64,000 nucleotides of DNA from Haliclona indistincta (lineage: Eukaryota; Porifera; Demospongiae; Haplosclerida; Chalinidae), in contig OZ024785.1 in NCBI GenBank assembly GCA_964017065.1, positions 11,735,086 to 11,799,085 of the forward strand, read 5' to 3'. How positions within the stretch are numbered: position 1 is the first letter of the stretch; each line of letters starts with the position of its first letter. This document shows, piece after piece, positions 1-64,000 of this stretch. The position numbers were made by a program, and so were the translations under genes. The notes under the pieces are model-generated. The model saw only the letters and a program-made list of their open reading frames with translations, ran no database searches and was not told where the DNA came from.

Positions 1-388
1 ATTACCTGCTCATAAAATCATGGACCACTTCGTGTAATAAAAATACAATGATTGCTGAAGTAACATTTCTATGTAATTGTCATTCTCTATCACAATAAAC
101 TCATGATTGAATCTGTCATTTCCCAAGTGACACGATTGGCATCAATTTAAGGATGGGCAGACTCTGTGATCGCCCACTCATGAACTTCAAACTCTTGATT
201 GCTAAAATTATTCTGAGAGGAGAGAGAGAAAGGAAGACGAAGAAAGTAAAAATGGGAGGAGAGTGAGAAATGGGAAAGGTAGAGGAGTAGTGATTATGTT
301 CAAATTTAGCAATTGTTTTGTAACATTTTGTATTACATCTAGATAATACATTGTCTATTAATAACAAGATCTAATAGCATACTAGCCA
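1..388. other. AT-rich stretch, no gene seen
   Basis: No convincing coding exon, repeat or structured element is visible. A purine-rich patch (about 215-290) creates a spurious open frame on the minus strand. Confidence 0.5.
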
Positions 389-414
389 TTGACAGAACAG
401 GAAGAAAAGTTGTT

Positions 415-1125
415 GTGGGAAAAAGGAATCTGCTGCTCAATGGAGTATCCACTGCTCACAGGCGCTGCTCAATGGAGTATTTTTCAACAATCGCATCTAA
501 TTTGCATTGCGAAGTGGAAGCGAACACAGACAACTTCGCCACAACAACTGCCAAATCACGGTTGTGGAAAGGTCTGGCGAGTGACCATTTCTCCGATATG
601 TCGAAGAAGTACAACCAGGGAGGATTCAAAGGAAAGAAAATCAGCCCAAAAGCAGTCGTTCAATACACCAACCAAGAAAATCTACAGAGATGCCACTTCT
701 GTTTAAGAACGAGATCTTTGTCCTGGCTAGTGATCTAAACGGAGTCTTTTACTTGCAGTCATTGCTGAAGCCTAACCATCTTGCTGGTTTTCTATCAAGC
801 CACTAGGCTACCTGGTTTTCTACTAGGCTACCACAGTCTCAACAACATGGTTAGAGATATGTGCCAACATGCAGACATTCCAGGATATAAGACAAAACAC
901 TCTCTGTGCGTTACTACAGCCACATATCTTTTTCAACACGGCATAGACGAGGAGCTCATCATGGAGCGCACCGGCCACAGGAGTCAGGATGGGGTACACA
1001 GCTACAAAATAACAAGCACAGAGCAGGAGGAGCCCTTATCAGACATCCTAGCAATGGTGCCAACTGTGAAGAAACACAGCAATTCCGACCCCATTGGTGA
1101 CAAGGCTGAAGAAGCTAGCAGATGA
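415..1125 (+). pseudogene. Decayed Crypton/DUF3504-type tyrosine recombinase
   Basis: Two open segments in the same frame, 415-738 and 781-1125, are separated by a TAA stop and a scrambled stretch. The second resembles the C-terminal catalytic part of DUF3504/Crypton-derived recombinases: GYHSLNNMVRDMCQHA, IPGYKTKHSL, then GIDEELIMERTGHRS and a tyrosine in HSYK. In this family the box after IPGYKT normally reads HSLR. Here it is HSLC, so a catalytic arginine appears lost, while the RTGH histidine and terminal tyrosine remain. The first segment looks like the preceding linker (VVQYTNQENLQRC). The stop and the Arg-to-Cys change make it a dead copy. Family assignment is from motif memory, subfamily uncertain. 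Confidence 0.75.
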
Positions 1126-1129
1126 TCGG

Positions 1130-1490
1130 TGGTGCTGCTCCAGGACTATCAGACAAAAAATTCTCTAACATCACTGTACACATAAACTGTGGACGTATTT
1201 AACTGTGAACCCGTAGTACAGACAGCAGCTAGCTAATAGTTGTAACAGTTGTAACCACAATAGATTTGTATTCTGTATTGTATTGTATTATCTTTAGAAT
1301 ACGATTTCCTGTGGAAAAATACGAGTTTCCGCAGAAGAATACATGATTCGTTTTCCTCCAACTAACGGATCAGATTCTGGAACTACATTAAGCTGTAGTA
1401 TATAAGAAGGGATCATGAACGCAGCAATTTATGATTTCATACTAAACCCAAACCAGGTCCAAACTATGCTTCATTAATATCACTTACTCG
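1130..1490. other. Non-coding stretch after the recombinase relic
   Basis: AT-rich sequence with a short TATTG-rich run near 1270-1290. It may be the 3' part of the decayed element, but no terminal repeat could be recognised. Confidence 0.35.
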
Positions 1491-1499
1491 ATAAATGAA

Positions 1500-2525
1500 C
1501 CACAAACTCTCCAATCTGTTTTCCAATTCCTACAAGCCCATTCACGTATACTACTCACCCACTCGAACACACAGGTACTGATATTGCCCATCTAACTTCA
1601 AAGCACTACACAAAAACTTATTTATTCTTTTCACATGCACATACCATCCTACCCCATTAAATATCAGCTAATATCCTACTGTCTATCAACTTACCCAATC
1701 CCAATTCACATGCCCTTCCATCAACCCACCAATGATACACTAACAAGTCAGCATATCCATTCATTCATCCACTTGCCCATCAATTCACAAACCCATTCTA
1801 ACACTAATCCATTCACTAGCACAATCAACATGCAATCCCTGATTGATCATCCTTTGACCTAGCTCACCTACCGATTGTATATACCCACTACTGCAACTTT
1901 ATTCAACTCCCAATCCTAACTACCCACAACACTGATTCACCCATTCACCACTCTTCACTCACTCACTCACTCACTCACTCACTCACTCTTTATCCACCAG
2001 TACCAATATAATCATCTCCCACACACACTCACTCACTCAATCACTTTCAACTACACACTGACTCACTCACTTCAATCGCTCACCTACTCATGATCACCCA
2101 GCACCCGCCCACTCACCTACCTACTCTAGCTCACTCACACATTAATTCACAAACCCACTTTAACAAAATCCATTCACCTAACTCAATCCACATACAATCC
2201 TTTCCCTCCCTATCTCCCACTAACTCACGATAGCGCACCCACTGATAATTTAACCCACTACTACTCACCTACTCACTCACTCACCCACCCTACTCACCCA
2301 CTCACTTACTCACCAACTCACCCACTCACTCACTCACTCACTCACCCACTCACCCACTCATTCACTCACCCACCCTACTCACCCACACACATACTCACCA
2401 ACTCACCCACTCACTCACTCACTCACCCACTCACTCACTCACCCACTCACTCACTCACTCACTCACTCACTCACTCACTCACTCACTCACTCACCCACCC
2501 ACTCAATCACTCTACTCACTCGCTC
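1500..2525. repeat. (ACTC)n / CACT-rich microsatellite block
   Basis: From about 1500 the plus strand becomes C- and A-rich with scattered CCCATTCAC and ACTCAC words. From 1941 to 2510 it is dominated by uninterrupted runs of the tetranucleotide ACTC, the longest near 2400-2500. Apparent ORFs across it (for example 1635-1862) are low-complexity translations of the repeat. The complementary (TGAG)n motif recurs at 35220-35340. Confidence 0.9.
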
Positions 2526-2810
2526 TACGCTATACATTTCCTTGACCCGAAATTCCGAGGAAGTGGAATAAACTCCAAAGGTTTTCCCCTGTTCGTGATG
2601 CACGAGGCAACCCTTTCCATGCATGCACTCAATGGATGTTTGTGCATGGCATTGTTAGTGAACTTTCAAAAAATAATTGCAAATTCAGTGCACAAATTTA
2701 ATTGTGAATGTTTATGAATCTAATTAATGTTTTTACTGCATGATAATAATTGTAATCATTATACACTTCTGTTATTAATTTTATTCCTGCTGTTTTATTC
2801 TTACATTCAG

Positions 2811-3134
2811 GCTGGAAATGCGTTCTCTGACATTATATCAAAAAAGAGCTTCGCAGAACCAAGAGTTGCTGGTATTAGAGACACCACCACAAGACTACAG
2901 CAGTGCTTTGTGAATTCAGAGAATGCTGTCCTGCTGGAAGTCAAACCTCCAACTGTCTTTGCAGCAATGCAGACAGTATTGGCGGTGTATTACTCACTCC
3001 ACATCTCATATCCGAAGACATCGATACCAGCAAAAAGTGTGCTCCTCTTTCTTCAGGAGAAAATCCTACAGAAGATAGACACAGCCAGTAACAAACCAGT
3101 TCGATACAATAATTTAGTGAACACCCTTGACTAA
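2811..3134 (+). CDS. Exon of unknown protein family, copy 1
   Basis: The frame opens directly after a good acceptor (pyrimidines then TTCAG at 2810) and runs to TAA at 3134, about 107 residues. It contains SFAEPRV, a hydrophobic stretch around TVLAVYYSLHISYP and FLQEKILQKI. The beginning resembles the exon at 7801-7994 (SFxEPR, then an acidic/hydrophobic patch, then xxYY), so the two are probably members of one dispersed family. No function is recognised. The upstream exon and start codon were not identified, and it could be part of a mobile gene. Confidence 0.4.
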   Translation, partial: AGNAFSDIISKKSFAEPRVAGIRDTTTRLQQCFVNSENAVLLEVKPPTVFAAMQTVLAVYYSLHISYPKTSIPAKSVLLFLQEKILQKIDTASNKPVRYNNLVNTLD

Positions 3135-3453
3135 CTACATTTATTGTATACTTCCTGTTGAGATCAAAGACACCGCCCGTGCATTAAATCCGCTAGCGCA
3201 CTCTCATGCAAACCACAGTGCACTGCCATTTCCCATTGAAAAGCAATGGGAAGAGAGTGTCCAGTGCATTATCAGAAATATCTGCACTGGCGGTGGTTTG
3301 TTTGATCAGACCACACTTCCTGTCGACGACTTTATACCATCACATGGTCCCAATACTAGTGGGTACAAATTAATCAAATTCATACTAAATAAACAGCCAT
3401 TTTACTTGGCAAAAAATTCTGCAGTTGTCGAGAGAACAAGTTTGATAGATTAA
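3127..3453 (+). CDS. Hypothetical ORF, possibly an exon
   Basis: A 108-residue open frame overlaps the end of the preceding exon in another frame. It has mixed, protein-like composition (HSHANHSALPFPIEKQWEES, then a glycine-rich turn and VDDFIPSHGPNTSGY) and no low-complexity bias. It does not begin with ATG. It may be the continuation of the preceding gene after a frameshift. No family recognised. Confidence 0.3.
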   Translation: MTNYIYCILPVEIKDTARALNPLAHSHANHSALPFPIEKQWEESVQCIIRNICTGGGLFDQTTLPVDDFIPSHGPNTSGYKLIKFILNKQPFYLAKNSAVVERTSLID

Positions 3454-3906
3454 CAGGAACGCTTGAAGTAGAAGTAGGACTTGACATACGATATAGACCA
3501 CACAAAGGGATTTCGGAGGATAGGGCTTCCCGCTCTCCCGCCTAGTTTCCAAAATAAACTTGCACAACCATTTACTAACTATCACAGGATTACAGTGAAG
3601 TAAGTCTTGTGGCACCGGTTAAGAAGAAGTTGCCATACCGGTTTCTTTCATCCATTTATCAAAATATCTCAACCCCACGCGTTCACTTGTAGACGCGTTG
3701 TCTGGAACAACTCAATCGGCAGCATCTATCACATCTGCGTCAGAAGCGACTACAAATCGAGAACTGGGAGCCAACTCCGTCTTCTTTCGTCGTAATGATA
3801 GAGATAGACGGAGCTTGTAGTATCAGGGCTACCTTCGGCCATCTTGAAACGAACACATGGGATTCGCGCATGCGCATTGATCTCAACAGGAAGCACAATA
3901 AAACAA

Positions 3907-4070
3907 TTAACGTATGGTTCCTTCGTGCATTATCGGATTTATCCGCACTCGCTTCCGGTCTCGTAGCTAAAAATAGCGCACTCGGGCTCCGCCCTCGTGC
4001 GCTATTTTTACCTACTCGACCGGAAGCTCGTGCGGATAAATCCGATAATGCACTCGGAACCATACGTTAA
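3907..4070. mobile_element. Fold-back MITE with TTAA ends
   Basis: Almost the whole 164 bp is one inverted repeat. The left arm starts TTAACGTATGGTTCC and the right arm ends GGAACCATACGTTAA. Inner arms pair around TTATCGGATTTATCCGCAC and TAAAAATAGCGCAC, with a short GC-rich turn near 3985-3995. If TTAA is a target duplication this would be a piggyBac-like cut site, but the terminal CGTATGG does not match the usual piggyBac CCC end, so the superfamily is open. ORFs on both strands here are by-products of the palindrome. Confidence 0.85.
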
Positions 4071-4224
4071 CTATTACGTATCATCACTATCATCTAACTA
4101 TCAACATGCAGTCATGACCCCGATATTATTCACAATTATGTAGTATTAAAGTTATTCTTGAAAACAATTTAAAGTGAGAAAACGAATGTCAGTAAGAAAT
4201 TATGAAACTGTACGAGTTGCTTCG

Positions 4225-4370
4225 ACACACACACACACACAAGTGTGTCGCTCTGACATACCCAAGTGTGTCACTTTGACACACTAGCTGCGTGACACAT
4301 GTGCTGGTGTGCCAACTATTGGGACAAGCATTAGACACATCCAAGTGTGTCAATTTGACACACTTGTTTT
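4225..4370. repeat. CA run and GTGTGTCA palindromic motifs
   Basis: A (CA)n run is followed by at least three AAGTGTGTC words, each paired with a downstream GACACAC. The last pair, GTGTGTCAATTTGACACAC at about 4346-4364, is nearly a perfect inverted repeat. Confidence 0.6.
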
Positions 4371-4453
4371 TACTATGTTCGTATGGTACCAGATGCTGAG
4401 CACACCAAAAACTTCTATTCCAACTTTCGAAGTTGGTTCTCTGACTCGTATAC

Positions 4454-4911
4454 AATGGGGCAGCCGGATGAAGAAGGATACATGGAAGTGCTACAGCGAG
4501 ATGAGGAGCATGATCATGTTCAATATCCTACAACACCGTCTCCAAGCGAGTTAGGTACAGACAGCCTCGAGATATCTACTGTCACGGATGATCTTATTGG
4601 GCAGTTTGAAGACAAGCCCGAGGAAGAGGAGAAGTGATCCCTTATACACCAATTATGACTCCAGTACTGATATTACTGAACTACTACTACTACTGTTACA
4701 AATAATGCTAATAATGCTTTTTGCTAGGATCAAAAGAGAACACGGCAAAAGACAATGAGGAGAAAAGATGAGATTAAAGCAAAAGACGACGAGGAGAAAG
4801 ACGAGAACAAGGAAAGCGAGACAGATACAGAAGATGAGGAAAGTGAGATAGAATCAATTGAAATTGACTCGGAGAGCTCTTTGCATAATCTTAATGATTT
4901 ATATCCTAAAA
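4454..4911 (+). CDS. Hypothetical acidic two-exon fragment
   Basis: An exon-like frame from the ATG at 4454 to 4637 encodes a Glu/Asp-rich peptide (QPDEEGYMEVLQRDEEHDH) and ends EEEEK. A second acidic frame at about 4730-4911 (KAKDDEEKDENKESETDTED) ends at a plausible donor, AAAAAG|GTACCT. The charge and SSxxL-type tail suggest a disordered region. Whether both belong to one gene, and to the transposase downstream, is inference. Confidence 0.35.
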
Positions 4912-4931
4912 AGGTACCTCCCACATTGTGA

Positions 4932-5485
4932 TTGTGTTATGCAATGTGCTTTCCTTTTATAAACAGGCAATTTCAATCAGTGAGGATGAGAGCAAGGGTC
5001 ACGGTGGAGCAAATCGTAAATGCGCTTATTACAAAAGAGGCAATGAGTTTTCAGGATGAGGATGCAGCTGATGTTTCGCAGGTCATGGCTGAGATCGGTC
5101 CGATAGTAGAAGATAAGTATCCGGAAGATAGCCCTCAGCGAATTTTTTTTGGCAACAACAGACGGAATACAACAAGCTGAAAGACAAGCAACAAATGAGG
5201 TGGCATCCTCTGGTGGTAAGATTTGCTCTAAATCTTAAGTATCTGTCTGAAACAGCATACAAAGCTGTGCGTGAGAGTGGAATGATCAACCTTCCCTCTG
5301 AGAGAACACTGTTCGACTATTCCCATTGGGGCAAGGAGTCTAGTGGTGTGTTTAATGACGGCATATCGGTATGCCGACTTGTATCATTCGATACAGATCA
5401 TAAAACGAAACTTCAGAAGAAGATGGAAAGTGGAGAAAGCATCAGTCTGCAGAATTGTTTGGTAAAAAAAGGAAAGGGGTTGTAA
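4932..5485 (+). pseudogene. Decayed P-element-like transposase fragment
   Basis: Frame one (4932-5180) carries a pre-catalytic helical region, EDAADVSQVMAEIGPIVE, ending in EDSPQRIFF. The next frame (5195-5485) has MRWHPLVVRFALNLKYLS and INLPSERTLFDYSHW, a signature I associate with a P-like/THAP9-related transposase family common in cnidarians and sponges. The switch falls at an eight-T run (5143-5150): changing the run by one base links RIFF to a WQQQTEYNKLK linker and the second part, so it is probably a slippage frameshift. The THAP domain and most of the RNase H core are absent. A paralogous fragment lies at 9542-10060. Confidence 0.65.
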
Positions 5486-5498
5486 CAGCTTTGAAGTC

Positions 5499-5935
5499 GT
5501 GATATCAAACAAGTCGTCTGTGGCTGACTCGCCGAAGCGACTTAAGTTGGATGAAGTCGTCATCAAACAGAGTAACCTGGCAAAGTTGGAGGAGGTGGAA
5601 CAGATGGCTGCAAATTCTGGATCGAAAGTAGATATAACGGGCAAAATCGTTTCTTTAAGGGAAGTCAGTGAAGTAAGATCGGTGTCTAAAAACAAAGTAT
5701 TTAGGAAGCAAGAGTGCGTGATTAGTAATAATCCAAAAATTCTTCCTGCTTGGTAATATGGGAAGAAATGGTGGACAAAGTGAAAGCTGGGAATAGGTAC
5801 CAGATTAAAAGCGTATTGGTGAAAGTTTACAATGATGAAAAATATTTTTTAGCACGAATGAATCCGAGGCATTGTTGCTCATTGAAACTGGAGATGAAGT
5901 TTGCAACAAGCTATATCCAGGACAAGAAAAATTGA
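5499..5935 (+). pseudogene. Decayed OB-fold (RPA-like) protein gene
   Basis: Two overlapping frames (5499-5756 and 5750-5935) keep the order seen in the intact OB-fold protein at 52695-53738. A linker SPKRLKLDEVVIKQSNLAKL is followed by a strand pattern KVDITGKIVSLREVSEV, FRKQECVISNN, then VKAGNRYQIKSVLVKVYNDE. In the intact protein the matching segments are KKQDVLVVDNTGTTTVTLWE and SSYCLESFVVREFASKKYI. The middle of the domain is scrambled and frameshifted. It follows the P-like transposase by a few bases, so both may have belonged to one element. Function (single-stranded DNA binding) is inferred from fold resemblance only. Confidence 0.5.
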
Positions 5936-5939
5936 TAGA

Positions 5940-7795
5940 CTCAATAATAGGGGTTGTTTCTTATACGGAATATTTAGTTGCTTTGTTTGTAATAGCAAAG
6001 TGAACAAGGTCAACGATTCACTTTGTTGAAACCTAAACCACTCTTTAATGGTAAATTACCGTTATGAAATCTCACTCATGGAAGCAGCTAGTTACTACAA
6101 ATAACTATAGTAAGTGATTTAGAGTATATGCCCAGGCAGCAGCTATATGTTACGACAAGCGATTTCTTGTGAATGGCTGACTCAGTGTGCTATAATGGGA
6201 ATTAAAGCACATTCAATATGACGCTGATATTGTACGGTGGGTGGGGATCACGAAATACGTGATTTACAGAAAGCGTGGTGCCTTTGATTCCGCCCACGCA
6301 TAATCATAGTTTAAATATAATTATAATACACCTTCAAATTTATTACGTCTGTGATCATTACATTCACACATGTCAAACATTGCAGCTTGTCCAAGTGACC
6401 AATCATTTACACAGTATTAAACTGATTGTAACAAAAATTGAGACTATTTTTATTGTTTATTTCATAGAACTACACAGCAGACCAGGTACAAAGGCTTGTC
6501 CTTACCACCAGGCAGATAAACACACGGCCTCTAGTGCAAGCTTTTAATTGCGGGATTGTGTGCAGCAAGATACAATACCCGTACATATCCGTACATTGTC
6601 TCTATGATTTGATGAACGTCATTGTGAACAGTGGCAACAACTTCAGTCATGAAGTTTGTAAATGTAAGAACTATAATTATGGCGTAGCCGTTATTATTTG
6701 GTTTTATAATATATAAGTGGTATACTTCGAGTCAAGGCGGAGACAAATCAACGATTCTAAACCAGAACGACGCCATGTTGTTGAAGCACAGAAGAAGTCG
6801 TCAAAACAAAGAGTGCTAAAGAAACAGGTATCAACTATAATAAGTAAAGATACTTTGTGCATTTTACAACACCATAATAGCTTTATGAAAGACGAACGAA
6901 GATGGTGAAAGATTCTGAAGTGCAATAATGGGAAGCCATAACTCCAGAGTTCATGTCCGAAGAGAGAAGGAGATGGTGTTATGGTGATGAACAGGCACAC
7001 ACCTGCCTGGCGTTCAGAGAGTATGTTCATATAATTATAGCTGTTTCTTGCGTTCACGCCTTGTACATACCTTTTACTTATACAGATTTGCAGAGACTAT
7101 AACTTGATAAAAGGCTCGCACGTCACAACAGCAAGAAAGGAGCACAGTACCGAGCTTACGACCGAATCGATAAAGAATGCTACCTGACAGAATGCAGATC
7201 CTCTAACAGTATGTTGTGGGCAGGCAGGAGTTCCAAACAAGCACATATATGTAAAAGTACCGAAAGAAGCTGCTCTAGCTGAATTCTAGCTAGTAACAAA
7301 GTCCTCCAAAAGATCCAGCACATTTTCTTCACTCAACAGGTTTTGAGCATTTCAAATTGCACAAAGGCCGAGGGAGACAGATATTAGACCAAAACATCCT
7401 ACTAGGAATGAAATGTATGCATGAGAAAAATTACAGATCAGTCAAAATAATTATGAGAATGGATTTGGTCGCTTGAACAAGTACAAGTCAAGAGGTACAC
7501 AAACACATAGGAACCAACAAAGATGTGTTACAGACATCATCTATGCATGAGATTAAAATAAATAGTTGAAAATGAAGTTATTTTTATAACCTCTCACCTA
7601 GGTGAAACAGTCATCTATCTCGTAGCATTTCAATGAATCTGTAGAACACGTTTTCTCCATTTAGTACAATGCTTATCATTTACGTAGAACATAATATATT
7701 CTCACCCTTTAATACATTATTTTATGTAAAAGAAAGATTTTTCCCTTTAGTACAAATAATGTTCTATGCTTATATCCTTTTTGCATTCAAGTTGC
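5940..7795. other. Mostly non-coding, AT-rich stretch
   Basis: No family recognised. A short basic frame at 6717-6908 (RRRQINDSKPERRHVVEAQK) ends near a GT and could be an exon, but nothing around it supports a gene model. Other open frames are short and compositionally biased. Confidence 0.4.
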
Positions 7796-7800
7796 TACAG

Positions 7801-7994
7801 ACATTGCACAACTTCTTAAGAAACCATCGTTCTCTGAGCCAAGGCTCATGACTTTCAAAGGCGATTCAGTTCAAGGGTTTATTGTGGCTGAAAAGGAGAT
7901 ATTATTTGAAGTGACTGGCTTATCTGTTTGTGATAGTATTGTATGTCTAATAGCTTCATATTATGTATTTATGTTGATCATCCTTAGTCTATAG
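7801..7994 (+). CDS. Exon of unknown protein family, copy 2
   Basis: After an acceptor (GCTACAG at 7800) the frame reads DIAQLLKKPSFSEPRLMTF, FIVAEKEILFEVTG and ends in a hydrophobic run before TAG at 7994. The SFSEPRL box, the acidic/hydrophobic patch and the following SxYYVF match the exon at 2811-3134 in order and spacing. No start exon is identified. The function is unknown. Confidence 0.4.
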
Positions 7995-8342
7995 TAGCTA
8001 ATAACTTTTTGTTTTTTGTACAAGAGTTGCTATTAACCAAGCGTTCAAATACATATGCAGCATTTGTTAACTCATTGTAACACTTACTAACACTCATTCA
8101 ACATGGAACAATACCGGAAGAGTTACTTTTTGTCCTCTCTCGGGATGCAACTCCACCCGTGCCCTCAAAAAGCTCACCAAACTGATACAATGAGTAATCT
8201 GAGCTTGTAGTGTGCGTGTCTGTGTGTGAGTAGAGGGTTTCAGTACCATATAAGCTGGTATAAGGCATATTTCGAGAAATACAAAATCTAATTTTAGTGA
8301 ACAGGTATTGTTAATTTGCTTATCACTTTACTATATCTCATC

Positions 8343-8477
8343 ATGTCAGGTGCTGAAGGCGTAGTTGATGTTGTTCCAATTGATGATGATCCAGCTTACC
8401 AAGCAGTGAAGAGGATCAAGAACACTGCTTATGAGACTGTTGATATAACCATTCGTGATTATGAGACAGTTATTTAG
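8343..8477 (+). CDS. 44-residue ORF or last exon with ITAM-like tyrosines
   Basis: The ATG at 8343 opens a 44-codon frame to TAG. A CATGTCAG just before GGTGCTG could equally be a splice acceptor, making this the last exon of a larger gene. The peptide contains PAYQAVKRIKNTAYETV, that is YxxV-x7-YxxV, close to an ITAM (YxxL/I-x6-12-YxxL/I), then a third tyrosine in RDYETVI at the end. Such tails are typical of membrane receptors, but no transmembrane exon could be recognised upstream. Confidence 0.35.
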   Translation: MSGAEGVVDVVPIDDDPAYQAVKRIKNTAYETVDITIRDYETVI

Positions 8478-8479
8478 TA

Positions 8480-9055
8480 AGATAATTACTACTATTTTTT
8501 CTTTCCTTTCGGTTTCTTTGCTTTGTTGTTTTTTGTATTGCTCTTATCTTCTAATTATTAATCTAGTAGCACTGTAGTAGCAACCTAATAACAGACCTCT
8601 TACATAACCTAATAATAGCCACGGAAGTGTCCTTCTACCTCGCCCACTCATCCAGTACATGACGGCAATGTCTGGAAATGTGCACGTTGTTAACCACTCC
8701 CATTTCCTGTCCCGTATTACCAGTTGAGTATATACAGTAGTCGGTCGGTGCAATCATTTACAGTGCGGCAGTTGTATGAGTAACAGCTACTCCATCCAGT
8801 TCGCAAAGCAAATCCACTAGGCTAGCAAATTGTAGCTTCATGGAATTTAACAATTTGTAAGATAGTTGTAGCGGTGCTGCTGTACTCCAAAATACTGGCT
8901 TCATTGAATGCATTTTTCATTATTGCAGTTGAAAGGCCAGGTGACCAAAGTACTGTCACAATCGGAACATTCCTCAGCGCTACAAAAAGTCAATTAGAGG
9001 TGTTTGAGTGCAAGATTTGCAAATGATTGCCCACTCTGAAACCCTCCATCTGCTC
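8480..9055. other. No gene recognised
   Basis: AT-rich sequence with short open frames only. A frame on the minus strand at 8544-8753 is unsupported. Confidence 0.4.
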
Positions 9056-9060
9056 TGACG

Positions 9061-9180
9061 CTTTTTACAAACAATGAGGAGGTGCCAATTTGTGTTTATT
9101 GTAAGAAAGAACACCGATCTACCAAGTGCACAGTTGTGAAGAGCAATAAAGAAAGGAAGGAGCTGTCAGGAAACTGACTG
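9061..9180 (+). pseudogene. BEL/Pao-type gag zinc-knuckle relic
   Basis: The plus strand encodes EEVPICVYCKKEHRSTKC followed by a basic stretch. The CX2CX3HX4C knuckle flanked this way resembles the Gag of BEL/Pao LTR retrotransposons. It has no open frame beyond about 40 codons. A pol relic of the same superfamily lies at 11275-11538, so the two may be ends of one old insertion now split by other fragments. Confidence 0.45.
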
Positions 9181-9320
9181 GGAGGAAGTTGGAGTCTCTC
9201 TAACTTCTGCGATTTTGTCTCTTGCAACAGTTTCGCTGTTATTTGAACTTCAGCATGCATCTTATTCTTCAACCTACTTACTTTGGGTGCACGAGCTTTT
9301 TTAGCAGGTGGACCGTCCAT
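9096..9320 (-). CDS. Basic hypothetical ORF, minus strand
   Basis: From a minus-strand ATG at 9320 the frame begins MDGPPAKKARAPKVSRLK, an NLS-like lysine-rich start, followed by a helical stretch. It overlaps the gag relic on the other strand. It could be a first exon, but nothing downstream was found. Weakly supported. Confidence 0.2.
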   Translation of the reverse strand: MDGPPAKKARAPKVSRLKNKMHAEVQITAKLLQETKSQKLERLQLPPSQFPDSSFLSLLLFTTVHLVDRCSFLQ

Positions 9321-9541
9321 TGCTGAAAAAAAACTTAAAAAGAGCTGATATTAGTATAGAGCTACCTAAGGTAGTCCAGTGAATCAATAGACCGAAACTA
9401 TTGCCAATCCCTACACAAGAATCCATTTAAGTTGCTAGTACTTTTTATCATAATTATGGTTCAGAACCAAAACACTTCAGAAAAACTTTTAATAGCCATC
9501 TGCTTGTCAAGTTTACACTTTTAATACCCATCTATGGAGTT

Positions 9542-10060
9542 GTGAGGGGAGACAAAGGAAAAGGAGAAATTGATGCTGACGTTGATGGTGAGCCTGTAGT
9601 CGATGGGAAAGGGAATAATTTGAATTGCACTGTTAGAAGAAGAGATTGTAGTATTCTCTGTGTCCAAACTGCTCAAAGCCATCGCTGTAAATCGTGCCAG
9701 GCTTTTCGACCCACACTCAAATCAATGGTATGCCACCGAGCCAACAGGAGTGAAAACTGTACTTCAGCCAGCAGTCACACACGATACTGTGACTTGACGT
9801 CGAGCGAAAAGAGTATTCGGTTGAACAGACTTCATACTGCTCTGAGATCGTCCACGAAGAGAGTAAATTGTTTGCAGGCAAAGGTAAAAAAGTTGATTGA
9901 AAAAAATGCTATTCAGCTAGAATCTGAGGATGCTGACGATACCTCACATATTATGGCAGAAGTAGACCCTATTGTAAGATCTACCTTTTCTGAAGACTCG
10001 CCGAGCAGGAGCAAGAGCAAGCTTTGTTTGTGGCCCTATACCTTGATTAGACATCACTAG
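9542..10060 (+). pseudogene. Second P-like transposase fragment
   Basis: The frame has a cysteine motif (HRCKSCQAFRPTLKSMVCH), then SSHTRYCDLTSSEKSIRLNR, a coiled stretch and EDADDTSHIMAEVDPIV with SEDSP. This last block aligns with EDAADVSQVMAEIGPIV and PEDSP in the copy at 4932-5180, so the two are paralogous. The WHPL catalytic-side block is missing because homology ends at SEDSPSR. The 172-residue ORF does not start at ATG. It is a 3'-truncated relic, or an exon before an intron that has been lost. Confidence 0.6.
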
Positions 10061-10480
10061 ACTCCTATAAATCAGGATGGAAGAGATACAGTGGTAAACT
10101 CAAAGCTAGCCATTGTTTGGTGGGTGTGGTCAACATTGAATTCTAATTTACATAATCAGATTATTGAGCGTTACATCTTAGTGATGGAATGCGTGATCAA
10201 GAATTGCTGTACTCACCATAGCTACAGCCTTTTCAGGTCGCTTGTCGCGCACTGTGTTACAATGTGTAATAATCACGTGAGTCAACGTGACGCCCATGCA
10301 TGTGCATGCCATGCCAATGCCCTCAAACGTCAACACTACGCCACGTGGGCCATGGAACAGAGCTCAACTAGTATGCCTGCTGAAGGCAGTATGGCAACGC
10401 CACTGTTCAGTACACCCTGTAGTGTTTTCTATTCCGCTCGAAAGTCTGACATGAAAATTTTCTCATTCAGAACATGGAAG

Positions 10481-10745
10481 CAAAACTCATTCAGAACATG
10501 GATGTAGGAATTGAGAAGATGCACTTTAGAGGCCACAAAGATGATTGGTGCCATCAGCATTGTGACCCAAACAGTTTTAATGAGTTAGAGAAGGTGCGCA
10601 TGGCTACAGCTATGAAAACTAAATTTATTATTCATTCCTACTAGGTCGACACAGAGATTTGTGAACAAACATTTCGTGGCTCTCCAAGAATTGTAGGATA
10701 ACCAAGCATATGAACAGAGAATATTTTCTGTTATAATTATTTACA
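10481..10745 (+). pseudogene. KDZ-like transposase C-terminal relic
   Basis: One segment reads EKMHFRGHKDDWCHQHCDP and ends FNELEK at a GT. A putative intron (about 10588-10645, ending CTACTAG) is followed by VDTEICEQTF, then in a shifted frame LSKNCRITKHMNREYFLL. The order His..WC..xCxP, T-x-CEQ-x-F, RITKHMN matches the C-terminal part of a family I associate with KDZ (Kyakuja-Dileera-Zisupton) transposases. One frameshift lies after CEQTF. Only the last portion survives. Confidence 0.5.
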
Positions 10746-10779
10746 GTGCATTAAATAGTGCAAAATTATTTGTAATTTT

Positions 10780-11238
10780 AAAAATTAAGTGTTTCCCATG
10801 CTGGGACAGTTGAGGAGGGTACAGATCTGTTGAAGTCCCAGTTCATGTAGATGATACTAGTGTGAGACACATCAGCCTCGTTTGCAACCCAGTGCTGATA
10901 CATGGAAGTGAAGATGCGCCTCACCGGTTGCCGCAACATGGTGATGCCCAAAGTATTCAAGACGTTGAAGAAGTGGAAGCTGATAGAAAGAGTGTAAGAA
11001 GAATTGGAGGAAGTGGATGAGATGAGATCGTGCGGCTACCGGGTGGAGGCACAGTCCATGGTAACATAACTATAAAAGAATGCAAAGAGATTGTTCGCAA
11101 CTTTATTTTCAGCCCACCTAGAGTCGAGGAGAGACGCCCAGAGAGTATAAAAACAACATTGCTGTGATGGTACAAGTAGTGTGGTGAGAGGGAGGAACGA
11201 GTTACCAATAACTGTGAGGCAATTGAACAGAGTCAGCT
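10780..11238. other. Degraded sequence between relics
   Basis: The plus strand has short coding-like fragments (HVDDTSVRHISLVCNPVL, ITIKECKEIVRNF) separated by stops. It is probably interior sequence of the BEL/Pao relic, but no domain can be named. Confidence 0.3.
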
Positions 11239-11274
11239 CTAGAAGAACCGCAATGACGGTTCGAAGATATATTC

Positions 11275-11538
11275 ATCCATCCATTTGACTGTCTGCGAAG
11301 TGTTTCCTTCTGAATGTCTTACCAAGCGCAAGCTCATGTCTGAGATTGCTAAGAACAATGATGTGCTTGGCTGGTTCTCTCCCTCTACAGTATGTATGGA
11401 GATCGTTCTGTAAAGAGTGTGGGAAAAGAAGATTGATTGGGACAAATTAGTTCCTCTTGAGATCATGGAAACATGGGAACAGTGGACATCTGAGCTTGCT
11501 GTACTCACCACCATTACCCCAAGTCGTCCAAAGTAACA
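11275..11538 (+). pseudogene. BEL/Pao pol relic
   Basis: The plus strand reads LTKRKLMSEIAKNNDVLGWF, SPSTVCMEIVL, stop, RVWEKKIDWDKLVPLEI and ETWEQWTSEL. In BEL/Pao polyproteins this region follows the reverse transcriptase and normally reads K-R-x-x-S-D-x-A-x-x-x-D-x-L-G-W-x-SP, then QxLWE, WD and W-x-x-WxxEL. The TAA sits where Gln is expected. RT and integrase cores are not visible nearby. The minus-strand open frame here is a shadow. Confidence 0.65.
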
Positions 11539-12129
11539 TCTATTCAACTACATGGTTTCAATAATTCCAAGTGTGTTTAAATTCCAAGTGTGCCAAGTGT
11601 ATTTAATATACTCTAGCTCACAAAAATGACTAACTTGGTTAAAAAAACCCACTAGAATGGTGAATCTAATGAAAAGTGGCATCATAGGTGGCATAGATTC
11701 ACATTGTCAAACTGCCGATAAGGCGCCAAGAAGTCGTGAAAAAAAATTACTCTTATGGTTATTGCTCTACAGAGATAATTTGAATGATAGAACAGAAATA
11801 AATATCGGTAATGCATCGCTGGTATTACAAAATTTTCAATGCAACTGCAACTGACCTGTAAACGGCGTTGTCACTGCATGCTGACGTCATTGTTGTGTTG
11901 CAGGGGAGCGATGTAACAAAATTATGAATCCTAAATTATAGGGAAAGTGCAGAAATATTTTTAAAAGCATTTAAAGGAATAAGTTATGCCGAACCAAAAA
12001 CGAGCAGCGAATTAATTTCGTCCGAGAGAATTACGCGTAAATAGAGGAAAGAATTTCTTTTCTTGTTGTAATAGACAGAAAAAGGCTGTAGTACTATGAC
12101 CAATCACAACATCACATTCCAAATTGCAT

Positions 12130-12690
12130 CAGATTACGAACAGTTCTGACAAGTAGTTGTGCGCAATGTCCTATGTGATTTGCCAGCAGCTCATAAAGTT
12201 TGTGGTTTTTTAAGCCATAGCTCAAACCATTGCTCGCGTTGCACAAAGAAGTTCCCTTACGATGAAGACTATGGCAAGCTGATTTCTTCTGGATTCGAAG
12301 TGCATCAGCCACGTACACAATGCGCTCACAAGGCAGCAGGAATTAGTTGGCTCGCAGCAACCACAAAGAAAGCTCGTGAAAAGGTTGAAACATACTTTGA
12401 CTGTATCCGATTTACCATTATAGATCCTACGTACAATCTTTTTCTGGGTACTGCGAAACACGTAATGAAGAATATTTGGCTTAAGAATGGTTTCATCCAG
12501 AAACAAAATAATGAGAAAATTCATGGTGTGGTAGAAAATGCATACGTTCCGTCATCTGTTGGTAGGTTACCTATTAAAATACTGTCTGGGTTTGTCTGGC
12601 TTCACTGCTGACCAATGCAAAAATTGGTCTCTACTATTTTCCCTGGTTTGTCTGTACGACATCTTGCCAGCTGAGCATATAGACCGGTTT
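12130..12690 (+). pseudogene. Tnp2/KDZ-type transposase fragment
   Basis: An open frame (12159-12611) contains CDLPAAHKVCGFLSHSSNHC, a CxxC pair, then a DCIRFTIIDPTYNLFLGTAK block. In this transposase family the last block normally reads D-P-M-H-N-L-F-L-G-T, so the His and Met are substituted. It continues VPSSVGRLPIKILSGF. A 10-bp near-duplication of TCTGGGTTTG around 12585 throws the frame, and FTADQCKNWSLLFSLVCLYD continues in another frame to about 12685. It is a truncated, frameshifted internal piece of a DNA transposon. Confidence 0.7.
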
Positions 12691-12783
12691 ACGCGCTAAT
12701 TTTGTACCGTAAATACACTGAATTGACGCGGCGTGACGTATTCATTCGCCCACACATCACCATTTTTTACGGCATATAGCACG

Positions 12784-13046
12784 ATGGAGTATGCTAGTTC
12801 ACTGCAGAGTCAGGATAAAGAGCGCTATGCTGAGAAGCTGGCGGTATTATGGTTCGAACACAGACTCCATTGACCCATTCGACATTCCTGACGACAAATG
12901 GGTTGATGATATCTTCTAGTGGCCCCCAGTGGAGTATGGCGATGTCTTCACTTACCTAGTAGATACACCAGGACAGTTCACTAGACTAATCAATTCAGAC
13001 AGTTCAGCTGTGTGGCGTGTGATAATGAATACCTCTTGTCGTCACT
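12784..13046 (+). pseudogene. Relic of a transposon-associated N-terminal domain
   Basis: Frames read MEYASSLQSQDKERYAEKL, then (shifted) DPFDIPDDKWVDDIF, a stop, and WPPVEYGDVFTYLVDTPGQF. The last block resembles a conserved N-terminal module of large cnidarian/sponge proteins carrying YqaJ-like or SWIM domains. No nuclease or SWIM region follows. Family assignment is tentative. Confidence 0.35.
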
Positions 13047-13161
13047 AGTATCACAATGTCACTATATCGCTTCAACTCAGTATCTAAAACTATAGTAACT
13101 ATACTGGAAAGATAGTTTGCACATCAACTAACTGAGGCGGCATTTATACATAGACGATTCA

Positions 13162-13228
13162 AGTAAAACGCTGTTGTAAAACGCTTTTCCAGTCGGCTAG
13201 AACAGCTGCGTTTTGCAGTGTTTACATG
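13162..13228. repeat. Imperfect hairpin with AAAACGC/GCGTTTT arms
   Basis: Two direct GTAAAACGC words (about 13164 and 13177) face GCTGCGTTTTGCAGTGTTTAC (about 13206-13226) across a short loop. It lies about 100 bp before the Myb/SANT ATG, so it may be a degraded transposon terminus. Confidence 0.4.
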
Positions 13229-13323
13229 TAGCCGCATTGATATCAAAACGTATTTCTCGAGTTATGCGCATTGTAGTCAGCCACGTTACATTTGGGTATG
13301 GTCCAACGTACGCACGTGGAGCT

Positions 13324-13596
13324 ATGGCGTCAAATAAGGCTACCAGAAAGAAAGAGTGCACGTGGACAAACGACGAAGCCGAGCTGTTACTAAACGTTAC
13401 CCATGACTATAAAATCAAGCATCTCACAGATGGGACGTGCTGGGAAAGTGTTCGTTTGAAGTATGGTGACATTCTCGACTTGTACAAAAAAGAACTCCCT
13501 AGAAATGAGGAAGAGGCTCAGCTCCATACTATTTTCCTGGCCTTAACACATTTTTTCATAATTGCAAACCAATGCCTGGTACACAAGCAGCAATAA
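13324..13596 (+). CDS. Myb/SANT-like DNA-binding protein, first exon or truncated
   Basis: From the ATG at 13324 the protein starts MASNKATRKKECTWTNDEAE, with LLLNVTHDYKIKHL and CWESVRLKYGDILDLYK. The spaced tryptophans and helical pattern fit the Myb/SANT-like trihelix domain found in many invertebrate transposon-linked genes. The open frame ends at 13596, shorter than expected, so the true 3' end may lie in a spliced exon. The ORF also extends upstream of the ATG without a stop. Context (a hairpin repeat upstream) hints at a former Harbinger-type element. Confidence 0.55.
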   Translation: MASNKATRKKECTWTNDEAELLLNVTHDYKIKHLTDGTCWESVRLKYGDILDLYKKELPRNEEEAQLHTIFLALTHFFIIANQCLVHKQQ

Positions 13597-13599
13597 CTT

Positions 13600-13855
13600 T
13601 ACTGTCAACCAGCAAAATCAGTCCAGATTTTCTACACACACTACAGAATGATGTGTGAACACTCATAGCAAACTTCAGTCCAATAGCAACTATAGTTACT
13701 TTTTCTGAACACAAAACATACTTGTTAACCACAAAACACAAAAGTGGCTCCTCTAGATTAAAAGCACTGTAGGACAAACTATCGTAAGGTTTGTACTATA
13801 ATTATACTTGTCGACATAATAATTTTTGTTTAAATTACTATTATTACAGGCTGTT
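13600..13855. other. Non-coding stretch
   Basis: AT-rich with no recognised gene. Minus-strand frames here are short and lack family motifs. Confidence 0.4.
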
Positions 13856-13859
13856 GATT

Positions 13860-13985
13860 CAGGAAGGAGGAGTGGGCATGGAAGGGAAGTGGGCATTGTC
13901 ATGGAAGGGAAGTGGGCATGGAAGGGAATTGGCAAGGCATTGGCATGGAAGGGAAGTGGGCAGGAAGGAGGAGTGGGCATTGTCT
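13860..13985. repeat. Short minisatellite of GTGGGCATGGAAGGGAA units
   Basis: At least five imperfect copies of GTGGGCATGGAAGGGAA (or its CAGGAAGGAGGA variant) are arranged head to tail. Open frames on both strands (13753-14050) are translations of this repeat. Confidence 0.85.
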
Positions 13986-14059
13986 ACTTTTCTTTGATTT
14001 GTGTTATTTTTGTCTGATGTTGCATATTTCAGAGACTTTAAAGAAAGCACTGAGAATTA

Positions 14060-15280
14060 TTGAATTCTCGAATTCTCGATGGTCTAGATCAACTTCTTCA
14101 AGCGCACAATATCATCCGTCTGGCAAGTATCAACACCAGAAAAAATGCCGACCTGCCACATTACATTCTAATCGGTGAGTCCGGGTATTATCTGTACTGC
14201 AAAGCCACACAAAATCAGAAGATACTGGCTGCTGACAAGTTATCTGAACTAGGTCCAACGGTCATACCATCTTCCAAGAAGACACAAACTCTTTTCTCTG
14301 GCCGCACTTTAGTCAGCCGTGCTGATCTTTCTCGAGCTCTCCGTCATGCCAAGCATAGCGATAACTGCATATGGCATGAAATCTCGAAATGTCCTCGATC
14401 ATCTTGGCAACTTGCCTCTTTCCTGAGACAGATCCGTAACATCGCGCTATGACATTGGCCTAAACTATTCATCTGATGATGTTCCGCTGATTGCACTCAC
14501 CCAATGGGGATGTAACTGTGACGGTGCACAGGTGCCTATGCTGAACCAGCACGTGGGGTCAGTTAAATACACCGTGCACGCCTTACAATCCGATTGCAAA
14601 ATGGTTGTTTATCCTCGAGTTTAAAGCCCAACTGCCTGGTGGGTATGCTATGCCTAAGACCATCGAAGCCTTTCGTAACAGAATGGATGAAGTGTACAAC
14701 TGCATCACCCGACTGAGCAACACCAGCCGCCATAACTATCAATTACTTATCGGCTACAGAGCAGAGCTCACTATCAAGACTAATTTGCCCTTAGCTCGAG
14801 TAAAAACCGCTGTGGCTCCTCTTTTCTGCAATCCGTGTCCAAAAGACTGCTACATAGCTGTTCAAGTACCCGTGTCTTCTTTGTTGATCAAGCAATTCAA
14901 TTTCATGGCAACGTCATCGCCCGCCGTATTGTTACTGGCAGATCAGCTAACGACATTACTCTCCTTCAAAAGAAAGCAATGGCTACTATGTTCAACCAGC
15001 CAGGCATTTGGTCAGGTCGCTGGGAGATGTTTCTTGATGTCAAAGGAATTGCAGCACCAAATACACCTGGTCCTCTGACGCCAAAGCCACGACCAACACC
15101 AATCCGAGCCGCCGTTCGATCTTCACCACCAGCTAAGCGGTCTCGCCTGCCAACTTCATCGGCTGTTCAATGCACTTCAAAACCTGGGCCATCTAGAACT
15201 CCTCCTTCTTATCTCAGTTCCAAGCCAGGTCCTTCTCGAGCTTTGATCATGCTAATACATGTAGCTTGCAGCTATGCAGG
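14060..15280 (+). pseudogene. Unknown gene with several frameshifts
   Basis: Coding-like text continues across frames: 14060-14452 (LDQLLQAHNIIRLASINTRK; PHYILIGESGYYLYCKA), about 14451-14630 (DVPLIALTQWGCNCDGAQVP), 14605 onward (IEAFRNRMDEVYNCITRLS; YQLLIGYRAELTIK), then 14835-15284 (FFVDQAIQFHGNVIARRIV; GIWSGRWEMFLDVKGI), ending in a proline/serine-rich tail (PPAKRSRLPTSSA) with KPGPSR repeats. At least three frame changes without intron signals suggest a decayed single-exon gene of about 400 residues. The basic, proline-rich tail suggests a nucleic-acid-linked protein. I do not recognise the family. Confidence 0.45.
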
Positions 15281-15395
15281 CTGAAAGTACAATGTGCAAG
15301 TCATGCATGGCCGCCGAGGGTTTTGTGAAATCTGTTCATTTATATTATAATAGGACCCTCGACTCTTACAGCTTATTACGGCTGTAAGGAGTGTT

Positions 15396-16213
15396 ATGAA
15401 ATTCGGGTGCTACAATGGACACGTTAAGCAACTATCAGCAAATATGGTCTCTCTCTTGCGAACATACGTTATCTGCACCAAGCATAATGTTCGCATGAAT
15501 GTGTGAGTTTTGATTTCAGTTTCCACTGTAGTGATGTAAATATTTTATGGCACAGCTTCAGCCCATCCAGATCAACCGAGGTTGGAGGTGTGGTTACTAA
15601 AATTGGCTTTAAGCCAGCGCAAGCACAAGATGAGGATATTGAGATAAAGCTAGTGAAAGTAGGTGTAATACTAGGATGAAGTAAATTTTGTCATTTCGTT
15701 TTAGGGTTATCCTGATCTCTCAGTTCTAGTGGAAGAAGAGCCATACCTGTTCCTAGCCATTGGAGAGGTAAAGGCTTCGGCTGACACTGCTACTTTATGT
15801 ATGCATTTTTATGTGTACAGAATAAAAAGAAAAGGAAGTTGACATGGAGAGAGGCGAAAGACAGTGTACCAGCTGACACCTCCAGTGAAATAGGCCAGCT
15901 TATGCTATATCTAGTGGCAACCCATTTCAAGAGATTTTCAGTCAGTAAAAAACACAATATTCCACTTTACATGAAAGATATGAAAGTAAGCATGTAAACC
16001 GCTAATCAGACTTAGTCATGTGTGTGTTTGTTCATTGTTTAGTTTCAACAAGTCATTGCTGATATGTTCAGCACAGGTGATCCCATGGAGTACAAGCTAT
16101 CCCTGTATGTAACCCCTCCTGTTACAATTGCTGAAGGACTCTCTAAGTCCGTTGAGGTGTTACACAAAATTCTATCAATGAGCATTGAGAAAGGAGGAAC
16201 CCAAGCAACCTGA
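15396..16213 (+). CDS. Five-exon gene with PD-(D/E)XK-like nuclease motif
   Basis: Exons 15396-15502, 15556-15658, 15705-15767, 15821-15985 and 16043-16213 join in frame across four GT..AG introns of 46-57 bp and give an uninterrupted 202-residue protein. After splicing, GYPDLSVLVEEE is followed by FLAIGENK. The Asp and the E-N-K triad after a hydrophobic strand fit the D..ExK core of PD-(D/E)XK nucleases. EIGQLMLYLVATH then gives the Q-x3-Y-type helix seen in several such families. The N-terminus has CTKHNVRMNVF and the C-terminus a helical SKSVEVLHKILSM. The nuclease role is inferred; a lineage-specific family of unknown function is the alternative. A second, degraded module follows at 16480-16912. 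Confidence 0.55.
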
Positions 16214-16219
16214 GAACTC

Positions 16220-16405
16220 TTGGGGATGGCTGACATGAGTTGCTGGTCTCTCAAGGAATGCCCTATGTGTAGCTATAAGCAATCAAAGAGTACTTTAATG
16301 AAAAAGCTGGAGGAGGTGGATTTTGGTTATATTAAATTAGGGCAAGTTCCTGAAGAACCGGTAAGAGGAATTCTATTCTCAATTAAGCCCTTGGTTTTAT
16401 CATGA
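16220..16405 (+). CDS. Hypothetical exon with Cys pair
   Basis: The frame contains MADMSCWSLKECPMCSYK and LEEVDFGYIKLGQVPEEP, then reaches a stop. CPMC is a possible zinc-ligand pair. It lies between the PD-(D/E)XK-like gene and its second module and may be a 3' exon of either. Unknown family. Confidence 0.3.
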   Translation: MGMADMSCWSLKECPMCSYKQSKSTLMKKLEEVDFGYIKLGQVPEEPVRGILFSIKPLVLS

Positions 16406-16495
16406 TCTTCAATCCAGCCAAGGAAGTTAAGTGCTTTTTTAAAGCATGCGGCGCTGGCTTCCCAACATCAGTTTGCTAATGGTAATGCGAAGGTG

Positions 16496-16912
16496 ATGAT
16501 GCTGATGTTGCTAAATACCATCCATGAAAACTGGCTGTGCAAGAAGCACTACAACTATGTACACATGTGAGTTGGTTTACATATCAACCACCTCAATTAG
16601 GTATGTCTTTTGTTCAGTGATCTTCCTGGGACATATCGTGAGGATGGTGGTGTGCAATGCACACTCATAAGAGAGGATAATTTCTTAGTATCACTAGCAG
16701 TAAGTACTGATAGTTTATGTAAAGTTTTCTTTTTCATTTTTCAAACACTAGCCGTGGTAGTGCACTATTGTTTGTACCAGTAATATTATGTTGTGCACAC
16801 TAGGGTTGCCCTGACCTCACAGTATCAACCATCAAAAACGTCATTTTGAATATTGGACAAAAGGACAAGGCAGACCCTGACCTAAACAGTACATTCAAGA
16901 GTAAAGAGTGAA
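16496..16912 (+). pseudogene. Second, degraded module related to the upstream gene
   Basis: Segments LLNTIHENWLCKKHYNY, then DLPGTYREDGGVQCTLIRED, then after an intron-like gap (about 16701-16803) GCPDLTVSTIKNVILNIGQK repeat the order of the upstream gene (CTKH.., a GG-V stretch, GYPDLSV.., IGENK). The ExK position reads GQKDK, so the putative catalytic Glu is lost. Introns appear in the same places. It is probably a tandem or dispersed duplicate that has lost activity. Confidence 0.35.
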
Positions 16913-16914
16913 TA

Positions 16915-17580
16915 TCAGAGCATCGCGCAACCACTTAACGTCTAACTGAGCACCAAACACAGAGAAACATATTTGTGAACAGTTGTATACTCACTGAACA
17001 TGTGTTATCTCGCGTGAAAATAGTACTTATGCCATCTATGCTGCACCCTGCCCCACCAGCCTAAGCTGATCCTGACTGAGCACGAGCATGAGGTCGAATA
17101 CAGCAATTTCAGGGATCCGAAACTAAAATTTAGCCCAATGCCAAATGTATTACGTGATGTCATACCCTCTGATACAATGCGCGTTTCGCCTATGGTGGAC
17201 CAGCCTACATGCTGTTGCTGCTCTCTAGCGACTCACATGCGCATGGCGCTCCAACCTAGTTTGCTGGCAAGGAGATTAGACACTTTCTTCACACATGTTT
17301 GATAGGTTTATGTGTCAATATAGGTGCTGGATGAAGCTCTGTAGTGGGGTAAGTGAAGTAACCCTCCTCGTCATCACCATTCTCTTAGACAGGACATGTC
17401 TTCCACCTCAGCCTCCTATTCATCTACTTACTCTCGTCTTCACGATTCCACCTTACAGCACTTCCTGTTTGCTTATATACTGACACACTTTCTCACCACT
17501 TATCTCTACTTGTCTACATGGCCACTGTCCTCTGCACATGTCATCTTTTTGTTTAAACTTTTTTCCACGAAGCTATTTCT
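16915..17580. other. No gene recognised
   Basis: Short frames only. CT-rich coding-like text from about 17395 probably belongs to the LINE fragment that follows. Confidence 0.35.
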
Positions 17581-17589
17581 TAAACCAGC

Positions 17590-18192
17590 TTTATTAGACG
17601 AACTCTATCCCCTAATATATCTATCTCCACTAAAAAAACTCTTTACTTATCTCTTGTGAGATCTCATTTGTCCTTCTGTTCTCAAGTTTGGCATCCATAC
17701 TTAACTAAACATATTATCCAACTTGAAAGAATCCAAAGGAAAGCTACTAAGTACATTCTGCAAGGGTCTTCCTACTCTGACTATCGCCAAAGACTCGTAT
17801 CTTTGAACCTACTTCCGCTTATGTATTGGTTCGATTTGCAAGACATTATGTTTCTAGTGAAGAGCTTCAAAACTCCATCTGACAATTTTGATCCTCTCTC
17901 GTACGTTTCATTTGTTTCTAACAATACTCGTTCCTCATCCTCTGGTAAACTTGTTCATAAGTTCTCCAAAACTTCATTTTCACGTCATTTTTATTTCAAT
18001 CGAGTCGTTAGACTTTGGAATTCACTACCTCGAATTGACCTCTCATTATCTGTCATCTCTATTAAAAATATTATTATTGAGGAGTTTTGGTCTCATTTCT
18101 ATACTCATTTCATCTCTGACCTTCCTTGTACATATCATTTCCTCTGTCCATGTAACAGATGTGTAGGTCTAGGTTTTTCCTCTAATTATTAA
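17590..18192 (+). pseudogene. 5'-truncated LINE, C-terminal region of ORF2
   Basis: The 178-codon frame 17656-18192 reads RSHLSFCSQVWHPYLTKHI, QLERIQRKATKYILQ, SLNLLPLMYWFDLQDIMFLV and FFNRVVRLWNSLP-type text (YFNRVVRLWNSLPRIDLSL). This is the region downstream of the reverse-transcriptase core in jockey/CR1-like non-LTR retrotransposons. Upstream, STKKTLYLSLV continues the homology in another frame, so a frameshift lies near 17650. The catalytic RT and endonuclease are missing, as expected for 5' truncation. It ends in C-rich CPCNRC and AT-rich 3' sequence. Confidence 0.85.
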
Positions 18193-18199
18193 TTAAACC

Positions 18200-19185
18200 C
18201 TCCCAGTAGCATTACTTTTTGTAATGTTTACTGTCAGCCATTTTCTCCTTTCACTAATTCTCATTTGTTGTATCAGTATGTTTTATATGGCTGTAAAGTT
18301 ATTACATTTACTTACAATAGCCTTTTCTTCTAAATAACCTTACTCATAATTATGGCCTTAGGCATCTGGTCATACATCATCAGTCATAGACATGTCATAG
18401 ACATTTAGACATTCAGTCATAGACACTACCAGAAGGCATTCTCACTGCTGGCATGATATGTTTACTTTTGTTGAGATTTTATTCAAGGTATGTTTCTCTC
18501 AGGTTTTTATTCTGAGAATGGAAGTAATGCCAGAAGGAAGGAAGAGACAGCATACTTGCTGTTCCTCGATCTACTGCATGACATAGAAGGTAGATATAAT
18601 ATTGTTTGCGTGACTTAAAGCTACAATGTGGAGCGATTATTACAATTTATAGTGATTATTTATTTCACAGTATGTAATTATTTCTGTTTATATGGCAAGG
18701 AAATGGCTGTGTCGTTGTCAGATATTTTGGGTTTCTTCACTGGAGCAGACCATCCACCTCCATGTGGTATTTCCTGTACCAGCCGCTCTATACTTTAACA
18801 ATAATGCAGTGCTTGCTACAGCATCTACATGTGTCATCACATTAACTCTTCCTACAAAGGATGCAAACAACCCTACATCATTCCGAAAAAAGATAATCCT
18901 CTCTTTCAAACACAATCATTTTGGCAGACAGTAGCCAGATTAATGTTTTCACATGAACTTCACTGCTGACATAATAATATTAATTTCATAGACATAATTA
19001 TTTATGACAGACATAATATTTATCGCTGTTTGCTGCCTGTATACTACTATCATACCTGCTTGTGATCATCATACATAATAAGATGTGCATACATCTGCAA
19101 TTTATTGTTATCAAACTGAAATTTCTTATTATTTTTGTTATTGCCTACGTCTGAGCTGTTGTATGCATGTATTCAGCAACTTACA
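18200..19185. other. Mainly non-coding; one weak exon-like frame
   Basis: The early part may be the 3' UTR of the LINE fragment. A frame at 18692-18934 (TIHLHVVFPVPAALYFNNNA) has protein-like composition with a splice-like context, but matches nothing I recognise. Confidence 0.35.
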
Positions 19186-19199
19186 TGGTGCAGTCACTA

Positions 19200-19480
19200 A
19201 ACGATGAGTTAACTTCAAGGCAACTGTGTGATCTAGTGGAGGATCGTTGACCTGACATTAAAGTGTCGCTGGCACAACCTACAAAAGAGCAAGAAAGGAT
19301 TTGGGATGGGTAGCTACCCGTCCAAAGTATTGTCAGCTAATTAGAGAGGCCAATCAAAACAAGAGACTGCTTTGGTGTGAAGAGTGAGGGAAAAGGACAA
19401 GTTTGAGAATGTAGTATGGACTGATGAGTGTTCTGTCAGGTTCATCGGGTATTACATACACACTGCAGGCACAAGAGGCA
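19200..19480 (+). pseudogene. Tc1/mariner-like transposase relic
   Basis: Plus-strand text reads LGWVATRPKYCQLIREANQN and KRLLWCEE, then after a stop and shift FENVVWTDECSVRFIG. This matches the HTH-to-catalytic transition of Tc1/mariner-like transposases, where VWTDE carries the first catalytic Asp. The remaining two acidic residues are not found. Multiple stops. It is not the same copy type as the intact element at 45008-47411. Confidence 0.6.
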
Positions 19481-19529
19481 TTAATAGCCATGGAAAAAAC
19501 TTCCGGCTTACATAGTAAATTGCCTCGTT

Positions 19530-19860
19530 GCTGCTGGATATGACACTCTACCAGTAATCGCTAGTATCAACACCAGCAAAGAGCCAGGCAATACTCTCGA
19601 GGAGATAGAACATTTTATAAACAGTGAGTACCCTGAAGATTGCCAGTCTTTACATACACAAAATTCGAGGAATTGTAAATTTCTGCCTGGCCACCGACAG
19701 CTCATCGACCAGTTTGTGAAAGATTTATAACCTGCAGTAGTCAGTACGAACACGACTAAAGCTGAGAGAAAAACGAAAAAGCAGTACAAATCTTGTTCAG
19801 TGTCAAAACTAGAAACCACATGTATCACGGAAGAGGAGAGTGCTGGTCTGCATGGGGCTA
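19530..19860 (+). pseudogene. Unidentified coding-like fragment
   Basis: Frames contain NTLEEIEHFINSEYPEDCQS, KFLPGHRQLIDQFVKDL, a stop, then a Thr/Lys/Ser-rich stretch. The FLPGHRxLI phrase occurs, as I recall, in large transposon-type proteins of cnidarians, but I cannot name the domain. Confidence 0.25.
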
Positions 19861-20339
19861 CTTTAGGGAAGTTGGATGGGTATAATTCTTTTATTTGAGT
19901 GTAATTATGGCCTATTGAAGACTTTGGGGATTACTTTTGTCGTTTGCAAGCTTACAGTAAGGGAAATTGCAGGAAGAATAGTTTACACCGACAGAGCTGA
20001 TCACGTGACAGGCAGTATCGGCATGTGATCACTTTGAAGATTGTTCCAACTTTTGTATGAACATGGGGAAAAGTTTTCACCATTAAATTTGTGCTAGCTG
20101 TGCAAGTTGGATTTCAACAAGATGCATGTGACACTAAAAAATAGCTTAGATACAATGGACGTAATCTATTTCCTAAAGCTGAGATATCAGATCAGTAGAT
20201 TGTTAGTATTTTTGTATTCCTGGTATACATCGATAGCACAATAATCTGTTTTACTACCATGCAGGTTCCCTCGATGGCTACCCCTGACCGAAGATATCGA
20301 TGATGTCGAAAACTAAGAGACCAGTCAACGCAGTACTAG

Positions 20340-20730
20340 CTACAGCGTTAGGAATGTCTTCTAACTGCTACTCTTCTCCAACAGCTTCAATGGGCACTGG
20401 CCCTGCCTCTTCACCTAGTATGCATCCTTCACCGATCCAATGTATCCACCATATGTAATGCAGCCCCTACTTACCCATGGTACTATAATTACCCATCATT
20501 CTATCCCACTTCTCTTTTTCCACCACAATCTTCTCTTTCACAGCAGCACCAGCCAGCAACGTCCTCTTATGTCCTTTCTTTTGTTTCTTGTAATTGTTTT
20601 GGTTGCAAGAACAAATACGGGAAGAATTTACAGCCACCTGCCGACTTTTGCATCAGAACTCAAGACTGGACAAAATTCGTCGACTGTTCTCATTTATCAT
20701 TGTATCTTACTATCTTATGATTTAAGACCG
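20340..20730 (+). pseudogene. Pro/Gln-rich plus Cys-motif transposon fragment
   Basis: One frame reads AAPTYPWYYNYPSFYPTSLF, PPQSSLSQQHQPATSSY, then CNCFGCKNKYGKNLQPPADF and CIRTQDWTKFVDCS. A low-complexity P/Q/Y-rich linker before C-x-C-x2-C-x(n)-P-P-x-D-x-C-I-R resembles the C-terminal module of transposon-derived proteins in corals and sponges. No start or neighbouring domain is found. Confidence 0.35.
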
Positions 20731-21040
20731 TTCGATCTTGGCATGTGTGAGCTTGTTTCATTGTTTTTGAAATTTTATTCATTATTGTGCACTCTATAAT
20801 AAGATTCAGTACTGTTATTTTGTTTTGAGTCAATTGGGATAATGTCTTTATCCGCCTGCATCTGCTTCTAGTCCTAACAGCTTATGGATATTGTGTACTA
20901 TTATACAGAGGTGATTCCCAGTTAGAAGATGATATTGATATTTTTCATTCACTTACTTCATACCAACCTCGTAAAGTAGAAGATAAGGAAGAAGAGGATG
21001 AAGGTGTAGCTACAGAAGATGAAGCTACAGAAGATGGTTT

Positions 21041-21590
21041 GTGGAAGGAAGTAGCAATCCACAGCCAGATCCGGTGTATTCCTCTAATGCAGAAGAAGCA
21101 GACACAATGATATGGCTTCATGCATCAAAAACACAACTACACAATATATTAGTTTTACCACCTGATACGGAAGTGTATATGATAGGCTTGCCCCTACAGT
21201 GTTCCCATACCAAACATATCATAGTCCAGATAAGCAAAATAGGCTCACATGAATTAAAGCTATTATGCACCAAGACATTGATTCAAACCCTCGCTAATGA
21301 TCCTCACCTCGCAAACATCCCTACAAATACACAAGCTACAGTTTTACAAGCCCTCTTTGTTATCACAGGTTGTGATTACATTTCCTTTTTTAGTGGAATA
21401 GGCAAAGGAACATTTGTAAGATACTTCTTTCAACATGCACACTTTATTACGGGAGAATCACACTATACAACAGGAACACTAGCATAAACTCACATTGATG
21501 GAGACTATACAAAAGGCTTTCTCGCTTTTCTCCGTCTTATTGGAAAAGTTTTTTTAGGAAACACACATCAGCTTTTGATAGTGACACACG
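21041..21590 (+). pseudogene. PIN/FEN-like nuclease-domain fragment, copy A
   Basis: The frame (to TAA at 21487) contains EEADTMIWLHAS, PPDTEVYMIGLPLQCSHTK and VITGCDYISFFSGIGKGTF. After the stop the same frame continues GDYTKGFLAFLRLIGKVF. EAD, D-T-E-V and GCDY-x-S-F-F-x-GIGK reproduce the order of acidic motifs and the helix-two-turn-helix of XPG/FEN1-like PIN nucleases. A large uncharacterised family in cnidarians and sponges has this text. The N-terminal catalytic part is not visible, and an acidic stretch at 20980-21040 precedes it. The in-frame TAA suggests a pseudogene. Confidence 0.5.
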
Positions 21591-21762
21591 CGTGAGATTG
21601 TTTTTTTGACAGTTATATTGTGGACAAGAGCGAGAATGGTAGGATTTGAATTATCACACAGACATGCATGTGTGGTTATTAACTTCTACATTATTGTATG
21701 TTTGGCAAGCAAGTAGAGAATGTAATGGTATGAAATCATGAACTTATCATATTTTTGGGGGG

Positions 21763-22023
21763 ATGACAGCACTAACGTTATACGCCAAATATCATTCGGG
21801 GCAGCAATCACGGTGTGATGAAGTTCAGGAAGCACGACTTTTATTAGAAACACAGAAAGAGGGCTACTTCAACAACGATCATCTTTTAGAGCAGGTGGAA
21901 TGCACTATAAACATCTTTGAGCGGGTTCATCCACAAGCCAAGGGGCTTTTTCTTTTCGATAATGCTCCATCGCTCAGAATTATTTTAGAGTTATTTTATA
22001 GTTTACTTAGCTTACATTATTAA
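21763..22023 (+). pseudogene. DDE transposase fragment
   Basis: The 86-codon frame contains EVQEARLLLETQKEGYFNND, HLLEQVECTINIFERVHPQ and GLFLFDNAPSLR. The FDNAPSHR-like motif carries the second catalytic Asp in a family of DDE endonucleases distantly related to Tc1. The usual His is Leu here. A fragment of what may be the N-terminal part of the same family lies at 42507-42690. Confidence 0.5.
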
Positions 22024-22049
22024 ATCCATCATGCCACTGCAATTGGTTC

Positions 22050-22330
22050 TGATTTGGTGCGTATAGGGCCTGAGAAAGTCTTTATAATCTCTGAGTCAAT
22101 CCAGTCTAGAGCTACGATCCAAGTGGCTGCTAATGCAGCCATTTGCAATCTGACAATCAAGGTATGATTGCCCTAATTTTTGTCATCTCTACCATTCCTC
22201 CTCCAGTTCCAGGCTCAGAATGTACTTAGTTTATTCAAGGCCAATGCCCCTATGAATTCTATTTATATTTCTAGAAGAGCAGCTGCCTTCATACAAGACT
22301 GCTACATAAATAATACGACAAGCTGTAAGT
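22050..22330 (+). CDS. Two exon-like segments, unknown
   Basis: About 22051-22161 encodes DLVRIGPEKVFIISESIQS and ends at a donor-like AAG|GTATGA. After a CT-rich acceptor, 22206-22325 encodes FQAQNVLSLFKANAPMNSIY and RRAAAFIQDCYINNTTSC. The spacing (about 44 bp intron) is typical of the window. Family unknown. Confidence 0.3.
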
Positions 22331-22750
22331 AACACGCACCTTCCCCCCACACAATCACAATTAAAGGTGGCATTACGATTGATGTAATACATTACCTCAG
22401 TTGGCTTTGCCTCAATATAACGTGTTGTTTCCGTATCTTCCTGTGCTCCGCTTCTCGTTTCTTCCTCTTTCTGCACAAAGATGCTTTCAGGGTTGGCTTA
22501 GAGTGCCAGTAGGAACCGGTACATGATAGGTAGCTTCCATTGTGTTATACGCGTGATAGTCACGTGAACGCCTCTGATGAGTAAACAAAATGGCGGGTAC
22601 ACCTCTAACGGCCGGTTCGCGCATGCGGCAGCGCAAGCAGTATTTATCTGCCTGTCAGCAACGTGCGCGTTAGTATTTCGAAAAATTGGATAAAGGTTAG
22701 CTGGATATTTTGTCCATTGCTTAAGATTTGTCCTTTCAAGTATACTAGTA

Positions 22751-22979
22751 ATGGCCGATCGTGATTACCAGCCTAGTACCACACCGCTTTATAATTATAT
22801 GGCGGTGTGGTACGAAATTCCAGCTGAGATGCTGGAATTTGCGGACGCGATCATCTATGCGTCAGTTCATCTGGTAAGTAAAGACTGTTGTTTGAATAAC
22901 TTTTATACTTTTGTAGTTCGAAGAACAGTCTAGGCGGGTCGCGATCCAACGAAGGCGGCGAAGAAGAGCCCGGCCCTGA
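22751..22979 (+). CDS. Small two-exon gene, 61 residues
   Basis: The ATG at 22751 opens MADRDYQPSTTPLYNYMAVW and runs to CTG|GTAAGT at 22873. A 43-bp intron ending TTTTGTAG is followed by FEEQSRRVAIQRRRRRRARP and TGA at 22977-22979. The arginine tract looks like an NLS or a nucleic-acid-binding tail. Some Harbinger transposases start with a hydrophobic stretch then an arginine block, so it could be a truncated HARBI1-type first exon; this is speculative. The consensus splice sites support the gene model. Confidence 0.45.
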
Positions 22980-23097
22980 GGCAAACTTGAAATAGAATGA
23001 TACTATTATATTTGAATGATTAAATTGTCATTTTGAATGATGCCTTTTGAATACCAATGGGTGGTTAGAGACAGTTAGAGAGTTAGGTGGTTAGAGA

Positions 23098-23330
23098 TCT
23101 CGAACGGATTCAAAGGAGAGCTACAAAATACATTCTTAACGAATTTGTCTCTGATTATAAATCAAGACTAATCAATCTCCATCTGTTCCCCCTAATGTAC
23201 TCCTATGAACTGCCTGATGTTCTTTAATTGGTTAAAAACCTAAAAGACCCTGACCCAAGTTTCCCCGTCAAGAACTACATCGATTTAAAATTAATAATTA
23301 TGAGTGAATAATTATTCATTAGTCTGAATC
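23098..23330 (+). pseudogene. Second LINE ORF2 C-terminal fragment
   Basis: In shifting frames the strand reads ERIQRRATKYILNEFVSDYK, SRLINLHLFPLMYSYELPDV and LVKNLKDPDPSFPVKNYIDL. This is the same region as in the LINE fragment at 17656-18192 (QLERIQRKATKYILQ, LLPLMYW), but from a diverged copy. Several stops and indels. Confidence 0.65.
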
Positions 23331-23557
23331 AATATCATTAATGGGGCAACCTATTTTTTGATTACATCGTCCAACCAGCTCAATGTTTCGCTCAAGAGAA
23401 TCTCGATCCGGCAGGGCATCGTGGTGACCATTTGCTGTCGATCATCCGCTTCCCAGCCTTTCACACACGAAACTTGAATAGCACACATGGATATAAGTCC
23501 ATATACCCTTGACCTGGCTGGACAAGGTCCTCACTCTAATGGACGGTGCTAATTTTT

Positions 23558-23596
23558 CAATACACTCGAACACATGAAATGTGTTCGAGTGTATTG
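23558..23596. repeat. Perfect 18-bp hairpin
   Basis: The arms CAATACACTCGAACACAT and ATGTGTTCGAGTGTATTG are perfect complements around a 3-base GAA turn. It is not followed by a T run. It could be a transcribed hairpin, a very short palindromic element or a terminator-like structure. Confidence 0.8.
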
Positions 23597-24123
23597 AATG
23601 CCGGAACTCAATTTTGCTATGCCAGAACTCATTTTTGACTATTATACTCTTGCTTTAATGTTATTTAGAGCGCAGCTTTGAATGGAGTTAACCACATAGT
23701 GGGGTGGGCGGGTTATGCAACTGCCTAACTCCCAAAAGCAAATTACCCATCGGATATGAAGCCGGTCTACGGGCACGTGACCGTCATACTCACGCATGCG
23801 CGGTGAGCAGGTACGAGCACACTGTAAAAAAGTGTCACAGCTAGCTGCTGCGTTCTCGTTTGTGCACTACTGATCTCCGTTCTACCGGTTAGCCCAATGG
23901 ACAAAGACAGAGCAGACTCGTCAAAGGATCCCAACGGTACCATCGACGACTCTGGTGGGACATTCTAGGCGTGTCATGTGGGTGTGACCATGCATGAACG
24001 CGTGAGTAGATATTCATTAGTCTTGTCCCTGGACCACTCCCTCTTCTGTCAGCTCCAAATGGGGTCCGGTGCTTGCTCAAAATTTCTTGGTTTTGGTGAT
24101 GTCATTGTTACATGCTCAATAGC

Positions 24124-24190
24124 TATACACGAGGCGGTTAATTATTGAATAGACGCCGAGGCGTCTATTCAATTAACCGCCAAGTGTATA
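24124..24190. mobile_element. 67-bp palindromic element
   Basis: The outer arms are TATACAC and GTGTATA, the middle arms GGCGGTTAATT and AATTAACCGCC, and the inner arms GAATAGACGCC and GGCGTCTATTC, centred on GA. Small mismatches interrupt the stem. It resembles a minimal MITE. Confidence 0.7.
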
Positions 24191-24344
24191 TTTCATAATC
24201 CAAGGTAGGTGGAGTTTATCTGATTTGTACTATTAATTAACCATCGTCGTCTAAAGTCCAATATGAGATATAAACGATTGTCAGTGTCTTTGACACACCC
24301 ACGCATTGTGGTACAAAATAATAATATGACAGGGCAAGGTTAGA

Positions 24345-24465
24345 GTGCTGTATGGAAGATAAAGCGCGAGGAGTTGGGTCAAGAGGCTGGTACAGCACGA
24401 GGTGAAGCTGAGTGCTGTATCTGCCTCGAGACCCAATCCCGAGTGTTTCATCTTTTATACAACAC
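24345..24465. mobile_element. Imperfect fold-back element
   Basis: GTGCTGTATGGAAGATAAA and GAGTTGGGTC near the left end pair with GACCCAATCCCGAG and CATCTTTTATACAACAC near the right end, with a shorter GGTACAGCACGAGG/GAGTGCTGTATC pair inside. Mismatches are frequent, so it is an old copy. Confidence 0.5.
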
Positions 24466-24479
24466 GAACGACCATGCTT

Positions 24480-24850
24480 TAACTGATTTATAGCAAACCT
24501 CGATCAAAGATTGTTGGTTGGCGCGTTCGCGGCCATTTTAGTGCTCTAAATGCCCAAGTGTGTAATAAATGCCAAACTGTGCGTTGTATGGAATTTGTAG
24601 CATGGGCGGCGTCTTTGATCTTTGACCTAGGTGTGCTTTAATGTTTGATATAGAACTTGTCACCTTTGGTGAAGGTCAATTCTACAAAAAGCAACACAGA
24701 CATACCATCACAGACGTACCGTAACCCTCACGCAGTGCTGAGGGTTAATGAACAACAAAGAACACTCGCTCATGCACCGAGGGTTAATAAAATGTGCTAA
24801 TTTCAGCACCTTTGGCGCATTTAGATACAGTAAATACCATCATACATTGT
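24480..24850. other. Intergenic, no gene seen
   Basis: Contains an imperfect repeat of GAGGGTTAAT (about 24742 and 24780). No coding exon is recognised before the HECT fragment. Confidence 0.4.
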
Positions 24851-24861
24851 TTTTATGTAGT

Positions 24862-26100
24862 ACTGAACCGCTACAAGTGGCTGTCAAGACACTAAGCCAA
24901 AAGATCAGTTCTAGTACCTTTTCTGTTGAAGTTAGAAGACAATTCATCATAAAGGATGCGTTAAAAGAGGCAGGCAAAAAGAAATTTGACCCTTTCAAAA
25001 CAATAAAGGTGTGTTTTTCAATTTATTGCACAGCAATTACCATTAATACTACTTACAGGTGACATTTGTTGGAGAAGGTGGAATAGATTATGGAGGTCCT
25101 AGGCGAGAATTTTTCCGCCTCTTTGCACATGAAACAGCTGCTTCCTATTTCATCGGCCCTGAGGATGCAAAATACATGCAATCACTGCATTGCAGGTATG
25201 TGAATAATGTGTAGCATGCCTTGTGGCTCCGCCCACCGAGACATAATGGCTCCGCCCACCGAGGCATAAGCATTTCTTAATTTCACAATGGCTCCTTCCC
25301 CTTATACGCTCCTGTGGTCACTATTATCTCTGCATGTGTCATTCTTTGTACAGAAAGGAGATTACAACATCGGGAAGTACATAGTATTGTCTATCACACA
25401 GGGTGGTTGTGGTCTGCCCTGTCTATCCATACCATTTTATGACTATTTGATCAAGGAACCGTGTACTGGTTTATCCAGTGCACTGGTTTCATTCAGTGAA
25501 CTTCCAACAATGTTGCAGTTTATTGTTCGAAAGGTGCTGTAGAATGGCTGTGGGTAGCTTGCATATTATGTCTTGTACCTCACGTTGTACAGATACAAGA
25601 GGCAGAAAGCGATGATGAACTCCAAAATTGTCTGGCTATTGATGAATGTGCAAGTATGCTGTTTGAAACTGGATATCGCACAAATACTTCAGATACACAT
25701 TTCTTCCAAAGATGAATTAGTAGCAGTATTGCTGGACTATCACTTATTGGTGAAAGTAAGTGCAATAAGCTGATGGATTATCTAAACTGCAATAATAGGT
25801 CAAGGCCGAAATGGACCAGTTAAAGGAAGGTCTTTTGACCCTAGGATTCTTAAATGAGCTGAAGAAAAATCCTTCACTGTGGGAGCCGTACTTTCACCAT
25901 ATCAATGACCCACTCACCACAGGTACGACACATTGCCGGAAATTGTCTAACTATAGAGAAACTGTGTATAACTATAGAGAAACTCAAGCATATCTTCTCA
26001 GTCAACTTTTGTGTTGAGGGATCGCTTACGCGACCAAAAGAGGAACAAGCGTATATATATTTTATTGACCTATTGGATGAGTTTGAAGGTATGTGCAATT
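24862..26100 (+). pseudogene. HECT-type ubiquitin ligase fragment
   Basis: Putative exons: 24862-25008 (VRRQFIIKDALKEAGKKKFD), 25059-25195 (VTFVGEGGIDYGGPRREFFR), 25354-25533 (GDYNIGKYIVLSITQGG; LPTMLQFIVRK), 25593-25755, 25799-25922 (LLTLGFLNELKKNPSLWEPY) and about 25930-26090 (IFSVNFCVEGSLTRPKEEQA). The GGPRREFF phrase is typical of HECT N-lobes. Exon 4 has an in-frame TGA after THFFQR, and the last exon carries an 18-bp duplication. The C-terminal catalytic-Cys segment is not found; PTLGDV is the last trace before PIN-like sequence starts. It is a broken copy of an E3 ligase gene, probably from an expanded family. Confidence 0.8.
25212..25272. repeat. Two tandem copies of a GGCTCCGCCCACCGAG unit
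   Basis: Two adjacent copies (units about 25 bp) of GGCTCCGCCCACCGAG followed by (A/G)CATAA lie within a putative HECT intron. Confidence 0.75.
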
Positions 26101-26177
26101 GTAGCAATTAATTTACTATTCACATGGCTCCATTTATGTAGAAGGAGCAGCAGACTGCCCAACATTGGGAGATGTAT

Positions 26178-27070
26178 ATGATGTATTACCATGCATCTGG
26201 AGATGCTGATCTGTCCAGTCTGCTGCCACCAAAACCACAGTGCTAGTTGGAGATAAGACAGACCTTATTGTTCTACTCTGTTATTACGCAAGCCTCAATT
26301 CACATGACCTTTTCTTTCGACCCGAACCAAAAAAGACAACAAGAAAACCCCACACCTGGAACTTAAAAGGTATAAAGCAAAGACTTGGTCCAGAAATTTG
26401 CAACCACATTCCTTTTATGCATGCATTTCTTGGATGTGACACTGCATCCCACCTCTTTGGAATCAGTAAGGGAACATCTCTCAACAGACTTCAAGCCAAC
26501 ATTACCTTCCGTGAGCATGCTCCAGTAGTCGATGCCTATCTAGCTGCCACCCCAAGTGATGTAATAGCAGCTGGTGAGAAAGCCCTGGTTATCATCTACA
26601 ATGGAAAATCAACTGATACTTTGGATTCTCTTCGACATCAGCATTTTTGTGAGAAAGTGGCTTCAAAGTCATCTCAGCATGTTAAACCACAATCCTTACC
26701 ACCAACATCTGCGGCAGCAAAATATCACAGCTTACGTGTCTATCTTCAAGTCCAGCAATGGAAAGGATCAGCAGACAATCTTCACTCAACAGACTGGAGA
26801 TGGCAAGTGTGTGACAATGGATTTGTGCCACAACAAACAACACGAGCTCCAGCACCAGAATATTTGCTACACATCATCAGATGTAACTGCAAGACAGACT
26901 GTAGTACCACAAGATGCAATTGCAAGAAGCACAACATAGAGTGCACTCCAGCATGCGGTAATTGCAGAGGATCTGGCTGTACAAATTCATCACTTTTTGA
27001 AGATGATGAGGAAGACAGCACAGATGATGATTTTTCTGACATTGATTATGTTCTAAATGTACTCACATGA
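26178..27070 (+). CDS. PIN/FEN-like protein with C-terminal CXC zinc module, copy B
   Basis: From about 26178 (ASGDADL, one-base shift, then VQSAATKTTVLVGDKTDLIV) the 26240-27070 frame is open. Motifs in order are GDKTDLIVLL, DLFFRPEPK, ICNHIPFMHAFLGCDTASHL with FGISKG, AAGEKALVIIYNG, LPPTSAAAKYHSLRVYLQVQ, and a C-terminal CNCKTDCSTTRCNCKKHNIE with ACGNCRGSGC. The acidic GDxTDL and GCDT-x(n)-GI-x-KG pattern fits a PIN/XPG-like fold, and the Cys-rich end resembles tesmin/TSO1-type CXC repeats. The tail is acidic (DDEEDSTDDDF). The N-terminal portion is missing at the junction with the HECT fragment, so this is the intact C-terminal two thirds of the protein. Confidence 0.6.
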
Positions 27071-27415
27071 TCAAACATGAACATTATTAATTTTCGAGCG
27101 AATTTTTCAGTGTCATTTATATTATTTTGGGTCATAGCTCATTCAGACTTTGTCTCACGTGTACGTTATTGGTCTCAATTGATAGCTCAAACATAGAGCT
27201 TTCTATTGGTTATAAGTTTATATGCTATAAATAATATTTAAGCTGTAAAATAGCTAGTTGAATTCAGATAATTAGAAAAACGATAGGTGTCAAAATGTAA
27301 ATTATAATATTAACTGATTTCACATATTTCCCTCCATGGGATTCCTTAGGACTTTTTACCAGTGATTGTGGACATGATAAAGAAATAAATTCAGTTGAGT
27401 TTGCTTTTGTTGCAA
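27071..27415. other. AT-rich spacer
   Basis: No open frame or repeat seen. It ends in an acceptor-like TGCAATTAG directly before the NTPase frame. Confidence 0.4.
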
Positions 27416-27417
27416 TT

Positions 27418-28585
27418 AGTGTGAGGTTTGGCCAATATTTTTGATAATATTACTGGACTACTAGAGAAACCGACTCACCTCCGGGCTAAAGTGAAGTACT
27501 TGTGTGCACCCGGAAGTTCTGGTAAAACCTCTTGCATCCTGCCAGCATTTCTGAAGAGCACCGAGAATGAGAAGGATGGTTTCACACACTACCTTTACTT
27601 GGCGTTTAGCAACAATGACTCTAATTTTTTCCAAGTGTCTAAGAGCAGTAAGATTACCAACGACGCCGAGAGCCAGGGTGCCTCGTTTATCTTTGAGTGC
27701 TTGAAGATCCTTCTTGAGCTGCCTGGAAAGCAGGGCCCACACTTGGTCCCAGTCGACAAGCATGCTAAACTGACGGAGTTCCTGAAACGGCTGTGGGCGA
27801 CATTGCTCTTACGTCTCGGGATTAAGCTCACAGAGAATGGGCTCATCAACCTCCACAAGCGTGTCAATATAGAGACTATGACGCTACTGAAGAATTTCCG
27901 AAGTATGGCACACATTGAAAATACACATGCTAAACTGACGCAGTTCCTGAAAAAGATTGCTGGTCCTAGCAAGCGACTCCGGATCCTTCTGCACCTTGAC
28001 GAACATCGCAAAATGTGTGACCGTAACGAGGATAATGTTGATGAAGCCTATAAGGGTGCAATGTTCAGCAAGGGAGCATTGCAGGCTCTGGCCAGTGTTC
28101 CCGAAGTGACTGTGATTGCAACATACACAAAACGGCCGCCACTCCCTGCACATGCTTCGTCCACCGTATGCCGCTACCCAGTAACGTTTCCATGCCTCAA
28201 TGTCGAAGCAGCCATGCAAGAAGTTGAAGAGTTGCACTTCCCCCATTCACAGTGCAGGTTTGATCGGGAGCAGAAACGGCTGTGGGCGACATTGCTCTTA
28301 CGTCTCGGGATTAAGCTCACAGAGAATGGGCTCATCAACCTCCACAAGCGTGTCAATATAGAGACTATGACGCTACTGAAGAATTTCCAAAGTATGGCAC
28401 ACATTGAAAATACAACGGAAGCCCTCAAGAAGTGCATTGAGCTGTGTGCAATCAAGTTGCCTAAGCCGTTCTCGAATCTGAATGCTGCCAAGATGCTGGC
28501 GCGAGTACAGCCATCGATTTGCGCCACCCGCGTGCCTATGGACCAGCAAGAACAAAAATCTAGTCATTTTTCTTATTACACCTAA
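27418..28585 (+). CDS. P-loop NTPase-like protein with internal duplication
   Basis: A 385-codon frame follows an acceptor-like TTAG and has no ATG at its start, so an upstream exon is likely. CAPGSSGKTS fits Walker A ([AG]xxxxGK[ST]) and LRILLHLDEHRKMCD fits Walker B (hhhhDE). Between them come THYLYLAFSNNDSNF and GASFIFECLKILLELPGKQG; later ASVPEVTVIATYTKRPPLP and NVEAAMQEVEELHFP. The overall order recalls the NTPase domain of crinkler/RHS-like effectors, a tentative match. Residues 112-166 (27761-27925) are an in-frame 165-bp insertion built from two downstream segments (27926-27952 and 28273-28414), each about 99% identical to its source. This splits the core between Walker A and B and may inactivate it. 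Confidence 0.5.
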
Positions 28586-28589
28586 GTGA

Positions 28590-29138
28590 CCTTTTCTTTT
28601 CATTACACCTAAGTGAATATGTGCATCATCACGAGCCGTTGGACTTTCCACCGTCACCCTTGCTTGTCACCCCAACGGATCATGGAAAAGTTTACTCTGC
28701 TTCAGATGGTTAGCTGCTCATGCATGCATGCATGATGCACATCATACAGTGACCTGTCTTTGTTACATCTGTCATGCATTATTGGCATAGTTCGACCTCT
28801 TTGCAAATTCTCGCTTTAAGGTGTTATTGTCTTGGTCAACTTTCCTTGTAATTGCATGCTCACATCTCTCTTTAGTTAGTTCTCTTTAGTTGGTTCCGTC
28901 ACTAGGTAGCTACTCCATTACATCACATGGTGAGAACAATGATTCACTTACTCACAACTCACTCGCACTCTCTCTCCCTCTCAGGCTCCAGTTTAGTTCC
29001 AGCCTCCAGCATCTTTCCTCCTTCTCTCTCATACTTCTCTCACTGACTCCCTGCAGCCAGTTACCTACCGTTATCAGGTACTAAGCTAATCTTGGAGGTT
29101 CTTAGTTCCTTATTTATAATAATACTTTAGCAAAATTA
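28590..29138. other. Non-coding stretch with CT-rich run
   Basis: Includes a repeated CATGCATG run (about 28722) and CT-rich sequence at 28960-29050. No gene recognised. Confidence 0.4.
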
Positions 29139-29139
29139 A

Positions 29140-29840
29140 TTATACAATAGCAATGCATGCTAATAACAAGGTGCGTACCCAAATGAATAAACAAATTAAA
29201 TAAGTACAGAGATAATCCTTTAGCTGTAGATTAGGTATACTGAACAACCAGGCATGAAGATGATGAGAGTAGCAGTGAATATCTAGAGTCTTGTATGTTC
29301 CATTACTTGCTGGAAGAGGTTGAGTGGAATCCATGTTCATCTTCTTGCAGATAGGACCACTGCCATCATTATCATTGTATATTGATTCTACTTTGAGTGT
29401 CTGATGGTGAGTGGTTTCAGTGAAAAGGAATGTTTCGATCATTGAACAGGCTTCAGGAAGAGGAGACACACTAACACTCATGAACTGGAGCTGAGGTTGC
29501 CTCAGTAACTCAGTAAGAAAGTAAGGAACTGTATGCTTTCATTTCTTGAATAACAATTCGCTATGCTGACTTTCTCAAGGTAGTGTAGCTGAAACGAAAC
29601 AATATTCATGATCAATTCAGATATCCTGGCTAATAAATTTGAATAAGTCAGCGAGACAGACAAACTCTTAATATGTACGGAGTCAGAGGAGGCCTGACTA
29701 GCGTGATATAAGTGGATAGAAATGTGATATAACGTTATTTTTTGGGGTTGTAGCTTTCTGTTTTTGCGGATGTGTGTAGCCAAGGAAAGGAAGCCGTACT
29801 GAGTGGATTTAAGAATGGTTGAGCCAAGAATCTCATGCAT
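29140..29840 (-). pseudogene. Two adjacent minus-strand ORFs, possibly LRR-like
   Basis: The upstream half (29840-29502) begins MHEILGSTILKSTQYGFLSL and contains YLEKVSIANCYSRNESIQFL. The downstream half (29481-29140) begins just after a stop, with LLRQPQLQFMSVSVSPLPEA and HLHAWLFSIPNLQLKDYL. Removing a one-codon-scale frameshift near 29500 would join FLTF-type text to LLRQPQLQ. The rhythm of short L-x-x-L-x-x-L strands suggests a leucine-rich-repeat-like receptor fragment. This is weak evidence. Confidence 0.3.
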
Positions 29841-29844
29841 TCAG

Positions 29845-30800
29845 TTATTGATTGTGTTAGATCGAATGGGTTATGTGAGCGTCATAGAGACTCAACCAAC
29901 ATGTATGTTGCATTTTAAATCTTGATGTACACATGTTCATACTTTCGATATTAGTAATATTCATAGCTCTGCAGTAGAAGGCATCAATATTAAAATCTTC
30001 AAAGACGGCAGTTCCTACCAACTCAGAGTAATCACTGCATTAGTTCTACAAACACTTCGTTATTGTGTTGTTGTTTTTTTATCAAAAAGGGTTTTCCAGA
30101 TCTGATAGCATTAAGAAAAACATTTGCAACAAGCACCAATAGATACAAAATAATTATCAGCTACCAGAAAATAAAACTGTGGAAATTATTACTGAATATT
30201 ATTAATGGGCGCCAGACAGCATGGGCGCCAGACGAGAGAGTGACTGTCATCTCAGCCGAGGTGAGACTAGATTACACATTACACTAATTACATGTATCAA
30301 ATACCATAGATAATTTAACGCGTAGAGGGATGGAAAACTTTAATTATTCCATGGTACAACGCGTGTTGTCGGTAGTGACGTCACCTGTGTACTTAATATT
30401 CATCAAAATGACGCAAAATGGAAGCTCGCTTTAGATGCAAGGACATCTGAAGAGATTTGTGAGATGGAGGAGATGGAAAAGAAAACACCAGTTACTATCA
30501 GTGTTTTAGCCACCGCCAATATTCTTAGAGAATGAAGTGAAAACGAAAAATTGAGTTATTTAGTGCTAGCATTTAGTCCACTTAGATCAAGAGCAGGAAA
30601 TGGTGGAGTAGTTAGAAGACTTTATTGATGGTATGATTCAGTGTTAAGTTACTTAAACCTTGCACCTCACCATTAGATGATGACTGGGTGGAAATTTGGA
30701 GTGAAAGCTGGGGTAATGATGAAGCTCGTCCTGCTCTAATCGAAGAGAGAGCTACTAAAATACCATAATAGAGCCACCACATCTCAAATTGACATATCTC
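29845..30800. other. No clear gene
   Basis: A frame at 30063-30287 (NRYKIIISYQKIKLWKLLLN) may be an exon of unknown type. ACGCGT occurs at both ends of about 30318-30365 as a weak inverted repeat. Confidence 0.3.
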
Positions 30801-30805
30801 AACTT

Positions 30806-30979
30806 GTGAACATATCTCAACTTGACCAATACATAAACGAATTGACCTGTCATGCAGCAAAGAGTGAGAAGAGTACAGGCAATGTCGTGCTTGTAGGAGA
30901 AAGGAGAGATGGTCTGGCATCCATCATTAGTACTGAGTGTTCATGTGGTCGTGTTATTACAAGACTATCAACAGATCTC
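30806..30979 (+). pseudogene. Exon of a Mutator-like transposase-domain protein
   Basis: The frame contains LDQYINELTCHAAKSEKS, VVLVGERRDGLASIISTECS and CGRVITRLSTDLR, ending at a donor-like AG|GTACAA. The GE-x-R-x-GLAS-hydrophobic-CS-x-C order matches, from memory, the start of the Mutator-like element transposase domain common in cnidarian and sponge genomes. Downstream exons with the catalytic part were not found. Orphan exon. Confidence 0.4.
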
Positions 30980-31327
30980 AGGTACAATTAGAGTTGTTTT
31001 ATTATTGTTAATTATTGTTAATTTTTTACCCAACATATACAGCAGAATACTAGATTCAGCTGAGGTACCTTGTATTCATTTTCACATGTAGTACAATTAA
31101 TGTACGTATAATTATACTACAGGTCCAGAATTCTTCACCCTCACAGTTTCAGGTATAGGTTACGTATTATGACTTTTCCATACTTTCTAATACTGTGTTG
31201 CAGAATCCGCAGGATTTTTGTGTACCATCAACAGTTGTGAGATAATCAAGCTGTATGTTGAATAGTTATTAATTATTCAGCCAATGAAGGTAGAACTTGT
31301 TGAGGGTTATGGTGTGTACCTAACCAA

Positions 31328-31438
31328 AAGGCAGCTAGATGAGGCCATCGACCAATTGTGTCGTTCACTGACACGATTGGTCCGAAATCTACTAAGTGTA
31401 TTTTCACACCTAATATAATGGCCTCTTCTAGCTGCCTT
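31328..31438. repeat. Nested hairpin
   Basis: Outer arms AAGGCAGCTAGATGAGGCC (31328-31346) and GGCCTCTTCTAGCTGCCTT (31420-31438) pair with one mismatch. Inner arms GACCAATTGTGTC (31350-31362) and GACACGATTGGTC (31370-31382) pair with one mismatch and a 7-base loop. Confidence 0.75.
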
Positions 31439-31806
31439 AATACAAGAGAGTACCCAGCTCTAGACAGAGATATCATAGGTGCATGCTTACGCAAGTTATA
31501 ATTTTGATTTTTGAATTAAATTTTCCTAGATTTTGCACACTGTCTCCCTACAGCAGTAAACCAAGGCTACGAGGGCGTCTACCTACTAATAGTCATGTGC
31601 ACAATTCGATTATCCTTCGCAAAGGGGTATGGTGTGGAGTATCGTCGTTTTGGATATACGACGATAGCTTGTTTTGTTTATTTAGCTGATAAAATTACAT
31701 AATTTTTAATAATACTTTTCCATTCGATGTTGGTCAGAATAGGGCAAATGTGTTATTCGCACTCACTGTTCATAATTGTTCATAATTGAACTGAATTTTA
31801 ATACAG

Positions 31807-32179
31807 GATACATTTGTGTCTATTACAACGAGCATAATTCAAGAAGTAAGCCAACCGGTATCCGATGATCAGACAAGAAATGTTTTGAAGTGGCTTGAGA
31901 GTGAATGTGAGGAATGCAAAGCAAGGCAGAAGAGGAGCGGACTAAAGAGACGGTTAGAGAGTGTGGATTGGATGGAGATAGCTGAACAAAAGAAAAGTCC
32001 AAATGTGGTGAGTGAGTGGTGAGGTGACGTGACAACTGCACTCGGAGGAGTGAGAAAAAATTGTCCACATTGTGTATACAATCATCTAGTATTTCCTTTC
32101 CTTAGTCAAGAAAAGTAATGGCTCTAGTTTCGCAAGCTGTAGAGGCAGCTAAAACAACTTCAAAAATGGCGACATAAAA
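31807..32179 (+). CDS. Hypothetical two-exon fragment
   Basis: After a CAG acceptor near 31806, the frame reads SIIQEVSQPVSDDQTRNVLK and WLESECEECKARQKRSGLKR, with a donor at GTG|GTGAGT (about 32008). A second exon after CCTTAG at 32106 reads SRKVMALVSQAVEAAKTTSK and stops. It is charged and helical, with one CxxC-like pair. Unknown. Confidence 0.35.
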
Positions 32180-32930
32180 ATGTTTATGTTTGAACTACTA
32201 TCACTACGGCATTCATCATGGCTATGTTGAAGGCACCTGAGTACCATAGTCAAGAAAATGAATCAGTTAAAATTAATAATATTTTGACGAAATGTTTGTC
32301 CTGTTGATATAGAAAGATGCCAGGAACTGTGCATGACTCATCTGCTTTCCATATCCGAAGTTTTTGAAAAGCCGATCAAACTGTTCAAGTATCAGACGAG
32401 ATAGAATTGAAGGTAATAATTATACAAGTCGCATAATCCTTTTATCTATGCTGTTTATGATATGTAGGGTTTGCTAGATTTTGTTGTGATTTTAGAAGGG
32501 CTGGGGATTTCAAACACTACTGTTACAGTTGCTTAAGTGAGTGTAACATTCTAAAACATTCCAACGGTTAACGTCTGGCAGTGCTGACGTCAGAAATTAG
32601 CACGTGATCTGCCGTTAACCCGAGCCTCGTGTTCAATGTTCTCGTTTACAACGGCTGACACATGGTTTTACAGTACAAAGAGTTTTAGTTAGTCGTTTAC
32701 GTGGCTGCAAAGTAATGGCTAGTGACGTCACCGCCAATCCATGTCCACGTGGCACACCTGTTGCGCAATACCTTACTAGCTTCGTGGTCCGTCTCTATGA
32801 TATATACCTGTCGATCGTACGTCTGTACATGCTGTCTATACGTAATGGAAGCTGAAAGAAGGTTTGTAGTTGTTCTTTGGCAGTCCTGTAAATGCCGTGT
32901 TGTCCAGGCGTGATTTGAAGAGTGTTTTGG
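32180..32930. other. Mostly non-coding
   Basis: A short stretch (about 32318-32370) reads MPGTVHDSSAFHIRS, recalling the PGSVHD block of Harbinger transposases, but it is isolated. An imperfect inverted repeat GGTTAACG/CGTTAACC spans about 32566-32616. Confidence 0.3.
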
Positions 32931-32935
32931 AAGTG

Positions 32936-33240
32936 ATGGCGCTCGACAGTAGTAGTACTAGTGGTACAGATAACTGCGAGGAAGATGACAAGGACATTCT
33001 GCTATGTGAACTAGCATTTCGGCCTAAACTAAACTTAGGACAACGCCTTCACATAGCAAATCTTACTGAGTTGCAGTGTGAGCAGCTGTTCAGGTATTGA
33101 ATGTGACTTTTGCATAGAGCAGATCATTTTTTTTTCTTTAAAATTTTCAAAAGATGATGTCTTTCGTCTTGCTGAGGCACTTCACTTCACTTTTGCATGC
33201 AGGCGGTATGGAATCTGCGAAAATTGTCAACTGTGGATAC
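32936..33240 (+). pseudogene. N-terminal fragment of a Harbinger/DDE-type transposon protein
   Basis: ATG 32936 opens MALDSSSTSGTDNCEEDDKD, then LGQRLHIANLTELQCEQLF to a donor at 33093. Downstream text reads SKDDVFRLAEALHFTF and CRRYGICENCQLWI. The phrase order (L-x-x-L-T-x-x-Q-C-x-x-x-F-R, D-hydrophobic-x-R-L-x-x-x-L) fits the pre-catalytic region of DDE_4/HARBI1-like proteins, but the exon junction does not resolve in frame. Confidence 0.35.
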
Positions 33241-33262
33241 AAAAAATTAAAAATTACACCAG

Positions 33263-33769
33263 TTGCATATCGAACATTCACCGCTATGGTGCAAGCTAAC
33301 ACCATACATCATAATAACGAAACCAATGAGTGACCTATGTTGGGTCTGCCAAAAAAACACTGCTATCATGAGATTTACCAACATGCCAGAAACTGAGTTT
33401 ACAACATATGAAGTCTATTCACCACCGCCAGTATATTGTGTTTTCTCTGATGCAACTAATTTTTCAGGTCAGCATTGTACTGTTGGCAAAATGCTTGAGT
33501 ATGATAAACAATTTTTTTCCCAGTCTATGGGGAATTTTTTACCTGGTGATAGAGAACAAAGTGTGGGCCTCAAAAACCTCATCACATCAGTGATGACATT
33601 TCTTGAGTGTGTCTTTATGAAGAGAGAAGCACCAAAGAAAAAATTGAGATTCAGTGGACTGCTGTCTAAAGTACAACAAATCTATGGGGTACTGTATGTA
33701 CCAAATCAAAAAAAACACGTTTTTAAATGTATAACAACATTCACAAATTCCAAACTTCATATATGTTAG
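33263..33769 (+). CDS. Unknown ORF with CWVCQKN motif
   Basis: A 168-codon frame contains MSDLCWVCQKNTAIMRFTNM, a C-x2-C segment that I recall just before coiled regions in transposon-type proteins of sponges and corals. It goes on EVYSPPPVYCVFSDATNFSG, CTVGKMLEYDKQFFSQSMGN and KRFSGLL-type basic text. It runs directly into a stop after LHIC. It may represent fused fragments of different origin: the first 40 codons look transposon-derived, the rest unknown. Confidence 0.3.
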   Translation: MHIEHSPLWCKLTPYIIITKPMSDLCWVCQKNTAIMRFTNMPETEFTTYEVYSPPPVYCVFSDATNFSGQHCTVGKMLEYDKQFFSQSMGNFLPGDREQSVGLKNLITSVMTFLECVFMKREAPKKKLRFSGLLSKVQQIYGVLYVPNQKKHVFKCITTFTNSKLHIC

Positions 33770-33989
33770 GGACCGATTTACACAAAGCTGGCTAGCCCGT
33801 TTTAAAGCCAGCCAGCAATTTAACTGCGCGATATACGCAGTAGTGTATCTGCACGATATAGACAAAAATCAAGCATATGGAAAATGTATTTTCTAGTCGT
33901 TTTCCAAAGGAATTATATGGAAAATATGCTCCCGACAGTGCCATACGTTGCGTGACGTCATGGTTGTGGCGGGCTATTTAAGGGAGTGA

Positions 33990-34418
33990 AGGTTCAATCG
34001 ATCCAGCAGTCACTCAAGAGAGGTAGGAGGATACTGGCGGAAAGGCAAAAGCTACTGTAGATTGCTGACCGTTCTGAGTTTGGATGGGCGATCGTAGCCG
34101 AGTATACAGCAGACGAGCTCGCGGAGGACTCAAACGATGAAAAGAGGTCGAACAAAGCGGAGAAGGCAGCTGAGAAGAAGGTTGCAAAGAAGAAGAAAGG
34201 TCCAGCGAGCAGGTTCCGGTTTCCAGTATACAAGCGTCCATACCAGCAACCGACGCCAGTAACCTCTCATTGCTAGCGCCGTCTACTGCACCACTGCCTG
34301 CGAGACGTCCACCACCAGTGATACCGACAGGGGCACCCAGGCAATTGCTAGGGCCGTGCTTTGCCTGTGGACAACTGGGTCACATCCAAGCCTACTGCCA
34401 AAAAGAGGAACTATTGTA
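33990..34418 (+). pseudogene. DIRS-like gag fragment with zinc knuckle
   Basis: Frames read IADRSEFGWAIVAEYTADEL, DSNDEKRSNKAEKAAEKKV, FRFPVYKRPYQQPTP and (shifted) GPCFACGQLGHIQAYCQKE. The DRSE-x-GW..EY-x-x-DELA..SDDEK phrase and a CX2CX4HX4C knuckle at the end match the Gag-like ORF of DIRS-type elements as I know them from cnidarians. There are stops and at least one frameshift. A tyrosine recombinase from the same order lies at 43575-44218, far away. Confidence 0.55.
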
Positions 34419-34539
34419 AACATTGACACCAATTTGCTGGGTTCTATAATTATTGTTGTTAATTAGCTGGCTTCTATAATAATTGATAAATTATTGTTCA
34501 TGCTTTTTCACTTGAAGTTAGTTGCACCTACTTATTCTT

Positions 34540-34713
34540 ATGCAGTTATCAGCTTGCGATGTCTGCCGATGAATCAAAAGTTGACAACAGGCACACCAAA
34601 GCTCAATCCAATTCCTGTTATGGCTCCATGGCACATGCTGGATATTGATTTTGTCGGAACCATTTCACCACCTTCTACCGATGGAAGTAGCTACATTAGA
34701 TATGCATGTCAGT
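34540..34713 (+). pseudogene. Retroelement integrase fragment
   Basis: The text CDVCR (shifted), then MNQKLTTGTPKLNPIPVMAP and WHMLDIDFVGTISPPSTDGS covers the end of the HHCC zinc finger and the first catalytic Asp strand (IDFVG) of a Ty3-like integrase. It stops abruptly at a TAA. It is only about 55 codons and unrelated in sequence to the intact gag-pol at 37325. Confidence 0.6.
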
Positions 34714-34721
34714 AATATGCC

Positions 34722-34832
34722 TGTGGTCCCTCACTAGCTTCCACCTGCTGTGGTCCCACCTGTGGTCCCTGATCAGCTTCCACCTGCCGTGGTACCACCT
34801 GCCGTGGTCCCTCATCAGCTTCCACCTGCTTT
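34722..34832. repeat. GTGGTCCCTxATCAGCTTCCACCTGC minisatellite
   Basis: About three and a half tandem units built from GTGGTCCCT, CAGCTTCCACCTGC and a GTGGTACCACCTGCC variant. Confidence 0.8.
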
Positions 34833-34839
34833 AGACTTC

Positions 34840-35215
34840 AATGCAAATAAATACTCAATGCAATAATTATTGCAATTAAAAATGGTTTAATCAAAAACTG
34901 CAATAATCGTCCTGAATGTATACACTCGGGCAGAGAGTATCATTGTGACTTGGTATAGCTACAGGTTAGACCAGACACTGAATGCTGCACGTACTGTGTG
35001 CAGGCCACAGTCAATTCACAACCAAAATCGGATCCTGAATCAATGATGAAGCGGTATATGATACGGGCATGTAGCATCGTATACGAATCACCAAACAGGT
35101 GTCCCACTTCTTACCCTTGGTGGGAAAGACCCTCCAAAGTATGCTTTACAACTCATGGGGGCCCTCTTTACTGAGGAAGAGATATGAATCTTCGATCGTA
35201 GGATCATACTCCTCT
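34840..35215. other. Non-coding spacer
   Basis: No gene or clear repeat seen. Confidence 0.4.
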
Positions 35216-35219
35216 ACAA

Positions 35220-35342
35220 TGTATAGGTGTATAGATGTATTGAGTGAGTTAGTGTATGAGTAAGAGAGTGGGTGAATGTGTGAGTGAGTGTGTGAGTGAG
35301 TGAGCGAGTGAGCGAGTGAGTGAATGAGAGGGTGAGTGAACA
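35220..35342. repeat. (TGAG)n microsatellite
   Basis: Runs of TGAG/TGAGCGAG on the plus strand; the complement is the ACTC motif of the block at 1500-2525. Confidence 0.9.
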
Positions 35343-35475
35343 AGCAGAACTTGCCGAGGCAATGACAATTTTAGTTCTGTTCAGCCTTCTAATGTGATCA
35401 AAACAGTTAGCAGAAGCTGAAGTTAGCTAGCTAGTCTATTAAGGCAGCATTCGGTGACTTGGATGCCAGCGACTA

Positions 35476-36940
35476 ATGAGTAACTCAGCTGACGATATTG
35501 AGCGGCTGGAGGGAATGACAGCCATGATAGAAGATTGGCATGCTAAAGTTGTGGTTCTCGTGGTAAGAAACTTCACACGTATTCTGGAGCACTGTATGTC
35601 AAGCTGGTATGTGTGTGTTTCGTTGTGTTTATGCATGAAGACACACATGCTGGTGAAAATAATTGTAATATTATTTCTTTATACTTGTACCTATAGGTCA
35701 TATGGAACCGCTTGTATTCAGCTTCCTCTGGATCTGATGGGGGACTCTTTTTCAATTGCGAAACTTAATCAACAGACCGAATGTGAGAGTCGACCCTTCT
35801 GACGACGTAAATTCATCAGAGGATTTTCTTTTGGCGGTGGTAGAGGGACACATACTTGCTGCTGTTATGGAAGTTTCGGTATGTCTTCTATTGATGATCG
35901 ACCATCGTATACCCTTTTCCTGATGAGTCATCAGTAACAGAGCCTATTGAAAGACGCAATCTGCTCGTACGTCACCTAGAAGACGTTGTAAAAACCCATG
36001 TAGCTACATCTCCTTTCTACAACCCAAGAAAACAAGATCACCTGATCACGTCTATGAATACGCGATTGAAACACTATCACTGGGTTTGTTGTGGATGTAG
36101 TTTGTTGATGCAATCAGAGAAGGAGATGGCTCTAGAATTTTCCGCTGCTGCGATACTTTCTCCCTATCTTCCGCGTCACAAACAGGACCAACTATTCTTG
36201 TGAGGCGTTCACACTGCTGGCTCAAGAGAAACACATTCTGTCTCCGAGAATGGGTCACCAACTGAAATGGAGTCGAACCATAAACACGCATGGCCGCCCG
36301 GGAAAAAACATATCTTGTGATCTGCATATGGAGCATTTGAATAGAGAGTGCAAGGCATCACTGAGCGGACTAGGCTCTAACATAACAGATCATTCTGTTG
36401 AGCGTGTTGGTAAATGCATTGGTAGGCTTATTCCTATTGTGCAAAAGTTCAATACTGTCCATGGTATTGCTTCTTAAGGCGTGTCCGCACTGGGAAACTG
36501 GGTTGAATCCGGATTGGATTCAAACCAGACTTACCCAGGTTGAACGCGTCCGCACTCGACCCGGATCGATGCGAGTCGGGTCCATGCAGCAGTCCAATGT
36601 AGCGTTCATAGCACTAGCACGAGAGCTTCTAAGTCTTTCTCTAGCGCTTAAGCGCTCAGGGAACTAGCGCGCGGTACACGTGGCGGTGCCAAGATGAACC
36701 CGGTTTCAACCCACATACGTATGTGGGTTGAACCCGGGTTGGCTGAACCCGGATTCGCCAAAACCGGGTTCGCGCGCCAGTGCGGACATGCCTTAAGTGC
36801 AATAGACACTCAAGTCGATCGAGTAGAGATGTGGAAAAAATTGTTAAACAATTGACTAAAACCTCTAAAGTATTCAAGCGACAGCCTAGACATAAACACA
36901 GCATTATCCTAGATTCCGGAGCAATATAACTAGAAGAAAT
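35476..36940 (+). pseudogene. DUF6589-type transposon gene, frameshifted and MITE-split
   Basis: Exon 1 (35476-35562, ATG, MSNSADDIERLEGMTAMIED, donor GTG|GTAAGA) is followed after CTATAG by WGTLFQLRNLINRPNVRVDP and SSEDFLLAVVEGHILAAVME. Further on come AIREGDGSRIFRCCD, a one-base shift, YFLPIFRVTNRTNYSCEAFT, GHQLKWSRTINTHGRPGKNI and SCDLHMEHLNRECKASLSGL. This order is characteristic of the DUF6589 family, whose members are multi-copy genes of cnidarians, sponges and molluscs. A 315-bp MITE at 36478-36792 then interrupts it, after which SRSSRDVEKIVKQLTKTSKV completes the C-terminal part. Function of the family is unknown. Confidence 0.75.
36478..36792. mobile_element. 315-bp MITE inside the DUF6589 gene
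   Basis: The termini GGCGTGTCCGCACTGG and CCAGTGCGGACATGCC are inverted (one mismatch) and flanked by TTAA on both sides (36474-36477, 36793-36796). The interior has many AACCCGGGTT-type inverted words, including ACCCACATACGTATGTGGGT near 36709-36728, and no ORF. The CCGCACTGG terminus resembles the ...CACACTGG and ...TTACACT ends of the Harbinger-type elements at 50712 and 61809, so a non-autonomous Harbinger relative is plausible. TTAA fits poorly with the 3-bp TTA/TAA expected for that superfamily. Confidence 0.75.
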
Positions 36941-37150
36941 TCCTTTCCTGAAATCAAGAAATGGACGAGGGAATGTCACTAGGTCGTGGGTTCGTATATT
37001 TTCGTATAAGTACACGTGTCTTCTACGTTTGACTTACCATGATTGGCGCGTGTTTTCAAACTTGTTTCAGAGAGAGAGAGAAGAGACTGTTCAGAGATCA
37101 AAATGTCTGGATCGTGTCATCACTCCCGCGGAATCAGCCACTACGCCGAC
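36941..37150. other. Spacer before the LTR element
   Basis: Contains a short GA repeat (about 37071-37082). No gene seen. Confidence 0.4.
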
Positions 37151-37304
37151 TGTACAAGGCAACAAGTAGAGACAGACTGACAGTCTATTGATTTTACATG
37201 CCATTGTGTTGACTCTATTTAAACACTAGTCAGTCATATCATTCCTGTATTCTGCCAATCAATAATCTCTGCTATACTCATACCTGTGCGGACACTACGC
37301 TACA
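37151..37304 (+). repeat. 5' LTR
   Basis: A 154-bp LTR identical to 41351-41504. It contains ACTCTATTTAAACACTAG (about 37211-37228), whose TATTTAAA may serve as the promoter TATA-like box. It is unusually short for a gypsy LTR. Confidence 0.95.
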
Positions 37305-37306
37305 TT

Positions 37307-37319
37307 TGGCGACGAGGAT
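37307..37319 (+). promoter_or_regulatory. Putative primer-binding site
   Basis: TGGCGACGAGGAT begins two bases after the LTR, the normal spacing, and starts with TGG as expected for pairing to a tRNA 3' CCA end. The tRNA species was not determined. Confidence 0.65.
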
Positions 37320-37324
37320 TAAGG

Positions 37325-40300
37325 ATGGCTGCCAAGAGCGTTGGTCATATGGACAAATTTGATCCAGCAACGGAGGACATAGACGTCTATCTGGAAAGAG
37401 TAGAACTGTTCTTTGCTGCAAACAAGATAGAAGATGCTGACAAGGTGACGATACTCTTGAACGTCATTGGTGGAAAGACATACAGTCTGCTGCGTGACCT
37501 CGTGGCTCCAGCAAGACCAAGCGCTAAGACGTTCGAACAGCTAACGACGTCTCTAAATAATCATTTCAAACCCAAGAGAGTGACTATCGCAGAGTGTTTC
37601 CACTTCTACCGACACAACCAGGCGGTCGGAGAATCTGTTATTGAGTATGTAGCAGAACTGAGAAGACTGTCGACCCACTGTAACTTTGAAGGGTTCCTCG
37701 AACGCGCTCTCAGAGACCGGTTCGTGTGCGGCTTACGTAATGAAGCCACACAGAGGAAACTTCTCACCGAGGCGGACCTCACTTTCCAACGAGCAGTAGA
37801 GATTGCCGAAGGAATGGAGGCAGCTGAGCGAAACACCAAGCAGTGGAAAGGAAATGGAGATGCGCCCATACAACGAGTGACCCCGTCACCGTCGTCACAG
37901 TCTTGCTACCGGTGCGGAGGAACAAACCATTTATCTGGTGAGTGCAGATTTAAAGATGCTGTTTGTCATGCTTGCAAAAAGAGAGGGCACATTGCTAAAG
38001 TATGTCGTTCAAAGAAGTCAGATTCCCCTCACAGAAAGCAGCCAGCAGGGAGACAGAAGAAGAAGAGAACTAATTTCGTAGACGTTGACCAGAAACCTGA
38101 GGGTGGAGAAGAAGATCTACCAACCTTCCTCATTGGATACTCGAGAGCTGAGGCTGATCCGATTACTGTGGACCTTACTCTAAATGGTCAGAGAACTGCC
38201 ATGGAGCTGGATACAGGAGCTGCAGTGTCGTTGATCTCAGAAGAAACCTACCGGAAACTCCTTCCTACCTCTGCTCTAAAGCCAACTTCGGTAGCCCTAC
38301 GAACTTACACTGGACAGAGTATGTCAGTGGCTGGTCAGATAGAGGTCGAAGTCAGGTATCAACAGCAGACACATACCTTACCTTTGTTTGTTGTCACAGG
38401 AGAAGGACCTAGCTTGCTAGGCAGAAACTGGCTTAAGCACCTCATCTTGGACTGGAAGACGATTGGGCTAGTCTCTCGATGTCATGGCGAAGAGAGAGTA
38501 AAAGATCTCCTCCGAAAGTATGAGTTTGTCTTCACTGAAGGCATGGGAACCATGACACAGTATCAAGCTAAACTAACTCTCAAGCCCGACACCACTCCAG
38601 TGTTCAAGAAGCCACGACCGGTACCATTTACCCTGAGAGACACTTTGAGCCAAGAACTGGATCGTTTGGAGAGTGATGGCATCATTGAGAAAGTCGACCA
38701 CAGTGACTGGGCCTCACCTATCGTTCCAGTACCGAAAGGAGATGGCAAGATTCGGATCTGTGGTGATTACAAAGTCACTGTAAACTCTCATCTTCAAGTA
38801 GACCAATACCCTCTTCCAAAGCCTGATGAATTATTCACAGCTTTAGTTGGTGGAAAACACTTCACTAAACTCGATCTGAAGCATGCATATCAACAGATGC
38901 TGCTGGATGAAGAGAGTCGGAAACTGGTCGCAATTAACACTCATAAGGGACTTTACCGCTACACAAGGTTGCCGTTTGGTATCGCCCCTGCTCCAGCCAT
39001 TTTTCAGAAGACTATGGACACCATTCTTCAAGGTTTACCTCGCGTCATCTGCTATATTGACGACATCCTGTTGACAGGATCTACTGATGAAGAACACTAC
39101 AGCAATCTTGAAGAAGTCCTAAAGCGATTGCAACATCATGGTATCAAGCTGAAAGCAGAGAAATGCTCCTTCATGCAAGAGTCTGTCGAATTCCTTGGAC
39201 ATCGAATTGACCGAGAGGGACTTCACACTACTCCTCAGAAGATCGAAGCCATCAAGAAGGCACCAAAGCCTCGCAATGTCCAGGAACTTCGTTCATTTCT
39301 CGGCATGGTGCATTACTACGGCAAGTTCATCTCGAACCTATCTACCCTCTTACGTCCTCTAAATCAGCTACTGCAGAAAGGAAAACCCTGGAGATGGACT
39401 GCTGAGTGTGACACTGTTTTCAATCTCGCTAAGGAAAAATTGTCTACTGCTCCAGTATTGACACATTATGACTCATCACTCCCTCTTACCCTTGCAGGTG
39501 ATGCCTCTGCCTATGGTCTGGGAGCAGTCATCTCTCATCTCTACCCTGATGGAACTGAGAGACCAGTGGCATATGCCTCACGAACTCTGACGTCAGCTGA
39601 GCAGAACTATGCGCAGTTGGAGAAGGAAGCGTTGTCTCTGATATTCGGAATCAAGAAATTCCACCAGTACCTGTTTGGTCGCTCCTTCCAGCTGATCACG
39701 GATCATAAGCCTCTGACGACTATATTGGGTCCTAAGAATGGTATTCCAACACTAGCAGCAGCAAGACTGCAGAGATGGGCACTGATTCTGTCATCTTATC
39801 AGTACGAGATCAAGTTCAGACCAACTTCTGCTCACATGAATGCAGATTGTCTATCCAGATTACCAGTATCCTATTCATCTCTGTCTGACTGTTCCTCTAT
39901 TTCTGCAGTGTTTAACATTCATCAGATTGCTGCTCTACCTGTAACGGCTAAGCAGATTGCTCTTGCTACTCTACATGATCCAGTGCTCAGTAGAGTCCTA
40001 CATTTCACTCGTGTTGGTTGGCCCCAGCATCACTCACAGGATGAGCTTCAGCCCTACTGGACTAAACGTCTTGAACTCACTGTAGAAGAAGGATGCCTAC
40101 TGTGGGGAATTCGAGTGATCGTACCACCTACCCTTCAAGACAAGGTGCTTGAAGAACTACATGCCTCACATCCTGGAATCTCCAGAATGAAAGCTATCGC
40201 AAGAAGCTACACCTGGTGGCCTGGGCTCGACAAAGAAATTGAAGATTTAGTCAAATCGTGTCCTGCCTGCAGTTCTCTCAGAAATGCTCCCTCGGTAGCT

Positions 40301-41338
40301 CCTCTACACCCATGGTTATGGCCATCACAGCCCTGGCAGCGTATCCATATCGATTTCGCTGGTCCTATCCAAGGAAAGATGATGCTTGTGGTGGTTGACG
40401 CACACTCTAAGTGGCCAGAGGTTGCTACTATGACATCAACAACAGCACCTGCTACCATTCGTGTGCTGAGAGAGATGTTCGCCACTTATGGTTTACCCCA
40501 ACAACTAGTTTCGGATAACGGACCACAGTTTACTTCCTCAGAGTTTGCTGATTTCCTCAAGCAGAACGGAATCAAGCATATCAAGAGTGCTCCTTATCAC
40601 CCATCCACTAATGGTGCAGCCGAGAGATTCGTACGCACTCTGAAACATGCTCTCAAGTGTGCTAGGACAGATCAAGATCAACATCAGCAACTGATGTCAT
40701 TCCTACTCAGTTACAGGATCACGCCTCATGCTACAACCAACACCGCTCCTAGTGAACTGTTCATGGGACGAAGCCTACGCACACGACTTGATATTCTAAG
40801 ACCAAATCTGGAGGAATCTGTGGTACGCAAGCAAGCACAGCAGAAGATGAAGCATGACCAACATTCCAAGTTCCGAGAATTTCACATAGGTCAATCAGTG
40901 CTTGCCCGGAACTATCGCCCGGGACCCCTATGGCTCCCTGGAATCATAGAAGAAAGGACAGGACCTCTATCTTACGTGGTTAAATTACAATCTGGGTTGC
41001 AATGGAAGAGACACGTGGATCAATTATTGCTGTCATCCAATAGTACATCTGATCCTTTCTACCCTCCTGTTCCAGCTAGTTCCACACCGTTATCACCCGT
41101 GGAAGACACAAAGAACAGAGAACCTACTGTTGATGATCAAGACCCCAGCAGTGAGAGTCCAGCAGACACTAGAACTGAAACACCTACTCCACCACCCACT
41201 CCATCACCATCTCCAAGTGTTGAGCAATCAGATGCTGGACCCAGCCCCTCTGAACCACCACGTCCTGTGCCTCCCCCTCGCCGTTCCGGCCGAGTCCGCC
41301 GTCCTCCCTCCCGTTTAACATATCCTCCAAAATCATAA
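37325..41338 (+). CDS. Gag-Pol polyprotein, Ty3/gypsy type
   Basis: From the first in-frame ATG (37325, AGG ATG GCT) the frame is open for 1,337 residues with no gag/pol frameshift. A capsid-like region (1-180; LERVELFFAANKIEDADKV) is followed by two CX2CX4HX4C zinc knuckles (about residues 194 and 214), protease (ELDTGAAVSLIS, Asp about 296), reverse transcriptase (FTKLDLKHAYQQML; YIDDIL, Tyr about 577), RNase H (GDASAYGLGAV, Asp about 726) and integrase: an HHCC finger starting near His946, Asp1010 in HIDFAGP, Asp1064 in SDNGPQFTS and Glu1100 in NGAAERF, a D,D35E spacing. The C-terminus is proline/serine-rich and basic. All catalytic motifs are present, so an active element is possible. Confidence 0.95.
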   Translation: MAAKSVGHMDKFDPATEDIDVYLERVELFFAANKIEDADKVTILLNVIGGKTYSLLRDLVAPARPSAKTFEQLTTSLNNHFKPKRVTIAECFHFYRHNQAVGESVIEYVAELRRLSTHCNFEGFLERALRDRFVCGLRNEATQRKLLTEADLTFQRAVEIAEGMEAAERNTKQWKGNGDAPIQRVTPSPSSQSCYRCGGTNHLSGECRFKDAVCHACKKRGHIAKVCRSKKSDSPHRKQPAGRQKKKRTNFVDVDQKPEGGEEDLPTFLIGYSRAEADPITVDLTLNGQRTAMELDTGAAVSLISEETYRKLLPTSALKPTSVALRTYTGQSMSVAGQIEVEVRYQQQTHTLPLFVVTGEGPSLLGRNWLKHLILDWKTIGLVSRCHGEERVKDLLRKYEFVFTEGMGTMTQYQAKLTLKPDTTPVFKKPRPVPFTLRDTLSQELDRLESDGIIEKVDHSDWASPIVPVPKGDGKIRICGDYKVTVNSHLQVDQYPLPKPDELFTALVGGKHFTKLDLKHAYQQMLLDEESRKLVAINTHKGLYRYTRLPFGIAPAPAIFQKTMDTILQGLPRVICYIDDILLTGSTDEEHYSNLEEVLKRLQHHGIKLKAEKCSFMQESVEFLGHRIDREGLHTTPQKIEAIKKAPKPRNVQELRSFLGMVHYYGKFISNLSTLLRPLNQLLQKGKPWRWTAECDTVFNLAKEKLSTAPVLTHYDSSLPLTLAGDASAYGLGAVISHLYPDGTERPVAYASRTLTSAEQNYAQLEKEALSLIFGIKKFHQYLFGRSFQLITDHKPLTTILGPKNGIPTLAAARLQRWALILSSYQYEIKFRPTSAHMNADCLSRLPVSYSSLSDCSSISAVFNIHQIAALPVTAKQIALATLHDPVLSRVLHFTRVGWPQHHSQDELQPYWTKRLELTVEEGCLLWGIRVIVPPTLQDKVLEELHASHPGISRMKAIARSYTWWPGLDKEIEDLVKSCPACSSLRNAPSVAPLHPWLWPSQPWQRIHIDFAGPIQGKMMLVVVDAHSKWPEVATMTSTTAPATIRVLREMFATYGLPQQLVSDNGPQFTSSEFADFLKQNGIKHIKSAPYHPSTNGAAERFVRTLKHALKCARTDQDQHQQLMSFLLSYRITPHATTNTAPSELFMGRSLRTRLDILRPNLEESVVRKQAQQKMKHDQHSKFREFHIGQSVLARNYRPGPLWLPGIIEERTGPLSYVVKLQSGLQWKRHVDQLLLSSNSTSDPFYPPVPASSTPLSPVEDTKNREPTVDDQDPSSESPADTRTETPTPPPTPSPSPSVEQSDAGPSPSEPPRPVPPPRRSGRVRRPPSRLTYPPKS

Positions 41339-41350
41339 GAAGGAGAGGAG
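41337..41350 (+). promoter_or_regulatory. Polypurine tract
   Basis: AAGAAGGAGAGGAG directly abuts the 3' LTR and overlaps the gag-pol stop codon by two bases. This is the standard primer for plus-strand synthesis. Confidence 0.85.
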
Positions 41351-41504
41351 TGTACAAGGCAACAAGTAGAGACAGACTGACAGTCTATTGATTTTACATG
41401 CCATTGTGTTGACTCTATTTAAACACTAGTCAGTCATATCATTCCTGTATTCTGCCAATCAATAATCTCTGCTATACTCATACCTGTGCGGACACTACGC
41501 TACA
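41351..41504 (+). repeat. 3' LTR
   Basis: Identical to the 5' LTR over all 154 bp. Confidence 0.95.
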
Positions 41505-41506
41505 TT

Positions 41507-42000
41507 GACAAACTAATGGACCTTGCTATAGGCTATACTGATACCTTCTGAGGCACAGGCCAGAAGCCATTGAACAAGGAAGTTCTGGCAGTGATAGCGT
41601 CTATCAAGAAGTGCCAGAAAGCTCGCATGAGGGGATCGTTCTTCACAACGGAAGGGTTGGTAAGAAAGAATGAGCTTACTCGTGCAGCTGGTACACGAAA
41701 GCTGCCAAAAGGAAGCAATGAAGTAGTGCTAGCATTCACGCCATTGCAGTAGGAATATGTGATTGAGAGAACTACAATTATTTTACTAAAAACTGGTTGT
41801 AATCAGAATCATTATTGTTATTGTTACAAACTTATAATGTGTTTGCTTCAGGTGTCTTGATCAGTCCTGGCAATCAGGGTCAGCCACAACTGCGTGGGTG
41901 AGTGATTCGTAACAATGATAACCGGCATCTAGTATGTATTAAAACTTATGCATTATGTTAAAAATTTAAATGTAATTTTTTTATCATGTTACTGTAATGA
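41507..42000. other. Flank of the LTR element, no recognised gene
   Basis: A frame at about 41570-41750 (VLAVIASIKKCQKARMRGSF) is basic and open but unrecognised. Confidence 0.35.
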
Positions 42001-42004
42001 TCTT

Positions 42005-42245
42005 TTAGAGTTGGAGCTAGAAGACCGACCATACTCACTCCTAATGAAGAGAAAGAGATAGTAACATAATGCCAAGTGCTGCAAGAACTCGGATTTGGTA
42101 TGACACGAGAGATCATCAGTGGCATAGTGGCTGATTATCTTCAAAGAAACAGGGAGAGCTTCAAGCATGGTATACCAGAACCAGATTGGTGGTCAGGCTT
42201 ATGAGACGGTGGCCAAATCTAGAGAGGAAGCCACAATACGTATAT
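42005..42245 (+). pseudogene. pogo-like transposase HTH relic
   Basis: The text VGARRPTILTPNEEKEIV, a stop, CQVLQELGFGMTREIISGIV, ADYLQRNRESF and IPEPDWWSGL fits the N-terminal CENP-B-type DNA-binding region of pogo/Tigger transposases, where PxxxWWxxFxRRxP is typical. The DDE domain is absent. A 63-bp piece of the same element is found at 59342-59404. Confidence 0.6.
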
Positions 42246-42506
42246 TTAATAGTGAGAGCATTAAAACAGTGGCAGGGACAACGCATCAGCATTGGTCGAA
42301 CGATTATCGAGTACGCCTCCTAAGCACCTCGTGTCTGTAAAGACGATTGTGGGCGAGTCGAGCCTACTGTAGGGATTTCAACGACTGCATTGACGAGGCA
42401 ATGATCAAATTTAAAGGAAAAGGTGAGCCCAATTTAACTGTGGAAAAGTTTGGTGAATTGGTGGAGGTAACGTACAGCAAAAAAAGTACACCTTGAAACA
42501 CCACGC

Positions 42507-42690
42507 ATGTGGCTCCATGAGCTTGGTTTCTCTCGTGTGCATCACCACAAAGGTGTGTACTTCGACCGAAGGGATGTTGTCGATGACAGGATGAAGTTCC
42601 TGGCTAAAATGGAGGAGCTGGATAAAAAATCGATCAAATTTGATGAAAAGTTATCAGAGCTTAGTAGTGGAGAGAAGCCACTAGCCACTA
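42507..42690 (+). pseudogene. N-terminal fragment of a DDE-endonuclease family
   Basis: WLHELGFSRVHHHKGVYFDR, then DVVDDRMKFLAKMEELDKKS, is open and resembles the R-W-L-H-x-L-G-F-x..KKGVY-x-D-G-H..D-V-V-x-Y-R-x-x-F-L block that precedes the catalytic core of a Tc1-distant DDE family. The catalytic-type fragment at 21763-22023 may belong to the same family. The coding stretch ends in an unrelated tail at about 42700. Confidence 0.5.
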
Positions 42691-42970
42691 ATACGTGTGG
42701 TGGGTCATTCCATATCATTTCAACAACTTTTCTACATGACCCTCTTGTATTTCGTTCAAACTTGGTAATCTTACAGTATAATAAGCTATGGTGTAATGTT
42801 ACAGTATATTAGCCAGGCGTGGCGTGGCGGAAAAAGTGTCACGCCCACCATAGCTTTAGGCAGTTGAACGGAAAGTTTCCTAACGTGTCCCACATTTAGT
42901 CAACGTGGGTTGTTTTGATTGCACCATCAACGCACCATCGTTACACCGTTGCAGTTAGTAAAGGCTATTG

Positions 42971-43265
42971 ATGGCTGTTCAACCTAAGGTTCAACTTACT
43001 CGAGTCGGTCAAGATACAGTGGAGCTACTGGTAGCCCAGACGACCCCGTCTGCCGTCGCTTCTATTTTTTCAGTAAAGCGTAAGCATAGTTAACATCGAT
43101 TAACCCTGTAACTTCCTTTTTTTTCAGGTGGATATCAATACCGTCTATTCAAAGGCCAACTCGGGCCCTCGAATATTTTTGCCTGACCGACATGGACATG
43201 TTTACTGTATGCATACACAACGGGCATGTACAAATGTATAGTTGAGGACAACACCATTGAGTTTC
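42971..43265 (+). CDS. Two possible exons, weakly Ig-like
   Basis: ATG 42971 reads MAVQPKVQLTRVGQDTVELL to a donor at TTTTCA|GTAAAG. After TTTCAG a frame GGYQYRLFKGQLGPSNIFA meets a TGA and then continues TTGMYKCIVEDNTIEFHVR to a GT. GxYxCxV is an Ig-domain F-strand pattern. It may be the ectodomain of the kinase gene downstream, but the in-frame stop weakens this. Confidence 0.3.
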
Positions 43266-43574
43266 ACGTACGAGGTTTGTTGTTATCTTGCATGTTAAGG
43301 TTTATTCTTGACAATGTTAATAATATATACAATGTAGTGTGTCACCAGCTGGAGAAAAATGAAAAGTCCAGAACATCAAATAGTGACAATGGTAACTTGA
43401 AAAGGGAATAAGAAATAAAAATGTATGTAATTAAAATTACATACGAGGATATCCAGTTCAGTAATTTTTGGGCGTGGAACTTTTGGAACCGTCTACAAAG
43501 GAATCTGGAACCAAACAGAGGTCGCACTGGAGAACATACCGATTCCATCTGGCACTGAAAAGTCGCTAATACTG

Positions 43575-44218
43575 TCAAACAACCGGAAAATTGCACCAGA
43601 AGTGATGTCGCTACTCTTACGTACATGGTCTCAAATGTCCGAGGAAGCTGACTTCGATGCGGCCATGCTGTGGGCTGCTTGCTGCACAGCTTTCTTCGGC
43701 TTCCTGCGAACTGGCGAATTTACCTGCCCGTCATTGCGAGCATTCACGTCTACAATGCTCAGTGCCTCTGATGTGTCTGTCGACTCTTATGAGCAACCGT
43801 CAGTGGTTACAGTGCATTTGAGACAATCAAAAACAGATCCCTTTGGTACGTACACTTGGGCAGAACAGGACTGGAAATTTGCCCTGTCTCGGCTCTACCG
43901 AGTTACATGGTTCGCCGTGGACAGCAACCTGGTCCCCTCTTCACATTTCAAGACGGTCGACACCTGTCAAGACAACGACTGATCAACAGCGTTAACCAGG
44001 CCCTATCCCAGTACGGAGTTGTTACCTCGGGAATCACCGGCCACAGCTTCCGAATAGGTGCAGCCACTGCCGCAGCTCGCGCAGGCCTGGAAGACTCAAG
44101 GATTCAGACCCTCGGACGCTGGCGCTCAGCTGCATTCACAAGGTACATTCGCACCCCGGTCGAAGTCATGGCTGCATCATCGGCTTCCCTTCTCGGCCCT
44201 ACACTATCAGACTCCTGA
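43575..44218 (+). pseudogene. DIRS-like tyrosine recombinase fragment
   Basis: Frame 43602-43860 reads KIAPEVMSLLLRTWSQMSEE-type text with DAAMLWAACCTAFFGFLRTG and VTVHLRQSKTDPFG. A one-base shift near 43845-43856 leads into LGRTGLEICPVSALPSYMV, PLFTFQDGRHLSR, GITGHSFRIGAATAAARAGL and QTLGRWRSAAFTRYIRTP. The HSFR arginine, LGRW and the terminal Tyr of RYIRTP match DIRS/Ngaro recombinases. The N-terminal half and reverse transcriptase are absent. It sits inside a kinase gene. Confidence 0.85.
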
Positions 44219-44219
44219 A

Positions 44220-44920
44220 CCCCTCTTTCGTGCTTGGACAGCGATGTAATCATTAATTTCTTGTAATCGTATTTCTGCGTTGTCTCATTTCTTTGTCCTT
44301 TATTTATTCATTTATTATTATTTTTGGTTTGTTTGCTTCGTTGTTATACAAGGACCGTTATCACCTGACAACAGTTTTATTACTTACTCATTGTGTAATA
44401 ACAGTAAATTCACTTCAATAACCAATATTAATTGGATTATACATAAAGGTTGGCATGGGCGGTCTCATAGGAGGGTGGTTTGGCTTAGGAGGTTATAATG
44501 AATTGGGTGGTAGGAGACAAGAGAATCAGCCTGTAAGCTGTTTCACAGTAGTCATGAGACAGCATACACTTCATAGCATACACTTCCTTCTGTCGAATCT
44601 GGAGGACTCTTCTGCCCATGATCGTGCCAGCTAATATGACGTTCTTCCCTGTCAGAAGCAAGTTTTTGTTTTGTAGCTATATACAAGGATGTAAAACCTG
44701 GAGATACTGCATATGATCCATTAGTAATTGCCTCAGATTTGAATGTAAGTTGCCTTTGTATTCATGTGTTATGTCAATCCCTGTATTTGCTTAGTCTCAG
44801 TCTGAGTCCGTGCCAGTGTCTCATTCTCAAGGTTAATTCAATGGCCTTTTACAGAATGCGTTATCAATTGTAAGTTATTGGATTTAAGCATAATAACAAA
44901 ATACATGATGATTTGAGCGC
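44220..44920. other. Intronic/spacer sequence of the kinase gene
   Basis: Mostly non-coding. A short exon-like segment near 44680-44745 reads VKPGDTAYDPLVIASDLN and ends at a GTAAGT donor, so it may be another exon of the host gene. Confidence 0.35.
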
Positions 44921-45007
44921 AGGCTGGGACACGAGCAGCAACTGGAATTAATACTCTGCAAACTCCCAGTACAGAAGCAAGATCTGAGATATGGAGACAA
45001 ATGAATA

Positions 45008-45134
45008 CTGCAGTTTGCAAGTTGGTTGTCATACTCAGTTCGCGAATGCTTGAACGTGTGGTTAACCACAAACGTATTACGGCTTCTCTGTATCACGTAA
45101 TCACAATCACGCGACTAGCGACTCTAATAAGAGC
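45008..45134 (+). repeat. Left terminal inverted repeat of the Tc1-type element
   Basis: 127 bp. It contains TGTGGTTAACCACA (45057-45070), a perfect 14-bp palindrome repeated in the right arm; a transposase-binding site is possible. Confidence 0.95.
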
Positions 45135-45189
45135 ACTCTATAGCTGTTCTGGTGTTACTGGTTGCTGAACTTCTGAACTTGCTTACTCG

Positions 45190-46149
45190 ATGTCTCAAAA
45201 TAACTGTACAGTCGGCAACTTTATTGCAAATGTCGTGAATACTCAATCATTCTCTCCTGGTTCTACTGTCGAGCCCATCGCTTCTCAAGTTCAACGTACA
45301 ACTAAGTACCTTAAGGTAATCAACCCGAGTAATAAGAAAGAATTCACTATGTTCACGCTGAGGAACATCAACTTCAGTCCATCAACTAGTCCTCAAATGT
45401 TGAAGGGGTTTGATGAACTAGGCAGTGAAGTACTCTGCCGTAAGTTAGACTTTGCTCTGGGATATTTTAGGAAATCGACGAAGCTGTGGCTAAACAACGA
45501 AGAAGATGTTCATGATGCATATGATGTGCTACTAAAAACTCAGAAGCTCACATTCTGGTGCATGGGGAAAAAACCACCCAAGTACTATGGAAGTAGTGAA
45601 AATAGTGAAAACGAGGAAGACACTCATGATGGTGTGTCGAGGAGAAGGAGGAGACAGCATACCACTCGGCTTAGTATGCGAGAAAAAAGAACAACTCGTG
45701 TGAAGGAATTAAAAACTCAACTACGTGAAAATCATGGTTCGCGTTATAGTGGTGTTCAATACGCTCTATGGGCAGAGACGATTGTCGCAGGCACACACGA
45801 GAGTTTGGAGGAGCCACCACCAGTGCCGATGTTTGGTGCACAACGACCTCATGGTAACAGTCGTAGCTCTGGCAATCTGACAGAAGCTTTTACGGTCATG
45901 GCTGACAAACTTACCACTGCTTTTACGGCACAACCTAGAAATTCTGCCCTCTCCTCTCCCAGCTCATCATCATACTCATCTCCTAGCAAGTCAGCTGAAC
46001 TGAGAGGCAAGTATTTACAACAATTGCGAGAATTAGTTGAGCTACGTGACATTGGTGCGTTGACTGAAGAAGAATATGAAGAGCAGAGGTTTGGATTAGT
46101 CAACTTAATGAAGAAACTGCACGAGAATGTATTGAAATCACTGAACTGA
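45190..46149 (+). CDS. Accessory ORF1 of the Tc1-type element, unknown function
   Basis: A 319-residue intact ORF from ATG 45190, 56 bp inside the left inverted repeat. Residues about 37-125 (TTKYLKVINPSNKKEFTMF; LDFALGYFRKSTKLWLNNEE; TQKLTFWCMGK) have the strand/helix rhythm of a PB1- or ubiquitin-like domain. Then come an arginine block (RRRRRQHTTR), a conserved-looking RYSGVQYALWAETIVAG, a Ser-rich linker (SSPSSSSYSSPSK) and a C-terminal helix LVELRDIGALTEEEYEEQR resembling the short SHOCT oligomerisation motif. NLS plus adapter-like and oligomerisation modules suggest a DNA- or transposase-binding partner, analogous to the Myb-like second protein of Harbinger elements. This role is inference. 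Confidence 0.85.
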   Translation: MSQNNCTVGNFIANVVNTQSFSPGSTVEPIASQVQRTTKYLKVINPSNKKEFTMFTLRNINFSPSTSPQMLKGFDELGSEVLCRKLDFALGYFRKSTKLWLNNEEDVHDAYDVLLKTQKLTFWCMGKKPPKYYGSSENSENEEDTHDGVSRRRRRQHTTRLSMREKRTTRVKELKTQLRENHGSRYSGVQYALWAETIVAGTHESLEEPPPVPMFGAQRPHGNSRSSGNLTEAFTVMADKLTTAFTAQPRNSALSSPSSSSYSSPSKSAELRGKYLQQLRELVELRDIGALTEEEYEEQRFGLVNLMKKLHENVLKSLN

Positions 46150-46238
46150 TGTCAGGTACCTCTGCCTTACACTAATTGTAGTTATCAATTCTCATTGTAA
46201 ACAAATCAATCAATCATCATGCAATCAACACAAACCAA

Positions 46239-47204
46239 TCAATACATATATCCTGAATGTTGTATGTATCCTAATGTGTCTTGTGGAGTAATTGTGTTAA
46301 AAGCCATTGTAGCTACTGTACGAAGACTAGATGTAGATTGCACAACTAAATTATTATCTCTCCAGTACGATTTGACCTTTGAAAACACTAATTCTATCGG
46401 ATTTAAATCTGGGCTGTAAGGTGGGAGAAACTTGATGAGGGCTCCAATACTTGTGATCATATCAATGACTACATGCACGTGGTGAACTGAGCAGTTGTCC
46501 AATATTACAACTGAGTGACTGTTAGCGCCATTAAAGGGCATCAAAATGGGAAGTAGAGTTGTTCGCACGAAGTCTTCAAACACATCACCATTCACATTTT
46601 CTTCTGTAAGGTATATATCCTCCATTCCCTCCAGTGACATGATAGCAATGGCATTGACAGATCTGTTCCCTACCCTTAGTTGGTAATCAGTTGCACGCAT
46701 ACCTCTCAAGCTGTATCCGTATGCCCTGACAGCATTCCTATGTCTAAAACCAGTCTCGTCAACCCACACTAGCATGCTAGCATCGAAGTTAGAAATGTCA
46801 GCCATAAATTGAGCTCTCATTTCCTCACTACGCTGAAGAGCTATGTGTTGGAGACGTTTTCTTGTAAATCCTAGTCGATGAACTGTGCGACAAATTGTAG
46901 AAATATGTACCCACGTACCAGTAGCATTAAATAACTGCTGTTGTAACTCATAAAGATGTGTTCCAGGCCTGTCTATCAGCGTTTGCAACAGTGTTATTTG
47001 TTCATACTCACTCAAAAGTGGCTCTGGTCCGTGTCTCTGTTCCTTCGGCGCTACATCACCAGTTGATAAGTAGAGCTCAACATATCTTTGCACTGAACGC
47101 TCCGACATTAACAGCAGGTCTGCTATTTCGGCGTATGTCATTCGTCGGAATTGGCGTAACCAAACAGCTCTCCAGCGCAGGTCCGTAGAGTAGTTAGTAG
47201 GCAT
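46239..47204 (-). CDS. DD34E transposase, Tc1/mariner-IS630 type
   Basis: From the minus-strand ATG at 47204 the protein is 321 residues (MPTNYSTDLRWRAVWLRQ). The N-terminal HTH reads TYAEIADLLLMSERSVQRYV, and a second winged-helix-like part runs through GTHLYELQQQLFNATG and ISTICRTVHRLGFTRKRLQH. Catalytic residues are Asp in VWVDETGFRHRN, Asp in VVILDNCSVHH and Glu in PPYSPDLNPIELVFSKVKSY; 34 residues separate the second Asp and the Glu, giving DD34E. No stop or frameshift is present. It cuts and rejoins the element at TA sites. VDETG and PPYSPDLNPIE are typical of IS630-like eukaryotic transposases. Confidence 0.95.
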   Translation of the reverse strand: MPTNYSTDLRWRAVWLRQFRRMTYAEIADLLLMSERSVQRYVELYLSTGDVAPKEQRHGPEPLLSEYEQITLLQTLIDRPGTHLYELQQQLFNATGTWVHISTICRTVHRLGFTRKRLQHIALQRSEEMRAQFMADISNFDASMLVWVDETGFRHRNAVRAYGYSLRGMRATDYQLRVGNRSVNAIAIMSLEGMEDIYLTEENVNGDVFEDFVRTTLLPILMPFNGANSHSVVILDNCSVHHVHVVIDMITSIGALIKFLPPYSPDLNPIELVFSKVKSYWRDNNLVVQSTSSLRTVATMAFNTITPQDTLGYIQHSGYMY

Positions 47205-47294
47205 GTCCTGTTGATACAACGCGCTCTTTTTTTAAACGATACACGTCCACGTGGATAAACCACGCCTTTATCTTGAAACGTACACAATGACTGA

Positions 47295-47411
47295 GCTCTT
47301 ATTAGAGTCGCTAGTTGATTACGTAATACAGAGAAGCCGTAATACGTTTGTGGTTAACCACACGTTCAAGCATTCGCGAACTGAGTATGACAACCAACTT
47401 GCAAACTGCAG
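47295..47411 (-). repeat. Right terminal inverted repeat of the Tc1-type element
   Basis: 117 bp complementary to the left arm, carrying the same TGTGGTTAACCACA palindrome at 47349-47362. Confidence 0.95.
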
Positions 47412-48424
47412 TACTGAACTATCAGCTCTATCAAGGTGCAAACCATGTTTTTATTGCACTGCATGAGTCGAACTATATATGCATGTCACATGCAGGTGTC
47501 GTCACAAGAACTTGGTGGAGCTGATGGGCTTTTGTGTTGATCCACCCATGCTTGTCTACGAGTTCATGGAAAGAGGAAGTTTATACATGCTATTGTTCAA
47601 GGTATGTAGTCTCTGCACAAGCATTGAGTTAACAATAACTATTACTCCATTCATAGCCAGAAAGTCCACCACTAACTTGGAATCAACGCTCGAAAGCAAT
47701 GAAAGATGTTTGCAGAGGACTGCTATGGCTGCACTCTGCAAACATGCTACATGGAGACATAAAATCGTAAAAAAATAAGCTTTGATGTGTTAGTATGATA
47801 GTTTCACTCACAGAAGGAATGTACTTATCGATGGAAACTATACTACCAAACTAGGGGACTTTGGTTTCACAAAACAAATGCCTGCTGCTGTTTCTGAGTC
47901 CATTACTCTGAAGACTACTCATGGAATTGCAAAGACCGCAGGCTATTCTGCTCCGGAAGTGGATTTATCCAAGCATTCATTGAAAACAGATGTATACTCA
48001 TACGGAGTGGTAAGTGCCTGTAATGCACCAATGGCTGTTACAAGTTTAAAAATGCTATCTCGTTGTCGATTTGTATATATTTTTCTATAATTTATAAAGC
48101 TCACTCTGGAGACATTTTCCAACATGCACCCCTATCAGCCTAAGAGAACTGACATCATTTTGGTAAAAATGTTTTTGTCCAGACCTAAAAATTATCATAC
48201 CTATTACTATCAGGTGCAACATCTGGAAGATAATCTCAAAGGCATTTCTGCTTTTGGTCAAGCTGCATGTTCTACTGCTGGAGAATTAGCACCATACTTA
48301 CTCCAACTATACTTCAAGATCGTTACCGAGTGTCTAAAGAAGCATAGTTCTCATCCAATGATTGATCAGGTAACTTTTATGAATAACTTTTGGACTTTTA
48401 ATTTTGCTGTACATTAGGTGATGA

Positions 48425-48600
48425 CATGTTGGAATGCCACCAATTTTTAAATCATCATGACTCACTCTTATTCAAAGTTCATTTATTCAACATGGTGGAA
48501 TGCCACCAACTTTTGACTCATCATGACTCACTATAGTCAAACTCAACATGGTGGAATGCACTGTCAAACATTATTCAACTTCATTGATTCAACATAATAA
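48425..48600. repeat. Imperfect tandem repeat, GGTGGAATGCC units
   Basis: About 2.7 copies of a 60-65 bp unit containing ACATGGTGGAATGCCACCAA and ATCATGACTCACT. It follows the last kinase exon. Confidence 0.75.
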
Positions 48601-48606
48601 TTATTT

Positions 48607-49700
48607 TTACACTAATAATAACAGGTTACTTAAAAAGGTACTTAAATTCAAGTAAACCTCTATACAGTTTTGATGAGTTACCTGATCTAATGTTAACCCA
48701 AATACATGCTCTAAGAAGTATAAAGCATTCTCTGTAAAATCTTCAGGACAATTTAGGGAGTGATCGCAACTTTTGGTCAGCATGCAATGTGCCCAAAGCT
48801 GAGGATGAACCAGAGTAGCAAAATCCATACTCCCTAAATCAAAATGAGAGGAAAATAATAATTATTAAAGAAGAAATTTATACCATGAAGATTTGGCATG
48901 TTGTATATATCATTTGGTCGGCCATGTGGACAGCGACTCCTATCATTCTTGCGCATTGGGTGATTATTCCAGTCTGTGATAAACTCTTAATTCTGCATCC
49001 TTTTCCATTCCAAACACAAGGTATGCTGTATATCTTGGATACATGCATGTGACTTCCTGAAATATAAAAATAATTATCATAACTTACTGATGAACGAGGT
49101 TTTCGGTGCTGAATAAACCACTATCAGCCAAAACCTATGACAATATCATTATGCCAATCAAACTTTGAGTTAGTCAAAACAGCCTTACTTTTAACGTAGA
49201 CATCCACCAGTCACCAACAAACCGTCTCCATAAAGACCAGAATGCTTCAATTCTCTGCATGTATGTATGAGCTCCAAGTGACACTGACACTCACTGCTAG
49301 ACAATTACATACAATGTTTGCAGTAGATGGGCCATAAATAAAACTTCTTTGGCCAGATCTTTCATCAGTATGAAACTCACGCATTGCTATTTGCAATGGA
49401 ACAATTTTCAGTCCCATAATCAGATCGTATTATCATGGGACAACCTATACTTACAACAATGAGTCAAATTATGAGTGTTTATACCATTTCTCTCAATTGC
49501 CTCCTAATAACGAGCAACAACTTTTGGGTCCTTATTTGTCTTTCCCACTTTAAACCAAACAATCTTTCTGGAAAAACTAAAACGAGCATAGCAAATGTTG
49601 AATGACTGATTCCTTACCCATCGATGCAGGCATGAAGACAGAAACCGTAAGGTTTTAATTTATCATTTCCGTCCATGTGCCAAACATAGTTTGGTCCCTG
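48607..49700 (-). pseudogene. Multi-exon integrase-core transposon gene, decayed
   Basis: Read on the minus strand from 49700 downward: VWHMDGNDKLKPYGFCLHAC with IDG and a donor GTAAGG (about 49619); FSRKIVWFKVGKTNKDPKVV with a stop in ARY*EA; CPMIIRSDYGTENCSIAN; MREFHTDERSGQRSFIYGPS; RIEAFWSLWRRFVGDWWMST; FITDWNNHPMRKNDRSRCPH with GRPNDIYNMPNLHG; and MDFATLVHPQLWAHCMLTKS. This is the order of a widespread integrase-core family of animals (WHxDG.., RSDxGTEN.., RIExxWS..). Frameshifts and a stop mark decay. First and second acidic residues (D in WHMDG, D in RSDYG) are preserved; the third is the RIE glutamate. Confidence 0.8.
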
Positions 49701-49795
49701 TCATTTTATTTTTCCATCCACATTATGACTTAGCCATCATGTATAATACTTGAAAATACAAACCTTACTAAAACTAGTACATTTATAAAATGCAG

Positions 49796-50245
49796 GGGGC
49801 GAGCCTGAGCATATCAGCAGCAGCGGTACGGAAAGCAACTGCAATCAGACATTAATAGTAGCGTGACGGCAGGCCTGAAGCTTGCATGTCGATTACCGAT
49901 CGTCACGAGCCATCTCCAACCGTTTGAATTCTTGCACCAGCCTTCTAGACTTCTGGATTCCGCTTCTTAATTGGTAGCAACTTAGCACAGCTGTTATGTT
50001 TCTCGTCGTCCATTCCTGGACCTGGAAATGGAATACACTGATTTGCGAACGTTCGTTTCATCTGGAAGGCGTTGTCCATTGATCACGTGCGCTAGGTGTT
50101 GTACGTACGTAATTGATTGAATAGGCGTGTTCTCGGGAACATAGGAGGCGGACAAACGCACCACGCAGCCAGATACATACATACATACATATATACAAAC
50201 ATTCCCCGCGACGTGGGACGCACATCACCATCAATGTGGGGCTCG
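49796..50245. mobile_element. Possible MITE bounded by a 15-bp inverted repeat
   Basis: GGGGCGAGCCTGAGC (49796-49810) and GCTCAGGCTCGCCCC (about 50237-50251) are exact complements about 440 bp apart. The right copy is preceded by GGGGCTCGC, giving a local hairpin. No target duplication was identified. The interior has no ORF and contains a CATA microsatellite near 50175-50195. Confidence 0.5.
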
Positions 50246-50254
50246 CTCAGGCTC

Positions 50255-50705
50255 GCCCCAATAAGTCCTTCTTTTCAGACGATGTTTCTTCCTAAGCTTT
50301 ACACCTTCTGGATCAACTTCTCTCATTATATTCATAATACTATCTCTATTGTAATTCAAGCATGAAATTAATGCCAAACAAAAGTATTACTGCTATTGCA
50401 CCTCCTTACTGATACATGGTACTTGTAGTGAAGCAAACGCCATATAGATCTGTATCCTCTTAACTTCAGAGGAGAATCAAGAAGTTCCTATAAGACAGTA
50501 TTATTAAAGCTAACCAAGTGACCTCCAGCAAATCAGATCGCTTGAAACATTTTACCTGCCGGGGCTAGTCGATCACAAGAATGTGAAGGGAACACGATTA
50601 GCCTTAAGCAAACGGATCACATTCTTGTGCATTATGCAATATAAAGCGTTAATAACTATTGTATGTGTATAATGCACTGCCTTTAGCTCATGCCTTATCA
50701 CGCAT
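50255..50705. other. Non-coding spacer
   Basis: No gene recognised. Contains an inverted GATCACAAGAATGTGA / TCACATTCTTGTG pair (about 50572 and 50627). Confidence 0.4.
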
Positions 50706-50711
50706 TCACAA

Positions 50712-50900
50712 CTGTTAAGGGCCATTCACACTGGGCCCGACAACCGAATTCAATGCGCATCGAATGCGCATTCGTCGCGTTCACACTGAATTCGGTTTTG
50801 GGCGATTCGCATTGGATGCGCATTCAGCCAATCCACCTCCGGAGGTGGATTACAACCGAATTGGGTTCCTACGAAAATTATATTCATTGTAAAGCAATAA
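50712..50900. mobile_element. Harbinger-type terminus with sub-terminal repeats
   Basis: From TTAAGGGCCATTCACACTGG a CpG-rich segment repeats GAATGCGCAT, CCGAATTC and TTCACACTGAATTCGG in both orientations. It resembles in design the MITE at 36478 (CCGCACTGG) and the Harbinger end at 61809 (GTTTACACT). It lies 130 bp before a Myb/SANT gene, as at 61809-62052. The opposite end was not found. Confidence 0.45.
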
Positions 50901-51031
50901 AAGTCATGTGAGTGGCTCCGCCTAGCTACCGCGTGTACGTACTTCGTGTCGACGTTCAAGATCTAGCCCAGGCGCCTGTTCAAGATCGACAGTGTTACCG
51001 AGTCTACTGACAAATCCCGAGTCCTAAGCAA

Positions 51032-51680
51032 CATGGGACCGACGCAGAAACAAGAAATTTGATATCTACTTGGGGAGAGACGAACGTTCAAAGGCAACTG
51101 GACAGTGTCAAAAGAAACAAAGATATCAACCAAAAGCTAGCGTCGGCTCTTGAGGAGCATGGATTTACCAAATCCTGGAAGCAATGTCGAGTGAAGGTTA
51201 AAAATCTGACACAAAGATATAGAAAGGTCAGGCAAATGATTGTTGTAGTGCTATGATTAATATTTTTACGTTCATTAGATTAAGGACAACAACAATGTAA
51301 GTGGCAAAGGCAGGAAATCATTTCCGTACTTAGACTTAATCGATGAAATTCTGGGCACTAGAGCTGCTTCACAGCCACTAGTTTTACTGGAGAGCGGTGG
51401 TGGCGAAGATCAATTATCTGGACCACCACCCACTCTAGCCACTCCATTGCCGTCAAGTGATCCTTTCGACAATGACGGCGAAGGTTTGTTGTTCTTTATG
51501 AATCTGTGTGTGATAATTATTATATGTATTTTAGAAGCTGACTCGGACATTGAGGATGAATCAGGTAAATCGTAATATCGTATCATAATTACATCTATAA
51601 TAATAATAATTCCTTTGTAGCAGATGTTGTTCAGCCTCTCAATTCAATTACAAGTTCAACTAGTAGTGATAGTTCCTCAG
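51032..51680 (+). pseudogene. Myb/SANT-like gene of a Harbinger-type element
   Basis: Exon 1 (about 51032-51227) encodes TDAETRNLISTWGETNVQRQ, LDSVKRNKDINQKLASALEE and SWKQCRVKVKNLTQRYRK, a Myb/SANT-like (trihelix) DNA-binding domain. The only nearby ATG (51033) is one base out of frame, so there is an early frameshift. After a ~53-bp intron, exon 2 (51281-51484) reads KDNNNVSGKGRKSFPYLDLI, DEILGTR and a Pro/Ser-rich stretch. Short acidic/serine exons follow at 51535-51563 (ADSDIEDES) and 51622-51680. It matches the Myb-like second protein of Harbinger elements that recruits the transposase; no HARBI1 gene is seen here. Confidence 0.65.
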
Positions 51681-51684
51681 GTAA

Positions 51685-52690
51685 GTTTTTTTTTCTAGAA
51701 ATTGAACATGCCTAATCTAAGAATGAACGAATTTCACGAACCCTCGGCGTGGGTGCAATTATAGGGTTGGGTTAGTTAATGCCTAGTATATCAGTAAGTG
51801 GTTTGCAGCAAGAGCCTGATTGCTGGTAGTGGCAAATAGTTAACCAGAAGACAGCTGCTAGCCTCCTAAATTTTGTTTTTGTCGACTTTACGGTAGCTGG
51901 CATGGGGACGAGGATAACTTTCACTTTCTATTCTTTTCCTTGCCTGCTGTTTATTGTTTTGTGGTAGATTTGTATTGAGGAATGCGGCCTGCTGATGTAC
52001 AATTTCAATCAATAAAACCTTACTGTTACTATTATTAGCCGGTACTAATTTAGCGAATTTAGTGATAACATCACTATCGCTAAAAATAGTAGTACACACC
52101 AAACTGTACTGATAAGGTGATAGGAACAAATTTGCGACGATTTTGGCGCGCAGTTGAAGTTTTATAAAGCTGTAAGTAATCGATTCAACACTCTCACTGG
52201 CTGATCTATTCTAGCGTCTATTTGCGTCAAGACAGAACGTGTATAGCCTATAGGTTCAAAAATGTTTCCACATCTGCTGTTGCAATTCGTGAACTGTTGA
52301 CGCCGTGTTGCAGGGCTACGCTGCCATAACTGCTGAAGTTCTATCTGGTCTCACTGGGCGTTTCTTGCTCACTACAGCGGCACGCTTAGAGCGTAGCTGC
52401 TCAAAGTCTAGTACTGTTGTGAAATCGTCTGCTGCACACTTTGCGGCCACGCTATTTCGGAAGTCCAAATTACGTCATCAATCCTGTAGGTTTTATATGG
52501 TGTTCCGGATGCTTACTACTGAACTAAACTACGTAATAGGCTTTCTAATAAATGCCACACCATCATTCCAGTTGAGTTGAAAATCAGCATGACACTTATG
52601 TCTATGGAGAAAAATCAAGAGAAGATAAGAATACTAAACATATAGTCAGCAAGTCAGTTCAGCGTATGACATGAGTAGGTGACAGTACAT
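51685..52690. other. No recognised gene
   Basis: A minus-strand frame (52129-51866; SDVITKFAKLVPANNSNSKV) and a plus-strand frame (52305-52580; LSGLTGRFLLTTAARLERSC) are open but match nothing I know. This may be the decayed rest of the Harbinger-type element. Confidence 0.3.
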
Positions 52691-52694
52691 GATG

Positions 52695-53738
52695 CTAGAT
52701 AGTGAATGAAACAAGAGTGGACGATTCCCGGATATATTTTATAGTTTTAAAGTTAGGTAGCTTGATTATGTTTTCTTCTGTAATATCTTGTCCAGCCATC
52801 ATATCTCGAAGAATGTGTTCAGGAACAGTGAGGGCCGTGAATTTAGAGTCAGCCATGAAGAGAAGCTTAGCAGAAATGACAGTTGGACATGATTTGAATT
52901 TCTGTGTCATATTACAGCCATTCTTGGTGCATCTACCCAAAGGAGGTGTAGAAGGCTCGACACGAGCTTTGCAGCGTAGACAAGTCGAATACTGGTGGAG
53001 ATGGTTTACCGCGACAATTGTAGGGTTCTGTATAATCGTGTACTTGGCTTCTGATGCTGAAGTTTGATAAAGAACTTCTCCAATGTCAGCAATTTGCTTG
53101 ATCAAAGAATTGCTCTTTCCCTTTGTGATATACTTCTTCGAAGCAAATTCCCTCACAACGAAACTTTCAAGGCAATAAGAAGAGTCCTCTTGCAGATCTC
53201 CTATGTTATTCTCCCATAATGTCACTGTCGTAGTGCCTGTATTATCCACAACAAGTACATCTTGTTTTTTGAATTTTCCAGCATCCACTTGATCAAATAC
53301 CGTGTGAACTTTGACCAAAACAGTTACTCTGTCGTATACACTAAAATCTGCCAGATCTTTCAGGTTTACAGGAATTTTTTCATCGAATTCTGTAGGATCG
53401 ACTTCAAATTTTTTCGGTGACTGTGTTATTTTAGTAGTCCCCTTGAGCACAATTTCCATTTTAGAACCTCTGAAAGCATGTTTAATCTCACAATCATCAA
53501 CTTTTATTGGCACTTTTTTTTCCATAAAATCAGATAGCTCTTGTCTGTGTGATAGTTCGAATCCTACTAGTCTTGCTCTTGCCTTATTATCGACAAGGTA
53601 ACTGTCAAAAAAAGGAGAACGAGTACCTTTCTTAATAGGCGAAAGTGCGGTAAGTACACCGTGTACGGTTGCAGTGGATTCTTCTTTGAGGTTTGCCAGA
53701 TCGGGTATAGCTGTGGTTTCTTCAGTTCCAGCAGCCAT
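52695..53738 (-). CDS. Intact OB-fold (RPA-like) protein
   Basis: From the minus-strand ATG at 53738 (MAAGTEETTAIPDLANLKEE) the frame is open for 347 residues. It has at least two OB-like segments: ESTATVHGVLTALSPIKKG through KVPIKVDDCEIKHAFRGSK, and FSVYDRVTVLVKVHTVFDQV with KKQDVLVVDNTGTTTVTLWE, SSYCLESFVVREFASKKYI. A four-cysteine zinc ribbon follows (CLRCKARVEP..GRCTKNGC), as in the RPA70 C-terminal fold. Single-stranded DNA binding is inferred. The decayed gene at 5499-5935 carries the same central block, so this is a multicopy family probably linked to mobile elements. A longer N-terminus without better start context (to 53804) is possible. Confidence 0.75.
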   Translation of the reverse strand: MAAGTEETTAIPDLANLKEESTATVHGVLTALSPIKKGTRSPFFDSYLVDNKARARLVGFELSHRQELSDFMEKKVPIKVDDCEIKHAFRGSKMEIVLKGTTKITQSPKKFEVDPTEFDEKIPVNLKDLADFSVYDRVTVLVKVHTVFDQVDAGKFKKQDVLVVDNTGTTTVTLWENNIGDLQEDSSYCLESFVVREFASKKYITKGKSNSLIKQIADIGEVLYQTSASEAKYTIIQNPTIVAVNHLHQYSTCLRCKARVEPSTPPLGRCTKNGCNMTQKFKSCPTVISAKLLFMADSKFTALTVPEHILRDMMAGQDITEENIIKLPNFKTIKYIRESSTLVSFTI

Positions 53739-53739
53739 T

Positions 53740-54240
53740 GTATATTTCAAGAAGTAATACCTAATAATGCAAAGTGTAAAGTTTATTTTAGGACTTGTGA
53801 ACATGTTACATTACAATTGGGATGGTCTTGGTTTCAACACCTTGGCTACTGAATATTGATTAAATGAAATAGTATCAAGAGGACATTGTTTGCTAATGGA
53901 TGCCTTAAAAAGTTTTACTGCACATAGTGATCAAGCTTAAAGAACATGAATTTCAAAACACAGGAGTAAAAATTTATAAGACTAAAACTATAAACTACAG
54001 TGGTTGTGTTTAGTACAGTACTTACTGCAACAAGCCTGAGAGGTAACAGTAGACGAGGTAAAGAGAGGAGGACTGATCGGAGAAATGGAAGAAGACTTAA
54101 CTGTCGCTGCGCTGACTGGATAGCAAAGAATGCTTGGAAATGATAACCGTAACAGTATAGAAACTGCTGGTCTGGACCGTACCGAGACAGACTGACTGGA
54201 TATAACCACGATAACACACTCGATCGACGCTAATATGAAC
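53740..54240. other. No recognised gene
   Basis: Spacer upstream of the antisense OB-fold gene; its promoter is expected just above 53738. No motif stands out. Confidence 0.4.
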
Positions 54241-54243
54241 TGA

Positions 54244-54528
54244 ATGGACGGAAATAGGACAGTGACTGAAAATAGATGGTATAGACAATGGATGGAGACT
54301 GCAGCAACACGGAAAGAATGGTATAGACAATGGATGGAGACTGCAGCAACACGGAAAGAATGGTATAGACAATGGATGGAGAATGCAGCAACACGGACAG
54401 AAGATCTAGATCACGTACGTGTAGAAAACCGTCGATGTGAGCACACATGCGAAGCGACACTCGGCACGCATGCTCAAAAGAAAAGAAAGGCGCGAAAGCT
54501 GGAGTGCATAGATAAGTACAATTATTAG
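54244..54528 (+). CDS. Hypothetical ORF containing a coding 42-bp repeat
   Basis: A 94-codon frame from ATG 54244 encodes three copies of a 14-residue unit WYRQWMETAATRKE (last copy WMENAATRTE), then a Cys/His-containing basic tail (CEHTCEATLGTHAQKKRKAR). The 42-bp unit length keeps the frame. A minus-strand frame over the same repeat is equally open, so coding status is uncertain. Confidence 0.35.
   Translation: MDGNRTVTENRWYRQWMETAATRKEWYRQWMETAATRKEWYRQWMENAATRTEDLDHVRVENRRCEHTCEATLGTHAQKKRKARKLECIDKYNY
54276..54401. repeat. Three tandem 42-bp units
   Basis: Units start at 54276, 54318 and 54360 with ATGGTATAGACAATGGATGG. Copies 1 and 2 are identical, copy 3 differs at two positions. Confidence 0.95.
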
Positions 54529-54539
54529 ATAAGTACAAT

Positions 54540-55190
54540 TGTTTTAGCTTATGTCGTATAAAGTCTTCTACTGTATGCTGTGTGTATTACTTTGAAATTA
54601 GAAATCAAGCCTAGGACCACGTGGCAAAGTTATCATAGGCAGTCCTTTGACAACAATGGACAATAGGATGATTCCAACGGTCTTGACTGTATTGTCACTA
54701 TAGTACGCTTTAATATGTTCTACCCTTCCTGGAATACACTCATAAAACCAACTGCTTCTTATTATGAATCAAAGATTTCACAAAACCCTTGGCGTGCTCA
54801 TGCATAATTTTTATAGTTGCTCTTAAATTTCTACAAACTATTGTTGATGTTCCGAGAAACTCATGTCCAAGAATGCCACATGTATGCGAACTTGAGAATG
54901 AAAGCAACCAATCCTGTAAACGCTAATAATGCGCAAATAGCACTGTTGTTGAACCAGGAAAGTGCTAATAAAAATTAATAATTATTTTTTGATTGACAAA
55001 ATAATGCAAAAAAAAAAATTTCATACAAACTTTGACCTCAATAATTATAATTTTTGTTGTTGAAAATTTCCAATGGTAAGAATACAATAATACTAATGAC
55101 AATAGGAAAGCGGCGACCGAGTGAATCCTGGTGACATTGTGTCCATGCATGACCACATGGTATTTGATATAAGGTTAATATTGTCCATGA
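54540..55190. other. Non-coding spacer
   Basis: AT-rich with an A9 run near 55009. No gene recognised. Confidence 0.4.
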
Positions 55191-55194
55191 GACA

Positions 55195-55530
55195 GAATGG
55201 CAGGTATCGTTGTTCATCGAATCAGCAGTAGAAGTGTTGTCCATCACAGCAGCAGTAAAAGTCACACACAGAACGGCAGGTATTATCGTCCTTTGAATCA
55301 GCAGTTGTACATCACACACAGAATGGCAGGTATTATCGTCCTTTGAATCAGCAGTAGAAGTCACACACAGAACGGCAGGTATTATCGTCCATTGAATCAG
55401 CAGTTGTACATCACACACAGAATGGCAGGTATTATCGTCCTTTGAATCAGCAGTAGAAGTCACACACAGAACGGCAGGTATTATCGTTCATTGAATCAGC
55501 AGTTGTACATCACACACAGAATATTATTGT
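55195..55530. repeat. Dimeric minisatellite, about 100-bp higher-order unit
   Basis: Two alternating ~50-bp half-units share CACACACAGAAxGGCAGGTA and ATTATCGTCCxTTGAATCAG. One half carries CAGTTGTACATCA and the other CAGTAGAAGTCA. About three dimers are present. The minus-strand ORF 55038-55463 is a translation of this repeat. Confidence 0.9.
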
Positions 55531-55737
55531 CCATGGAAAACAGTGCTGATTGAACATGTAACGTACAGGTGTAGTTGCCATCAGAGAATAATTTCACCAA
55601 CAGACGCATTTGCCCTTTACAAAACAGGATGGATTCACTCGGTCACATGAAAATAAATCAATAACAAAATTAATGCACTTGTGCTTAAAAAAACAACAAA
55701 TAATTATAATAAAATTTAATAAATAGAAAATAAATTT

Positions 55738-55870
55738 GGTTGGTATTGGATTGTATTGGATTGTATTGGATTGATTGTATTGGATTGATTGGATTGATTG
55801 GATTGGATTGGATTGTATTGGATTGTATGAGATTGATTGGATTGATTGGATTGATTGTATTGTATTGTGT
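55738..55870. repeat. (ATTGG/ATTGT)n pentanucleotide-like microsatellite
   Basis: Interspersed GGATTGATT, GGATTGTATT and GGATT units form an almost pure T/G/A tract on the plus strand. Confidence 0.95.
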
Positions 55871-55948
55871 GACTCATAAGAGACACTGATTGGTGACTCA
55901 CAAGGAGACACAAGCTATACATGTAGCCATAGGCAATACTAGAGGTAG

Positions 55949-56389
55949 CTATTGCAATAGTAATGAACAGTACACAGTATCATGATCACTATAATAGGTG
56001 TCCTGTACTTCTGCTATGGCATTACAAGATACATTACTGCAATACACATGGTCAATGAGAGTACCATTGGCTGTTGTTGGTGACTGAACTAGTTGTACAT
56101 ACCCATTACTAGTCATAAAATTGAGCAATCTGGAATCAAGCTTCTGTAAAAGGTCTTCGTTAAAGTCTCCCACAATAATACAAGGTGTTATTGACTTAGG
56201 TGTTTGGTGTAATACTTTTGAAAGTATGGCATTCAAATTAGCTAGTGATGCATTAGGTGACCTGTACAATACCGCAACTTGTAGTATGTTACTATTGAGT
56301 AATACCAGGCTAGTACACAGTGCTTCAATACCACTAGCTGTGAATGAATGTGATTCAGTTAGCTGGATATCTTGGGAGACACAAATCAT
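55949..56389 (-). pseudogene. LINE endonuclease-domain fragment
   Basis: The minus-strand frame (146 residues) contains LQVAVLYRSPNASLANLNAI, CIIVGDFNEDLLQKLDSRLL, TTANGTLIDHVYCSNVSCN and YYSDHDTVYCSLLLQ, then a stop. GDFN, LIDHV and SDH are the C-terminal catalytic motifs of the APE-type endonuclease of non-LTR retrotransposons. The N-terminal part and reverse transcriptase are missing. Because it ends cleanly right after the SDH motif, a stand-alone copied endonuclease is an alternative. Confidence 0.75.
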
Positions 56390-56419
56390 TACATCATTAC
56401 ATATTCTATCTCAGTTCCT

Positions 56420-56882
56420 ACCTGAAGGAGTATGAGGCACACTTGAGTCAAGCGATGGCAGAGAGGACCACTTATCGTGAGATATGCAAGGAGACACAAG
56501 AGATCTGGGAGACACACAACACCACTCCCACTCCTTCATTACCATGGCGACCATCAAAAGCTCACTACAGCTTCGATTTCGCCCAGCAGTTCCACTATCC
56601 AAGTGACCCACTTCAACCTGGTCCCATCTACTTTTTAACTCCTCGAAAGTGTGGGCAGTTCGGCGTATGCTGTGAAGCAATTCCTCGTCATGTTAGTCTC
56701 ATAACTATTATGCAACGTAATGCCTTCAATAACTAGGTCAACTACCTTATTGCCGAGTCTGTCGCTGCTGGCAAAGGAGCCAATACTGTTATCAGTTTGT
56801 TACATCACTACTTTAACTGTCATGGCCTCCAAGAATATCATGCTATGCTAAATGCAGACAAATGTTCTGGACAGACCTACCA
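56420..56882 (+). pseudogene. DUF7869-type transposon gene fragment
   Basis: The frame to 56691 reads AMAERTTYREICKETQEIWE, KAHYSFDFAQQFHYPSDPLQ, PGPIYFLTPRKCGQFGVCCE and AIPRH|GTTAGT. A 45-bp intron ending AACTAG leads into VNYLIAESVAAGKGANTVIS, LLHHYFNCHGLQEYHAML and NADKCSGQT. The phrases HYSFDFAQQ, PGPIYFxTPRKCGxFGVCCE and NADxCSGQ are characteristic of a widespread animal transposon protein family (DUF7869-like, by memory). Homology stops after CSGQ, so it is truncated. Confidence 0.65.
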
Positions 56883-56904
56883 AATTACATTCAAGTTGAT
56901 ATAA

Positions 56905-57640
56905 TTGGCCTCTCCATCTACGCTAGAGGCACGGCCTGGGTGGCGTACGACAGGATTTATCAGCAGCCAGAAGTCTGGACAGAGCTTTGGAGGACTCGGC
57001 CCTCTACAACGAGGCATTTGTGGTTTATTGCGAAGTTTATTGCAAGTTTATTTGGAAGCGTGGGAGACCAGTGAGTTGAGTCTATAAATGTTTCGTTTAG
57101 CACTGTCGAATGTGTGTAAGCCAGCACAGCTAATCGTGTACAGCGACTACAGGGGGTGCTACAGCATCACCACTTAATTTGACTGGATCAGGTTTATAAC
57201 GCATTGGAGCCGAAGCAAACCTGGTTGGTATTGTGGAATTAGAATTAGTAGAGTAGGACCATGAAGCAAGACTTGTTTGAAACATAGAAGCTCACTCTGA
57301 CCAATTACATGTATTTTATTTGCAAATAAGACTTAGTATCCAATAGTGTAAAGTCATTCTTTAGAAGTCATAAGTATGAATGATCACAAATAACATGATC
57401 AATAGACATAGCGCTTGCCATGGGAGACATGCAAACTGGTATGGCATGGAAGGTTGCTCTTATGGATAATGTGCCTCTTATAGGAAGAGATGAACGTTTG
57501 GCAATTCTTGTGTCAGCAGCTATGACTTCAGCTCTTGGTAGGCGATTGCTAGTCTCCTTTCTGCTAGGTTCATCATTGAATGATGGCATCTCCTCTGCGG
57601 CGGCTGCCCTAAAAATTAGTAACGGTTAGGTGCATTAATC
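56905..57640 (+). other. Unassigned open frames
   Basis: 56905-57087 (GFISSQKSGQSFGGLGPLQR, then GICGLLRSLLQVYLEAW) has a Gly-rich then hydrophobic pattern. 57420-57629 (MQTGMAWKVALMDNVPLIGR; SAAAALKISNG) starts with ATG and is protein-like. Neither is recognised. Confidence 0.3.
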
Positions 57641-57825
57641 ACATTAAGATAGCCCAAACAACGTGCTTTATACCTAGCCCAAAAAAGGGGGAGCAACTGC
57701 TAGCAACTGCATGTCCATCATTGACGTCATGCAGGTGGTCACACGTGGAACATTATCAGTCGTAAAGGCATCGAAGTCACTGGCACGTCGTGTAGAGAGC
57801 TGTTCTAGCAGCATCGAGTATTAGT

Positions 57826-59236
57826 TTGAAGCCAGAATACAGAGTCGACGTTATGGCTGAACGACCTACCAGCAACAAAAAGGAGTCCAGCCAGCGCTCG
57901 CTGATCGTCAAAAATGGAGAAATCGGATTAATGAGACAGGGATCGTTTCAGCCCCATACCAAGTTCTACATGGATATAGTCCATGCCGTCGAGTCGCCAA
58001 AGAATGCTCCACGACTCTATGGCTTTGTTTTCCTTGTGAAATCTACCAATGGATTTGCAAGGTAGGCTACACACAATGCAGCATGTTTGCAGTATGATCA
58101 TGCACTGACGCTAAATTATTACAGGGAATGTTTTGTGAGTACGGATGACACTCAATCTCTGCGATCATTCGTGAAAGCGGCATCAGTCAGCCACCCTTAC
58201 CTTCAGTGTGCAAAAATCTATGACTCTTTGTGGGGTGTGTACATGCTTGGTCTTACAAAATCCTATATACCTACATAGTGGCCAAAGCAAGCTGAAGGTG
58301 TTGGTATCTTGCATTGGGCGACAGCCATGTAGTGATGTCTGGGTTTTCAACCCTGAAGTGCAACTTGATATCAATGGAAGAGAAGTTCCTCCTGATGAAC
58401 AGATGTTTTTTTTATTGGTGAGGTAACACACCAATGGTAGAAAGACCCCACCGGTAACGACTTAGGCGAACCAGAGCTACATCTTCATGGTGGTAACTGT
58501 GCAGGACTGAACAAAAACCGATTCGTTATACACACACATGAGTTCGTTCATAGACAGCAGCAATAGTGAAGCGAGTTGGCAGATGCTCTGAACGCGCTAG
58601 CATGTGAAAGCTTTGACTAGGAGACTGTACAAGACTTGCAGGACTTCATAAGCGACTACTTTGATGATGAAGTAGAAAATTTTTCTGGTATGCAATGAAT
58701 AACTTACTGTTATGCAACGAATAATCACTGCTCACCACAGACGAAGAGCTAGATTGGGAGGAAGACTACTCTCGCTTTTGCAATGTAAGATTGATTGATA
58801 ACAAAAACAATGGTATTAATAAAGATAAATTTTTCAATAGCCACCACCCCAGAGCAAGCCAATTTGTGACCTATGCCAAAGCACCTCAGGAGACACTTGC
58901 CGTCTACACCAAAAATCTTGCTCTTTTGGTGAGCTTTCTATTGCCGCATGAACTACAAGATTAGTATTGATGCATGTTAATAGAAATCACAATTGTTACT
59001 TTCAGAGAAAGTTCATCAGAGACAGACCAACTGCTCGTGAAGCAAACAATTTCTTCTCAGACTTTGGAGAATGGGTAGCAAGCAAGTATTCTTCTACTGA
59101 TCAAGTGGATTGGAGCAACATCTTAGAGGAATATTCTGCTCACAGTTATGGTCCAGCTGCATCTGATGAGAATGGCAGCAGCGAACTGCCTGAACCTCTC
59201 AGCGAAGATGATATTATGTCTGAAATAAGTTCTTAA
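57826..59236 (+). CDS. Putative multi-exon gene, unknown
   Basis: Segment 57854-58062 begins at ATG 57854 (MAERPTSNKKESSQRSLIVK; TKFYMDIVHAVESPKNAPRL) and ends at a donor AAG|GTAGGC. Next, ECFVSTDDTQSLRSFVKAAS (from about 58126); then GKLKVL-like VLVSCIGRQPCSDVWVFNPE (58290-58426); acidic DEELDWEEDYSRFCN (about 58741-58786); a Cys/His-rich SKPICDLCQSTSGDTCRLHQ (58851-58930, donor GTGAGC); and a final exon 59006-59236 (KFIRDRPTAREANNFFSDFG; DWSNILEEYSAHSYGPAA), ending in an acidic tail. Exon-like spacing supports one gene, but joins were not all verified. DVWVxNPxxQ also occurs in large transposon proteins, as I recall. Confidence 0.4.
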
Positions 59237-59341
59237 TCCCCATCAAATTATCAGGAGTAAGTTAGGCTGGACACGTTCAAGCAAAACTTGTTTAGTATTA
59301 GTACATGACAGTCAATGACCTTTGACACGAGACCTTTGTCA

Positions 59342-59404
59342 ATGACACGAGAGGTCATCAGTGGCATAGCGGCTGATTATCTCAAAGAAACAGGGAGAAC
59401 TTCA
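59342..59404 (+). repeat. Second copy of a pogo-like element fragment
   Basis: 63 bp closely match 42100-42163 (both contain ATCAGTGGCATAG and CTGATTATCT), with a few substitutions and one deleted T. It encodes the HTH phrase GIAADYL. Confidence 0.8.
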
Positions 59405-59735
59405 AGTTTAGAGTTTAGGGTTTAGCACGCGGACCAGATCAGCCCTCGATCAGCACTGAGAGAGTTCAAGTTTAGGGTTTAGAATTGAAGTTAGGGCTTA
59501 GGTTCACATTATGTGAAATAATGACATACCATTATACGTGAATTGCCCTTTTTATATTGTGCATTTGAATAACCGGTTATGGGTTTATAGTTATGGGTTG
59601 AGAGGTTAAAATTTCCAACTACATGTGGTTAACAAGGCAACACATGTCAGGTCATATGACATGCATATCTGTCACATGCTTCCATTTACGGTACTGTAGT
59701 AACTGTACAGCTTTAAGAAGATGGCTTTTTTGGGG
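59405..59735. repeat. AGTTTAGGGTTTAG-rich stretch then spacer
   Basis: Several GTTTAGGGTTTAG words occur between 59402 and 59510. They resemble telomere-like TTTAGGG phrases but are interrupted and few. Confidence 0.5.
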
Positions 59736-59841
59736 GGATGCAAGATATGTGTGGAGAAAGATAAAAGACTTGCAGAGATGGAGAAGAGACTTGCAGAGAT
59801 GGCAGAGATAGTGAAAGTGAAAGAGGATGATGTGATTGGGT

Positions 59842-60058
59842 GAAAAACAGGGCATTGGACGAAGATAGGCAAATCTTCCAGCAGCAAAACGCAGTAGAAG
59901 AACTAACGAAAAAGAATGAAGAGTGGAAGAGCATGACAGAAAGAGAATTCGAAGAGGCAGCAGAAAAAGAAGAATGGAAGAGTAAGGCTAAAAGTGAAGA
60001 GGCAGAATAAGAGGAGTGGAAAAAGAAATACCAGGAAAAAGTGATAAGCTTGACATAA
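59842..60058 (+). pseudogene. Coiled-coil coding fragment
   Basis: The frame reads ALDEDRQIFQQQNAVEELTK, KNEEWKSMTEREFEEAAEKE and KSKAKSEEAE, a stop, then EEWKKKYQEKVIS. Heptad-like, strongly charged. Upstream GAAAAGAGACTTGCAGAGATGG-type duplication (about 59765-59800) encodes KRLAEM repeats. Possibly the coil of a transposon accessory protein. Origin unknown. Confidence 0.35.
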
Positions 60059-60059
60059 T

Positions 60060-60765
60060 TCAGAGAGATACAAAATGCAATGGTAGCATTACAACTTGCA
60101 AACCAGTATAAGCAAACAAAACAATGATGCTATACAATTAAAGCTTTTATCGTGCAATAGGTCAGTGGATTTAAAGGTCACTGTTAGTTAGAAACTCTCA
60201 AGAGGTTTGATCTGGTCATGGGAACATCTCCCTAGTACAAGTATTGCTCTCTCTTAGGTGTTACCAAGCTTTTGATAGGATTGTGGACTTAAACTTCATG
60301 ATGCAGGGGAACTGAACATGACGTCCACTCTCAGATCCATACTTGAACACATACCTGAAGAAAAGTATTATTCCCTCCGAAATTACTAGAAAACCACGCG
60401 GGCTGAGTGAGTTGAAGCACTGGGAAACAACAGGGACTGTGAAATGGGTGTTGGAGTATGACATAGTTAGCCTAGTAACCAACGCTAATTTTTAAATTTC
60501 TGCTGTCAAGCAACATGCAAAGGTCTCTCCAACATCATCCATCTATTATTTTTCATAGTTTTATAGTTTCACCACTATACCACACAGGTACTGCGCTTAG
60601 CCTATTGCCTATCTACCGGTTAATTGTTGCAATTGAGCATGTGTATAATCTAGAGAGAGTACACCGGCGGATAGCATTCTGGAAAGCAGAGCACTACGAA
60701 AAGTAATGAATTAGTGAATAGTGAGTTGTTCATGTATTGAGATTGGAAAGTAAATTATTTGTTAT
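60060..60765. other. No recognised gene
   Basis: A minus-strand frame (60482-60261) is open but unrecognised. Confidence 0.35.
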
Positions 60766-60769
60766 AATA

Positions 60770-61805
60770 TAGTGGCGAAAAGGACAGCGAGCAGCCGTCA
60801 GAAAAGGAGACTAACCCACTGCCAGGCGGCTCAGGCAGCTATTGAAAAAGAGATCCAGAACGGTGAACAGAGAGATCCAGAAAGAAAATTATTCCATGAA
60901 TTGGGTGAGGTACACAAAGCAACACTGTCGAAGCGGTCCCAAATGGAGAGATGATTATGGTTATTATTATAATACGTTTAGGAGCTCAAAGAAGCAATCG
61001 CGTACAGTTTGCAGTGCATTCAGAGAGACGATTTGGTGCTCAAACCCGAGCAAGCGAAGGTCCTGTATTAACTTTATGAAGGGCAAGATGTTTTCGCTTG
61101 GCTCCCTACTGGGTATGGCAAATCCATCTGCTTCCAGCTACTACCGTTCATGTTTGACTTCAAGCTTGGTCGTACTACTACTTCTTCACAGACTAGCGGG
61201 ACCATCATGCCTAGTATTATGCTAGTTGTGTCGCCTCTTGTCTCACTCATGATAGATCAAGTGGCTAACCTACGACAGAGAGGAATTCCTTCAGGGATTC
61301 TTAGCGGGAACCATGGTAAGTTAACTTTGCATGCCGCAATTCATAGTGATTTATCTATCTTGTGAATTTTATGGCTCAATACAGATGTTGACAAGAGCCT
61401 GGTAGTGAGTGCAAGTGATGTGTCTGGAGGACGGTATCAGCTTCTGTATAGTGCTCCTGAAGCTCTAATTGTTGACCAATGGAAACAGTTGATTCTGTCT
61501 CCTCCTCTCTCACATTCCATAGTTGCTATTGCTGTCGATGAAGCCCATTGTGTATTCAAATGGTACGTCATTATTTCTAACAAAAATACAAAAGTGATGT
61601 GTTGTTTATAGGAGCCGTGACTTTCGTCCAGCATTCAACCGCATTTGTGATCTTAGAGCATTTGTTCCTCATGGTGTTCCCATGCTAGCTACTACTGCTT
61701 CTGTAACTGAGTGGATGAGAGATGATATCATTGAGAAACTTGACATGCTCAATTGTCGTATTGTGTCTGCAAGTCCCAACAAGAGAAACATCTTCTATGA
61801 AGCTA
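60770..61805 (+). pseudogene. RecQ-like helicase gene, truncated by a Harbinger element
   Basis: A basic first exon (about 60770-60940; KRTASSRQKRRLTHCQAAQA) precedes exon 2, 60982-61315: LKPEQAKVLY, stop, LYEGQDVFAWLPTGYGKSIC (Walker A, motif I) and LVVSPLVSLMIDQVANLRQR (motif Ia). Exon 3, 61385-61562, has RYQLLYSAPEAL and IAVDEAHCVFKW (motif II; usual form DEAHCVSxW). Exon 4, 61612-61805, has SRDFRPAFNRICDLR, PMLATTASVT (motif III) and PNKRNIFYEA. Junctions 2-3 and 3-4 join in frame. The TAA at 61069-61071 is the only internal stop. The second helicase lobe is missing because the Harbinger element starts at 61809. Unwinding of DNA is the family role; this copy is dead. Confidence 0.85.
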
Positions 61806-61808
61806 TTA

Positions 61809-61990
61809 CCGCGTTTACACTACACAAAATAACCGGGCCAGCCCGGCACGGCACGCCTTAAATTGCCAATGTAAACGCGCGAAAATGCGAGCCGGGCCGT
61901 GCCGGGCTGGCCCGGTCTGGTATTGGAAAGCGGGCTGGCCCGGCACGGCACGGCTCGCCTTGTTTCGACAGTGTAAACAAGATTTCGGGC
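61809..61990. repeat. Harbinger left end with strong GC-rich inverted repeats
   Basis: CGCGTTTACA (61810-61819) is exactly inverted at 61870-61879. GCCGGGCTGGCCCGG-type words occur three times: 61832-61852, inverted at 61891-61916 and again at 61931-61953. AGTGTAAAC recurs near 61974-61982. This makes a high-stability stem. Confidence 0.85.
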
Positions 61991-62051
61991 TGTGCTGTGC
62001 CTGGTCGATGTATTAACGCTATAGAATGGGGCGGGAACTGGGCGTTGTAAA

Positions 62052-62866
62052 ATGGCTGGAAACGCGTGGACAGATGATGAGACTTTCGGGCTGCTAGATG
62101 CGTGGGGAGACGAGACTATACAGTCGTTGTTGGAAGGGTGCCGCCGTAATAAACACGTGTACGAAAGGATATCTCGTGACCTAGAAGAGAATGGCGGATA
62201 CGAACGATCATGGAGTCAGTGTCGAGACAAAATTTAAAAAATGAAGAAGGACTACAAGAAGAGTTAGATGGCAAGAAAAAGGAGAAAGACAAGACTGTGG
62301 AAAAAGACAAGAATGAGGAGAAAGAAGAGAAAGACAAGAATGAGGAGACAGAAGAGAAAGACAAGATTAAGGAGACAGAAGAGAAAGACAAGAATAAGGA
62401 GAAATGCAAGAAAGAGGAGAAATGCAAGAAGGAGGAGAAAGACAAGAAAGTGACAAAAGACAAGAAAGAAAAAAAGACAGCGCGTGACTCCAAACTAAAC
62501 AAGAGTCTAAATACAATAGTGAGTGTGGTGACAAAGGCACAAAAAGAGAGTGATCAACTGTTTCTAGCATTTGAAGAGAAACGACTAAAGTTAGATGAGA
62601 CATTGCTAATGATGGAGGACAGAAGATTACGAGAGGACAAAGACAGAGAAGAACGGCAAAGAAAAGAAGATCGCGAATTTCAACTTAGAATGATGATGCT
62701 TCAGCGCGCACCACCCACCACCCATCCATCTTATCCATCACTGCCGTACCCGCAATCATCGCTAACTTACCCACCATCGTCTCCCTACTCATCGTCTCCT
62801 TACCCACCATCATCTCCTTACTCAGCACCGTGGTCTGAGTCTGCTGAGGATAAAGAGGCTTGTTAA
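62052..62866 (+). CDS. Myb/SANT-like Harbinger accessory protein, frame broken
   Basis: ATG 62052 starts MAGNAWTDDETFGLLDAWGD, then CRRNKHVYERISRDLEENGG and ERSWSQCRDKI, a typical Myb/SANT-like trihelix domain of Harbinger elements. An in-frame TAA after RDKI (62235-62237) and a second stop split it from 62210-62866 in another frame. That frame encodes a long Lys/Glu repeat (KEKDKTVEKDKNEEKEEKDK, (KDKNEET/K EEK)n), SKLNKSLNTIVSVVTKAQKE, a coiled coil (LFLAFEEKRLKLDETLLMME), and a Pro/Ser/Tyr tail with repeated YPPSSPYSS. The protein recruits transposase to DNA in known Harbinger systems. The break suggests this copy has lost the fusion, or that an unrecognised intron bridges it. Confidence 0.7.
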
Positions 62867-62869
62867 ATT

Positions 62870-63041
62870 ATTTTGCATGTAATCTCAGCCGCATTATTTA
62901 TCAACTGTTATTGCTTATCACCGTCATTATCATCAAAATGTATATATGTGCACAATTTGACAAACTTCACTTTGATAACAATTAAATTTTGTTAAAAAAG
63001 GAAAAATTGCTTAACAGACACATGCGTACAAGGCTTTGTAC
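62870..63041. other. Convergent intergenic region of the Harbinger element
   Basis: 170 bp between the stops of the two element genes. AT-rich, with TTTTGTTAAAAAAG near 62988-63001. Possible shared polyadenylation area. Confidence 0.5.
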
Positions 63042-64000
63042 CTATGTGTAGTACTCAACTATTGCTTCTCTTATTTTCTTGGATTCGGCACAAGCAATCC
63101 CTCCTGTAGAAGTTGATGCAGGTTGCGAAATGGAATTGTCTGCTACTGTCTGATCCATCCAATTGTCTTGAAAAGCATCTCTATTTTTTTCACAAATGTT
63201 GTGAAGAATGCAGCAGGCAGTTATGACATGAGGGACATTGTCAATGTGCATGTCATTTCGCTTACATAGTCTCTGCCACCTTGCTTTAGGTCGTCCAAAG
63301 GCATTTTCTACAACAATACGCGTGCTAGACAAATGGTAATTGAAAGACCTCCGCGCACAAGAAAGATCGGAATTGTGTTGAAAAGGTTTCATTAGCCATG
63401 GACAAAGAGGGTAGGCGGAATCACCAACCAAAAAGATTGGAATATCGGTTCCGTTCAGCTTTATTGCACTTCCAGACAAAATATCACCATTAGAAGCTTT
63501 CCTATACAATGAAGAGTTTGCCAGGACTCGAGCATCATGTACGCTGCCTGGCCACCCAACACATATATCACGAAATAGATATTTATCGTCTACAACAGCT
63601 TGCACAATTATAGAGTACCATCCCTTCTATTGTAGTAGTCTGTGTGATTCATTGCTGGTGGTGACACAGGTATATGACTGCCGTCGATAGCTCCAGCACA
63701 CTGAATCATATTAAAGTTAGTCTTAAATCCTTCTACTACTCTAACAAGATCAGCACCTCTCGGAAATTGTATGTACTCATCTAGTAATAGATCAACAATC
63801 ACCTGGCATGTATCATGGACTATCACACAAACTGTACTACGGGCGACTCCAAATAAATGACCAATTGTGTGATATTCAGAGCATGTGGCCAGAGTCCAAA
63901 GAGTAATGGCAAGTCGATGCTCCACACAAATACACAGACGTAATTGTGTGTTTTGCCGCTTTATAAATGGTCTAAGTTTCTCGCATAGCATATTGAAGGT
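63042..64000 (-). pseudogene. HARBI1-type Harbinger transposase, frameshifted, N-terminus beyond window
   Basis: Minus strand. The upstream half (63991-63608, open to the edge) reads LFGVARSTVCVIVHDTCQVI, MIQCAGAIDGSHIPVSPPAM and YYNRRDG. The downstream half (63605-63042) reads AVVDDKYLFRDICVGWPGSV, HDARVLANSSLY, FLVGDSAYPLCPWLMKPFQ, TRIVVENAFGRPKARWQRLC and ACCILHNICEKN. The catalytic triad is present: Asp in AIDGSH, Asp in VGDSAYP and Glu in VVENAFG. The GWYSIIVQA block expected between YYNR and VVD appears only after a one-base change in a GGG run near 63626, so a single-base deletion breaks the gene. Otherwise the copy is well preserved. Confidence 0.85.

What the first reader, a model, noticed from the sequence alone, without database searches (positions are those of the whole stretch)
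45008..47411. Intact Tc1/mariner-type transposon with two genes
Seen directly: TA flanks, 117-127 bp inverted repeats, a complete DD34E transposase (46239-47204, minus) and a second intact 319-residue ORF (45190-46149, plus), converging with only 89 bp between stops. Established: Tc1/mariner elements typically encode one protein, while Harbinger and similar elements use an accessory DNA-binding partner. Inference: this is a Tc1/mariner lineage that acquired or co-evolved an accessory protein, so its transposition mechanism may need two components.
Basis: partly seen in the sequence, partly recalled or inferred. Interest (0 to 1): 0.88.

Follow-up and report, generated by a model that had tools for sequence, protein, structure and literature searches.

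The report
Two-gene Tc1/mariner-like transposon lineage
A "jumping gene" in what is probably a sponge genome carries, next to its cutting enzyme, a second protein gene that has stayed with the enzyme as the lineage diversified, so this kind of transposon, usually thought to need one protein, may here work with two.

Summary
The element is 2,404 bp (45008-47411) with 127/117-bp inverted repeats, a TA duplication, an intact DD34E transposase and a convergent 319-codon ORF1. Three paralogous loci on the same contig carry the empty site with one TA, so it is a precise insertion.

The two-gene layout is the rule in its lineage. Of 74 host loci with at least 240 residues of this transposase, 68 have an ORF1 match within 2.5 kb, against about 0.35% expected by chance. 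Of 78 paired clusters, 73 are convergent. Near-identical two-gene copies sit at different sites. ORF1 is under purifying selection (dN/dS 0.10-0.21 in the closer subfamily pairs, up to 0.48 in distant saturated ones), and its distances follow the transposase's (0 of 9999 permutations).

ORF1 is predicted to be a PB1 domain, a basic linker, conserved helices and a SHOCT-like hairpin. Best reading: an obligate or strongly helpful transposition partner, working somewhat like Harbinger ORF1. That mechanism is inferred, not tested. Ciliate Tc1/mariner-type elements also carry extra genes, so this is a new variant of a known kind; my capped paper searches showed no animal report.

The parts
45006..45007 (.). 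left TA of the target-site duplication
   Evidence: sequence; empty site with one TA at three loci
45008..45134 (+). left terminal inverted repeat, 127 bp (begins CTGCAGTTTGCAAGTTG)
   Evidence: one search finds the repeat elsewhere in the genome
45190..46149 (+). ORF1, 319 aa, accessory protein
45298..45567 (+). ORF1 residues 37-126: predicted PB1 (ubiquitin-like) domain
45640..45654 (+). ORF1 basic cluster (five arginines, residues 151-155), NLS-like
   Evidence: a basic stretch lies in this linker in the 24 members listed
45655..45837 (+). ORF1 central conserved helices (LRENHG..YSGVQYALWAE..AGTHESLEEPPPVPMF), no fold match
   Evidence: conservation; searches give no significant PDB match
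45982..46143 (+). ORF1 C-terminal helical hairpin, SHOCT-like
   Evidence: Pfam SHOCT E 3e-5, below its cut-off; in 23 of 24 members at E<=1; helices 265-288 and 293-318
46150..46238 (.). 89 bp between the two stop codons
46239..47204 (-). DD34E transposase, 321 aa
   Evidence: Pfam DDE_3 E 6e-30; NCBIfam IS630 157 bits, cut-off 100
46350..46772 (-). transposase catalytic domain (residues 145-285; D149, D236, E271)
46800..46955 (-). transposase second helix-turn-helix (HTH_33-like, residues 84-135)
   Evidence: below its cut-off
47055..47183 (-). transposase N-terminal helix-turn-helix (HTH_23, residues 8-50)
   Evidence: above cut-off
47295..47411 (-). right terminal inverted repeat, 117 bp
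47412..47413 (.). right TA of the target-site duplication

Best explanation
This is a recently inserted copy of a two-component lineage of the IS630-Tc1-mariner group. SHOWN: a unit with inverted repeats and TA duplication, whose two genes have moved together and co-diverged, both under purifying selection. INFERRED: the transposase binds the repeat ends through its own N-terminal helix-turn-helices and does the DDE chemistry. ORF1 is a transposition partner, not a DNA-cutting enzyme. Its PB1 domain and SHOCT-like hairpin would let it self-associate and/or hold the transposase, and its basic linker would bring the complex into the nucleus or onto DNA. So ORF1 would act as nuclear carrier and assembly scaffold, working like Harbinger ORF1 though with no sign of kinship to it.
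For: Empty site with a single TA at three loci. Linkage: 68 of 74 loci with at least 240 aa of transposase have ORF1 within 2.5 kb, about 0.35% expected under uniform placement; 59 of 64 loci with at least 200 aa of ORF1 have transposase. Three copies 99.8% identical over 2,395 bp with different flanks and ends at TACAG...CTGTA; near-identical copies in other subfamilies too. dN/dS of ORF1 0.10 (window vs C4:6110019) and 0.11 (C1:17081159 vs C2:19173180); transposase of that second pair of elements (C1:17080113 vs C2:19174102) 0.16. Distance matrices correlate at Spearman 0.66, 0 of 9999 permutations. PB1 fold. Motif K-K/R-x-K/R anywhere in the protein in 22 of 24 ORF1s but 3 of 21 transposases of the lineage; mean net charge of those 21 is -3.7, against +15 to +27 in four transposases of another lineage of the same genome.
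Against: No interaction, expression or activity data. Two 1.7-kb elements with intact transposase and most of ORF1 deleted (identical deletion, different flanks) have moved, so ORF1 is not needed in cis; supply in trans is not excluded. dS is near saturation in many ORF1 comparisons; distant pairs give ratios up to 0.48, and one near-identical pair with a disrupted copy gives 1.31. The window's own ORF1 fails the strict NLS motif (it has RRRRR) and is two residues short in the PB1 first-helix region. The charge contrast rests on four controls, three of them close kin; 8 of the 21 transposases are database relatives, most without a shown ORF1 partner; 105 database relatives average +1.8, range -7 to +15; a further control set yielded one protein only (P 0.11). 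SHOCT failed as an oligomeriser in the one published test (PMC3581485, abstract and passages).
Confidence: 0.68

Rival explanations
1. ORF1 is a regulator rather than a partner: it damps transposition, for example by PB1-based sequestration of the transposase, or blocks host silencing, and so is kept because moderate activity pays.
For: Same linkage and purifying selection. The convergent layout could allow antisense control. ORF1-deleted copies moved.
Against: A self-limiting gene should be lost often by selfish copies; here only 6 of 74 transposase loci lack an ORF1 match within 2.5 kb, and two of those have a convergent ORF1 piece 6-9 kb away.
Confidence: 0.2
2. ORF1 is passenger cargo for the host or element (a captured PB1 gene) with no role in transposition.
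For: PB1 was described as usually not associated with TEs (PMC8616336, one passage).
Against: Carried by subfamilies whose ORF1s share as little as 25% identity with the window's and co-diverged with the transposase; cargo would be expected to be swapped or lost.
Confidence: 0.08
3. The pairing is an assembly or annotation artefact, or two unrelated elements nested by chance.
For: None found.
Against: Repeats outside both genes, the empty site, and many independent pairs.
Confidence: 0.01

Closest known systems
TBE elements of Oxytricha (Tc1/mariner)
   Same: IS630-Tc1-mariner transposase plus extra genes under purifying selection (dN/dS 0.1-0.3), one of them in reverse orientation (PMC4724952 passages; PMC7325037 section 8; PMC12242761 passages)
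   Different: Three genes; extra proteins are 22 kDa (no predicted domain) and 57 kDa (zinc finger and kinase); ciliate germline elements. Here one extra protein with PB1 and SHOCT-like parts, in a probable sponge genome.
Tec, Sardine, Thon, Anchois, Tennessee elements of ciliates
   Same: DD34E/DD35E transposase with accessory ORFs between inverted repeats (PMC3464196 passages; PMC7325037 section 8)
   Different: Some carry a tyrosine recombinase, others hypothetical proteins; no PB1 or SHOCT part was named in the passages read, and their sequences were not compared here.
PIF/Harbinger
   Same: Two genes, both needed; ORF1 required for nuclear localisation of the transposase and binds the repeats; also mobilises MITEs (PMC2836001 passages)
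   Different: Other transposase superfamily, 3-bp target duplication, ORF1 is Myb-like and supplies the DNA binding that its transposase lacks; here the transposase has its own helix-turn-helix match.
Other DDE_3 transposases of the same genome (L069-L072)
   Same: DDE_3 transposase of 334-337 aa, above the IS630 cut-off too in the three scanned
   Different: No ORF1 match; net charge +15 to +27. Tc3_2 helix-turn-helix above its cut-off in one and below in two of three scanned. No bounding repeats were found, so they are not shown to be whole elements.
Bacterial IS630
   Same: Transposase scores above the IS630 family cut-off
   Different: No ORF1 relative in prokaryote species genomes by a close-relative scan, and none in 54 viral-contig loci with IS630-type transposase.

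Membership tests
IS630-Tc1-mariner superfamily | DDE/D catalytic domain with D..D(34)E spacing and N-terminal helix-turn-helix | tested here: met
   DDE_3 104 bits, HTH_23 28 bits, both over cut-off; D149, D236, E271 invariant in 21 sequences
IS630-Tc1-mariner superfamily | Insertion at TA with TA duplication | tested here: met
   Empty site with one TA at three loci; TACAG or TACTG at the edge of the best flanking repeat in 25 of 39 two-gene loci (my count)
IS630-Tc1-mariner superfamily | Terminal inverted repeats around the coding region | tested here: met
   for the window; an inverted repeat flanks both genes in 31 of 39 two-gene loci, of which 25 have TACAG/TACTG ends
Tc1 or mariner proper | Tc3_2-type second helix-turn-helix (PF01498) or another subgroup mark (diagnostic recalled) | tested here: inconclusive
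   PF01498 absent from the window transposase at E<=1 but 25.7 bits, below cut-off, in lineage member L022, about as in L070 and L071 of another lineage. IS630 cut-off passed by both lineages. No tree with reference Tc1, mariner or IS630 sequences was built.
Tc1/mariner in its usual form | Transposase is the only protein encoded | tested here: not met
   ORF1 accompanies the transposase at 68 of 74 loci
PIF/Harbinger | Harbinger-type nuclease with 3-bp target duplication and Myb-like ORF1 | tested here: not met
   DDE_3 transposase, TA duplication, no Myb match listed for ORF1
PIF/Harbinger (works like) | Both proteins needed; ORF1 imports the transposase and binds the ends | not testable with these tools
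   Needs cell assays; only motif and charge hints
TBE and other ciliate multi-gene elements | Accessory proteins homologous to TBE 22-kDa or 57-kDa proteins | not tested
   Their sequences were not fetched; the described domains (zinc finger, kinase) were not among the Pfam matches of the window ORF1
PB1 domain family | Ubiquitin-like fold with PB1 topology | tested here: met
PB1 domain family | Pfam PB1 profile | tested here: inconclusive
   Not in the window ORF1; weak in 4 of 24; above cut-off in relatives P0212 and P0232
PB1 domain family | Basic residue in the first strand (type II; recalled) | tested here: met
   K or R at position 42 in the 21 of 24 sequences that have a residue there; 3 have a gap
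SHOCT domain | Pfam SHOCT profile at the C-terminus | tested here: inconclusive
   24.1 bits against a cut-off of 27 in the window; matches at E<=1 in 23 of 24

The most novel reading that the evidence does not exclude
An animal branch of the IS630-Tc1-mariner group became an obligate two-component system: the transposase lost its own nuclear-import and DNA-charge functions, and a PB1-SHOCT scaffold protein took them over and polymerises to build the transpososome.
Probability: 0.35. Interest if true: 0.8.

Novelty: new variant of a known kind. Interest (0 to 1): 0.62.

Why it matters
Tc1/mariner-type elements are the textbook one-protein transposons; the authors of PMC12242761 call accessory proteins in TBEs surprising for the group (passage). 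A diverse animal lineage in which a second gene is the rule, with an interaction domain described as usually not associated with transposons (PMC8616336, passage), gives a comparative system for asking how a one-protein transposon becomes a two-protein one. Open, recently mobile two-gene copies in several subfamilies make the question testable, and a two-part system could be useful as a gene-delivery tool.

Tried and rejected
A 14-bp palindrome (TGTGGTTAACCACA) lies in both repeats of the window and first looked like a site for a dimeric ORF1; among 16 elements checked it was found only in the window element, so I dropped it.

I first took the lineage to be IS630-like as opposed to Tc1 proper. 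The control transposases of the same genome also pass the IS630 cut-off, and a lineage member matches the Tc3_2 profile about as weakly as two controls, so I withdrew that claim.

ORF1 copies of one subfamily (C3:11262186, C3:13633028, C7:12832905) contain two TAA codons and looked broken. In the copy read, the interruption lies in the linker and reads like a 51-nt GT-AG intron; not proven without RNA.

Solved-structure sequence searches gave nothing informative for ORF1 (best E 0.46). The C-terminal half alone had no significant PDB match by Foldseek (best E 2.8). Absence of a fold match is not evidence of a new fold.

A charge control from viral IS630 loci failed: of the 33 loci tried (of 54 held) only 1 gave a full-length ORF (net +22; P 0.11 against the lineage), so it is not counted.

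In one search one 13-residue ORF1 match (E 0.021) appeared at L053, a transposase-only locus; I treated it as chance.

Literature: no report of an animal or sponge Tc1/mariner element with a PB1 or SHOCT protein appeared in the results listed by the ten searches. Most lists were capped (for example 15 of 2,702, 25 of 114), they cover open-licence papers only, and Repbase was not available; it may hold such elements.

Full report
The element. Bases 45008-47411 (2,404 bp) are bounded by inverted repeats of 127 and 117 bp that differ by a short indel, with TA on both sides. ORF1 (45190-46149, +) and a DD34E transposase (46239-47204, -) converge with 89 bp between stops.

It is a real and precise insertion. 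I joined the two flanks at one TA and searched the host genome. Three other loci on the same contig (C3:10790506, 10778687, 11316119) match all 234 bases at 100%, 100% and 99%, and the junction reads AATGAATACTGAAC with a single TA. The reading frame beside the element looks by eye like a kinase exon, so the element probably sits in an intron of one member of a duplicated gene family; the other three have the empty site. Flanking pieces are 97-100% identical, which fits an insertion younger than the duplication, although excision from the others cannot be excluded.

Two genes are the rule. A protein search of the genome gave 116 ORF1 matches and 130 transposase matches; the tool calls such counts lower bounds. 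Merged at 2.5 kb they form 129 clusters: 78 with both genes, 28 with transposase only, 23 with ORF1 only; 73 of the 78 are convergent. The script flagged the other five as not convergent; by reading their coordinates they have the genes back to back, two of them as short fragments, and one (C7:10205918) with a second ORF1 beside it. Restricting to clusters with at least 240 residues of transposase, 68 of 74 have some ORF1 match and 55 have at least 200 residues of it. Of the six exceptions, two have a convergent ORF1 piece about 6 and 9 kb away, as if split by an insertion, and four have none within 12 kb. Conversely 59 of 64 clusters with at least 200 residues of ORF1 have transposase. Uniform placement would give about 0.35% (all).

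Both genes lie inside the repeats and move together. Of 39 two-gene loci held with some flank, 31 have an inverted repeat outside both genes, and in 25 it has TACAG or TACTG at or within a few bases of its edge; in six the best repeat was something else, and in eight none was found (my count; several flanks were cut short). In one subfamily three full copies with different flanks are 99.8% identical over 2,395 bp and end, within one base, at TACAG...CTGTA; in another, two copies are 99.7% identical over 2,565 bp with the same kind of ends. Other near-identical pairs (99.5% over 2,243 bp; 99.0% over 2,625 bp; 97-98% in more) share clean ends at one or both sides, some being cut by the locus edge or truncated on the left. 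The 99.0% pair belongs to a subfamily with the genes back to back; L021, L022 and L025+L023 form one clade in both trees, which fits a single flip of orientation with both genes kept. Two 1.7-kb copies (C3:3835595, C3:11830801) share an internal deletion that removes most of ORF1 but leaves the transposase open; they have different flanks, so they moved without a whole ORF1 in cis. Of 34 places that carry the window's repeat ends, the window included, 13 are short paired units of 369-743 bp, MITE-like (I entered one orientation per place and dropped matches to the coding part).

Selection and co-divergence. By a Nei-Gojobori count, ORF1 of the window against C4:6110019 gives dN 0.215 and dS 2.12; C1:17081159 against C2:19173180 gives dN 0.125, dS 1.17, ratio 0.11, with 37, 28 and 118 differences at the three codon positions. 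The transposases of that second pair of elements give 0.091/0.585, ratio 0.16. Listed were pairs with 150 or more codons and unsaturated dS only. Ratios between ORF1 subfamilies run from 0.10 to 0.48; the higher ones are the most distant, with dS near saturation. Pairs of near-identical copies give 0.15-0.48, and one with a disrupted copy 1.31, the usual pattern of selection on the active line and decay in dead copies (all). For 34 elements with both proteins open over 225 and 250 residues (29 of the 39 held from this genome, 5 from the protein database), collapsed to 21 rows at transposase distance 0.1, the distance matrices correlate at Spearman 0.66 and none of 9999 permutations reaches it. 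Two of those rows (L034, L033) are copies of one subfamily by ORF1.

Mechanism. The transposase keeps helix-turn-helix domains and the catalytic residues, so ORF1 is unlikely to be needed for cleavage chemistry. Of 21 aligned transposases of the lineage (13 from this genome, 8 database relatives, most of these without a shown ORF1 partner), the mean net charge is -3.7 (range -15 to +5) and 3 carry a classical NLS motif; 22 of 24 ORF1s carry one somewhere. Four transposases of another lineage of the same genome are at +15 to +27, with the motif in 3 of 4. The contrast is weaker in the wider set: 105 database relatives of the transposase average +1.8. I read this as a division of labour like that reported for Harbinger, where ORF1 binds the ends and is required for nuclear localisation of the transposase (PMC2836001, passages). 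A PB1 domain with a conserved basic first-strand residue (21 of 21 with a residue there) suggests front-to-back association. These steps are inference.

Comparison with what is known. Extra genes in this superfamily are known in ciliates: TBE (three ORFs), Tec, Sardine, Thon, Anchois (PMC7325037 section 8; PMC3464196 passages; PMC4724952 passages; PMC12242761 passages). PMC12242761 saw no change of DNA binding with TBE accessory proteins in E. coli, and calls accessory proteins surprising for Tc1/mariner. That the host is a sponge is an inference from this. A close-relative scan of prokaryote genomes found no ORF1, and 54 viral-contig IS630-type loci held none. Other DDE_3 lineages exist in the same genome; four such loci were read, each with one transposase ORF of 334-337 aa and no ORF1 match. 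No bounding repeats were found there, so they are controls for the protein, not shown to be whole one-gene elements.

Verdict. The lineage is a new variant of a known kind: a multi-gene IS630-Tc1-mariner element with a different type of accessory protein and, as far as my capped searches show, not reported from animals. Whether both proteins are required is open.

Noticed in passing
window 44886-45007 and 47414-47636: The flanks belong to a sequence present at three more loci on the same contig (C3:10778687, 10790506, 11316119); the neighbouring reading frame looks by eye like a kinase exon, a recently duplicated gene family.
   Followed up: partly
C4:7677329-7679486, C6:12450399-12452565, C7:10205918-10209016: A clade of the same lineage has the two genes back to back instead of tail to tail; TACAG-ended repeats were found around the C6 copy.
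   Followed up: partly
34 places, e.g. C1:6145899-6146303, C2:11350701-11351105, C2:13491854-13492258, C7:3409912-3410316: Short paired copies of the window element's repeat ends (369-743 bp in 13 places; four of exactly 405 bp) look like MITEs that the lineage may mobilise.
   Followed up: partly
C3:11262186-11263055, C3:13633028-13633897, C7:12832905-12833774: ORF1 of a recently amplified subfamily is interrupted by what reads, in the one copy inspected, as a 51-nt GT-AG intron in the linker.
   Followed up: partly
C3:3835394-3837106 and C3:11830604-11832308: Two 1.7-kb elements with the same internal deletion of ORF1 and an intact transposase, at different sites.
   Followed up: yes
L071:384-875 and L072:2368-2799: Beside the other-lineage transposases lie an ORF that looks by eye like a Harbinger-type nuclease fragment and one that looks like a retroelement integrase.
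   Followed up: no
window ORF1 residues around 68-72: The window copy is two residues short in the first helix region of the predicted PB1 domain compared with P0001; this copy may be slightly impaired.
   Followed up: no
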